Positions 1-64,000 of a stretch of DNA of 64,000 nucleotides are shown here, piece after piece. The position numbers and the translations under genes were made by a program. The notes beneath the pieces are model-generated. The model was not told the DNA's origin. It saw nothing but the letters and a program-made list of their open reading frames with translations, and searched no databases. The stretch is from Chamaelirium japonicum (lineage: Eukaryota > Streptophyta > Magnoliopsida > Liliales > Melanthiaceae), in the NCBI GenBank assembly GCA_947650365.1, contig OX393553.1:36344526-36408525 (forward strand). Direction: 5' to 3'. Positions within the stretch are counted from its first letter, which is position 1. Each line of letters opens with the position of its first letter.

Positions 1-860
1 ATTTTTTTGTATTTTTTTAAAAAACAAACCAAATAATTGTGGTAAAAATGATGATATGGGTTAGATCTATGCATTCAATGCTTAGATCTATAGATCTATA
101 AGCATAATCTCCAAATTTGCATGATCGGTTCATGCAAATTTGGGTTTTTTTCAATTTTCATTTATTTTTTTGCATTTTTTTAAAAAACAAACCAAATAAT
201 TGTGGTAAAAATGATGATATGGGTTAGATCTATGCATTCAATGCTTAGATCTATAGATCTATAAGCATAATCTCCAAATTTGCATGATCGGTTCATGCAA
301 ATTTGGGTTTTTTTCAATTTTCATTTATTTTTTTGCATTTTTTTTAAAAACAAACCAAATAATTGTGGTAAAAATGATGATATGGGTTAGATCTATGCAT
401 TCAATGCTTAGATCTATAGATCTATAAGCATCATCTCCAAATTTGCATGATTGGTTCATGCAAATTTGGGGGGTTTTCAATTTTTTTTTCTTTTTTTGTA
501 TTTTTTTTTTAAAATAAACCAAATAATTATGGTGAAAATATTGATATGGGTTAGATCTATGCCATCAAAGCTTAGATCTAAAGATCTATAAGCATAATCT
601 CCAAATTTGCATGATCGGTTCATGCAAATTTGGGTTGTTTTTTTTTTTATTTTCTTTTGTTGCTTTTTTTTAAAAAAAAACCAATAATTGTGATGATATG
701 GGTCAGATCTATGCCATCAATGGTTATATCTATAAGATTTGAAGTATCATCTCTAAATTTGCATGATCGGTTCATGCAAATTTGAATGTTTTTTCATTTT
801 TCTTTTTTTTTTGTAACATTTTTTTTGAAAAAAAACTAAATAATTATGGTGAAATATCAA
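1..860. repeat. 165-bp tandem array with hairpins, in the hAT 5' region
   Basis: About five and a half head-to-tail units with a period of roughly 162-167 bp. The anchor 'aaataattgtggt' recurs near 32, 196, 358, 525, 688 and 840, and the right-hand units are more diverged. Each unit has an A/T-rich spacer, a palindromic block built on 'agatctatagatct', and a perfect 12-bp stem (AAATTTGCATGA / TCATGCAAATTT) around a short TCGGT loop. The array abuts the acceptor of the first visible transposase exon, so it probably lies in the 5' leader or first intron of the hAT element. It may continue left of the window. Confidence 0.85.
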
Positions 861-917
861 ATATATGTATATTGTAAAATGACTTGATTATTGAATGTTT
901 GAATGTTTTTCAGGAAA

Positions 918-3900
918 ATGGTGCGAGAGTATGATCATGCGTGGTCTCATGGGGAGGCAGTTGCGGGTTTGAGGCACAAGATTAAGTGCAAGTATTGTGC
1001 AAAGGTGCTCAATGGAGGGATAACGAGGCTGAAAGAGCACTTGGCACCAATGTTTAAAAAGGCGAAAGGCGTACCGAGGCGTTTTTCCTCTAGAGAGGCG
1101 AGGCGTAAGCCTTAAGGCGCATCGAGGCGTAAGCCTCAAATTTTTTTGAGGCGTTTTGGTAAAAAAAAATTAAAGAAGAAAAACTTCAAAATAAATACTA
1201 TTATTGAATGTGAAATAATAATTAAACTAGATATGCATAATAAATCACAATGTATTAGAAAATATCTTATATGACGCGATTGAGTACTCCTCGAGCAATC
1301 TAACAACAAAATAAAAAGTCAAATTGCTCAAACACGCTTAATTCTTTAATATTCAAGATAATAATTAAAGTAGCAACTAACAAGTAATAACAAATAATAA
1401 AATACGAATATAGGACTAACATTGTCAATATTCAAAGAAAAAAACAATGATACAAATACATGAAATGGTAAAATACAAAGAAAAAACATAGAAAAAACTA
1501 GTAGAAGAAGCAAGATCATGATCTATACCTTTAAACTTGAAACAAATCTTGATTTCTCACTTGTAGTTGGTAAACAATCCACAAAGAAGAAGAATACAAC
1601 TTCGGAATTAAAATCGGAAAAGAAATGAGCACTAAATCTTGATTTTGGGTTTTTGGAGGCAAAGGGGTTTCAAAACCTAAAAAGATCTAAAATGGTTTAG
1701 GAGGTTTCAATAGGTGAAAAATGGCCTATGGGGGCGATTTACAAATCAAACCCTTTGTGCCCCTTCCACACCAAACATTGGTTTTAACCTCTCCCCGCCC
1801 TATGTTTCACGCCTAGAGCATGAGAGACTTACGTCTCGAATGCCTTGAGGCGCTCCTCGGACAAAGGCATACACCTCTTGATACAGATGTGTAGGTTTTT
1901 TATATGTGGCTGCTGAGGCGTGCGCCTCGAGGCAACACAGGACCGCCTCACTTCGAGGCGGGCCTCGAGGCGTAAGCCTCAAACGCCTTTTTAAACACTG
2001 CTTGGCACATAAAAAAGGCCAAGTAGTTGCATGTCCCAATGTACCCAAGGAGATTAAAAAAGAAATACAAGCATTGCTTGACTCTGGAAAACAAAAGAAA
2101 GCACAGAAGGAAACTAGCAGGAGACAGGAGCTAGATGCATGTAGAGATGAGATTTGGGGGAGTGAGGATGATGATGATGATTCCCAGATGGAGGCAGCAA
2201 TGAGAGCTTCTAAGCAGACTCTGCAAACTGATGAGGAGGCGAGGAGGTTACAGCGAGAGGCAACTATGAGAGGTTCGACTTTTGAGCATGGAGGCGCATC
2301 TGGATCCGGTGGATCTAGACCATCTGGTAGCACTGGCAAGGGTATTGGATCATCACAAGGCTTTGGCGGATCTTTACGTCGTGTCCTTAGCTCACGGCCC
2401 CGTGAGAGGGACGAGGAGGTACATTTGTCGGGGGGGCCTAGGCCGAGAGTAGTGGGTCCGGTTGACCCAATGGCTTGCAGGAGACCGTCATCTACACAGC
2501 CTGGTATCAAAGCTGCATTGACTAGGATGCAAAAGAAGGCAAAGGAGATTGTGATGAAGGCAACAGGAAATTTTTTTCTACATAATCGGATTCCGCCTCA
2601 TGTTGCATCGTCACCGTACCTGCAAGGCATGTTTGACGCAGTGGCAAGTGCTGGTCCTGGTATTCCGGCCCCTACACCATATGATATAGGACATACATGT
2701 GTCCAGTATGAGTACAAGGAGGCATTGGAATGGGTTAACAGCTTTAAGGATTGTTGGAAAGAAAGAGGATGCACTATTATGTGTGATGGGTGGACAAGCA
2801 TCAATCGAAGAAGTTTGATTAATTTTCTTGTATATTCATCTTCCGGGACAGTTTTTCTTAAGTCTATTGATGCGACAGACAAAGTGAAGAATGCTGACTA
2901 TCTGCATACATTAATGAATGAAGTCGTCGAGCAGGTAGGTGAAGAATATGTGGTCCAAATCGTGACAGATAACGAAGCCACTTATAAGGCTGCAGGAATG
3001 AAACTGATGCAGACTAGGCCGCATATGTTTTGGTCCCCTTGTGCAGCTCATTGCTTGGACCTGATGATTGAAGACATTGGGAAAAAGCCATGGATATCAA
3101 AAGCGATTGCAAAGGCAAGAAAAATTACAACGTTCATCTACACCCATAACTGGGTCATTGCATTGATGAAGACTTATACAGATGGTCATGAACTGCTAAG
3201 GCCCGGCATAACTAGATTTGCCACTAACTACATTGCTTTAGAGAGCTTGTGGAAGCACAAAATTGGTTTGCAACAGATGTTTCTCTCTCCGGAATGGCTA
3301 ACCTCAAAATATGGGAAGATTACAGAAGGCCCAGCAGCTGATGTGGCAGGGATAGTGCGAAAAAAGAAATTTTGGGATAATGTGAAGGATATTTGTGATA
3401 TTGTCGAGCCACTTCTCTTTGTCTTGCGGCTAGTTGACGGTGACGAGAAGCCGACAATGGGAGATATATACGAGGCAATGGACAGAGCCAAGTTGCAAAT
3501 CCAGGCGAGAACCAGATACTACAAAAAGTATTGGGAAATGATTGATAAAAGGTGGGATCGTCAGCTGCACCATGATCTACATGCAGCAGGTAATTGAATT
3601 ATGAATTCATATTTGTGTAGTGGTTAGCATATGAATAAATATTGTGAAATATGGCTAACTTGTATTCATGAATGTGTACGTTATTTTCTTAATCCTATAT
3701 ACCGCTACGCAAATAATTCACGAGAGATCACTGATGAAGTGCGCGTAGGATTAAAAGAAACAATAAAGAGATTACTAAGGGATGTAAACGATCAGATTGA
3801 TGCCATTACTCAGGTAAGGACTAATGGCATTATTCATCTTTAGGAGATTATTTATTTCCTATAACATAAATCAGTAATGTACATTGTTTTTTATTACAGA

Positions 3901-4932
3901 TTGACTACTATAATAAAGGGTTAGGGAGTTTTGGAGACACTATCGCGAGGCATGCAATAGAGAGATGCAAGCCCGGTAAAAATAATTAAATTTATTGTTT
4001 TATGTATGGAGATAATTTCTGATACAATAAAGAGAACTAATTCTATTTTTTTCTTATTTGCAGCGGAGTGGTGGATGAATTATGGAGAAACAGCCCCAGC
4101 ACTAAGAAAGGTTGCCATCAGAGTTTTGAGCCAAACAACATCTTCTTCGAATTGTGAGCGCAATTGGAGTACATTCTCGTTGATTCACACAAAGCCAAGA
4201 AATCGCCTAACTATGAAGAATTTGGAGAAGTTGGTCTTCATCAATTATAATCTAAGGCTTAGAACGAGAACTAGAAAACGATTGGATGCGGAGGAGCAGA
4301 GAGAGTACTCATGTCCAATTAATTTGGACTATATATTTTCGGAGGAGAATGATCCGTTGGCACCTTGGATAGAAGAAGGGGAGCTACCAGTGTTAGATGG
4401 TGACGAAGCATTAGTACGAGATATACCTGACTTGGATGGTAATGAGCCTCTCAGAGCTGCTGACCGGATGAGATCTTACAGAGGTAGACACCAGACTCAG
4501 CCTGAGCGGGAGGCACCACATGAGTCTGATTCTGAGTCCAGCCATCGTAGCAGTAGTAGCAGTTCTCTAGGACCTCGGTCGCCTCTTTCTCCACAGTCTC
4601 CACGACCATGCCCTGTATACACCGGCAGCACTTATGAAGACAACACATGTGTCTTCGATTCACATAGTATGGATTTCGGAGATAGTGGGATTCGTGGGAA
4701 TGTTGGTGTTGAACATGGAGGTACTGGGGGTGCAAATGATAGTGGAGTTAGAGAAACCAGAGGACAGTGGCAACAACCTTATTATGGATATGGATATCCT
4801 CCACCACACTATCCACCACCATATTATCCTCAGCCGGAGCCAGAATCTTCGATGGGTAGCATTGGGACTCCCCATACGAACTCCCAATTTGGGAGTTCAT
4901 ACGGGGAGCCTCAATATCAGTCATTTGTGTAA
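918..4932 (+). pseudogene. hAT transposase, BED finger + DUF659 + hAT dimerisation, spliced
   Basis: Likely exons are 918-1047 plus 2002-3589, then 3680-3813, 3900-3975 and 4064-4932. The start ATG (918) follows a 'tttttcag' acceptor. The N-terminus is a BED zinc finger (CKYCAKV...RLKEHLA), which binds element ends. The large middle exon has the DUF659/RNase-H-like transposase core (CDGWTSINRRSLINFL, TDNEATYKAAG, SPCAAHCLDLMIEDIG). Exon 4 has the C-terminal dimerisation region (NCERNWSTFSLIHTKPRNRL) and a Ser/Pro/Tyr-rich low-complexity tail. The 953-bp MITE plus 8-bp duplication falls between the two halves of the finger; the 961-bp shift also moves the frame. Introns 2 and 3 have GT-AG ends. 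The first intron (donor 3590) lines up in frame only with an AC acceptor at 3678-3679. Family assignment is strong; loss of function is inferred. Confidence 0.85.
1048..2000. mobile_element. Non-autonomous hAT MITE inside the transposase exon
   Basis: The element is bounded by a perfect 8-bp target duplication CTTGGCAC at 1040-1047 and 2001-2008. Its ends are inverted: CAATGTTTAAAAAGGCG on the left, and CAGTGTTTAAAAAGGCG read inward from the right. Subterminal 'gaggcg / cgcctc' motifs are repeated near both ends. The 8-bp TSD and CA-TG style ends fit hAT. It has no transposase of its own: the A/T-rich middle (1140-1740) holds no recognisable coding sequence. It interrupts the codons for HLA / HKKGQVV in the host transposase. 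Confidence 0.9.
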
Positions 4933-5625
4933 ATATCCGACATTGCCGCCATCCGGTCATCCACGAGGTAATGATGATGATGATGATGATGATGATGAAA
5001 TGCAGCCTGCCCCATGTGGTACTAAGTTACTCAGTCTAAGTAGGTAAAAATATCTAATTCTCAACTCTTGTAAGTTATGGATATGCATTTTATTTGCTAA
5101 ACATGTTAGCCTGTTAGGAGTCTTAGCCGTCTTATGACTATGAATTTGTGTTTATTACTTTATTATCATATTATGTGAAATTGTAAAATATGACTCATCA
5201 CTCATGTACTCCAGTACTCGTATTAGTTGTGTAATTCATGTTTGTGCAATGGTTATGAATTGTGTTTTGTAATCCCTAAGCATAATATATTAATACTAGG
5301 CTAATCTAACACATACAATTTAATAACTATATCAAATTCCACAATTTAGAATTATACAGTGAAAACAGTGACTTTATAACTTAAAAAGACCGGTTCATAC
5401 CTATAACTAGTTTACTAATGAAAAAAAACATCACAAACTAGTATTTTAGATTATTCTGGATTTTTTGGTTATTTTTTCAAATTTTTTTGAAACCAAAAAT
5501 CAATTCACACCGGTATGGACCGGTTCAGACCGATACCGGTTCGTACCGCCCGGTTCGAACCGTTTTTTCGGCCGGCCGATATTTTGTCCGCGACCGGTAT
5601 TTTTATCCATGGTTCAGCCCCTACC
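4933..5625 (+). other. hAT 3' non-coding tail with subterminal accggttc repeats
   Basis: A GATGAT run (4972-4996) follows the stop codon, then A/T-rich untranslated sequence. From about 5388 to 5580 there is a dense set of short, partly palindromic 'accggttc', 'gaaccgg' and 'ggccggcc' motifs, as expected of transposase-binding subterminal repeats. No gene is seen here. Confidence 0.6.
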
Positions 5626-5629
5626 CTAG

Positions 5630-7267
5630 AGAAACTCTTATAGTCATATTTGCCTTGTGAATCCTGTATTTTGAAGCTTTGTAAAGAAACCACCCGGGAC
5701 TCCTCTTGAGAAACACAATGATTTTATTCCTTTAATCTTGCTGCTTCATTTATTAGACTGTGATCCAATTGTAAGAAGTTATGGATCTCTAGCTGTAAGA
5801 AGTTATGGATGACACTTGGACTTTGACACCAACCCATATAAATGGAATAAACTTGTAAAAAGTTATGTTTCACATGTGACCGATGAGGTGATTGTCGAGA
5901 TGAGAAAATCCAATAAGAGTTCTGGATAAGTGAAAGTGCTGTCAATCTTTTCAATATTCCTTCTTTTTTTTGTTCCGCATTTCATTGGGAAGATCATATC
6001 TAACTAACATGAAGCTCTTTGAACTTTCTGGTGGTCATACTTAATATGATAGCTTCTGTCCAAAGCATTTAGTCATTTACTATTCTGGACTACAACCCCC
6101 TACAAGACTTGAAATAGAATGCCCGGGCAAATTGCATGTTTAGGATAAAAAAAGGTGCATGAAAACTAGGTGTCTGCATTCCACTAAACCATGATCATTT
6201 AGAAATGACACTTGACCAAATTCATGTAAGTGCACATTACTTTGAAATGCAATCAGATGCCACCACTCTCTTATACTCTTTTGACTTATGGCCATCATAC
6301 ATGACAAAAATATTCTATAATGTAACCTCGCATCTAATATAATTTCAGAACAATAAGTGCATATCATACTGGCATAGTAACACAGTATATTTGGAGATCC
6401 ATTTACTGCATTGAAATGGATATTCGATATCATTTGCATATGCTTTTTTTGCTTAATATAGAAAAAAGTCGCTTGAATTGTGATGCGAAGTGTGGTTCCG
6501 AAGATTCACAAAAGACTTGAACTTGATGAAGCAAAATAGCCCATGTGTGTAATATTACTCAAGTGGCCTTAGCCTTTATGACCGGACTATTATTTTTGTA
6601 CTGTTTTTACAGTTTTGGTCCAAGTCAGCTTGATTTTTGGCCGAGTCGAGTCGAGTCAGATCGAGTTTTGGTACTATGGTGTTTACCATCTTGAACCATA
6701 AAAATATTGATGCCAATGCTGCCTTATGTAGTTTTCCTGAAGGCTTACCTGGATGAGACAATCACATGGTCCTCTAATGGTATATCTCCCTCTCATTCAC
6801 TTTATCTCCAATTCTACTGGGGCCTGGGAAGTGTCATTATTGATCTTTCCGTTTGTATAATAGCTCCTTGAATATTTCTTGTCAATACATAGATCGCAAC
6901 CTCATTTCTCTTTGTATTCCTATGAAATTGTTGTCCCATTTTTTGTTTTGATTCAATTAGTTTAGATCCTATCAATGGTAATTTTTCTCCCTTAGTTCAA
7001 TCCACAGTCATCCTTGTTCTGTATTATGAATTAACATTTCATTATCTGCAAATAACTGAATTGGAGCAAAGTGTATTCTAGTTGGCATATGGTGAGCAAA
7101 GTGTATTCTAGTTGGCAAAGTTTTTCTGATGCTTCCTAAGTTGATTTTTTTGGAGTGCCCTGAATGTTATATTGCTAAAAAGGGTAGTCAATGACATATT
7201 GCCACGAGTTGTTAATTTGTGAGCATTAGTTGCTATGTGTTTTTGGTATCTTGGATTTATCATACAG
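5630..7267. other. No gene recognised; probable intron of UBC27-like gene
   Basis: A/T-rich unique-looking sequence. Scanning the minus strand, I found no match to the next expected UBC27 exon (HPN...SGAICLDIL). A 20-bp motif around 'gtaagaagttatggat' is repeated near 5771-5810, and a short 'gagcaaagtgtattctagttggca' repeat lies near 7060-7120. Neither suggests a gene. Confidence 0.5.
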
Positions 7268-7835
7268 AAGAATAGAGAGATAGGTGATGATATCTTCAAT
7301 AGGATTAGAGCTGGTTGGATGAAATGAAGAGAGGACTCTGGAGTACTACGTGAGCGACGCATGCCTTTAAAACTTACGGGTAAATTTTGCAATATAACAA
7401 TAAGACCCACAATGTTATATTGATCGGAATGTTGGTCCTTAAAAGAGAGTTCAAGCTCATAGGATGAGCGTGGCAGAGATGAGAATGCTAATGTGGATAT
7501 GTGAAAAAACTAGGAGGAATAGAGTAAGGAATAAGTGTAGTAGCAGAAGTGTTGGAGTTACATCAATTGAGGACAAGAATGAAGATACAGAGAATAGATT
7601 AAGATGGTTTGGGTATGTACAATGTAGAGCAGATGTGATCCCAATAAGGAGAGAGTCCCAAATCAATGTGGAAGGTCCAAGGAGGAGGGTAAGACCAAAA
7701 ATAACATTAATGGAAGTTGGTAGAAAAGACATGGAAAAACTTTCATTGACAACATATATAGAAATGAATGGCGAAGAAGGATTCATAAAGCTGACCCCAA
7801 GTGGATGGGACATGGCTTGATGGTTATGGTTATCG
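7268..7835 (+). mobile_element. 5'-truncated RTE-type LINE, C-terminal ORF end
   Basis: Translation gives the characteristic C-terminal end of plant RTE-clade reverse transcriptase proteins: IRAGWMK, PLKLTGKFCNI, SVAEMRMLMWICEKTRRN, NRLRWFGYVQ, RRRVRPKITLMEV. It stops at a 'gacatggcttgatggttatggtta' tail typical of RTE 3' ends. Catalytic RT motifs are absent and the fragment is broken by several frame changes. It sits in the sense direction on the plus strand, antisense to the host UBC27-like gene. Confidence 0.75.
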
Positions 7836-7839
7836 TTAG

Positions 7840-10069
7840 TTGTTGTGTTTGTTGAAACCTGAGAGACCAGGAAATGGAGAATGATTAATACTGTTGGAAT
7901 TTGAAGCTTTAGTAGTTGGAAATTGGCGATGTGCATGCTTTTAAGTAGGAAGGGCATGGTAGTGACTTCTCATATTTTATTTCCTTGTGATTTATGTACA
8001 ATCATATTCTCATGATATGGATGGAATTACTATCCTCAAATTTATAAGAATCCCTTTTGTTCTTCAAAGAAGAAAGAAACAACTGTAGGATACACAATTG
8101 TTGAATGTTTCTGTGTATTGTCTTGGTTCTTGTGGTTGGGAAGGAACCAAAATGCTTTGGAAGGTGTTAAAAAGACCCATATTTTGAATCTTTGATCTAG
8201 GAATGTTTTCTCATGATGCCTGTTATTGAAAAAGAACCAAAATGCTTAGAAGTTATTGTGAATACTAATGTTAGATTGTTAGGCTTGCCATGGACACTTT
8301 GGGGCTTCGATATATGAGAAATAACTGGTTAGCTTTTGAGCGAGAAGAATTATTTTGGTTCTTGGTTGTTTGCCGTTTGTTTTTCTGATGTTTCCACTTG
8401 TAGGATTATTTTGTGTGGAAAACAAACATTTCAGGATGCATTATGTTGTGTTCTTGCATCATTTCGATGAAATTCTCTGCTGTATTTTCTTTGTACTCAT
8501 TTGGAGAGGCCTTTCCTCCATATCTTGTATGATCCCCTCAAGTTTGTGTTCCTTAAACAGAACATAGGGAATCTATTTTTTTGGAAATATTAAGATTTAA
8601 AGCTTTTAGACTAGTTACTTTGCAATTTCCCGCAATCATAACATGAAATTTCCCGCAATCATAACACAAATGGGTTAGAATGAAGTGTTTGTTTTTAAGT
8701 AGGTTTTATGGATACAGGGGTTTAGGCAAAAAAAATCACGGTTTTAAGTGTGTAGGTTGGAAGAAATGGTTTTTTTTTTGTATTATGAAACGTTAAGATT
8801 AGAAGTATAGAAGGCCATGGTCTGAAGTATCACATTTAACTTATTTATCATTCAGTTCAGCTACAAATTCAGTACGATATGACGCAAATCATACCTTACC
8901 TATATTGTTTGTGTGCTTAGAAGCCTTAAAGGTTTAGAACGATTCATGGGAGCTTCCTAAGTTGATTTCAACATGTTGTTTAAAAAATGCGTACTTAGTC
9001 TAGTGTTATATATCATAAATACGAAATGAGTCTCAGCTATGTTTGTAATTATTTTTTGATGGCACTGAGAAAAGTATGTTTTTGTGCTCCAAAATTATCA
9101 AAAGCTATTTGCTCAAGCAATAATCAATGGATTAAGTTTACGGGACCTGCAGAAAGACAAATGCTAATTGCATCAATCATATGTTCCTAAAGGAATTAGT
9201 TTAATTAACATATTGGTTTTGTTGGGTTTGTGATAGAATTTTTCCTAGGCTAGGTAAACAATTACATGAGCATTTATACTGGTTTTAGGAAAGAATAGAA
9301 TATGCATTTTATTTTTTCATGTAAGGCTTGTTTGTCAAACATGATTAAGCTATGTATCATCTTTGACAACCAATCGTTGTATGATGCGGTCAACATTGAA
9401 GATCATGCATTGGGTGCAAAAGGAGATCAATGGGGATCGCCTTAGGCATCTAATCATTATGGAGGTGAGTTATTCTAATTTTCTTTAGTTCTGAGGGGTT
9501 AAGTGTAAGTTTATTGGGTTCTAGGATGAATGGTTGTGATCATTGATCCCTTGATGGTCCTAGGAGTTTGATGGAGTCTTCTTTTGAAGCTATAGTGGAA
9601 CACAATATTATTTTGTTCTAAGTCTGGTTTGGCAGGATTTGTCCACTTATGGGCTTTGATACTTCGAGGCATATGATATGTGGATTGCTTTATTTGCAGT
9701 GTTAACACTAACATCCACGCTATGAATGGATTCTATAGAGAAGCTGAACAAAGATATCATATTGTTGCACCAAAGTAAAAATTAAAGGTTTTAATAAGAC
9801 ATTTGAATTTGTTCTAAAACATTTTTTCTCCACACTTTTAAACAGCTAACATAAAAACAAGGGGGTATAGATTCCAGTACATAGATCCATTGCTAAGTGG
9901 AAAATATCCAGTACACTGAAACTATATAAATTGACATCAAATTGCAAACGAACTAACCACTTATATAATATATAAGTCCAAGAAAATTCTAGAGATGAGG
10001 ACGATGTAGAAACAAGCAGAATGGCAAAGTCCAAAACAGAAATGGCCACCATTCTCAACATGTACATAC
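7840..10069. other. No gene recognised; UBC27-like intron 2 sequence
   Basis: This directly follows the donor of UBC27-like exon 2 on the minus strand. It is A/T-rich, with only minor direct repeats (for example 'aatttcccgcaatcataac' twice near 8627-8665). No third exon, RNA gene or element termini were recognised. Confidence 0.5.
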
Positions 10070-10118
10070 CAGACTTTTGTTATGAACTGCATTTTAGGAG
10101 GCTCAAAAGGATAACCAC
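10070..10118 (-). CDS. UBC27: UBC27-like ubiquitin-conjugating enzyme E2, exon 2
   Basis: A 49-nt exon bounded by an AG acceptor (10119-10120, '...attgacag') and a GT donor (10061-10069, 'gtatgtaca'). It encodes GYPFEPPKMQFITKVW, the E2 core strand and PxxPP-type loop just before the HPN motif. Phase fits exon 1: one base carried in makes Ser62, and two bases carried out start Trp78. The following exon with the catalytic cysteine is not in the window. The match to plant UBC27 is strong even for such a short exon because the splice sites and phase agree. Confidence 0.88.
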
Positions 10119-11439
10119 CTGTCAATGAATGAAGCACCATCATCAATTTCAAAATCATATCTTTTACTCTTACAGTCTCTTCTAAAAAGTAGTTATGCAA
10201 GAAAGAATGTATGCAAATATGTTAACAATTACTCTCCAGAGGTAATCACCTTACAATAACAAGAATGAGTTGGAAGCCTGTATATTATCAGCTAAAAGAA
10301 ATTATTATATGAAAAATTGAAAATGCCTAAATCCCAAGAAAAATCAGCATAAAATAAACTGAAACACTAGTCAGAATTCAATTAAATCTTTGGGTTAATC
10401 TGATTGCTCACACCTAGAGAATAGAACGATCGAGTGCATAAAACACTGAAGTTCCATGTCAATTATGTAGAATTCATTGCTGCAGTTGTAAGAAAAGTAT
10501 TATGCAATATGCCATCGCAACATAAGAAATCTAAAAAACGGAAGCACCTTCTCATGACTAATGTGCTCCATAATCTTGGATCATAGTAAGTATTCAGAAA
10601 GGAAAAAAAAACAAGAACTAGTTCCTGTTGATCAGAAGAATGACATCACGCATCGAAAAACATACAATGTAAATAAAACCAATAAGCCTAGCACATTTCT
10701 GCAAGAAAAACTTGCAAATAATGTGACATAAAAGTATAAGCATCTTCTGAATTACATTCTGCTAAACATGGCAATGTTAGCATGCCTCTAATTTTACATA
10801 ATAAAAGTATCAATCGACATGTCAGCTTAGTCATTCACACCCAAAGTGTTTATCACACTGGCTGTCAGCAAGAACATGATAATGCAAAATGACCGATAGG
10901 TGTGTGCTGCTTTGCAAGTTTAGAGATGCCATGAAAGAGGTGGAAACTTCTGCCGCAATACGAGAATCTAGGAGTAGGATAGCACGTGGGAACAGGAAAT
11001 AGTTGGTTTTAAGTAGACCACATGGACTCTGATGGGTTGAATAGCAATCACAAAAACTTTAGGATGCTAATAGAAGTGGTGCACTGGTGTTGATCAATTA
11101 ACTACTTTGTGAATATCAATGGACTCCACGAAAGTCAGATTTGTCTCTTACTGGTTGCTATTTTTTAATGCTCTGGGATGAAAAAAAAGTTTCACTTCCA
11201 AGAAGACAAGAAGTCCAACCAGTTAATAAATATCATTGAAAAAAATACAGTGGTCTCACATGGACCCTTCAGTTTTTGGGTATACTGACAGGTAAAAACA
11301 CCTGGGTACTCCAGGAAGCTCGGGACATTGCACATTATATTGCATGAGAGGTCAATCCTTCGAAGTTAATATTGAGATACCATCATGAGATCATCAACCC
11401 ATGCTAGTATTTGCCACTTCTAGCAAAAGATGTCAACTC

Positions 11440-12140
11440 TCAGCGCATGGACCAAAACCGTCATTGCCAGTCCTAAGCCCGGATGAGAAAGGTTGAGGGT
11501 TGAAGTTAGGTAGAAAGCCAGACGTAAAAAAACCAACTCAAACTAAGCATAAAGGTAAAGCAATAGGCCTTGATGAGATACCAATTGTAGTTTGAAAAAT
11601 CTAAGGAAGAACTGGATTTTTAAGAGGAGCCTCGAGAGTGCCATGTGATTGGCGCATGTCTTCAAGACTCAAGGATAAATTTTACAAGACAGCAATAAGA
11701 CCCGCAATGCTATATGATTCAAAATGTTGGCCCTTAAAGAGAGCTCAAGCTTATAAGATGGGTGTGGCAGAAATGAGATTGCTAAAGTGGGTGTGAAGAA
11801 AAACTAGGAGGGATAGAGTGAGGAATGAGGGTATTAGAGAAAGTGTTGGAGTGACACAGATTGAGGAAAAGATAATCGATAATAGATTAAGATGGTTTGA
11901 CCATGTACAAGGTATAGTAGAGGCGGCACTGATAAGAAGAGGTTCCCAGATTAGTATGGAAGGCCTAAGGAGGCGGGGAAGACCTAGAATAACATTGATG
12001 GAAGTTGTTAGAAAAGAAATGGAAAAAACTTTCATTGACAACAAATATAGCCCTAAATAGAAATGAATGGCGAAGAATAATTCATAAAGCCGACGACAAG
12101 TAGATGGGACATGGCTTGATAGTTATGGTTATGGTTACAA
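11440..12140 (+). mobile_element. Second RTE-type LINE fragment, internally deleted
   Basis: The 5' part (about 11540-11600) reads KAIGLDEIPI, the RT-domain KA(I/V)GPD(x)IP motif. It then jumps to the C-terminal region (VAEMRLLKWV, TRRDRVRNEGIRESVGVTQI, NRLRWFDHVQ, LRRRGRPRITLMEVV), so the middle of RT is deleted. It ends in the same 'acatggcttgatagttatggttatggtta' style tail as the 7268-7835 copy and clearly belongs to the same family. Confidence 0.75.
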
Positions 12141-12486
12141 TACATAGACCAAGAGATCATAAAGTGACCTTACTCCGTACGAACATATATAAATGAAAAA
12201 AAGTCACATTATGTCAAATATATTGCAATTGCAAGGTTGAATTATGTGCAACACCTTGTTCGTGTCATGTGTCTGAGTAACATTACCATCAAGCAGTGGA
12301 GATAGGGGTTCTTTCAAGGCTAGCTCCTTATCATGCAAACTTTAACAACTACATAATATAAGGGTCATCATTGATCACTCGTGGAACTAGACATTGAGAA
12401 TAGCTAGGGCAAAGCCCACACATAAGGCACATTGATCATGATTTGATGGAAGTCCAACAATAAATTGAGATAAAGAGTTGCACAAC

Positions 12487-13861
12487 TGATGCAGACGCCG
12501 ATAAGGTGCACTACAATCTTAACCCCTTTTAGGGTTCCCTTTGGTCAATAACTAGGATTTAGTGATCAATATAGCGTCGTATAACTCGAAAAGACAACAA
12601 ACATAAATTATCTCACGCAGTTCTAACAGTCCATGCAGTCAACATAAAGCAGATTTAAGATTGAACAATAAAAGACGTAATATTATCACAAAACTAATTT
12701 CAGCATATAAAAGATAAATCGCAGCAATAGATATTGAAATTTAAAGATAGGTTTGCATCAGATTTTCACTAAAAATAGGCTAAATATGCTTGCAATGGTG
12801 ACCGACAGACTAAAGATAGCAAATCTAATGAGTAGGCATATGTTAGGGCTTCAATTAGCGACGAAACGGGGCGAATACGGCTGCGATGCGGAGCGGAGGC
12901 AATAGAAACAAAGGAAAAACGATGCGGATGCGATGGAAAAATAAGGGAAATGATAGATACTGCCTGGGGTTTCCCGCCGTGGGTCGATTGCGAGGATGCG
13001 CCGATGATCCCGCACACGGAACAAGGCCGGACGTCGGGAGAAGCCGGATCCTTCGGAAAAACAAAACCGAGACCTTCACGAGGCGAAGTCGCGGATGCGA
13101 TGAGGGTCGGGGACACGAGTCTCTCCCGGAAGCTCTCACGAAGAGGCACGAATTTCAGCAATGATCAAAACTGAAATCTCATTCTTTCATCTTTTTGTAG
13201 CATTAGGGTTTTCCTTTTGGATGGCTAAGATCAAGGGAAATAAGAGTTGGATGGTGGGGATGCAAAGGGCTAAGAAAGGCAAGGAAAAGGGAGAGAAACA
13301 AGGGAGAGAAGAGAGAGAGAAGAGAGGGATGGAAGAAAGGGGTCGGGTGTCTCGGGATCCGCGCGGACAAGGGGGCCGGTCGGGTGTTTCACAGGAAAAA
13401 GAGAGGAGGGGGGGCGGTAACTCAATAGAAGCCCTATTGGGCTTAAGATAAGTCCATTTAGTCCCTAACTGAAGCTCATATGCAGCCACGTCATCAAATT
13501 GAGTTATTTCACTATCTAACCGTCGGTTTCGAGACATAATCTCGTCCGTCGGTACCCCGCAAACACAAAACGCACCCAGATTTTTATTAATAAGATGCAG
13601 AAACTCACCCGAGAAGACCCGGATTCAATCCGAAAAGCCCTCGGATGAGATCATGGACATCCCCCATGAATTGGGCAAAAACACAAATAGTACTAAGTGC
13701 TGAAATTAGGCCAAAAACATAGAAAATGGCCAAAAACTGAAATAAACGGCTAACAAGTCCCATATGGCTAATTTCCTCCAAGCATAAAATAAAAACGACT
13801 GTAAATAAAGATCTTTGGCGATGAACTGAAGATGCGGCGATGATCTGATGATGCTGCATCA
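12487..13861 (-). repeat. 3' LTR of the Gypsy element
   Basis: It begins 'tgatgcagacgccgat' and ends 'gctgcatca' on the plus strand. It aligns along its length with 19046-20418, apart from scattered substitutions and small indels around 13300-13400. ORFs in it are LTR read-through, not genes. Confidence 0.93.
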
Positions 13862-13869
13862 ACTCCCCC
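13862..13869 (-). promoter_or_regulatory. Polypurine tract of the Gypsy element
   Basis: The minus strand reads GGGGGAGT immediately before the 3' LTR, the expected place for the plus-strand primer of reverse transcription. Confidence 0.7.
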
Positions 13870-13929
13870 GGACTAGAAAGAACTCGCCTCCGTCGAGTGG
13901 ACGTCCAGCTGGTGTACGAGGTCGGGCCG

Positions 13930-15549
13930 CTGTGCTCGCAACTATGGCTCATCCACCCAGGTACAGTCTGAAAGTGGCCTGCCTACCCACCGAACAAGGA
14001 ACCGTCAGAAAACACCGCGGCGGGTAGCAAGCTCTCTGACGTCAACTATCTCCTGTATCTGCTCTGTCTCGTCTCGCCGTGCATCTGAAAAAGGAATCTG
14101 TGGCGCTGAAGGCGTATCTGGCCGGTCTCCGTGGAAAGGGAACAACTCTGAGATGTTGAAGATCGGCGATGTCGGCATATCATCTGGCAAATCCAGCAGG
14201 TAAGCATTGGGTCCCAACGCTCGGAGAACGCGGAAGGGCCCAAACTTCCTCTGGCTCAGCTTCCCATAAGATCCTGTAGGAAACCGCTCTCTGCGAAAGT
14301 AAATGAGGACGCAGTCCCCTGGCTGAAAAGTGCTCTCGCGCCTGTGTAAATCTGCGCTTGCCTTATACCTGGCATTGCTTTCCCTCAGTTTCTCAAGCGA
14401 CTCTCGTTGTACGGTCTTGATGTGTTCAAGGAATTTATCAGCATCAGCACTCGCAGGACCTGTAGGCGGTAAGGCAGTTCTATCCAGGAAATGGGGAATA
14501 ACATGGCCATAGACGATTTCAAAAGGAGTTTTACCTACTGAGCGATTAATTGAACTATTATATGTGAATTCAGTTTGTGATAAAACTACATCCCAATGTT
14601 TCGGTCTTTTACCAGCTAGACATCGAAGCATATCCCCTAGGTTACGGTTGACAACTTCCGTTTGTCCATCAGTTTGAGGGTGATACGCGCTACTGTATTA
14701 AAGTTTAGTTCCTAACTTTGACCAAAGAGTACGCCAAAAGTGGCTCAAAAATCTAGTGTCCCTATCAGATGTGAATGACCTTGGAATGCCATGCAGACGA
14801 ACAACTTCCCTAAAGAATAACTCAACTACATGAGATGCATCAGAAGTTTTCCTACATGGTATGAAATGTGCCATCTTAGAAAATCGGTCTACAACCACAA
14901 AGATTGAATCGACGCGCCGAAGTGTTCGAGGTAGACCCACAATGAAATCCATGGTGATATCCTCCTAAGGACGAGCAGGGATTGGTAGAGGAATGTACAG
15001 ACCTGTGTTCTGCTTCCTACCTTTGAACATTTGACAGGTTCGACATCGTTGCACAAACTTGACGACATCTTTCCTTAGGTGAGGCCAAAAGTAGCGTCGC
15101 TCTACTGACTCAATTGTTTTGGTTTGGCCAAAATGACCTCCCAAATTACTTCCGTGTAATTCATAGATTAACGTATCTCTAAAAGATTCATACGGATTTT
15201 CCTCAGAGACGGTCCCTTCATGGGTGTTCTGAACAAGACTCTCGCGAAGGGAACACTCAGGGATGCACAGGCGGGTTCCACGGAACAAGAATCCCTTTTG
15301 GACGATATAGGATGCCGTGGGATCAGTGCCCGTTTCCTGACAGGATTCCCAGATGGGACCGAAGTACGGATCAGTCGCGTACATTGATTTCAAAGCGTCA
15401 AAAGAAGCAATGACGGGCTGTAAAGTGACTAGCATCAGGCCTCGTCGACTCAAAGCGTCAGCAGCTCTATTCAGGACTCCAGCCTTATATCTGAGGTTGA
15501 ACGTGTACTCTTGCAAGAAATTTGACCACTTAGCATGACGTTGGTTCAA
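13930..15549 (-). pseudogene. Gypsy integrase region with chromodomain-like C-terminus
   Basis: The order on the minus strand is as follows. The HHCC zinc-binding domain comes first (HFGQTKTIESVERRYFWPHL ... CRTCQMFKGRK). The catalytic core follows ([72 protein letters not shown]). After that come the GPFRVL region and a chromodomain-like FLVRWVGRPL...TWVDEP end. It is a fossil copy; the domains are recognisable but the frame is broken. Confidence 0.88.
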
Positions 15550-15563
15550 GCTACGCTGAGACT

Positions 15564-16565
15564 TCAGTAGCGAAGTGCTTCGTGGTCAGAATTGAGCACA
15601 AATTCTCGCTGGATCAAGTAATGCCTCCAGTGCTTGAGGGCTTGAACAACCGCGTAAAACTCAATGTCGTATGTCGAGTAATTCAAACGTGCGGCGTTCA
15701 GCTTCTCGCTGAAGAATGCGACGGGACGTCCCTCTTGACTAAGGACTGCTCTTATCCCGACGTGAGAGGCATCACAATCAATCTCAAAGACCTTTTCAAA
15801 GTTCGGGAGTGCCAAAACTGGAGCACTCATCATCTTGGTCTTGATGAGGTCGAAACTCGCTTCAACTTCGGGGGTCCAAAGGAAACCACCCTTCTTCATA
15901 CAGTTCGTGAGAGGTGCAATGACGGAACTAAAGTTCTTAATGAATCTGCGATAGAAGGACGCTAGACCATGGAACCGTCGCACATCACTAACGTTCTTTG
16001 GAATGGGCCATGATTTGATGGCTTCGATCTTCTCTGGATCGACCCGTATCCCTTCGGAGCACACGATGTAGCCTAGAAAGGTCAAGCTGTCTGTCAGAAA
16101 GGTGCACTTCTTCAGATGAATGTACATCTTATCTTTCCTTAGCGTTTTCAGGACCTCTCGCAAGTGCTCGACATGTTGTTCAGCTGTCGTACTATAGATA
16201 AGTATGTCATCAAAGTATACGACAACGAATTTTCCTATGAATGGTCTGAGCACCCGATTCATAAACCTCATAAAGGTAATTGGTGCATTCGATAGACCAA
16301 ATGGCATTACTAGTCATTCATACAGTCCTTCCCGGGTTTTAAATGCAGTCTTCCATTCTTCACCGGGTCGTACGCGGATCTGATGATAACCGCTACGAAG
16401 ATCAATTTTCGAAAAGATTTTCGCGCCATGTAGCATGTCAAGCATATCATCCAATCGGGGAATCGAAAATCTATACTTGACAATTATTCGATTGATGGCA
16501 CAGCAATCTATGCACATTCTCCTGTCCCATCCTTCTTGGGAGTTAGGAGTGCAGGTACTGCGCAT
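15564..16565 (-). pseudogene. Gypsy reverse transcriptase / RNase H region
   Basis: RT fingers and palm motifs are visible ([59 protein letters not shown]). These are followed by the connection and RNase H regions ([59 protein letters not shown]). This is the catalytic core for copying the element RNA into DNA. It is broken as a whole. Confidence 0.9.
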
Positions 16566-16599
16566 GGACTCATGCTTTCTTGGATTAGTCCCTTTTGCA

Positions 16600-17420
16600 G
16601 TAACTCGGTAACCTGTCGACGCATCTCCTCATACTCAGATGGACTCATTCGGTAGTTAGGAAGGTGAGGTAGCGTCGCTCCTGGGACTAGGTCAACGCAA
16701 TGTTGAATATCCCGAAGAGGTGGAAGTCCTTCAGGTAGTTCCTCTGGGATGAGATCATTGAAGTCTTCAAGTAGGACTCGAACCTCATGAGGAATGCTAG
16801 GGCCCTCTGTGGCCTCTTTTGCTACTAGGAAAAAGATGGAGCGAGATTCTCTAAGCTCGTCCTCGAAACAAGCTTGTGTCAGCAATGTTGGTAGGGCTTT
16901 CAGTTTCTCTTTTGGTAATTTTGGGGTGACGGGTGGGGGTGTCGTCTCACTAGAAATTGGTCGCAGGGGCTCCCTCTGAGGCACTAAGGTGATATTATAG
17001 TCATCTTTGCAGAAGGAGTAAGTGTTCTTCTCCCCATCGTGTTTTGTCTTATTGTCGTACTGCCACGGTCGGCCCAACAGAATGTGACAAATGCCCAAGG
17101 GCGCCACGTCACACTAAACGGCTTCCTTATACATTTTGCCAATGGTGTATTCGACTAGGCATCGCTCTTTAATAGCGACATCTGATCCTTTCTTAAACCA
17201 AGACAAGTTGTATGGCTTGACCAGCTTCTCTTTCTTGAGCCCTAACTTGTCGACCATGATCTGGGCGACCAAGTTCTCGGTACTACCACTGTCTATGATG
17301 AGGACGCAATGCCTCTCCTTTAAGGTACAAGTGGTGTGAAAGATGTTCCTTCTAAGCCATCGATCTAGTTCAGGAGCTTTTGGTGCCGACAAAACACGGT
17401 GCATGACTAGTGCATGCGTT
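16600..17420 (-). pseudogene. Gypsy protease and RT-linker region
   Basis: The retropepsin active-site motif is seen as LIIDSGSTENLVAQIMVDKL, followed by the aspartic-protease-like stretch and the linker [20 protein letters not shown] that precedes RT in plant Gypsy pol. The region is contiguous with gag upstream. It is a fossil region. Confidence 0.8.
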
Positions 17421-18469
17421 GCCTCGTCAGCTGCAGCGACGATATCATGTGTTTCGTCATCCTCCTGATATTCGGTATCTCTAGGATCATCATCATGCCC
17501 TTTTTCAGCCATGTTGTTTAGGGTTTCCTCAGTTGGCTCTTCACTTTCTGTCAGATGGGTCTGAGGTCTCCTTTTTGGGCATTGGGCGATGAGATGTCCT
17601 ACTTCTCCACACTCGAAGCATTTGTAAGTCGCGCCTGGTGGTCGACTCCCTATCGCACTTCGCTTACGACTTGGTTGTTCAACCCGACCAGGGGGTTGAT
17701 GGGTTCTTGATGGAGTTGTAGTCGGAGTGGGAACAGGTGGGGTGACTCTGGTAGGGGGTGCTCCTCTTCCAGCTGAAGGGGCACCTGGGGGTACTCTAGG
17801 GGCAACCTCTCTCCTAAAGGCTCGTTGTTGAATCTTCTCAGCCTTGAGAGCTTGCCTAGATGCTTCTATCACAGTGAGGATGGTCTGCATTGCTAGCGCG
17901 TCCTGAATTTGATAGCGCAATCCCGAGACGTAGCGTGCAACCTTCTGTTCATCGTCTTCCGGGATGGCGTTACGAATGGTCAGGATGTCAAACTCTTCAG
18001 TGTACTCCTGTACGCTTCGATTGCCTTGTTTCAGGCTAAGCAATCTCTGGTACAGAGAGGTACGGTAGTCAGGAGGAAGGTACTTTAGTCGCATCTTGTC
18101 ACGCATTTTGGCCCACGTTGCGACCTTTTGCTTCCCTTTCCTAAGGCGACTTGTTTGTAACTCTCGCCACCAAACCAAAGCGGCTCCTTTCAGTTTAGTT
18201 GCCACGAGTTTGACTTTTCGATCGTCAGGGAGATCTTTCCATTCAAAGAAGTGCTCGACGCTTTCTATCCAGTCAAGGAATGCGTCAGCATTATGGATTC
18301 CCCTAAAGTCATCGATGTCAACTCGAACTCCATAACCTTGGGATCTCTCAAGGGCTCGCACAAGGCGCTCTTCCATGTCGTGCTGATCACGCGCATGCTG
18401 CTCTCTAGGGTTTCTGGGACGACCGAACTGAACGTACTCTCGTTCTAAGTCTACGTCAGACTCGTCCAA
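17420..18469 (-). pseudogene. Gypsy gag (capsid and zinc knuckle)
   Basis: The protein has a capsid-type region (FLDWIESVEHFFEWKDLPDD, VKLVATKLKGAALVWWRELQ, YLPPDYRTSLYQRLLSLKQG, SVQEYTEEFDILTIRN), as in plant retrotransposon gag. It is followed by a Pro/Thr-rich linker and a CCHC zinc knuckle, CFECGEVGHLIAQC. It runs in frame towards the protease region. About 500 nt of leader lie between its start and the primer site. Confidence 0.9.
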
Positions 18470-19030
18470 CTCAGCTTCAGACTCAGGGGGTGAGTCAAGA
18501 TAGTCAGCTCGATTTCGTTCGTGCGGTTGGTATCGGTTGTGATTCTGAGGTAAGGCGTGGTTCTGGTTCTGAGGTGGGGTTGGAATCGGATTTCGATTTA
18601 AGCCCTGGTCTCGGTCTTGCTATTCGACCCTATGACCCTCGGCATGTGGATTGGCTTCTGCCCCTCCCGGGTCCTCTTCGACCGGTCGGGTATGAGGGTA
18701 GACGCCTCTATCTTGTAACAGTAATCCCAGCCTATCGGTGATCTCTTGCAACAAGGTTGCATGTCGATCCAACGTATTTTGGGTCGCTTCTTGCCAAGCA
18801 CCACGAGGCTGCGGTCTTCGGGGAAAACGTCCCCGATTCCGGGCATCCCGGTGCAGATGGGTACGGTCAGCCATGGGTTATGAGGTAGGCAGATGTTTCA
18901 CACGATGCAATCCTAACACTAGATGCAATTTCAAGCACGCAAAATTATGTCCTATGCAAAATCAGCAAAGAAAAAGATGAGGGTTTGCTGAAATTCAGCA
19001 CTCAAAAGAAACCCGAACAGGTTCTTTCGA

Positions 19031-19042
19031 GCTCTGATACCA
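19031..19042 (-). promoter_or_regulatory. tRNA-iMet primer-binding site (Gypsy)
   Basis: The minus strand reads TGGTATCAGAGC, complementary to the 3' end of plant initiator methionine tRNA. It is three bases inside the 5' LTR, fixing element orientation. Confidence 0.9.
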
Positions 19043-19045
19043 ACT

Positions 19046-20418
19046 TGATGCAGGCGCCGATAAGGTGCACTACAATCTTAACCCCTTTTAGGGTTCCCTT
19101 TGGTCAATAACTAGGATTTAGTGATCAATATAGCGTCGTATAACTCGAAAAGACAGCAAACATAAATTATCTCATGCAGTTCTAACAGTCCATGCAGTCA
19201 ACATAAAGCAGATTTAAGATTGAACAATAAAAGACGCAATATTATCACAAAACTAATTTCAGCATATAAAAGATTAAATCGCAGCAATTGATATTGAAAT
19301 TTAAAGATAGGTTTGCATCAGATTTTCACTAAAAATAGACTAAATATGCTTGCAAGGGTGACCGATAGACTAAAGATAGCAAATCTAATGAGTAGGCATA
19401 TGTTAGGGCTTCAACTAGCGACGAAACGGGGCGAATACAACTGCGATGCGGAGCGGAGGCAATAGAAACAAAGGGAAAACGATGCGGATGCGATGGAAAA
19501 ATAAGGGAAATGATAGATACTGCCTGGGGTTTCCCGCCGTGGGTCGATTGCGAGGATGCGCCGATGATCCCGCACAAGTAGCAAGGCCGGACGTCGGGAG
19601 AAGCCGGATCCTTCGGAAAAACAAAACCGAGGCCTTCACGAGGCGAAGTCGCGGATGCGGCGAGGGTCGGAGACACGAGTCTCTCCCGGAAGCTCTCACG
19701 AAGAGGCACGAATTTCAGCAATGATCAAAACTGAAATCTCATTCTTTCTTCATCTTTTTGTAGCATTAGAGTTTTCCTTTTGGATGGCTAAGATCAAGGG
19801 AAATAAGAGTTGGATGGTGGGGATGCAAATGGCTAAAAAAGGCAAGGAAAAGGGAGAGAAACAAGGGAGAGAAGAGAGGGACGGAAGCAAGGGGTCGGGT
19901 GTCTCGGGATCCGCGCGGACAAGGGGGATGGACGGTGTTTCACGGGAAAAAGAGAGGAGGAGGGGCGGTAACTCAATAAAAGCCCTATTGGGCTTAAGAT
20001 AAGCCCATTTAGTCCCTAACTGAAGCCCACATGCTGCCACGTCATCAAATTGAGTTATTTCGCTATCTAACCGTCGGTTTCGAGACATAATATCGTCCGT
20101 CGGTACCCCGCAAACACACGCACCCAGATTTTTATTAATAACATACAGAAACTCACCCGAGAAGACCCGGATTCAATCTGAAAAGCCCTCGGATGAGATC
20201 ATGGACATCCCCAATGAATTGGGCAAAAACACAAATAGTACTAAATGCTGAAATTAGGCCAAAAACATAGAAAATGGCCAAAAACTGAAATAAACGGCTA
20301 ACAAGTCCCATATGGTTAATGTCCTCCAAGCATAAAATAAAAACGACTGTAAATAAAGATCTCTGGCGATGAACTGAAGATGCAGCGATGATCTGATGAT
20401 GTTGATCATGCTGCATCA
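19046..20418 (-). repeat. 5' LTR of the Gypsy element
   Basis: The 1373-bp partner of 12487-13861, ending 'gctgcatca' next to the right TSD ACAAC. It differs from its partner at about 45-50 positions plus a few short indels by eye. Confidence 0.93.
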
Positions 20419-20614
20419 ACAACTCTATTATAGTGTAAAGGAGGAAAAATGGAGCATAATTCATTGGAGGCAAAGGTGGGTCATAAGGGGAGAAGGATGC
20501 AATAATCCTACATCATGGATTTGTTATTGCATTTCAGATTTATTGCTTATATACGTAACTCTTTGAGCTGTCAGTTGTCTAGGAGAGAGTTGTCATGTAA
20601 TAGTTGAGGCATAG

Positions 20615-20868
20615 ATCAATGGCAAGGAACCGACACACGAACGTACCATGTGTGATATTACCATGGCCGACATAAGGTACAATTACATGTATCATTCCAA
20701 CAAACATGATGATGTAATATTCTTTACATTCTCTATGATAATAATAAATGTATATTACCATCCTGAAGGTTCCCAATAAATGTGTGGCTCGTGATCCGAT
20801 TACTTTCGTCGATCACGATTTGGCTAGCAAAATGGATAATGGTGTATTAGTGTGAATATAGATTTTGG
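20615..20868. repeat. Unit 1 of a direct duplication
   Basis: The sequence from 'ggcaaggaaccgacacac' to 'atggataatggtg' recurs as a second unit that starts at 20872 and resumes after the hAT insertion at 22464. Blocks such as 'attaccatggccgacata', 'gtgatccgattactttcg' and 'ctagcaaaa' match. No coding sense was found. Confidence 0.8.
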
Positions 20869-20910
20869 CAAGGAACTGACACATTACCCTACCATGTATG
20901 ATATTACCAT

Positions 20911-22463
20911 CATGGTTTGAAGTTTTGATTGGGGTCGAAACGAAAGCAGGTCTGAAACCTTGAATCGCTCCGATTTCGATGAAATTTTGGTCAATATGGT
21001 AAGCCATCGAATTTTCGGACAAAAAAGTGGAGGGCCACAGAAATCAGGCCTATTTCATCGTTTTCGATGAGATTTCGCCCGAAAGTAAGAGAGTCCATTG
21101 AAGCTACATGTTGGCCCCTATTTTGGAATAAATCTAACCCCTCCCTCTATTCCCACATAGTGCTGATTTCAATGAAGTTGATCGTTTCAGAGGCATTTCA
21201 AGCATTTTGACCAAAACCAGCCTACAGATTTTGAAACCTGTGGGCTGGTTTCGGTGGGCTAAGGGTTGGTTTCGACCGAAACCACCCAAACTTCACTTGA
21301 TTTCACCGGACTTCACCTAAATTCAACTGATTTCGACCAAAGTTGCCGGATCCCACCATCAGAATTGCTCGGAAGCGCCGGATTTCGCAACAGATCTCGC
21401 AAGCTCAGATTCCGCCAAAATCGTTAAATTCGCAGAAATACCAGATTTCGCCGTCGGACCTCGCCAAATTCCACTGGACCTCATCAGATCCCATTGAACC
21501 TCGCCAAATTTTGTTGGAACTTGCCCCTGGATCTCGCCGGATTCACCATCTGATACATCGGATCTAGCCAAACTTTGTCGGATTTCACCGGATCTTATCT
21601 CCGAATCTCGTCGGACCACCGGAGTCGTTAGATTTTGCAGTTAGATTCGTTCGGATTTTGATTGATGACATCATCCTCACTACCCTCATCGGTGCAGTCG
21701 CCTCTGCCACCACTGCCCTCGTTGATGTAGTTGTCTCTATCACTATTGTCACCGCCGACGCAGTTGTCTCGACAGGCATCATTTTTGCTGGTGTTCTTGC
21801 CAGCATCTGAATTGTGGGATATGTATGTACCCGTTATTTCCGTTGAAGAGCAAAACGCTGCTAGGTGACGTAGGTAGGACGTTCCGAGTAGAATTCATCT
21901 GTACAGGATGAGTCGTAATATTCTTTGGAATAAGATGAAGCATAATGTTATATGGCGAATAATGTTGTACGTCGAGACCCGTTCCCTCTTTTTCAGAAGA
22001 ATATGGATGGAGATATTGTTATATGGACATATATATTACACTGTTATATTGTTGAGAGACAACTAATAACTAAAAAGGCAAAATGAAGGAAAATAAAGAG
22101 ACGACTGTTGAGAAAAAGAAAAAGACAGACAACTATTAAATAATGGAACGAGGCGAGGGCAATGACACTAAACAAAACGATGCAAATATATAATATATAA
22201 TGATTATCAAGTTTTTTTTAGTTCATTGGTATTTCATCTTGGTTATCATGGTCCATGCAAGCTTACTAAGTTACTATTATTTGATAATTGGTATGCTTTC
22301 TAACAGCAATTCATATAAATATGTACAACACTACCATAAAAGATTTCAATTTTAAAATACTTTAAAAAAAAACAAAATACCTCCTCTCTTAATTTTTACA
22401 ATATCGAACTTTCAGTTTTGGTGTTGACCGAAACTAGACAAGAAACCGAAAGTGAAAACCTTG
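20911..22463. mobile_element. Non-autonomous hAT element splitting the duplicated unit
   Basis: A perfect 8-bp duplication ATTACCAT lies at 20903-20910 and 22464-22471. The ends are imperfect inverted repeats (CATGGTTTGAAG; CAAGGTTTTCAC read inward from the right). The interior has degenerate short repeats of the 'tcgccggatctcgcc' kind (21300-21620) and no transposase. ORFs through it are repeat-derived. Confidence 0.8.
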
Positions 22464-22660
22464 ATTACCATGGCCGACATAGGGTACGATTACTTGTATC
22501 ATACCAACGAGCATGTTGATGTATTATTCTGTGGATTCCCTATGATAATAATATATGCCTATTATCCTCATGAAGGGTTCCCAATGAATGTGTGGCACGT
22601 GATCCGATTACTTTCGACTATCACGATTTCTCTAGCAAAAGGGGTAATGGTGGTAATAAA
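22464..22660. repeat. Remainder of unit 2 of the direct duplication
   Basis: Continues unit 2 after the hAT element ('attaccatggccgacataggg' through 'gcaaaaggggtaatggtggt'), about 85-90% like 20655-20850. Confidence 0.8.
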
Positions 22661-23924
<1,264 letters not shown>

Positions 23925-24041
23925 AATTTTGATAGAATTTACTGGACCATAACCAATAAAAACCCTAAAATTCCAAACCGAACCATTTATTTCGGGACAA
24001 TCACTAAATTTAGCAACTTTTTAAGAGGAGGGGTTTCTCAC

Positions 24042-24225
24042 TCGGCAATTGGACGTCGATCTGGAACGTGCCGCCCTCGTAGGGAGTGCCGATCGGACCA
24101 GATATGGAGCCGGAGAGGTGGGTGAGGTTGGAGCCGCCGGCGTAGGGGCTGATGGTGACCCCGGAGATCGCCGCGTCCCGGTTGCACTCCGAGAGCTCTT
24201 TCTGCACCCTCGACACGTCCAACAT
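24042..24225 (-). CDS. UBC27: UBC27-like ubiquitin-conjugating enzyme E2, exon 1
   Basis: This exon encodes the first 61 residues of an E2 that would pass ubiquitin from E1 to substrates or E3 ligases in cytosol or nucleus. The start at 24225 gives MLDVSRVQKELSECN, matching the MIDFSRIQKEL-type start of plant UBC27; an upstream in-frame ATG (24246) would add seven residues and is less likely. The N-terminal helix, then LSGSISGPIGTPYEGGTFQI, is the E2 fold up to the beta-sheet. The donor is CCGA|GTGAGA. The exon is GC-rich, unlike the surrounding DNA. The catalytic Cys and the C-terminal UBA domain would be in later exons outside the window. Only exon 2 (10070-10118) is found downstream, about 13.9 kb away. 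A weak TATA-like CTATATTC lies about 100 bp upstream. Confidence 0.9.
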
Positions 24226-24641
24226 CTTGGGATCTCGCGAAAACAAAGCGAATTTGCAACGGAGAATGATCGCAGATGCTTCGATGAAGAGGGAGAGAAG
24301 GAAACCCTAATCAGGAAGGGGGGAATATAGATAGCTGCAATGGAGGGTTTGTTGGTTTGCTGCTCCTTTTTCTCTCTTCCCCTCTCTTTTTTGATAATAA
24401 AAGGAGGGGAACGAGATACTGCGTCCAAAAGCTATACAGTCCTCCTACTTTGTATGATGGAGCTCAGGAGTTTTTGTTTGGGGTTTTTTGACCTTGGCCT
24501 CCAGTTATTTCAATTAATTAAAAAGGACCCCTCTGGTCTTAATTTTTTAGCCTTACCCGTAGTTGACAATAAATCCACATGGCCTTCTGTAATAAAAAAC
24601 ATTTGTGGGGGGCTAAAACTTAAAAGTTAAGGTCAGAGGAG

Positions 24642-24937
24642 TAGGGATAGCAGCGGTGCGTTTTAAAACTGAAAACCGCGGTAAACCGCACCTTTTGGTT
24701 TGTCAAAATATAAAACCACCGCGGTGCAATGCGGTTTCGGCTTCCGATTTCGATGTAGCGGTGCGGTTTCGGTTTTGACCAAAATCGTATAAAATCGCAC
24801 TGTTTAGGCTATTATAATGATAAACCACGGTGCACCACACCTCATCGCACCGCATAATGCAGTTTAGGTTCTACATAATGGTAAACCGTCGCGGTGCGGT
24901 TTTGATTTTGCCCAAAACCGCACCGCTGCCATCCCTA
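24642..24937. mobile_element. 296-bp hAT-type MITE
   Basis: Its inverted ends are TAGGGATAGCAGCGGTGCG and CGCACCGCTGCCATCCCTA. The 8-bp flanks CAGAGGAG and CAGAGGGG match at seven of eight. The interior repeats 'gcggtgcggttt / aaaccgca' motifs. It lies just upstream of UBC27-like exon 1 on the minus strand, that is, in the gene's upstream region. Confidence 0.85.
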
Positions 24938-25105
24938 CAGAGGGGTACTTTTTCATTACCCAAATTAAGTGAGAGGTAAGGTCACATTTTTGTTTGGGGA
25001 ATTTTATTCATACCCCAAAAATCGGTAACTAGGCTCCCGTGTCCCACCCGTTTCATAATAACTTACTCAAAAAATTTAAAATATCATTTATACCCTTATC
25101 TTATA

Positions 25106-25518
25106 GGGTTTTTTTTTTCAAAACATCATTTTAAAAAAAATATATTTTAATAGCCACATGTCAAAAATAATTTCAAAAGTGGCTATTTATCTGCCACATG
25201 GCCGCCACATCAGCTCTTTGGTGAATTTTTTATCCAATAAAATCGGTAATTGGGATACCGACTTTGAAATCGGTATTTTATTTACCGATTTACACTACAG
25301 ATCACATGTGAATGTGATGGTCTCCTTTTTTAAAAGTAAACTTTAAAGCTAAAAGTGGTATTGGAAACTGATATTTCACATACCGATTTTACTAGACATA
25401 AAATTTTCAGCATATAACTGACATGGCGGTCACGTGGCGGGCTACTTTTGAAATTATTTTTGACATATGATTATTAAAATAATATTTTTTTTATAAAAAT
25501 GCTATTTAAAAAAAAACC
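25106..25518. mobile_element. Mutator-like MITE nested in family X copy A
   Basis: 413 bp with a perfect 9-bp duplication TATCTTATA (25097-25105 and 25519-25527). Its inverted arms are over 100 bp (for example 'tgtcaaaaataatttcaaaa' at about 25160, pairing near 25445). The 9-bp TSD plus long TIRs are the Mutator (MULE) pattern. The centre has 'accgattt / aaatcggt' repeats and no ORF. Confidence 0.85.
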
Positions 25519-25775
25519 TATCTTATACCCAACATCCAACTAAAACCTAAAATAGAACCTTTTGGGCATCGACTGCAATTAAAAAGTAATTGAGCAGTGG
25601 CAATGGCATGGTTGTGGCGTCATTGACAGCGACATCGACAACATGGCTTGAAGATCTTACTTCCACTCGATCGGATTCCTCCATAGACAGCAACATAGCT
25701 CGAAGATCCCACTTTCCCCGATCGGATTCCTCCATACAAGATCTAACCCCTCTAGCAATGGGGAAAGAAGAGAGA

Positions 25776-25879
<104 letters not shown>

Positions 25880-26264
25880 CTTATCAAGCCATCAATGAAT
25901 GGCAGATGATCAAAATAACCCTCCCCATATTCCTATACTCATGGGGATTCAACAACGAAAAGGAATGAAGTATGATCAAGATGGGGTTGACCATTTAACT
26001 GGGGTGTATTTAAGGTGGGGTGTAAAAGGGAAGGATATTTTTGTGATAGGAATGGGGTATGATAAAAAAAAAAAAACGGGGTGTGTTCAAGTTTGTTGGA
26101 AATGGGGGCTAATTACATATTTTTGGGGTATGAATAAAATTTCCCTTTTGTTTTCTGGGTGGTCAGAAGGCAGGGGAGCATGCAGCATAAGTGCATAATT
26201 GCTTTTTTTATTAAGTTTCACTATTCTGTAGACATGTTATCAATGGCCAGGATTCTCACGTGCA

Positions 26265-27195
26265 TAGGGCTGTTAATGGGCTAGGGCCAGCCCGAGGCTC
26301 ATCGAGTTAGGTCTGATTCGAGTCAAGTTTGGGCAGAGTTAGCTTGGGCTTTGGGCCGGGCTCAGCTCAAACATTCAAGCCCGACTATGTTATGGGTCGG
26401 ATATGGACAACCACTAACCAGACCCGAAGCTCGAACCGAAGCCCAAAGTGTTTTATTTTTATTTTTTATACACAATGAATACATAATTTTTAAAGTGCCC
26501 ACTTTACAAATACCAATACCTCGGACTATAAAAATATTATTTCACATACATCCTTTTAATGTATAAAAGTATATTTTTTAATCTTCTATATGATAAAGTA
26601 TGGTTTTTGTAGGGGGTACAAACAACCGTTAGAATCGGTCACATTTACGATTACAACTATTTCTGGCGGGGCGGTTGCTGAATAATGTGGTTGCTCTGCT
26701 GAAAATAGTTATCACGACCGAATGTGGGTGTCCCCAACCGAATGTGGGTGTCTTCACCAAATATGGGCGCCCCCGTCGAAAGTGTATGCCGACATGATCT
26801 TCTTCACATTTCTTATATGTTGTCGTCTTCGAAATATTGTCACCTCCCTCGAAATATTATCACCGCTTTTGAATTATTATTTTCACCCTTAAAATATTAT
26901 TTTTTCTCAAAATTTTGTCTCGCCCTCGCAGAATGTGTGTTCCGACCAGCACGGGCATTACTAGTGTTTGAACAAGAGAAGGGAAAAAGAATTAGGCATA
27001 TACCGCGCTAGAAATGCGAGCTTAATTTTGGACCAAGTTCGAGCTTGGGCTTCATAAAAAAGTTTCAGGTCGGGTTTGGACTAAGCCTGAAAATTTAAAG
27101 TCGGACCCAGACTGGGCGTGGTCACACAATCATAAGTTGGGGCCGGGACTGTACATGGCACGGCCCAATCTGAAACCGGCCCATTAACAGCCCTA
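26265..27195. mobile_element. hAT-like non-autonomous element, TAGGGCTG ends
   Basis: A 17-bp perfect inverted terminus TAGGGCTGTTAATGGGC occurs at the left and inverted at the right (27179-27195). Subterminal G/C-rich 'gggccgggct / agcccgg' repeats flank an A/T-rich core that may hold a further insertion (about 26610-26970). The flanking 8-mers do not match, so the TSD has decayed or the ends were joined secondarily. Confidence 0.7.
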
Positions 27196-27308
27196 GTCCA
27201 AAATAAGGCAACAGCGGCCTTGAGACTGAGACTGAGAGAGCTCAGGAGATTTTGATCTTCATGTCCCTCCAGAACCAGTTTACGTGTTAATACAGAATGA
27301 AAAAGGAA

Positions 27309-28407
27309 GGGAAATTTTATTCATACCCCAAAAATCTGTAATTAGCCCCCGTATCCCTAGCGTTTCTCAATAACTTACTCAACAATCCTTTAATACCAAC
27401 AATGCCCTTTTTTTTTATACCCCAAACCCCAAAGCCCCTGCTCAGCGTCTTTTGTACCCCAACCCAACCCAATGTTCGTTTAAACTTAGCCCACGCCCAA
27501 CCCGTCGGGTTGTGCAGGGTGGGTTCGGGTTAACCCGCCCAAAGTCGGGTTGGGTTCGGGTTGGCCCGCCCAAGTTGCAGCTAGGGGTGGCAATGAGTCT
27601 TGTCGTATCGGGTTCGTGTCGTGTCTAGTTTCGTGTCGTGTCCAAAACCCCTAGACCCGGACCCGACCCGTTTAACTAATCGTGTCTAGATCCTAAACCC
27701 GTACCCGTCTCGCTAATAAACAGGTAGACACGATAAGACCCGTTTAGCACCCGGATCTATTCAGTTGACCCGATCCGACCCAATCCGACTTGACCCGACC
27801 TGACCCGAAAGACCCACTGATTTTATATATTATAGTATCGGATTGCTGGTAGACCCGACCCGACCCGACCCGACATGACCTATTGAATACTAAACGGGTC
27901 TACCGTGTCCAGACCCTAAACCCGGACCCGACCCGTTTAATAAACGGGTCTATCGTGTCGACCCGTTTACGACCCGAACCCGTTTAGCCTTGACCCAGAC
28001 CCGCTAACTTCGTGTCGGGTCGAGGAGAAATGATTCGGGTTGGGCTCGGATTAGCCCGCCCAAATTCGGGTTGGGTTCGGGTTGGACTCGGGTTGGGTTC
28101 AGATTGGCCCGCCCAAGTTGCAGCTCTACTTGTGCCTTCAAGTATCAGCCAACTGCATGGGGTTTATTTAAGAGTGGGGTGTATTCAAAAGTGCATATAA
28201 TTGGGGTATATTTAAGGGGGTATGTGTTTAATTGGGTATAATCAAGTTGGGGCGGGCCATTTAACTGGGGTGTATTGAAGGTGGGGTGTAAGGGGAAAGG
28301 GTATTTTTGGGATAGGAATGGGGTATGAAAAAAAAAACTGGGGTGTATTCAAGTTTCTTGGAAATGGGGGCTAATTACAGATTTATGGGGTATGAATAAT
28401 ATTTCCC
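27309..28407. mobile_element. 1.1-kb non-autonomous element, family X copy B
   Basis: A perfect 8-bp duplication AAAAGGAA lies at 27301-27308 and 28408-28415. Its ends, GGGAAATTTTATTCATACCC..., are shared with copy A. The right 250 bp ('aactggggtgtatt', 'gggtatttttgggatagg', 'ggaaatgggggctaattaca') closely match copy A at 25990-26145. The middle has been replaced or invaded by 'gggttcgggttgg' sequence. Confidence 0.82.
27478..28122. mobile_element. Nested GGGTTCGGGTT-type hAT-like insertion(s) in copy B
   Basis: From 27582 the sequence 'taggggtggcaatgag...' starts a known style of plant hAT MITE built of 'gacccg / cgggtc' repeats. Its right end is eroded near 28030. The sequence 'ggcccgcccaagttgcagct' occurs on both sides (27563-27582 and near 28103-28122), suggesting insertion into, or duplication with, an outer 'gcccgccc' element. 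Boundaries are uncertain. Confidence 0.5.
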
Positions 28408-28429
28408 AAAAGGAATCCGCTTTACTAGT

Positions 28430-29170
28430 CTTGTCTTGGACTTGTATTTATTTACTGGGAGTCCCATAATATACGGATATTTTGCTACAAGGGCCTGAAG
28501 CCCCGCATCCAGCTAAGCACTTCAATATGCTAAGTACAACAAAGGTTGCCCTACAGACTGGATTAAATGATGCAGACAATCCTGCCAAACACTCTCGTAA
28601 AGGCCCTCCTCATCCTTTTCAGGCGCTAACCTCAATACAGAAAGAAGGGGAATCTAATGATCTTGAGGATTCATATAGATCTAATGAATGAAGATCAAGG
28701 TCTTCTCCCTTTTAGCTACAAGGAACAAGATTCTCACCAAGGCTAATCTGCTGAAGAGAAGGAACCCGAATGTTATGAAGTCTACGTGCACCTTCTGCCA
28801 CACCGAAGAAGAGAGTGCTTCCCACCTCCTCATTGGGTGCCCGTTGGCAAGGAGAGTGTGGGACCATTTCGAGAGTAAATGTGATATAGCATCCCACCTG
28901 AGAAGTTTGAAGGCCCTATGGTCTACCTGGCGAAGGAGGAGGGTTAGGAAAAACATTAGATCCTCGTGGGACATCTTGGCGATGGCTGTACTTTGGGTAA
29001 TATGGCTTGAGAGGAACAATCACATTTTTAGCGGCAAAGCAACAGGGAGGAGGAACTTCGGAGATCTGTTGTTTCGATCTTCAAGTTGTGGATCATCCCT
29101 TGGGTAGAGTCCTTCGGTGTAGAAGCAAGTGACCTTTGTAACCGCATTGTAACCTGATTTTTTTTAATAT
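28430..29170 (+). mobile_element. LINE remnant with zf-RVT C-terminal domain
   Basis: At 28688-29107 a zf-RVT-like domain of a plant L1-type ORF2 is readable: MKIKVFSLLATRNKILTKAN, STCTFCHTEEESASHLLIGC (the CxxC...H...C zinc site), VLWVIWLERNNHIF. The RT core is missing. The preceding 250 bp have an open frame without recognisable domains that could be the end of ORF1 after an internal deletion. Its 3' end near 29165 carries a T-rich stretch. Confidence 0.7.
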
Positions 29171-29216
29171 AACTGGTCGGGGGCTACCTAACCCTCCCTC
29201 CTCTTCGAGGGGTTCT

Positions 29217-30254
<1,038 letters not shown>

Positions 30255-30305
<51 letters not shown>
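30255..30305. repeat. (TA)n then (GA)n microsatellite
   Basis: About 30 bp of TA then about 20 bp of GA, separating palindromic copies 3 and 4. Confidence 0.97.
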
Positions 30306-34140
<3,835 letters not shown>

Positions 34141-34357
34141 GTGAGGTCCCGAATAAAATCCCCATAGCTTTGATTTTTTTTAAAAAAGGTCTATCGGATT
34201 TTTTTTTTGGGGAAATGAGTGTTATGTCCCAAACAACAGATCAGGTTACTAAACATGACACTCATAAGATACCTTTAAGGGGAGGTCCCAAATTCATTTC
34301 AAAGTCCCAAAATCACCCCCCCCCCCCCCCCCCCCTTTTATCCCTACCCCTTTCCAT

Positions 34358-34413
<56 letters not shown>

Positions 34414-34900
34414 AGCCAGCAACAACAACAGTTGCGCGGTGAACAACAGTGGCGGTGATTCGGTTTAGGTTTTAGGATTCGGTCTAGGGTTCATCCCATG
34501 ACCTGTAAATCATAGATTTTAGGGTTTGGATTAGGTTTAGGATTAGATCTAGGGTTCACCCCATGGCCAGTAAATCTTAGGTTTTAGGTTTTAGATTTTT
34601 TGGTTTAGTTTAGAGGGGAGTGGCATGCAAATGAAAATTTGAAGCATATTGAGGGGCATTTTCGTCATGTCCTCTGGCTTAAACGGATCTCATGTTTTGG
34701 ACCATTCACTAAATCTTCAATTTTTAAAAAAATTGTGTACATGCACTCAATACAGCTAAAAATGAGAAAAGCACCCAAAAGTATGGAGGCAGACAGAACT
34801 ATGGTTGCATAGGTGTTAGAAGAAGTGAGGACCAACATCATAGATCTTATTATACGTCATCTGGCATGGTGAGCTTCGATTTGAATCTGATGATGACTCT
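34141..34900. other. No gene; C-run and (CT)n simple sequence
   Basis: It contains a poly-C run (about 34317-34335) and a (CT)n run (about 34361-34411). These are followed by two diverged copies of a 'ggttttaggattcggtctagggttcatccc' type block (34465-34610). No coding sequence was recognised. Confidence 0.6.
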
Positions 34901-35360
34901 CAACTTTCTTCTCAAGAAGAGCAGTTAGAAAGGCATCCCAGAACTACCAAGCCATCACCTTGGCCTCCTGAACGTGTAGTATACTTTCCATGGATTCAAT
35001 ACAGCCGCAAGTGACGTGACAAATCTTGACAGATGACTCGGAGGCCATGAGGATAAATCGATTGTTTATCGCTTGAGTGACCAACCAGTCAATAGCTTGA
35101 TTTCCTTCTTGAAAGATATGAGAAATACAAACCTCTGTCAAATAAGAGAGGATAGCCTAATGTCAGATATGAGTGGAATATTAAAGAAGTCTCCGATTTG
35201 TGTTGAAAAAAGATGATTACGAGTCAATAGCTTGATTTCCTTCTCGAAAGATATGAGAAATACAAACCTCTGTCAAATAAGAGATGATAGCCTAATGTCA
35301 TATATGAGTGGAATATTAAAGAAGTCTCCGATTTGTGTTGAAAAAAGATGATTACGACTC
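34900..35360 (-). mobile_element. LINE RNase H remnant with 135-bp tandem duplication
   Basis: The minus strand reads ISHIFQEGNQAIDWLVTQAI, the conserved end of plant LINE RNase H domains (normally HI..EGN..AD.LA). Inside it, 35088-35222 is repeated almost exactly as 35223-35357, a 135-bp tandem copy that keeps the frame length (45 codons). Nothing upstream of the RNase H end is recognised. Confidence 0.6.
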
Positions 35361-35454
35361 AATCAAATTAGGCAACAGCTAGTTAGACCAAGGGTTTGAT
35401 ACAAGTGGACCTGTGTAGCATCCTTCTCGGGCCGAGGAAAGAAAGAGACTCTAA

Positions 35455-36362
35455 GCCCTTATTTGATAACGCGAAAAGCGTATCTGTGGATCCGCTTTTC
35501 TGTGAAATTCCAATAATGTGATGTTTGATAATCCGAAAAGCGTATCTGCAGATCCACTTTTCCCTAAAAAATGCTAAAAATTGCATCCGAGTGGAAGGCT
35601 CCGATTCAATTTTCCGTGAAAGGCTCCTGCAGGTCCAGGTTATACTCTCTTGTGACTTCGGTTTAGGATATCACAACTTCAAATAGAACACGGGTTTTGT
35701 CCCCTCACTCGAACTTCGACTGCGGAACCCTAGCTCGAAGGAATTCGTCGGCAATCGTCTCCAGAAGCTCATCTCCGACGACCGCAGCACTTCGGCCGAC
35801 TCCGGGAGGTCATCTCCGATGACCGCAGCACATCTCCGACTCTGGGAGCTCATCTCCAATGACCGCAGCACATCGGCCGACTCCAGGAGCTCATTTCCGA
35901 CGACTGCAGCACATCGACCGACTCCGGGATCTCATCTCCGGCCACTGGTTCATCTTTTCTGACCGATAACAACAGTTTTTGCCAGGTACGTCTCAAGATC
36001 CGACTGATTTGGGGATTTTTTTTTTTTTTTTCTTCTGATGAGCTACACGCTAAGTTTCCACTCTCTTGTGACTGATCTATATTGTTCATAATATTTATTC
36101 ATACATATATATATGCTAAGTTTGAAAAATCATGGCTGTTGAATCAAAATCAAAGAAGATATGTACAAATTTCAACGGACGGTTCAGTTATCGTACATTT
36201 CCATGAAAACGACATCCGTGTTATCAAACATTGGAAGACTGCATCAACAAAATCCAGATACGCGTTATCAAATATTAATCAGGATGGATGTTTCCATGGA
36301 TCTTCAGATCCATGGAAATAGCCATCCTGAGGATTTTCAGATACGCATTATCAAACAAAAGC
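35455..36362. mobile_element. PIF/Harbinger-like element with minisatellite cargo
   Basis: A TAA target duplication lies at 35452-35454 and 36363-36365. The inverted ends are GCCCTTATTTGATAACGCG on the left and GCTTTTGTTTGATAATGCG read inward from the right. A 3-bp TWA-type TSD with G-start ends fits PIF/Harbinger (Tourist-like). The cargo has a tandem repeat of about 57 bp, three to four units, at 35763-35945 ('agctcatctccgacgaccgc'). No transposase is present. Confidence 0.7.
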
Positions 36363-36365
36363 TAA

Positions 36366-37632
36366 GAGTCAGAAATATTTTTGGGGTGGATGCTCATCTT
36401 GCAGTACGAGCAATAGCCCCCCAAACCTAATGTGCATGAGGGCTTAGGAAAAATAAGTGCTCAACATCCTCTTCAGACAAAATTAAAAATACAAATCAAA
36501 CTCTCGGTTATTGTAGCTCTACAGTAACCATGGAATAAGTGTAGACATTTCAGCTTTCCCTAGTAGCAACGGGTGTTCCAGATAGGATGTTCCAAGCCAT
36601 CATAGCCTGTCGCATGTGGGGGTACTGCCATCGAATACCGCCGTGCTACGACCCCGAGCCACTGTGGGATTCGTTGGTTCCCGATCCTCACCCGGGAGTC
36701 GGACTAGTCTAGCTATATGTCAAGTGGGTTCCAATTATAAGCGCAGACACAACTCAATCTCTTTGTGATCCGAACACGATTAAGTCATGCCCAAGCCCAC
36801 TAATTATATATCGATTTTGAGTCTCATTGTCGGGTCATGCATTGGGAAAAAAAAGGGGGGACTTTGTAATAAGTCCTTTTTCATAAGAGCGTTTTTAGTT
36901 AAAGGACATGTCATGCAATAAGATTGTTTTGTATCATGTCCATCTCGAAAAATATGCATTTAGAGCAAGTCCCTCCGTTGACTTTTCTCTCTTTTAAATG
37001 ACAAAATTGTTTCTAATACTAAAATCACAAATATTACTCTTAACTGCAGCAAAAGAGTAGCAATATGCAATTGTTACACTTTATTTCCGAATTGTTACTC
37101 TTTGCTACAATGAAATCACTGTAGCATTTTTTTTTTAAATAATCTTGTTTTTTTACAAAAAAAAAAATTGCTACAATAAAATCAATTGTTACTCTTTTTT
37201 ACCAAATTGTTACTCTTCATGTGATTCCTTATACAACTGCACGTAGGGTAAAACAAACATTTTTCAAATAGAGACGTCTATAGCTAAAGCATCTTTTTGT
37301 GTCCTTATCATTAAACCGATCTCTTGGTTGGTACCTTAGGCACATTACCCAAAAAATAAAATACCACATGGCTCGTAAGGGCCTAGACATAGCTCAACCT
37401 CTTTACTAATACTATGGGTGTAGAATGGCCTGAAGACCCATAGCCTAACCTGACCTAAAAATCAACGGGCATGACCTGATCGGACCCAACATGTGTTAGG
37501 CCTCCACCACCGACCCCACCCACAGCTTGCAGCTCGGCCCCACCTGTCAGCCAACAATTTTGGCCAAAAACCCCTATTAAAAATCATATTATATCTCAAT
37601 ATGTATATAATATATCATTACAAGTGTGAGCG
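36366..37632. other. No gene recognised
   Basis: Anonymous sequence. It has a repeated 'attgttactctttt' theme near 37075-37215 and a 'gccgtgctacgaccccgagcc' G/C-rich block near 36640. No domain, RNA gene or element end could be supported. Confidence 0.5.
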
Positions 37633-37863
37633 GATGGATAGTTCCACATTAGTTAGGGGTTTCAACGGGGACTTACACGCATGTGGAGAGCGTCATCGGG
37701 GAGAAAGAGGGTGCAATGGAGTCACTCAGAAAGACGGAGTGAGCACCAGCTCTGATACCAAGTCACTAATCCCATGCCCCCTCAAAACCGATAGTGAGGG
37801 GGAGGGGGCAACGGGGTATATGAAGACACGAAACTCTCACCCCTAACTGATGTGGGACTATCC
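37633..37863. mobile_element. Short inverted-repeat segment with tRNA-iMet-like site
   Basis: 'ggatagttccacattagtta' at the left pairs with 'taactgatgtgggactatcc' at the right, about 230 bp apart. Between them is 'gctctgatacca' (37748-37759), the complement of an initiator-Met primer site. That suggests a scrap of an LTR-retroelement end on the minus strand rather than a simple MITE. The identity is uncertain. Confidence 0.4.
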
Positions 37864-38071
37864 GCTTAACAACAAGTTGAAATAGTGCAATTTTGGGTGC
37901 CCTTATCAAAGCACATTATTTAGTACGGAATGACTATATCAATTTTGGGTCTCTATCAATGTGTGAGGGGTAAATAACAACACCCCACGCTAAAAAGGTC
38001 ATGGAAGAGAGATGACCAAAATAATAGAAGCAAAGAAAATCCACCATATCTCCTAAAACTTGATTCTCTCA

Positions 38072-38263
38072 GCTCTGTTTGGTTCGAAGTATCCGGTGCA
38101 GTAAGTCACTTAAGTATTCAGTATACCGTATACGACTTACCACATTTGTTCTGCATTATCCGATGAAGTAAGTTGATTTTGTGCCTCTGGGATATCTCAT
38201 AACTGGGGCAACACACTACTGCAAAATGAGCGGTAAGGCAAATACCTCGTATGCAAACAGAGC
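38072..38263. mobile_element. 192-bp MITE, GCTCTGTTTGG ends
   Basis: The inverted ends are GCTCTGTTTG on the left and CAAACAGAGC on the right, with CTCA on both sides (38068-38071 and 38264-38267). The small size, GTTTGG-type ends and short TSD are Tourist/Harbinger-like. Confidence 0.55.
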
Positions 38264-38301
38264 CTCAAAACATATAGAACCATAGAGAGTCCTCATCAAT
38301 T

Positions 38302-38540
38302 AGGCCCCATTGGATAGGATTCGTTGGGATTCTTGGAGCCCAGAATCCCAAAAAGGGCTTTAGAGTCTAGTGCCTCGATTTACGCTCGAAAAAATGACCC
38401 TCGGTATTACGTTTTGAGCTCTCTAAAGAAACGCGTTTTGGCATCTAGTTGTATCCAAGAGTCTCTTTGCCTTTATCAGGATTTCTAGGCTACCGAAATT
38501 ATAGAATCCTGGATCCTGGGTGTATCCAAACAGGCTCTGA
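38302..38540. mobile_element. Possible Tourist-like MITE
   Basis: The left end 'aggccccattggatagga' and the right end 'gtatccaaacaggctctga' are partly inverted complements, as in GGCC...TTGGAT type MITEs. 'ggattcttggagcccagaatccc' forms an internal hairpin. The TSD is not clear. Confidence 0.4.
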
Positions 38541-38605
38541 ATGTCCATCGAAATCTTTCAAAACTAATCTTAAAAGACTAACAACCAAACAACCAATTTT
38601 TTGAT

Positions 38606-38755
38606 TGATACAAGAGATTTTTGGGGAGAATCAATCAAATCTTCTCATTAGGCCAAGGGCCAAATATATATCAATGATACAAGAAAAAACAAGGGGTATC
38701 CTATACAGGTAATCTACGGGTATGTGTATCTCAACACTATACACTATCACTAACA
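38606..38755 (-). repeat. 3' LTR of the Copia element
   Basis: 150 bp; the minus strand reads TGTTAGTGATAGTG...CTCTTGTATCA. It is preceded on the minus strand by the polypurine tract TTTGAGGGGGAC (38756-38767). Confidence 0.93.
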
Positions 38756-38796
38756 GTCCCCCTCAAACTCAAGGTGGGTCATGCACCATGAGTTTA

Positions 38797-39461
38797 CTAA
38801 GCAGAAACTGAAAAACGTGGAGCAGGGTGTGACTTCGTGAAGAAGTCAGCAATCTGTTTTCCAGAGGAAACAAAGGGGAGACAGATGGTCCCGGCCTCAT
38901 AATCCTGGCGAGAGTAGTAGCAATCGAGCTCGATGTGCTTCGTCCTCTCGTGGAAGATTGGGTTAGTGATATTCTGTATTGCACTCCGATTGTCACCGTG
39001 AAGGGCTATAGGTCCAGAGATCTCAACCCCTAGATCTCTAAGAAGACGTCGCAAGTGAACGATCTCTTTGGTAGTAGAGGCCATGGCTCGAAACTCTGCT
39101 TCGGTACTGGAGAGAGAGACAACGCTCTGCTTCTTGCTGCGCCACGAGATAAGAGAATCTCCAAAAAATAGGCAATAGCCGGTAGTCGATCGACGAGTGG
39201 TCGAATCACCAGCCTAGTCAGCATCCAAGTAGGCACGTAGGACCAGAGGAGAAGTCGATGATAGGAAGAGTGACCGGGTGATAGTGTCTCGGAGATAACG
39301 GAGAAGCCAAAGAAGGGTAGCATAGTGAGCAGAGCGAGGGGCTTCGACAAACTGGCTGACGATGCTAACAGCGTGAGCAATATCAGGTCTGGTGATGCAG
39401 AGGTAAACCAACTGACCAACGATCTGTCGTTACCGAGTAGGATCTGAGAGTGGCTCACCAT
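38797..39461 (-). pseudogene. Copia RNase H region
   Basis: It reads [75 protein letters not shown], the standard C-terminal end of Copia pol. Upstream is the conserved MVYLCITRPDIAHAVSIVSQ block. It is a fossil region. Confidence 0.88.
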
Positions 39462-40659
39462 CGGTGGGACGAAGCTTCACGTAAAGCTCGAGAGGGGTGA
39501 CAACAGAGCGATCATCGGAAAGTGCAGCTCGACTGAGGATGTTAGCTGTGTACTTCTGCTGGGATAGCAGAATCTCTTGCTCACAGTGGGTGATCTCTAG
39601 CCCAAGGAAGTAGCGAAGAGGACCTAAATCCTTCATCTGGAACCAAAGATGTTGCTGAAGGGAAGTGATGGCAGCGGAGTCATCACCTGTGATGATCATG
39701 TCGTCGACGTATAATAAGAGAATCGCCCTGCCCTGAGGGGATGATCGCACAAAAAGCAAGTGGTCCTGCGAGCTCTCAATGTAGCCGATCTCGGTGACGG
39801 CTCGTCGGAAACACTCAAACCAAGCTCGAGAGGCTTGTTTGAGCCCGTAGATAGCTCGACGGAGGCGACAAACATGCTGGAGAGGAGTATGCAAATAAGG
39901 GGGTGGCTGCATATAGACGACCTCTGAAAGATCACCATGGAGAAAGGCATTCTTCACGTCCATCTGGAGAAGAGGCCATTAGCGGAATGCTGCAACTGCT
40001 AAGAGTGCACGAACGGAGGTCAGTTGAGCTACAAGTGCGAAAGTCTCCTCGTAGTTTATTATGTATGCCTGAGTGAAGCCACGGGCCACTAACCGAGCCT
40101 TGTGCCGCTCGATGGAACCATCAGGTCGTCGCTTGACCTTGTAGACCCACCGGCAACTGACAGGCTCAATAGTAACAGGAAGTGGGATAATATCCCAAGT
40201 CTGAGTCTGCTCAAATGCCTGAAATTCCTCGCTCATAGCCTGCCGCCACTGAGGGGACTGGATGGCCTCCCAGTACGATCGAGGCTCCTGGTCTGTGTGA
40301 AGGGCTGCAAGAAAGGCTATAAACTGAGGCGAGTAGGAGGTGACCGTGGCAAAACTAAAATGGTTAGGTGAGCCAGAGCTAAAGCTGAAGCGATCAAGTG
40401 GGTGGTGCTCGCGCTGAGGATAGCGGGGCGGCGAGCGAGGATCCACAACCGGCGATGTCAGACTAGGCGTAGCAGGCGGAGTACCATGGACGTCAGGAGT
40501 ATGAGGAAGACCTACGGAAGCAATCGGTGACAGAGGAGAGGAGGGGACGGAGGAAGACTCCGTAGAAGAATCACTGAAAGCAGGGGGAGAAGTAGAGCTA
40601 GACGAAAGGGGTGATAGAAGAGGCTCGAGAGTCGAAGACAGGGTGGGAGGAGTCTCCAA
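39430..40659 (-). pseudogene. Copia reverse transcriptase region
   Basis: The Copia RT signature is visible: SYWEAIQSPQWRQAMSEEFQ, WVYKVKRRPDGSIERHKARL, MDVKNAFLHGDLSEVVYMQP, AIYGLKQASRAWFECF, and the catalytic LLYVDDMIITGDD. The N-terminal part is a Ser/Pro-rich spacer from integrase. It is broken as a whole. Confidence 0.9.
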
Positions 40660-40719
40660 GAAGGTGAGGTCCTGAGCTGCAGAGGAGTAGTAAGGGGCAT
40701 CCTCGACGAAGGAGACGTG

Positions 40720-41781
40720 TCAAGAGATATGAAGGCAACGAGTTAAGTGGTTATAGCAACGATAACCCTTATGCTCGGCGCTGATTCCTAGGAGTATGCA
40801 TTTAACTGCACGTTCGGACAGCTTTGTGCGCTCATGGGGCGGAAGGAGAACGAAACAGGTACACTCGAAATTACGAAGCAGACTGTAGTCAGAAGGGGAA
40901 GAGAAAAGACGCTCGTGGGAAGATGCACCACCCGGGAGAACAGAAGAAGGGGTGATGTTGATGAGGTTGACTGAGGTCAAAACAGCCTCAGCCCAGAAAG
41001 TGCGTGGAATGAAAGCAGAGAGAAGAAGAGCACGCGACATCTCAAGGATATGACGGTGCTTCCTATCGGCTACTCCGTTTTGCTCGTGTGTGTGAGGACA
41101 GGAGTGCTGGAATAAGGTCCCATGGGACTAAAGAAGTGTCCGCATAACAGTGGAGAGGTACTCGAGGGTGTAATCAGATCGAAAGGTTTGGATGCGACAA
41201 CCGAACTGTGTGTGGACCATCGAGGTAAAGATCTGGTAGACCTGAGGAACCTCAGAGCGGTGCTGAAGAAGATATACCCAAGTGTATCGGCTGAAGTCAT
41301 CGATAAAAGAGATATAGTAGCGATAGCCACACATCGAAGGAAGAGGTGCAGGACCCCAGATATCATAGTGCACTAACTCAAAAGGAGCAGAACTCTGAGA
41401 GATACTAGAAGGAAAAGGTAAAGCTGTAGCTTTGGTAAGCTTACAACCGGTACATGTAGATAAAGAAGAAAAAGAGCAATGACCTAGAGCTCCAGTCTGG
41501 AGTAAGCTCTTAAGTCGAGACTCAAAAATGTGGCCGAGTCTTCGATGCCACAAGTCGGCATCGGGAGAAGCTAAACTACAGATGCCAGAAGTGGGAATGA
41601 GGGGAAGATGGAGATGCTTGAGGTGGTACAGCCCGCCTGACCTACGACCAGCGCCAATCACTTGTCCGGTACGTGGATCCTGCACAACACAAGAAGAATG
41701 AAAAAATATTACAACACATCCAGAGTCACAAAGACTGCTAATAGAGATGAGCTGCATGCGAAGCTGAGGGACATGCAACAC
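40720..41781 (-). pseudogene. Copia GAG-pre-integrase and integrase region
   Basis: The pre-integrase zinc domain reads LWHRRLGHIFESRLKSLLQT and CTGCKLTKATALPFP. The catalytic core follows with HYDIWGPAPLPSMCGYRYYI, SFIDDFSRYTWVYLLQHRSE and FRSDYTLEYLS. After that come the FWAEAVLTSVNLINITPSS and KCILLGISAEHKGYRCY blocks found downstream in Copia integrases. It is a fossil region. Confidence 0.88.
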
Positions 41782-41999
41782 AGTGGGTAAAGAGAGACGA
41801 CCACTCGGCTCTGTAGTGGTGGTAATCGATCCACACTGTGAGATGGCTAAGGAAGAACCATCGGCAGTATGTATCGACGGGATGTGCGGTGTCGGTCAGC
41901 AATCAGTAAGCAGGGAAGCATTGAAAGTCATGTAATGAGAGGCCCCAGAGTCTAGAATCGAAGTAGCAAAGGTACCGAGAGTGGCTAAGTGAGCAGAGG

Positions 42000-43052
42000 A
42001 ACTGGAGGCGCTGGAAGCCTCGGCGGAGCTGAAGTTCGCCTACTGGTCTAGGCGGAACTGGAGCTGTGCAAGCTGCTGCTGAAGGAGCTGAGTAGTGTCA
42101 GATGCGTCCAAGAAACCCCGGGGTGATGATGGAACCGTGCGAGGAGAGGATGGAGCAGTGGTAGCAACAGCAGTAGAGCCAACGGGTCGGTCACGTCCTC
42201 GGGGTCCCTGCCTCTTCTCGGGAAGCAGCTTCCAACATGTGGTGACAACATGACCTGGTTTGTGGCAGTGAGCTAGTACACACAAACCAATCATGACCAG
42301 AAGCAAAAGTAAAAGAGACAGCCAGGGCTACAACAAGGACGCCAGTATGGCTGGAGGGGCCCTGGTGGCGATGGTACGCAGCCTGGTCTCTTCGGCGACA
42401 AACTCGGCAATGGCAGCATCCAAACGTGGAAGTGGGTCTTGGTGGATCAAGGCGCCATGAAGTGGACCAAACTCTGGTCGAAGGGCCATCAGGAACTGGT
42501 AAAGCTGACGGCGCTCCTAGAAGGCCTGGTGGGCGGCACGGCACTCGGGAGAGACGGGAGGTACCAGTGACTGAAGCTCCTACCAGTAACCACGCATCTG
42601 CGCATGGAATTGCTGGATCATACGATCGCCCTGCTGTTCGGACTAGACCTGAGAGAGAAGAGTATACTCGCGGGTGCCGCTAGACTCTACGAAGTGCTCA
42701 ACTAGGGAGTGCCATATAGCTGTGGATGCTCCAAGGGTAGCAAGGTCAGCACGCATCGTCCGATCGACCGAAGCGACAGGTAGGCGGCGACCCGTGTATC
42801 ACAAAGACGCCACGCTTGAAGAGCGATGGGGAAAGCCTGACTCGGTGTCGTAGTGGTGCCGTCGAGTAATCCAAGGAGGCCACGTCCGAGAAGCGTGGTC
42901 TGGACGATGGCCGCTCATGCTTCCCAGTCGGCGGAGGAGGCGAGAGGGAAGTTCGTCAAGCTCGGTAGGAAGTCACAAGTATACTCGAATGGGAGGCCCT
43001 CAGAGTGCAGTGGCACAAGCGGAGGAGCATCTACGGAGGAGGAGTCGGCCAT
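42000..43052 (-). pseudogene. Copia gag region
   Basis: It begins at a minus-strand ATG near 43052 (MADSSSVDAPP) and is followed by a capsid-like stretch. A CCHC-type zinc knuckle (CVLAHCHKPGHVVTTCWKL, about 42230-42285) lies before the protease region. The assignment rests on the knuckle and position. Confidence 0.65.
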
Positions 43053-43912
43053 GGCGGCTCACCAGCCGGATTTGCGGCTTCACTCGGTGCTCAGAGGTCG
43101 AAGATGCAGATCTAGAGGTCACTGGCGCGAGATCAAGAGGGCCTCGAGGGATCGTCGGATCGCAAATGCAGGAGGCAGATTGTAGGATCGTAGATCTGTG
43201 AGGCGTTTGTCGGATCTGTGCTCAGAGGTCGAAGATGCAGCCTAGAGGTCACTGGTGCGAGATCGAGAGGGACACAGTCGATCACCGGCTGGTCTCTCAC
43301 AGTGCTATGGGTCAAATCTGGGCTTGGAGGGCCAGATCTGGAGGTCATTGACTGGGAGGGGGTAGATCTGGAGGTCGCCGGCTGGTCTCGGGCTAGACCT
43401 GGAGGTCGCCGACGCAAGAAAGGGACTCCGGATCTGGCCGGATCTGGAGGGGGATCTCGAGGCTGCTCGTCGGCGAGAGAGAAGAGCTCCAACAAGAGGA
43501 AGCTGCTTAGCCGGAAAGCGCAGTTGCGAGGCTCAGATCTGCTCGTCGGTGAGGGAGGTCAGGCTCAGATCTGCTCGTCGATGAGGGAGGAGAGCTCCGA
43601 CAAGAGGAAGCTGCTGGATCTGGTCGGATCTGGCCGGATCAGGTCGGATCAGGTCGTCGGAGGACCTCGGGATCTTTAGCACTGATCTGGATGAAGGAAA
43701 GAAGAGCAGCTGCGAGATGCAGATCCAGCCGGTGAGGAGCAGCCGCGAGACCAGATATGTTCAGATCTGGTCGGATATCGCTGGTCCGGCAATGGCAAGG
43801 CCGCTGGTCGCTGGACTCCGAATCGGAGGAGGTGCAGATTTGAGATCTCAGATTTGGTGGTAGGGGAGCTTGAGGTTGTCCGGAGAGGAGCTCGAGGTAG
43901 GCTCTGATATCA
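43053..43912 (-). repeat. Copia leader with repeated ggtc/gatctgg motifs
   Basis: The region between primer site and gag has many copies of 'gatctggaggtc' and 'ctcagatctgctcgtcg' motifs, including a near-duplicate around 43080-43150 and 43205-43275. Immediately inside the 5' LTR the minus strand reads TGATATCAGAGCC, an initiator-Met-type primer site with one difference. Confidence 0.7.
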
Positions 43913-44062
43913 TGATACAAGAGATTTTTGGGGAGAATCAATCAAATCTTCTCATTAGGCCAAGGGCCATATATATATCAATGATACAAGAAAAAACAAG
44001 GGGTATCCTATACAAGTAATCTACGGGTATGTGTATCTCAACACTATACACTATCACTAACA
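43913..44062 (-). repeat. 5' LTR of the Copia element
   Basis: The 150-bp partner of 38606-38755, with two differences by eye. Confidence 0.93.
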
Positions 44063-44106
44063 TTGATAAAACACCAAATGGATAGTCTTCAGACAAGCTT
44101 AGATTG

Positions 44107-45117
44107 CTCTTTTTTTCTTTTTTCATTTTTCTTTTTTGGTAGACCAGACCACAAAAAGGAAACCCCAAAAAACTAATTACAACAGCCCAAAGACAAGCAA
44201 TGCTTATCCCGGATCATGGATAAGCCTTGGAGAGTAGGTGCCGGTACGATCGAGAAGCAACAGGTGAAGTAGCTCCACATTGGAGGGTTCCCTAACCAAC
44301 TGTAAGCGACGCACCCGATAGCCTTGATTGGCTAGAAAATCCGCAACCTTGTTGGCTTCCCTATAAACATGACGGATCTGCCCACAAGGAACAGACTCAA
44401 AGAGGGCTCGACACTCCCAAAGAATAGGGTCACTCGGATCCAAAGCAAGGAGAGTTTGAACGACCACCTGAGAGTCTTCCGTCAATCCAAAGTGAATGAG
44501 GAGTTAGATGTTTGTGATAATAAATGAGACCATAAAGAAGAGCAAGTTTCTCTGCAACGAATGACGAAGATGTATGAAGAGGACCATAGCCTGCAAGCAG
44601 AAGACCTCCTTGACTATCTCGAAAAACAAAAACAACTCCAGCAAGAGATGAAGTCGAACGGACTGAGCCATCCAAATTTCGCAGGATGACTCTAGTTGGA
44701 GGAGATTGCCAAGTGACCCCAATCAAAGTGCAGTGTCGCAGTTCGGGGGAAGGACAACTCCCAACCTAGAATTCCTCAAACCTAGGAGGATCTGATTGCA
44801 TACCCCTCATCCGGCGAGCCAACCAAGGTTTGCCTCGGCCCAAAGAAAGAACTAACTGAAGCAGGGTATCCACCGACGACGAAGGCTCAATCAAGATTTT
44901 TGCAAGACTGAATACCATACGCCAGATAACGCTAGAAGTACTACAAGAAAACAAAGAATGATTAATTGTCTCAATCTTGAATGGGCATCTAGGGCAAGCA
45001 AGTGGAATCTGAATACCAATGCGGTGTAAATACTCCCTCGTGTGAATCCTGCCATGAAAAAGTTTCCACTCGAAACAGAGTGCACGTGGGGAAGCAGCAG
45101 CCTTCCAAAGTGCCAAC
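44107..45117 (-). mobile_element. LINE 3' half (zf-RVT, RNase H), continued at 52832-53072
   Basis: The minus strand holds a zf-RVT domain (FEWKLFHGRIHTREYLHRIG, CPRCPFKIETINHSLFSC) followed by RNase H (RNLDGSVRSTSSLAGVVFVF, SFVAEKLALLYGLIYYHKHL, IRHVYREANKVADFLANQGY). It ends in a short 3' region and a T-rich plus-strand stretch (44107-44137), i.e. an A-rich LINE tail. Its upstream coding continues beyond the LTR element, at 52832-53072. It is interrupted exactly at the CCAAC target site. Confidence 0.85.
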
Positions 45118-45735
45118 TGTGGGGGGGAAATTTCCGAGCCGCCTTGATCGAGAATCCCGCCCCACAGCCTTGATTGAATTTGATGGTTTGTAGAGTTAGA
45201 GAGATGGGAGAGTAGATAAAGAGAGTAGGGAATAATGACACAAGGATTGGTGACGGAGTTCGGTCTTACGACCTACGTCTCCGGGCGAGAGGTGCCACCT
45301 GATCTTCACTATAATTTGAATATAAAGGGTTGAGCGTTCTCTCGACAGGCCGAGAGAATCTTCGTACAGTGGGGTTGCACGGAGCAACTAGAAGAGAACA
45401 AGGTGGGGAGAAATAGAGGGCTCTGGCTCTGGCTCTGGATCCTCTCTTCCTCTGATCGAATGACCAACCCCCTCCCTGGATGCCTTGGGGGTCTTTTTAT
45501 AGCATAGGCACGTGCTCGATATGTCAGTGATGACGTGGCGATGATGACGTGGCACTGATTATGGGCCTCCTTGCTGGGCCCTTATTGGGCCGTTGTTCGG
45601 GCCCAATAAGGGGGAGGGCTTGATCTGCGAGCCCCGTAGAGTGGGCCCATGTGAGCCCAGGCGGGCTTACCCACTTGGGCCGTTGCGCGGGCCCATGCTG
45701 CTCTGATCTGGTCCGGTATAATTTTTGCACCCACA
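45118..45735 (-). repeat. 3' LTR of the APR-carrying element
   Basis: 618 bp with TGTGGG...CCCACA ends, nearly identical to 52214-52831. It contains 'tgacgtggcgatgatgacgtggcac', a pair of TGACGTGG motifs resembling bZIP/ABRE-type G-box sites. A TATA-like 'ctataaaaagac' on the minus strand lies near 45493-45503. Confidence 0.93.
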
Positions 45736-45747
45736 GTTACCCCCTCC
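45736..45747 (-). promoter_or_regulatory. Polypurine tract of the APR-carrying element
   Basis: The minus strand reads GGAGGGGGTAAC directly before the 3' LTR. Confidence 0.7.
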
Positions 45748-45879
45748 CAGTCGGGTCAGGACCCCCTGGGTCGGCTGGGATTCCAAGGTGCAAACACTTT
45801 AGGATCCTGGCACGGTTGGTGAGGGTTGTCGGTGCCGCGGTTCGTATTAGCAGAGCCTTCTTCCGCCGATGCCGAGACC

Positions 45880-46200
45880 CTTTTTGGCGCGAGCCAAAAA
45901 GTCTCGGTTTTGCGAGGGGGTGTTTCCGAAAAAACAGTGCGTTTTCCGACTGAGTGGATACCGAGAGGGTACCGAGTGCATACCGAGTGGGTACCGAGAG
46001 CATACCGGGTGTGTACCGAGACCCTTTTGGTGTAAGCCAAAAAGTCTCGGTTTTGCAAGGGGGTGTTTCCGAAAAGACAGTGCGTTTTCCGACCGAGTGG
46101 ATACCGAGAGGGTACCGAGTGCATACCGAGAGGGTACCGAGTGCATACCGAGTGGGTACCGAGAGCATACCGAGTGGATACCGAGACCCTTTCGGTGAGA
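45880..46200. repeat. 145-bp duplication enclosing a 12-bp taccgag minisatellite
   Basis: 'gccaaaaagtctcggttttg' occurs near 45894 and 46038, starting two similar blocks. Each block ends in a run of 10-12-bp units of the type 'taccgagtgca / taccgagaggg'. Short ORFs repeating Gly-Tyr-Arg-Glu are products of this period and not evidence of a protein. Confidence 0.85.
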
Positions 46201-46734
46201 GAGCAGCTTTTTCCTTTTTTCCTTTTCTTTCTTTCTCTCTTTCCTTCTCTGTTTCTCATTCACGTGAGAGTGAGAGCAGCGTCCCTCTCTCTCTCTTTCC
46301 TTTCTCGGTCTTCACTTTCTACTTTGGATTTTTCTTTCCTTGCTTTTGAATTTTTTTCCCTCTTTCTTTTCTCTCTCTCTCTTTCCATTTCAGCTTTCAT
46401 GCATTCACGCGTGAGGCTGCAGCTACCCCGCCCTCTCTTTCCATTTCAGCTTTCATGCATTCACGTGAGGATGCCTACAGAACCTCAATGTATTTCAAAT
46501 GGAGCGCTGCTGTTGAACATACAAGGAGACATCGTAGCAGACACAACGCCGATGTGGGTGGCATCGACACCGCCACCAAGCGCCCAACGTCGGCAATCTG
46601 CCGTCGAATGTGTTCTCTTCAATGTTTAAATACCACTTCTTTCTTTTCTTTGGTGGCGACGGTGTCGGGCCGCAGGGTCTAGGCGACGCCAGCGACGAAG
46701 GGCGGCTCGGCCGATCGGATCGGTTGCGAGGCAG

Positions 46735-46915
46735 GCTCCGTGCGAGAGAGAGCGGGTGCGAGAGAGGACCCATGCGAGAGAGAGAGCGGGTGCGAGAGAG
46801 AGCCTTCGGCGAGAGAGAAGACCCATGCGAGAGAGAGCGGGTGCGAGAGAGAGCCCTTGGTGAGAGAAGGGATCCATGCGAGAGAGAGAGCGGGTGCGAG
46901 AGAGCAGACGTCTCT
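46735..46915. repeat. gagagagcgggtgcgagaga minisatellite
   Basis: Irregular units of 20-60 bp built from 'gcgagagagagcgggtgcga' and 'gacccatgcgagaga', next to the 3' end of the captured APS reductase piece. Two copies of a 57-bp block with 'ctctttccatttcagctttc' occur a little further left (46378 and 46435). Confidence 0.8.
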
Positions 46916-46929
46916 CTCTCTTTTTCCTT

Positions 46930-47840
46930 TCTCTCTCTTTACTGCCCCGGCAGGACCGGCCTCGTGCACGGCTCGCACCCGATCGACACGTAGCCTTGTG
47001 AGTGCAGGGAGTTGACGGGGACATCCATGGTTCGGAGGAAACTCCAGATGTCCTTGCCGTCGACGTTCACGACGGGATTCCACTTGATCAGGCTACCGGC
47101 TCCGCCGTCCATGCCTTCGAGGGTCGACCTGAACAACGGGGATGTGGGCTCTGGACCCCGGGGATTGATCCTTGCGCTGGCCGGTGATCCAAGCCCTGAG
47201 GCCCTTGAGGGCCCGCCTCAGCGGCCTCACCTTCCGCACCCTGCTGCACTCCTTGTGCCCGTCTTCGTAGAACGAGAAGAGACCCTTGGTCCTCACAAGC
47301 CCCTGCACCTCCACTGCGTCCGGGAACATGTACTCGATGTGGATGTCGTAGTGCTTCTCCATGGCGTCGAAGAACCTGTAGGTCTCCGGGTTCAGCCGGC
47401 CGGTGTCGAGGCTGAAGACCCTGAAAGGCCGGCCTGTCAGCCGAGCGTATTTGATCAATGCGACATCCTCCGCTCCACTGAAGGTGATGGCGATGTCATT
47501 CCCGAACCGCTCAAGGGCTCGATCCATGATCGCGAGAGGGGAGGCGTGCTCCAGCTCCGCCGCGAGCTTCTCGCAATCGAGATCCTCTTCCTCCTTTGTC
47601 CTCTCCGAGCCCTCCACCCCCGCCGTCGTCGTCGCGGCGGCCAAAGGGGGCGACCGACTCGCTCCTACGATGCGGTTCCACGGTGCGGGCGGGCCTCGCC
47701 ATCAATCGCCACCGGGGAGGTATTTTGGCCGCCGGCGAGGATTCCAGATGCCTGGTGGCGCTGATCTGGGCCGTTCTGGGCTCGCGGGGGACGATTGTGT
47801 GCAGGGAGATGGAACCCGAGAAGGCAGCAACGGAGGCCAT
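46930..47840 (-). pseudogene. APR: Captured host APS reductase (APR) fragment inside LTR element
   Basis: On the minus strand a plastid-type N-terminus starts near 47840 (MASVAAFSGS, Ser/Arg-rich, transit-peptide-like). It is followed by [20 protein letters not shown] and by the reductase domain ([80 protein letters not shown], and finally [19 protein letters not shown]). Plant APR reduces adenosine 5'-phosphosulfate to sulfite in plastids and normally continues into a thioredoxin/glutaredoxin-like domain; that part is missing here. The fragment looks continuous, without visible introns. It lies in the sense direction of the element. It is broken in a few places and is not a working gene. Confidence 0.88.
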
Positions 47841-48595
47841 GAGATCAATGCTCGTGATCAACTTCCTCTGTAATCTTTCCCTCCGTGTAAGAGTCTCGAG
47901 GTCTTCAGACAGTCATAACTTTTCATACACACGTCGGATCAACGCGTATAAGGTGTCGTTGTGTCGGAGCCGAAAAACCGGTCAAAGTGGACGTGAAACA
48001 TCGCACACCTTGACGTGTGACCTTTCGGATGCCTGCCTTCGGAGGAAAAGGCCTCGAAAACTTCCGACTGTTATAACTTTGCGTGTAATATTTCCAATGC
48101 ATGTATTTGGAGAAAAAGACCTTGAAAACTTTCGACAGCCATAACTTTTCATATGTGCGTCGGATGAATGCGTATAAGGTGTCATTGTGTAGGCGCTGAA
48201 GAACCAGTCAAAGTGGACGTAAAACATTGTTCGCCTTGACGAGTAACTTTTTCGATAATCACCTTCATGAAGAGATGACTCTAAAGAAAGCGTTGGCCGA
48301 GTGTCCTACGCGCGTCTTGAAGAGGCATCGATACGCGGTAACTCATCCGTCTCTGTTCGACACCCAACTGCACCTAGTTACTGTATTCACTAGGGACTGC
48401 AGTCGGGCCCTAGCGATGACGCGGCGGTTACCACGAGTCCACCCCCAGATAAGAAGGAGGAATTTTGCTTGTGAAGTTTGTACAGCCAACTCAATAGGTT
48501 TGGTGGAGATGCGATTCAACCAACCCAATGGAGGAATTCTTCGTCTTTGGCTGGTCCTTGTGTGTGGATGACACCTGAATCGGGTTGACTAATAG
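47841..48595. other. Internal spacer of the LTR element, no gene
   Basis: Two or three related blocks of about 85 bp occur ('cataacttttcatacacacgtcggatcaacg', near 47923-47955 and 48140-48172; 'cctcgaaaacttccgac' and 'ccttgaaaactttcgac'). No recognised coding sequence. Confidence 0.6.
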
Positions 48596-49560
48596 GTTTC
48601 GATGACGCCGGGCACCCCTCCTCTCGGTTTTCTGACGAAACCGAGGGGTGTGCTGCTGATGCATGGTGTGTCGTCCCCCCCCCCCTCCCCACTCGGTTTT
48701 TGTGCGAAACCGAGGGGGGGGTTGCTTGTTGATGCCGACACACACCCCCTCTCGGTTTTCTGACGAAACCGAGGGGTGTGCTGATGGTGTGCCATCACCC
48801 CCTCCCCATTCGATTTTTATGCGAAACCGAGGGGGGGGGGTTGCTTGTTGATGCCGACACACACCCTCTCTCGGTTTTCTGACGAAACCGAGGGGTGTGC
48901 TGATGGTGTGCCATCACCCCCTCCCCACTCGATTTTTGTGCGAACCGAGGGGGGGGTTGCTTGTTGATGCCGACACACACCCCCTCTCGGTTTTCTGACG
49001 AAACCGAGGGGTGTGCTGATGGTGTGCCGTCACCCCCTCCCCACTCGGGTTTTGTGCGAAACCGAGGGGGGGCTTCTTGCTGATGCCGACACACACCCCC
49101 TCTCGGTTTTCTGATGAAACCGAGGGGTGTGCTGCTGATACGCCGTCACCCCCTCGCCACTTGGTTTTTGTGCGAAACCGAGGGGGGGGGTTGCTTGTTG
49201 ATGCCGACACACACCCCCTCTCGGTTTTCTGACGAAACCGAGGGGTGTGCTGATGGTGTGCCGTCACCCCCTCCCCACTCGGTTTTTGTGCGAAACCGAG
49301 GGGGGGATGCTTGTTGGTGCCGACACACACCCCCTCTCGGTTTTCTGACGAAACCGAGGGGTGTGCTGATGGTGTGCCGTCACCCCCTCCCCACTCGGTT
49401 TTTGTGCGAAACCGAGGGGGGGTTGCTTGTTGATGCCGACACACACCCCCTCTCGATTTTTGACGAAACCGAGGGGTGTGCTGCTGATGGTGTGCCGTCA
49501 CCTCTTCCCTACTCGGTTTTTGTGCGAAACCGAGGGGGGGCTGCTTGTTGGTGCCGACAC
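48596..49560. repeat. 117-bp tandem array of paired cgaaaccgag hairpins
   Basis: About eight units with period about 116-119 bp ('gccgacacacac' at 48734, 48853, 48969, 49085, 49203, 49319, 49435). Each unit has two stems, CTCGGTTT-tctgacg-AAACCGAG and CTCGGTTT-ttgtgcg-AAACCGAG, separated by C-runs and G-runs. Most differences are in the length of G/C runs. Confidence 0.92.
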
Positions 49561-50035
49561 CCCATTATTGGGGCTGCTAGAAGAGGCCAAAAAGTGTCGG
49601 TATTGAAAATAGTGTATTTTTCGAATTTTAGCCCCTTTTGAAACCGACACTTTTTCGGTAAAACGCTGGTGCGCGAGGATGTCAGCAAGGGACAATGCTA
49701 CATTCGAGGGGGTTTCTTAGAGATAATCTAGGATGACACCGCATGATGGCCAGCCGGTCTTCACCCAATGTATTACCGTACCTGGTTACTGTATTCATCA
49801 GGTACTACGGTCACGCGAGGGTGTTGACTTGGCCAGGATCAAGGAAGCACCATTTTATCCCGTGTTACCCACCGTCGACTGCACCAGTGTGGAGACACGC
49901 ATTGACAGAGTCAGACCAACCACCCCCTGACCGGCTTGGAACCGTTAGTCGTCGAGAAAAGGTGATGGCCATTGACAATCTAATGCTTGGACCTGAGTGA
50001 CAAGACTAAGCTTGGACTTTTGATCGAATGCCAAT
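49561..50035. other. Spacer between tandem arrays, no gene
   Basis: It contains 'gccaaaaagtgtcggtattg' and 'gaaaccgacactttttcggt', inverted to each other (49588-49660). The rest shows no domain or repeat. Confidence 0.6.
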
Positions 50036-50935
50036 ACGTCGGCGACGACGTCTCGGACCTTGTCTTCGAATGCCAAGAGCTGGGCCTTGGGCTTGTAGAG
50101 TGTTAAGGCGTTGGTCGCCTCGAACTTTGTCTTCAAGTGCCAAGGGCTGGGCCTTGGGCTTGTAGAGTGCCGAGGCGCTGGTCGCCTCGGACTTTGTCTT
50201 CAAGTGCCAAGGGCTGGGCCTTGGGCTTGTAGAGTGCCGATGCGTTGGTCTCCTCGGACTTTGTCTTCAAGTGCCAAGGGCTGGGCCTTGGGCTTGTAGA
50301 GTGCCGAGGCGTTGGTCGCCTCGGACTTTGTCTTCGAGTGCCAAGGGCTGGGCCTTGGGCTTGTAGAGTGCCGAGGCATTGATCGCCTCGGACTTTGTCT
50401 TCGAGTGCCAAGGGCAGAGCCTTGGGCTTGTAGAGTGCCGAGGCATTGACCGCCTCAGACTTTGTCTTCGAGTGCCAAGGGCAGGGCCTTCGGCTTATAG
50501 AGTGCCGAGGCGTTGGTCGCCTCGGACTTTGTCTTCGAGTGCCAAGGGCTGGGCCTTGGGCTTGTAGAGTGCCGAGGCATTGATCGCCTCAGACTTTGTC
50601 TTCGAGTGCCAAGGGCAGGGCCTTGGGCTTGTAGAGTGCCGAGGCATTGACCGCCTCAGACTTTGTCTTCGAGTGCCAAGGGCAGGGCCTTGGGCTTATA
50701 GAGTGCCGAGGCGTTGGTCGCCTCGGACTTTGTCTTCGAGTGCCAAGGGCTGGGCCTTGGGCTTGTAGAGTGCCGAGGCATTGATCGCCTCGGACTTTGT
50801 CTTCGAGTGCCAAGGGCTGGGCCTTGGGCTTGTAGAGTGCCGAGGCATTGGTCGCCTCGGACTTTGTCTTCGAGTGCCAAGGGCTGGGCCTTGGGCTTGT
50901 AGAGTACCGAGGCATTGGTCACCTCGGATAAGTAT
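50036..50935. repeat. 67-bp tandem array, about 13 units
   Basis: The unit 'gcctcggactttgtcttcgagtgccaagggctggg...cttgtagagtgccgaggc' repeats with a 67-bp period. The left units are more diverged and internal higher-order pairs are seen ('ggcagggcc' against 'ggctgggcc' variants). The period is not a multiple of three, so ORFs crossing it change frame each unit and have no coding meaning. Confidence 0.93.
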
Positions 50936-51700
50936 AGTTGATAGTTTAGCTTGACCTGGATTGTCAGGAGCATTTTTATCTGACTTTCGCCTTGAAAGGG
51001 CGTAGCCGAATTGCCTTCGAGCTTCCGACTTGAATGGGCGGAATCGAAGGTCTTTGGTTGACCTGGGTTGCCAGGAGCATTTTTATCGGACTTTCGCCTT
51101 GAAAGGACGTAGCCGAATTGCCTTCGAGCTTCCAACTTGATTGGGCAGAATCGAAGGTCTTTGGTTGACCTGGGTTGCCAGGAGCCTTTTTATCGGACTT
51201 TAGCCTCGAGAGGGCGTAGCCGAATTGCCTTCGAGCTTCCGACTTGAATGGGCGGAATCGAAGGTCTTTGGTTGACCTGGGTTGGCAGGAGCCTTTTTAT
51301 CGGACTTTAGCCTCGTGAGGGCGTAGCCGAATTGCCTTCGAGCTTCCGACTTGAACGGGCGGAATCGAAGATCTTTGGTTGACCTGGGTTGCCAGGAGCC
51401 TTTTTATCGGACTTTAGCCTCGAGAGGGCGTAGCCGAATTACCTTCGAGCTTCCGACTTGGATGGGCGGAATCGAAGGTCTTTGGTTGACCTGGGTTGCC
51501 AGGAGCCTTTTATCGGATTTTAGCCTCGAGAGGGCGTAGCCGAATTGCCTTCGAGCTTCCGACTTGAATGGGCGGAATCGAAGGTCTTTGATTGACCTGG
51601 GTTGACAGGAGCCTTTTTATCGGACTTTAGCCTCGAGAGGGCGTAGCCGAATTGCCTTCGAGCTTCCGACTTGAATGGGCGGAATCGAAGGTCTTTGGTT
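50936..51700. repeat. 108-bp tandem array, about 7 units
   Basis: 'ggtctttggttgacctgggt' recurs every 108 bp (51049, 51157, 51265 and onwards). 108 bp is exactly 36 codons. On the minus strand each unit reads QPKTFDSAHSSRKLEGNSAT, joined to a K/S-rich part, and the array directly follows the gag-like region in the same strand. It may therefore be an expanded protein repeat of a former gag-like protein. Confidence 0.92.
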
Positions 51701-52190
51701 GGTCTTCATCAGCAGTTGGAGAGTTATGGGCCACAACCCCCGCTCTTTCAGCTACCTTCTTTAGGGAATCCCTCTCTTGCTCGAGGGCTGCGTTCCTCTT
51801 GAGAAGGTTCAACAGCTGGAAATCAGCAGCCGAAATTTGGTATGTAGTTAGATCGTTGTCCCCTTGGGTGGCGTGCTCTTTGCCAGATTGTTGCCTCGGG
51901 AATGGTGGGTCCTACCGATTGCTGTGGCTTCCCGGATGACTTCCTTGTGGCCCCAGTCGCTTATAAACATTTCTTCGATTGGTTGCAACCGAGACTTCTT
52001 GTTCTTCTTCGATTAGCACGTCGATTGTCCGATCAGCACCCGCCTTTGGTGGGTTGGTGCTGGCCTTCACCATTGAGCGTGTTGATGTCGGCGTGGTGAA
52101 GGCTTTGAGGTTGATTTGGAGGAGGACTTGTGGCTCGTCACCACAAGCTGAATAGGAGTCGGTAGAGGTGTGGGTAAGACCTCTATCGAT
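51700..52190 (-). pseudogene. Gag-like leader ORF region of the APR-carrying element
   Basis: It begins shortly after the primer site. The minus strand shows DRTIDVLIEEEQEVSVATNR and, further on, NLLKRNAALEQERDSLKKVA, a short coiled-coil. This is the style of the N-terminal part of gag-like proteins in plant Gypsy-related non-autonomous elements. No capsid or knuckle motif is seen. It is broken. Confidence 0.55.
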
Positions 52191-52192
52191 AT

Positions 52193-52208
52193 CCCACAGA
52201 CGGCGCCA
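52193..52208 (-). promoter_or_regulatory. TGGCGCC-type primer-binding site
   Basis: The minus strand reads TGGCGCCGTCTGTGGG, five bases inside the 5' LTR. The first nine bases match the 3' end complement of plant tRNA-Asp; the rest diverge, as is often seen in plant Gypsy-type elements. Confidence 0.75.
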
Positions 52209-52213
52209 AAGAT

Positions 52214-52831
52214 TGTGGGGGGGAAATTTCCGAGCCGCCTTGATCGAGAATCCCGCCCCACAGCCTTGATTGAATTTGATGGTTTGTAGAGTTAGAGAGA
52301 TGGGAGAGTAGATAAAGAGAGTAGGGAATAATGACACAAGGATTGGTGACGGAGTTCGGTCTTACGACCTACGTCTCCGGGCGAGAGGTGCCACCTGATC
52401 TTCACTATAATTTGAATATAAAGGGTTGAGCGTTCTCTCGACAGGCCGAGAGAATCTTCGTACAGTGGGGTTGCACGGAGCAACTAGAAGAGAACAAGGT
52501 GGGGAGAAATAGAGGGCTCTGGCTCTGGCTCTGGATCCTCTCTTCCTCTGATCGAATGACCAACCCCCTCCCTGGATGCCTTGGGGGTCTTTTTATAGCG
52601 TAGGCACATGCCCGATATGTCAGTGATGACGTGGCGATGATGACGTGGCACTGATTCTGAGCCTCCTTGCTGGGCCCTTATTGGGCCGTTGTTCGGGCCC
52701 AACAAGGGGGAGGGCTTGATCTGCGAGCCCCGTAGAGTGGGCCCATGTGAGCCCAGGCGGGCTTACCCACTTGGGCCGTTGCGCGGGCCCATGCTGCTCT
52801 GATCTGGTCCGGTACAATTTTTGCACCCACA
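52214..52831 (-). repeat. 5' LTR of the APR-carrying element
   Basis: The 618-bp partner of 45118-45735; about seven single-base differences, no indels seen. Confidence 0.93.
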
Positions 52832-53072
52832 CCAACCAAGGTCCCTCCATCAACATTAGTCCCTGATCAATAGTAGATTGAAACACCCCATACGACTCTC
52901 TGCGATACATATTTTCTCTAGCAGAAGTGTCCCAGACATAGCACGAGATCAGGGGGTTTGTGAGGATTGGAGTAGAGAGGATAATATGGCTCTAATACTC
53001 AGGGAAGTCAACATGCACCAATTCCCAATTCCACCCACCACCCTCGATCATCAACTCGGAGATAGACACTAA
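52832..53072 (-). mobile_element. LINE upstream piece, separated by the LTR element
   Basis: The minus strand reads VSISELMIEGGGWNWELVHV and ARENMYRRESYGVFQS, a region normally just before zf-RVT in plant L1-type ORF2. It continues directly into 45117 after the target duplication. The LINE is cut off at about 53072, where 'taagggggtgtttggc' begins. Confidence 0.75.
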
Positions 53073-53685
53073 GGGGGTGTTTGGCATCATTCCGGAACAA
53101 TCTACTTCCATTCTGAATTTCATGATTTGAAAATAACAGCTAGTAATTGTTCCGCTGGAATGAAGGATTTGGGTACTAAAAATATCACTGTTTTTATGCC
53201 GACCAGAATGCTGGACCATCAAATTGCATTAGAAATAGTAATTGACGGTAATAACCTCTTCTGGAAGAGGATTAAGGGGAACAACTGTTCCACATGCGAA
53301 ACACCGCCTAATCCTTCCGCCAAGACGATATCAAAAGTTAAGGGTAGAAAGGTAAAAGGGACGGGACTCGCCCACGCCACACTCCTTATAGTGCTCTTTT
53401 GAAAGAGCCCAAGAGTCATGCAATCTTTTAGTATACACAGTCCATTTCCGCTGAAATCTGGGGTCTGAAAATGCATTTTCATGTCTCTCTACTCTACAAA
53501 AATAAAAGACCTAATGGAAAATTTTCCGTTTATACCCTTACAGGAATAATTTAAGGAGCCAAAAAAAATATTAGGGACATAATGCTCTATTTTCAGCACC
53601 CTACAGAAAAAATTTGGAACATACTTGCCTCCAATTAACCTCTCTTTTTCTCTCTCTCAGTCTATCTACCCCCCTCGGCCCCCTC

Positions 53686-53728
<43 letters not shown>

Positions 53729-54340
53729 GCGACATGTATATTAGTATAAAAGGAGATATGAAGGCATTCAAATACGCAGCCCACTGCCCAAAAAATAAGC
53801 GAAATGACCAACATATCTAAAATACGAGTTGATTGGGACACGTACGCTTGACTGACTGGCTCCTGTTAGTATATATGTACATTAAAGATCATTGTTCGAA
53901 GCCTATGATAGCCACAGAAGTACAAGTATTTTTGCCAAAGATCGACCATCTTTGCCCACAAGAGCACTACATATATCATACGCCACAGCAGCATAGGACA
54001 AACTCAGGATTCGATCATGCGATAACTCGAGAGGGAAAAAACGAGTTTACTGCTGGGATGCAACCACAGTTGCGTGCCATAGTTGTTAAGTCCTTCGATG
54101 GCTCTTTTTGTAACAACTATATCTTTTTAGATGAGGTGGTAAGTTAAGATGGTACTATACCCATTGTCGGCCCTCTCTCTAACTACTCGACCTTTTAGAT
54201 GAGTTGGTAAGTTAACAATAGCGGTCAACGACATCTAAAGCAAATTAACTTTTTACACAATGAATCCGAACTTCAAACACGCTACGCGATTAGCTTAATA
54301 ATAAGTATTTCCCTAATACATAAACACTAGCAAAGCACTT
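53073..54340. other. No gene; possible Harbinger-like left end and simple repeats
   Basis: 'taagggggtgtttggcatca' at 53073 looks like a Harbinger/Tourist left end with TAA flank, but I found no matching right end. Simple sequence: (CT)n at about 53685-53703 followed by (AC)n to about 53728. 'ttagatgag(g/t)tggtaagtta' occurs twice near 54128 and 54196. No coding domain was recognised. Confidence 0.5.
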
Positions 54341-54364
54341 AATCCCAGGATTCATTGGCGCAGC

Positions 54365-54592
54365 TCATGAATTGCAGATCTGACGCGTCTTGTACACCGA
54401 TGAGACGGCGCAGATGAGGAGCAGGAGCAGAAGACCCAGGTAGGAGCAGACGAGCGAGATCCCGACCCTGGTGCAGAACTTCTGATAGTGAGGGCACACC
54501 GCGCTCCACCATGCGTGCTCGTTCCCCCTCTTCCCCACATAGGCTATCGCTGTCGCGGCTGAGGCCGATGCCATCACCAGCCCCATCATCAT
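54365..54592 (-). CDS. CASP-like gene, exon 3
   Basis: Encodes residues 103-177, from MMMGLVMASASAATAIAY to the C-terminal KTRQICNS and TGA stop. The acceptor is 'ttgttgcag' before 54592; the exon begins in phase 0. Confidence 0.9.
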   Translation of the reverse strand: MMMGLVMASASAATAIAYVGKRGNEHAWWSAVCPHYQKFCTRVGISLVCSYLGLLLLLLICAVSSVYKTRQICNS

Positions 54593-55573
54593 CTGCAACA
54601 ACCAAAGCAATGAGCCAATCTAAAGTTATCATGAGTAAACCAACAGTTAATATATGCAAACATTGATGTATCTAATTCTACTTAGATTGACTAGGATAAT
54701 TACTTCCACTTTTATTTCATCTTTTTTGTAAAGAAATAAAAATCAATGTACACAAAATTTTGCGAAATGCATCATTTTTTTCTCCCTACCAAAATCCACG
54801 GTTTTTTTTTTCCGGTCATGTCCAAAAAATCGGGATATTTTGTGAAATATCCTTAGAGTTAAAGAATTTAAAAGAAAGAAGAAACATAAGAAGAAAAGGT
54901 CAAGTCCTCCTTCTGAAGAAGCCAGTGAGCTTGTTCTTACTGCAAGTCCAAGTCTTTTTTTTTTTTTTGGTACATTGCAAGCAAATCATCAAAGCATAGA
55001 AATCACACACCAGATCCAACAAATGGAATAGGTAACCCTCCACAAGATCGGCGACGAACAACATCGATATCAGCGAGTAGCCGCATGCAACTGCATTTCC
55101 CACCACAAAGAACCTAACAACATCCAAATGAAACAAGCAATCAGACAGATTCAAACAAAACTGGATTGGATTTACATAAAGGGTAAATTACACTTTACCC
55201 CCTGAAGTTTTATTTGTTTCAAATTGGTCTCTATAGTTTTAAATGTTTGCACAATACCCCTTTTGTCAACTACTAAATTTCCTCTTTTAGTAAGTGATTT
55301 TAGGCTAAACTTCAGGGGGGTAAGCACAAATGATGTATTATTTCGTACATACTAATTGATAAAGGCTTACTCAAAGGCAGGGGATGACTTGTAGCTAGCC
55401 TTCACTTGGGATCCTGCAATGTCACTGCTCTGCTTGTTGAAGCCCATGCACAATGCGGCGGCCAGGGTGGCCAAAGTGGCCAACAGTCTTAGCAACAGAT
55501 GGGCTTTGAAGTAGCTTGCGTGGGCGTCGTCCATTGATGGTCTTCGGTCCCTCTTCACATTGTTGATCTCCAT
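54365..55573 (-). CDS. CASP-like membrane protein, three exons, 177 aa
   Basis: The exons are 55371-55573, 55011-55113 and 54365-54592, all with GT-AG introns and matching phase. The start ATG at 55573 gives MEINNVKRDRRPS. Four membrane spans are predicted: about 25-45, 69-92, 99-121 and 147-169. CASP/MARVEL family hallmarks are present: an Arg in span 1 (R29 in HLLLRLLATL) and an Asp in span 3 (D101 in LLDLMMMGLV). Other family blocks are VKASYKSSPAFEFFVVGNAV (end of loop 1 into span 2), ACGYSL and GNEHAWWSAVCPHYQKFC (second outer loop with two Cys). Its length is normal for CASPL proteins. Founding CASPs organise Casparian-strip membrane domains in endodermis; most CASP-like proteins have no defined role. 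No defect is seen. The subfamily is probably CASPL1, but that is less sure. Confidence 0.92.
55011..55113 (-). CDS. CASP-like gene, exon 2
   Basis: 103 nt encoding FFVVGNAVACGYSL through GYLFHLLDL. The acceptor is 'ttgttag' and the donor GTGTGTGA. The first base completes Glu68. Confidence 0.9.
55371..55573 (-). CDS. CASP-like gene, exon 1
   Basis: 203 nt encoding residues 1-67 plus two bases of Glu68. The donor is GTAAGC. It is GC-rich and begins with ATGGAGATCAACAATG. Confidence 0.9.
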
Positions 55574-55673
55574 TGCGACCTCTCACCACCGATGTCGAAG
55601 AACAAAGGCCCAGTTTTGAAGAGGCAGAGATGGGGATTGAAGAGAGGGGGCTATGGGATTGGGGGCTCGGATG

Positions 55674-55682
55674 ATTATAAAG
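55674..55682 (-). promoter_or_regulatory. TATA-like box of the CASP-like gene
   Basis: The minus strand reads CTTTATAAT in a CT-rich setting, about 100 nt upstream of the ATG, a plausible core promoter with a short 5' UTR. Confidence 0.4.
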
Positions 55683-55699
55683 AGAGGGCAACTGTGCCC

Positions 55700-56065
55700 A
55701 GGTGGGATCCGGTCACTGTTCGTCGGCTTAACCGACTCCGACGGTTGTTAAGTGGTGAGTGTGCGTGGGTTTTAAATTCGATGGAGGTCGTCTCACTGGA
55801 CGGTGACCGTAGCAGGCGGTTCTGTTTAATTTCCTGTGCTTTTGGTGGGAACGGGTGCCGTTTTCCGTTTTTAAGTTGGCCGTTGGGATGAGGTAATGGG
55901 CGGGTGTCGGTTACCTCCGGCGAGGTCCCGACGTGGTGCCGTGGTGGTCTTTTGGTGCGGGGACTTCCAAACGGAATGGAAGTTTTTTTTTTTTTGGCAG
56001 GAATACGGAATGGAAGTTATAAATCAACTTACCCTTTATGAAAGGCCTATCACATCCCAGACAAG
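55700..56065. other. Upstream region of CASP-like gene, no other gene
   Basis: G/C-richer unique sequence upstream of the CASP-like gene, ending at the hAT MITE. ORFs here have no recognisable domain. Confidence 0.5.
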
Positions 56066-56519
56066 TAGGGGTGGCAATGGGTCGGGTTCGGGTCGGGTTC
56101 GGGTCATAGGTATAAGGGCAAAACACCTAATCCGAACCCAATCCGTTTAATAAATGGGTCAAAAACTTAAACCCAAACCCGACCCGCCTAATAAACGGGT
56201 TGACCCGACCCGACCCAACCCGTTAAACCCATTTACTAAATAGGTCGGGTCGTGTCGGGTTGGGTCAACATAACCCATGAAAATCAGTCAGGTTGGACAA
56301 AATGGGTCGGATAGGGCCGGGTTGGCTCGGGTTGGGTTGACATGACCCATTTGGTAAACGGTCAATTCGGGTCAATCGGGTTATAAGTACAAACCCGAAC
56401 CCGACCCATTAAATAAATGGGTCAATCGGGTCAACTTGTTTATGACCCGAACCCGTTTAGGCCAAACCCCGCTAACTTCGGGTCGGGTTGGCGGGTCGAG
56501 TCAAGGATTGCCAACCCTA
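56066..56519. mobile_element. 454-bp hAT MITE with perfect TSD
   Basis: An 8-bp duplication CAGACAAG lies at 56058-56065 and 56520-56527. The inverted ends are TAGGGGTGGCAAT and ATTGCCAACCCTA, with one mismatch. The interior is made of 'gggtcgggtt / aacccgaccc' repeats that can fold on themselves. It lies about 500 bp upstream of the CASP-like start codon. Confidence 0.9.
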
Positions 56520-56527
56520 CAGACAAG

Positions 56528-56704
56528 TGCAAATGTCTATATACAGCCCACAAAATATCTTAGGTAGCACCCCTCCCACCGCCTCCGGCTGCCTCACCAC
56601 CGACAACCCACCATCATCGGCGCGTGTTTCCTTACTCATCATCATAATATTCATTCCCTTCTTTTTCTTCTTCTTCCTCCTCCTCCTCCTCATCTGTTTC
56701 CTTA
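56528..56704. other. Short CT/TC-rich sequence, no gene
   Basis: Contains a CTT/CTC-rich stretch at 56655-56700; nothing else is recognised. Confidence 0.5.
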
Positions 56705-57558
56705 TGTTGAGTTTTGCCCCATTAAATTCCTGACCTGAAGGACAGAGCAATAAGCAAATTCGTTGATGCGATTGGGCAAACCTGGGTTGATATCTGTGGG
56801 CATAATATGCAGCAAACTCCCCCGAGCAACTAGGCGAGTCGGGTCTGGCTGTGCGGGTTGGACGCAGTTTGGACTGCGTGTTTGAGTTGGTTTCGGAGTA
56901 CTAGGGCCATGCGTTTGTCCTCTTATAAAAGGGGGGGCACGAATGGCTCTCGGGTTACATGGAAAGACTGAATCACGATGGTGGCTTAAGATCATCTACG
57001 GAGAAGAAGAAGTCACGGAGGAGAACAAAGGATAGGGAGGGGACTCTTGGATGCTCGAAGGAGCATGGTGCCAGTTCTTCTGAGGTAGAGGGTGAGGTCG
57101 ATGATCACGAGTTGTGAGATTTTTCAGTGGAGTAAAACTATGTGCCACCATTCTTAAGTCTGGGAGATTGGTTGGGATTAGGGTCATGTGGAAACCTTGG
57201 AGAAGAAAGATATGGGATTGGAGATTATTTTGTCCAAGTGGATCAGAGGGATTAAAGAACTACGGATCCAGTGGAGGAGTGACACTCTTTCTCACTTCTC
57301 GTGATACATGTTCTTGGTTGATCGCCTCGTCGTCCTAGTTCTTCATGGAAGCCAGTGACTCCCTGCAACGTATGTGTCTTGGTTGTAATCCTTGTAAGTA
57401 TGTTTTATTGTGTGACTAATAGAAGAGATCTTATACTCCCATGTTTGTGGATTAGCCCTGAATTGGATTAACCACGTTATATATGTATGTGATCTATGAT
57501 TGTCATTGGTGTCTTTAGAGCACCGTGTTGGTGCCTTGGTGGTGATTAAATTCACAAC
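56705..57558. repeat. Possible LTR-like segment (TG...CA) with TATA box
   Basis: It runs from 'tgttgagttttgcccc' to 'gattaaattcacaaca', giving TGTTG...CAACA ends. A TATA-like 'cttataaaaggggggg' occurs at about 56922-56937, followed by a short G/A-rich transcribed-looking region. There is no partner LTR and no TSD, so this could be a solo LTR or chance ends. Confidence 0.3.
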
Positions 57559-57569
57559 ACCTCTCCCCC

Positions 57570-58480
57570 TGTTGGTTAGAGCGCGTGGCGGAAACGGGTT
57601 TGGTCGTCTAGATGATGATGCAAGGTATTAAAATATTTTATCATCTACATCATAAGATCGAGATCGTGATATATTCTAATCGATTATGTAAACTATCATG
57701 CAAACAATTAAAACTATATGCATACAACCTATGGATTACTAGAGGTTACCTCACGGGACTTATAAACGCCCGTGGAGAAGATCCAAGGTTGATGATGAAT
57801 GTGGCCGCGCTTGAAGATCTCATTTTCAAGTTGCCTACGTATCCTTTTGCAAGGGATCAAGCCTTCGTAGTTCCTTTGATTTGGATCTCGTATCCTTCGC
57901 ATAGCAACTCCTATCCCGCGACCTTGGTAATCATGTGTGAACTTGTAGGAGTCTCATTCTTCATCTTCATCCTCTCGATGACGCTTGAAGAAGACGAAGA
58001 TAACGAACGACATGGTGTGGAGGGATGAACAACTATTATTCTCTCTCTTTTCCTTCTTCTCTTTCCTATGGCCGAAACCCATAAGAGGGAGAGGGGCCAC
58101 GAATTTCCATGTGCTCTTGGCCATAGGGGGCAACTAGGGTTGAAGATATAGCCAAAATCCCCAAGGGATTCCCTATTTTGTGGGGGGATATAGATCCCTT
58201 GGATCTATCCCCTTAAATCTCTTATGGATCCTTAATTATCCATAAGTGGATTTCGACTAGGGTTTATCCCTTGGCCGAAATTCACATGGATAGGGACTCA
58301 TAAGGGCGGCCAATAATGCCCCATGTGGCACCCCCAAGTTCTGTCACCCACTTAAGTCGAGAAGGGTCACGCACTGTTAGCCTGATTTGACTGTGATCAA
58401 ACCCTAATAATGCGCCATGGCTACTCCTAGTCCAACTAAAAACCAATAAAAGAAAATAATTAATTAATTATCTATCAACA
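57570..58480 (-). repeat. Possible Copia solo LTR or LTR remnant
   Basis: TGTTGG...CAACA ends. The minus-strand terminus '...TTTCCGCCACGCGCTCTAACCAACA' is like the end of the Copia LTR at 60783 ('...TTCCGCTGCGGGCC...CCAACA'). No partner or matching TSD was found. The ORF at 57612-58028 falls in this segment and has no domain. Confidence 0.35.
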
Positions 58481-60782
58481 TCCACCATAGACAGTTATGA
58501 TAATGCCCCTGCACTTAGGAGTTATCTCCTTAGTCCACCAGAAAGTTGACCTGAGAAAGCTATAGAGTCGCACTACATACCTGTGGGCATCGAAATTAGC
58601 CCACGAACAAAACCCGGCCCACACGCAACGGCCGACACACCAAGCCAAGCCCAAGCACAATGACCCACAAAGAAAAAAAGTCAAAACTGATTCGGATGGA
58701 CACAAGTGGGCCTACCCCATGCAAGTGGGGCCCACCATGTTCACCCAAGCCCAAAAAGGGGTCGGACGGGCCCACTCGAAAGTGGGGTCAACTTGCCCCC
58801 TTTATGCAAACTGTAGCCCCCTCCTCATAGGGAGGTGCAGCTGGCTAGAAAAGAAAGAAATCCGCCTAGTGTAGGGGAAGGTAGCATGGACGTTTACACA
58901 AATTATGCATCCACGTCGATCCCTTGATCTGACAGACAAGATGAAAAGTCGTGTCGCCATCGATTAAATATGCAAAGATGGCTCATATCCCAAATGATTG
59001 AGCCATATCTAGCCCATAACCGCATGCTACAAAAAAGAAAAAAGATAAATATTGTTTTTCTCCAAAAAGAGAAGATAAATCCCAACGGTTATGGGAAGAG
59101 ATATTCAAGAGATTCAAATAAATCTTCTCATATCTCTCCCATCCCCCCTTCGTCTATAAAAAGAGGGGCAGGGGGATGCCTTCAAAGGTCGCAAGCTAGA
59201 GACGTGAATGTTCTGCAAAGAAGGAGTCTCGCTCTCGACGACCCAAGGCTTCATGAGGCACGGGTAAGTGCATCCTACGGGAAGTTCTTAGCCCACAAAA
59301 GTTTTCATCAACGTAAATACCTTGCACAAGAAATCAAAGCTTCAACTCCGTTCACGAAGAAGAAAGCTTGGAGAAGAAGATCGAAGTGGCACTACACCCA
59401 TCATCTGCAAGAAGCCTTTGACTCTGAAAACGCTAAAGAAGTCCGGACACAAAGATCGAAGCGGTTCCATATCCATCGTCTTCAACAAACATCCACTCTA
59501 TTCATGAAAAAAAAAGTTTGAAGAAGAAAACCCGAAGTGGTGCCACACATGTTGTCTTCAACATTGAAGTCGACGCTACACCCTTCGTCCTCAATAAAGC
59601 CGACGCTACAACTGTCGCACGGAATTGGCGCTACACCCATCATCTTCAACATCAAAGTCGACCCTACAACTATCATACGAAGATCGGCGTTATACTCACC
59701 ATCATAAAAAGAATCTTTCGACTCCGATCACACCAAAAAAGCCCAGAGAAGATGAAGAAGAACAAATCCGACACCATAACTATCACTGCCAAATCAAAGC
59801 CAAAGGAATAAGAAGACTCGAAAACATCGTAATCATTGTTCGAAGGTAAAGATCAAGCCAAATCCAAAAAAAAAATGCTCAAGCAAAGTCAAAGTTACGC
59901 CCACGCTAAAGCCACACACGTGCTAAAGTCAAATAACTACGAAGGATCATGAGCAAAACAACACACTTTCTAGCCGATACAATGCGAAGTCCGAAAGAAG
60001 AAAGCACCACAAGCCTCTACCCCTTTTATGTTCAAGCACTAACGTCAAAGCTATGCTGACAACAGAGCTACACTAAAGCAATATCGGAGCAAGACGCAAG
60101 AAGCTAAAGCCAAGCTAAAACCAAACGCCAAAAGCCAAAGCCAGAGCAAAACCAAAGTCACACTTACGCCCGTGCTAATGTCATGCAAATACTAAAGCCA
60201 AGCATCTACGAATGATCATAAGCAAAACAACACACTTTCTAGTCGATATGACACAAAGTCCAGAAGAACGAAAGCATCGCAAGCCTCTACCCCTCCTACG
60301 TTCAAGCACTGATGCCAAAGTGATGCCGACACCAGAGCTATACTAAATCAAAGCCAGAAGCCAAACTAAAAAGTAAAAGCAAGATCGACGCCGTGAACCA
60401 ATGATCGAGGACATCGAGGTCTAGCAAGAGCCAAGGAAGATGCGAAGATCAAGAAACGGCGTCAAAAAGCCCCCTAGCTCAGAAAATGTGAAGTACGGAA
60501 GGGACAAAAAGCAAATATTAAAACCACTTCACCTATCAAGAAACACAAACTTCTGTAAAAACATATGTCCTGGGCAACCACTCTAGAGCTTTCGCATGAA
60601 GTAATATGGAGACGCAGATCAAAGGGACCCTCTAGAAGGATCTTTTCTATAATCTCTTGATCAAAACCTTCATCGCACCCGGCTCACCACCCCGGAGCAC
60701 CAGAAAGCGGCTTGCGATCTTGTGTTCCGCAATAAAGATGACTCGAATCTTTTTTCGTGCCTATAATGCCGGACACTTATGA
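58481..60782. other. Uncharacterised repeat DNA with TATA box, no gene recognised
   Basis: Features seen are a strong TATA-like 'cgtctataaaaagagggg' at about 59151-59168 and a long C/A-rich 'aaagccaaagcc' region to the right. The stretch at 59250-59830 repeats 'cgaagtggc(g)cta(c)accca' type phrases. No protein domain was recognised. It is probably part of a non-autonomous retroelement, but no termini could be assigned. Confidence 0.45.
59890..60470. repeat. 275-bp tandem duplication
   Basis: 'gcaaaacaacacactttcta' occurs near 59953 and 60228. The surrounding 250 bp match ('tacgcccacgctaaag' and 'tacgcccgtgctaatg'; 'gcaagcctctacccctc' and 'acaagcctctacccctt'). Two units at about 80-85% identity. 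Confidence 0.8.
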
Positions 60783-63014
60783 TGTTGGAATAAATCCATG
60801 GTAGAGGCCCGCAGCGGAAGCAAAGTGAAGGTCCGAAGACCGTGAGCGGTGTGCGTTACATATCAAAATTTTCATCGAAACGATCTACACGTGCGTGTAT
60901 GAATCTAGCATGGCAACTACGCGAACCCCTAACGTCGATCTAATGCGAGAGAACAATCTAGCATATATGCATGTTCTATATATGTTAGATCTACATGTTA
61001 GAGATCATACCTGCGTGCGGATTCTTTCACCGCGACAAGTTTCTTCTTTATCGATGAAAACGGGCTCGGATCTGCGTGATATAACTTCGGTACGATAGCC
61101 ATAAATTTCTTCTTCGAACTCGGATTGGGCTAAAATTTGAACTGAAGGTAGCTAACTTCGAGGTACAACTTTTGCAACAAGTTTCACCCTGTTTGGACTT
61201 CTGAAACTCTCAGAATCACAGAAACATTGTTGATTTTCTGTACAGATTCTAGACAGCAAAAGTTTGCGGGAGATGCCTTCTAGTTCACCCGATCTCGCAC
61301 GGTGCATGGCACCTCGTCAAGGGATCTCTGAGTGCCTCCATCCGACGAGCCTTCTCCTTCTACGAAACACCACGCCAGGAAGACGAGTCGCCATCCAATG
61401 GCGCAAGCAAGGGAGAGAGAGACGAGAGAGGAGAAGATAAGAGAGGAGATGGGGCGGCTAGGGTGGCATGGCCGGCCCTAAGGTTTGTCATCAACTAATT
61501 CAAACTTCTCCCTATATATCTCTCCTTTATCTCTATCTTTTCCTTGGTTTTGAAACGGTCAAAACCAGCCCATTTTCTGTGCCTCATGACTGGCCCCATC
61601 GTTGGAGGCAACAACCTCCTGAAACCAATGAGGCCAGCCTTGACCAGTCTCCCAACACTTAGGGCCAGCCCCCTTAGTGCATAGTGGCGCATGGTATGAC
61701 CAAAACGCCCTTATGTCACTAGTTGGTCGTTCCTCGTGTACGAGACTTTGCAAGGCACACATAAGTGAAGTGCACCAGTGATTTTACTATTCTCTGGGTT
61801 TCCGTAGGGTGCCCCTAGTGAAATCAACTAGTCAACTCGCAACATATCCCAGTGCATCGCACCTATGTGGCAAAGTCCACTTATGGCAAGGAATTGATAC
61901 ATGTGTCTCTGTACTAACCTAAGGTTTCTCCTTAGTGCACACACGTAGCTACGCGTCTACTGTGCACTAGTGCGAAGCACTCACGGAGCGTAGGCTTGGA
62001 CTTCTCGCTTCCTCTAACTGTGTTTTATGTTTCGAGGAGATGGTATAAGAACCGTACATAATGTGGATAAGGTGGAACCTTCAGGGACTAGGGTTCATGG
62101 CTTCCATCTTAGACTCGATCGACACACTACTCGAGTATACCATCGATCCTCTAAGTCCGAGTTAACCTGTGTGGCCACCTAGAGTGCGACGCAGGCTATA
62201 CTCCAATTCCCCCAGACTTACTATGTTCTCCCTCATACCCCTGCTCTTCGCTTAGTATGGTAAACTCATTGTCCCTCCATTTAGTGTCATGATGCAACTC
62301 GAGCGGTAGAGAATACCGTCAGACTCGAGTGCTCATATGACTCGGTTCCTTTCAGGTTGACCACATACATCGTATCTCCGATTACTTTGATAAGCAACCG
62401 GATCCGTCACCAGGCCAACTGATGACCACCTAGCCAGAGTTTAATACGACGTAGGTCAGACCAAGGAACGCACCTCCCGTTAGGGGTGTGGATAGCCTGC
62501 AGGAGTGACACGCTGATGCAACGCCAACCGAGTAACCCAGTACACTGTGGTTTTGGATCACTGCATCTAGATCCTCACACATTGGTGCGCCAAAGCACCA
62601 CACAACTAGTTAGTCCACCAGACATGGTTCCTCAGGGTTTAGGACCATTTTACCCTAAGCAGAAACACGGTTTAGTGCATCGGTATCTGCTCACCGATCT
62701 GTGTACCGTGTTGGTTCTGTTCGGCCATAGATATTGTGCCTGGTAATGACCGCGGTGGAGACACCTACACTCTGTCATCCCAATAGCTTATCCTGATAGG
62801 GCGACCAACCCTAATCAGAGTTGCGAACATATTTAGGTTACATGAGACCAGTCTCTTGAGTCTCCCACTCAGGTGGATTACCACGTAGCCATGGCTATCT
62901 GTTCTGTAATCAGAACACGTACTAAGGTACGTACAAAGATGCAATCTTATACTATCAACTATACATAGCTAAACTCTAGGTTTTTACAAGCTATAGACCT
63001 CACCAATTCTAACA
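60783..63014 (-). repeat. 3' LTR of a Ty1/Copia element running off the right edge
   Basis: The minus strand runs TGTTAGAATTGG... to ...TTTATTCCAACA, about 2.23 kb. Directly before it on the minus strand is the purine tract CTAGTGGGAGAT (63015-63026), the classic Copia polypurine context. The length suggests a long-LTR Copia family (such as SIRE/Maximus type), but that is inference. The left 5 bp are TATGA; the partner LTR is outside the window. Confidence 0.8.
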
Positions 63015-64000
63015 ATCTCCCACTAGGTCTAACGAGGAAAAACGATATTGAGCTCTGTAGCTTCTACATGCTGCCCAAAGGCCTTTGCAGGAATTCCCTA
63101 AAGGAATTAACAACATTATCTGTAGATGCTACCTCAGTACCGCTACTTGCATTTCCTCCTATAACTGTCAAATCAAGTGAAGTTTGGACTTGATGGGTTT
63201 CCCCTCATTGTGGTGGCTAGTCCCCTTGGACCTTGCTTACCGCTCTTCTATTGCAATAACATATAACTGAGCCTCTGGTACGCGTTCTAAGTTTTCTAAA
63301 AACTTCCTAAGCCTTACCACCTAGTATACTACCTCGCACGCAACAATGTGCTCAGTCATTGTGGTGGAGTCAGTGATGCACTTGTTTCACACTCTACCAA
63401 CTACCGCTTCTAATCCCAAGATAAAAATAATTTCTGAAATCGATTCTCTGGAACGCACATCTGACACCAAATTCAGACCCTGTGTGTCCAATCGATATCA
63501 GGACCTGTGAAGTGCAAGCTAACTCACAATCCTCACTGGATAAGGACTTCTGAGTATACCCTTCACTTTAGTCCAGTGATCTGGACTCGGGTTTGACTGA
63601 AACCGATCCATGAATCCTGATGCGCAATAGATATCTATCCTCGTAAATCAAATCTGGCTAGAATCTTATCTTAATACGTAGTCTGTGATAGCAAGAGAAC
63701 CTTGCTCTGGTTATCTCGAGTTACCTTGATTTCCAAAGCATAACTCGCCTTACTAGGGTCTTTCACATCGAATTGTAATGACTACATACCTTTATCGTAA
63801 ATAATATTCTTACGTCATTTTCAATCAGTAGGATATCGTTAACGTAAAGTACTAAGTACACCCATGTAGCTATTTTACCTTTCTTGTACCCACTTGGTTT
63901 ATCCTCATTCTGATCAAATCCGTGTGAGCGGATTCTCTTGATCAAAATAGATATCCCAACTTGGATACTTGCATCAGTCCATAAATGGACCTTTGCAACT
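63015..64000 (-). pseudogene. Copia pol 3' portion (RT palm to RNase H), partial
   Basis: At 63763-63945 the minus strand reads SHGFDQNEDKPSGYKKGK and VYLVLYVNDILLIENDV, the Copia RT region around the catalytic motif. The remainder down to the polypurine tract corresponds to RNase H. It is a fossil copy with several breaks. It continues beyond the window. Confidence 0.8.

Follow-up and report, generated by a model that had tools for sequence, protein, structure and literature searches.

Capture of a spliced APS reductase mRNA by an LTR retrotransposon family of Chamaelirium japonicum

LTR retrotransposons that carry pieces of host genes are already known from maize, rice and sorghum. The maize element Bs1 is reported to hold pieces of a plasma-membrane H+-ATPase gene and of two other genes, and a template switch from element to mRNA is described as a route by which chimeric plant elements arise (PMC13317346). 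In maize B73, fragments of genes from at least 189 captures have been reported in 425 intact LTR elements (PMC2774510). Many LTR-captured genes are described as decaying neutrally in rice, and many as expressed and under purifying selection in sorghum (PMC3726574); given this constraint, the status of a captured gene as a mere passenger cannot be taken for granted.

Here, we analysed a window of 64,000 nucleotides (C5:36344526-36408525 of the 1.52-Gb assembly G000, to which all C-numbered coordinates refer), in which an LTR element encloses a segment of an APS reductase (APR) gene. The best explanation, to which we assign a probability of about 0.9, is that a non-autonomous LTR family captured a spliced mRNA of the host APR once and then multiplied, the segment being a neutrally decaying passenger. 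This reading is carried by junctions that agree between copies, the loss of the parent's introns, the LTR and duplication anatomy of five copies, a copy number that is a lower bound, the loss of a cysteine and a pattern of substitution that is neutral overall.

The element is complete (Table 1) and bears the marks of an LTR retrotransposon, namely near-identical direct LTRs with TG...CA ends and a short target-site duplication. Its LTRs of 618 bp each are identical at 611 positions (BLASTN), confirming the roughly seven differences initially counted, which consist of six transitions and one transversion. Candidate PBS-like TTGGCGCCG and PPT-like GGGAGGGGG stretches lie at the expected places between the LTRs, and GGGGTAAC precedes the 3' LTR in four further copies as well. 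Three sets of tandem repeats, of 67, 107 and about 116 bp, occupy parts of the internal region. An open reading frame list with a minimum of 80 codons comprised 48 frames on both strands, 33 of them on the minus strand. In agreement with an element described as lacking pol, the gag and pol genes of an autonomous Ty1-copia or Ty3-gypsy element were not found, no Pfam match exceeding the curated cut-off in the 10 of these 33 minus-strand frames that were scanned, a search that short or badly broken pieces could escape. Three Pfam matches below the cut-off all fell on one repeat frame of the window element.

Table 1. Features of the window element, in window coordinates.
Feature	Position	Strand	Remarks
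LTR element, complete	45118-52831	minus	7,714 bp; LTR pair and 5-bp duplication CCAAC
5' LTR	52214..52831	-	TGTGGG...CCCACA ends; BLASTN against the other LTR
3' LTR	45118..45735	-	BLASTN against the other LTR
Target-site duplication CCAAC	45113..45117, second copy 52832-52836	.	Read from sequence
Stretch TTGGCGCCGTCTGTGGG, presumably PBS-like	52193..52209	-	Just inside the 5' LTR; read from sequence
Stretch GGGAGGGGG, presumably polypurine-tract-like	45740..45748	-	Just before the 3' LTR; read from sequence
Captured APR mRNA segment	46942..47897	-	956 nt; 57 nt of 5' UTR and codons 1-301; frameshifted
Site of parent intron 1 (90 nt, GT-AG), intron absent	47477..47478	-	Alignment to C2 gene
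Site of parent intron 2 (86 nt, GT-AG), intron absent	46995..46996	-	Alignment to C2 gene
Direct repeats, about 116 bp	48716..49576	-	Internal region
Direct repeats, 67 bp	49982..50951	-	Internal region
Direct repeats, 107 bp	50946..51724	-	Internal region

The element is inserted into a LINE on the minus strand (window 44766-45112 and 52837 onward), whose zf-RVT domain (PF13966) was recognised by Pfam on one side of the insertion. Once the element and one CCAAC are taken out, the reading frame of the LINE runs unbroken across the empty site, which together with the duplications marks this as a real and complete insertion. The initial annotation had allowed for a different origin, in which a real single-copy APR gene was misjoined into LTR sequence during assembly. 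We rejected this on the duplications, the empty site and the presence, in the same assembly, of 22 loci with the segment and of a separate intron-bearing gene; no point in its favour was found, and we regard it as extremely improbable.

The captured segment combines an N-terminal region, presumably transit-peptide-like, with the reductase domain. It starts 57 nt ahead of the ATG, ends after the LPGQ codons and is sense-oriented within the element, as first annotated, both lying on the minus strand. The PAPS_reduct domain (PF01507) was recognised on two pieces in different minus-strand frames (E 7.5e-30 and 1.2e-15), no Pfam family matched the N-terminal piece of 66 residues, and the best solved relative is the APS reductase 2goy (E 1.1e-49). 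Two frameshifts, +1 after coding nt 195 and -5 at nt 719, interrupt the window copy. The APR piece had been placed at 46930..47840, where it is indeed found, but its limits and strand are those of Table 1. Similarly, the presumably transit-peptide-like start and the reductase domain of the original description are present, but the segment stops at codon 301 without the tail that bears the catalytic Cys. To speak of most of the gene was an overstatement, given the absent catalytic tail and redox domain and the change in one Fe-S ligand. In the window copy, the stretch from the 5' LTR to the start of APR contains 34 ATGs, which makes translation of its APR segment by simple scanning unlikely.

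The presumed parent is a gene on C2 (ATG at 81760575, minus strand), with which the window copy shares 855 of 898 coding nucleotides. It was named so because it was the only intron-bearing locus found among the best-scored candidates, and another APR paralogue might conceivably be the direct parent. The C2 gene continues past the captured span to KECGLH and part of a redox domain: its reductase part, KECGLH included, can be aligned to 2goy, and a stretch of 37 residues farther along matches 5yry, the redox domain of Arabidopsis APR1. In the piece of the third exon that was searched, Pfam recognised no family, the redox identity of this part thus being based on the 37-residue match. The parent is presumed to be the plastid-type APS reductase gene of the host.

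Two GT-AG introns divide the captured span in the C2 gene, the first (90 nt) following coding nt 362 and the second (86 nt) coding nt 849. The alignment with host APR genes that the initial annotation had proposed hence disposes of a parent that is itself intronless over this span. The window copy has neither intron, the sequence closing at the exact splice points, and no insertion was found at either site in the 22 captured copies, wherever these cover the sites. A host segment that lies within LTRs and lacks the introns of its parent is what capture by the mRNA route leaves behind, and the loss of both introns at exact splice points shows that the source was a spliced APR mRNA, as the intron-free appearance of the stretch had first suggested. 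Capture at the DNA level, by Helitron or Pack-type elements, is reported to be common in plants (PMC2774510); the same exact loss of two introns already contradicts it here, the LTRs and 5-bp duplications identify an LTR element, and we leave this route next to no probability.

Counting genomic copies, a check also proposed at the outset, showed that the captured segment is a member of a repeat family and not a private chimera. A DNA search of the assembly returned 26 matches, corresponding to 22 captured loci and the presumed parent, these counts being lower bounds. At the 5' junction, the start position is the same in all 20 copies that cover it, with a few point differences, while L018 and L019 are cut there. 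The 3' end is visible in 19 of the 22 copies, APR similarity ending at the LPGQ codons or 3 nt later; the sequence beyond varies to some extent from group to group, L009 has a different one, and L020-L022 show no matching 3' end. The agreement of the junctions points to a single capture event that was later amplified to at least 22 loci.

The copies fall into two groups. Group B, 15 copies including that of the window, has the +1 and -5 frameshifts in common, whereas the seven copies of group A have a frame without these two indels, which is fully open over its 301 codons in five of them (L010, L013, L014, L015 and L017). When the C2 gene serves as the root of the tree, L017 is the first to branch off and the others are nearly star-like; group A does not form one clade, L016 standing nearer to group B (support 62). 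L019 was left out of the codon and substitution analyses, as the tree places it at zero distance from L018 over the segment. Rows clipped in the codon, tree and substitution analyses, at the limit of the match, are L018 and L019 (5' end), L020 and L021 (3' end) and L022 (both ends).

Several copies depart from the regular structure. L018 and L019 (C19:2831092-2837484) are arranged as LTR-APR-LTR-APR and repeat in tandem every 2,590 bp. Here the LTR is fused straight to the APR segment about 108 nt in, the array being an internally deleted element that was tandemly duplicated; we considered these copies as real genes and rejected them as such on this structure. In L009 (C1:97243218-97247124), the 3' LTR starts only about 325 bp past the APR segment, the intervening region being mostly missing, and at the 5' end of L059 (C4:44729932-44731732) only LTR positions 539-618 were found, the 5' LTR being truncated or interrupted. 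The LTRs of the other APR carriers L057, L058, L060, L061, L065 and L066 are 87-91% identical to the window LTR and their APR segments 95-99%; this lower identity of the LTRs suggests that LTRs may have recombined among family members.

LTR pairs and target-site duplications were examined in five of the 22 copies, which proved to be complete insertions, each with a different 5-bp duplication; ages were obtained with a substitution rate that we took to be 1.3e-8 per site per year. The window copy (duplication CCAAC, 7/618 differences) dates to 0.44 My, the C9 copy (GTACC, 3/614) and the C1 copy (CAAAC, 3/612) each to 0.19 My, the C11 copy (ATGCC, 16/601) to 1.05 My and the C10 copy (GGCAC, 24/579) to 1.66 My; all ages double at half this rate. 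The half million years originally proposed for the chimera thus fits the insertion in the window only. As the oldest dated carrier is 1.66 My old, the capture itself is older than that at 1.3e-8.

What the captured frame could encode was judged against the plant enzyme. The KECGLH motif of the parent, which we take to hold the catalytic Cys, and its redox-domain (thioredoxin-like) sequence both lie beyond the end of the segment, which hence has neither catalytic Cys nor C-terminal redox domain. The N-terminal domain of plant APR is reported to have five conserved Cys, of which four are Fe-S ligands and the fifth is catalytic (PMC9426629). Four of these are present in the parent segment, at codons 198, 199, 290 and 293. 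Codon 199, which aligns to the second Cys of the conserved ECC in 2goy, does not encode Cys in any of the 21 analysed copies (20 Ser, 1 Ile; L019 dropped), so that by this alignment the captured copies lack the four-ligand set. A truncated plant APR without the redox domain is described as inactive unless thioredoxin is added (PMC6827007), and loss of that domain would therefore not be decisive alone. With both the catalytic tail and a cluster ligand lost, an active enzyme is very unlikely from any analysed copy, and it is almost certain that the captured protein has no reductase activity.

Substitutions among the copies are compatible with neutrality overall. Under a model with base- and CpG-specific mutation classes, the 185 non-stem substitutions comprise 114 non-synonymous or stop and 71 synonymous changes (expected 114.5 and 70.5), an N/S ratio of 0.99 of expectation. 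Private changes of group A, the translatable group, show no constraint (1.09 of expectation). Those of the frame-broken group B lean synonymous (32 N to 34 S, 0.58 of expectation, P 0.017; 0.47 with a first model of coarse mutation classes), and the other shared changes lean non-synonymous (38 N to 13 S, 1.89, P 0.028), deviations which indicate that the neutral model is rough. The stem, i.e. 27 differences present in at least 90% of copies, leans synonymous (14 N and 13 S, expected N 18.4; 0.51, P 0.052) and includes evolution of the parent gene itself. An active or selected APR copy was considered in view of the five open frames and of PF01507 matches in open frames reaching 523 codons; it was rejected as the leading reading on the overall neutral N/S, the change of codon 199 in 21 of 21 copies and the absent catalytic tail. 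Equally, copies whose 301-codon frame is open (5 of 22) could yield a shortened reductase-domain protein in use by the host, for example as a decoy pairing with the real APR. The unconstrained private changes of group A, the altered Fe-S ligand and the ATGs upstream of the window copy make such a use very unlikely.

The passenger reading is the one we prefer, and the following course of events would account for it. APR mRNA would have been co-packaged with element RNA, and the reverse transcriptase probably switched template to the APR mRNA and back; the chimera would then have multiplied to its present loci with enzymes supplied in trans by another element. Carried along in the element RNA, the captured segment would encode no active APS reductase and decay neutrally. 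We infer the template switch, the supply in trans and the lack of a host function. Against this reading stand the five copies with an open frame, whose translation is conceivable; one of these, L010, is an insertion of only about 0.19 My.

Element transcripts might also act as RNA, by yielding 21-24-nt RNAs that match the APR mRNA or locus and lower expression of the parent. Transposon-derived 24-nt RNAs usually target the transposon itself, which speaks against regulation of the parent, and small RNAs from a sense transcript require a second-strand step. In favour, the captured segment is long and sense-oriented. Of the 938 21-mers that the parent has in this span, the window copy matches 311 exactly, and 519 have an exact match in one or more of the 22 copies; with about a third of them shared by the window copy, small-RNA cross-talk with the parent is possible. 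Unique small RNAs have been reported on 85 LTR-captured genes of rice and 812 of sorghum (PMC3726574). Taken together, we consider regulation of the parent improbable. The same low probability applies to the broader proposal that the family, from its dispersed loci, supplies small RNAs or a cluster-less APR protein tuning sulfate assimilation of the host, the open-frame copies being the recent suppliers. If small RNAs did link the element to its parent, the family would offer a test case for transposon control of a key metabolic step.

A literature search judged by title returned no earlier report of an APS reductase captured by an LTR retrotransposon. The captured copies share the reductase domain of the plant plastid APR, but are without its catalytic-Cys tail, its thioredoxin-like domain and one Fe-S ligand. 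For annotation, the open frames of 402 to 523 codons that resemble APR in this genome are passengers of transposons and not to be listed as genes of sulfur metabolism. In process, this is an ordinary LTR gene capture that is well resolved, a clean and datable mRNA capture in which parent introns, junctions, the Cys change, two groups and dates come from one assembly. As in the rice and sorghum cases, the captured gene expanded with its LTR element, although many of the sorghum genes are reported as expressed and constrained (PMC3726574). The family resembles Bs1 as an LTR element carrying host gene pieces, and differs from this reportedly transcribed and translated chimeric gene in holding one captured gene, APR, at 22 or more loci (PMC13317346). 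With the elements reported from maize B73 it shares capture followed by amplification; the host gene is another one, and for this one family the presumed parent, its introns, the junctions and some of the dates are resolved (PMC2774510).
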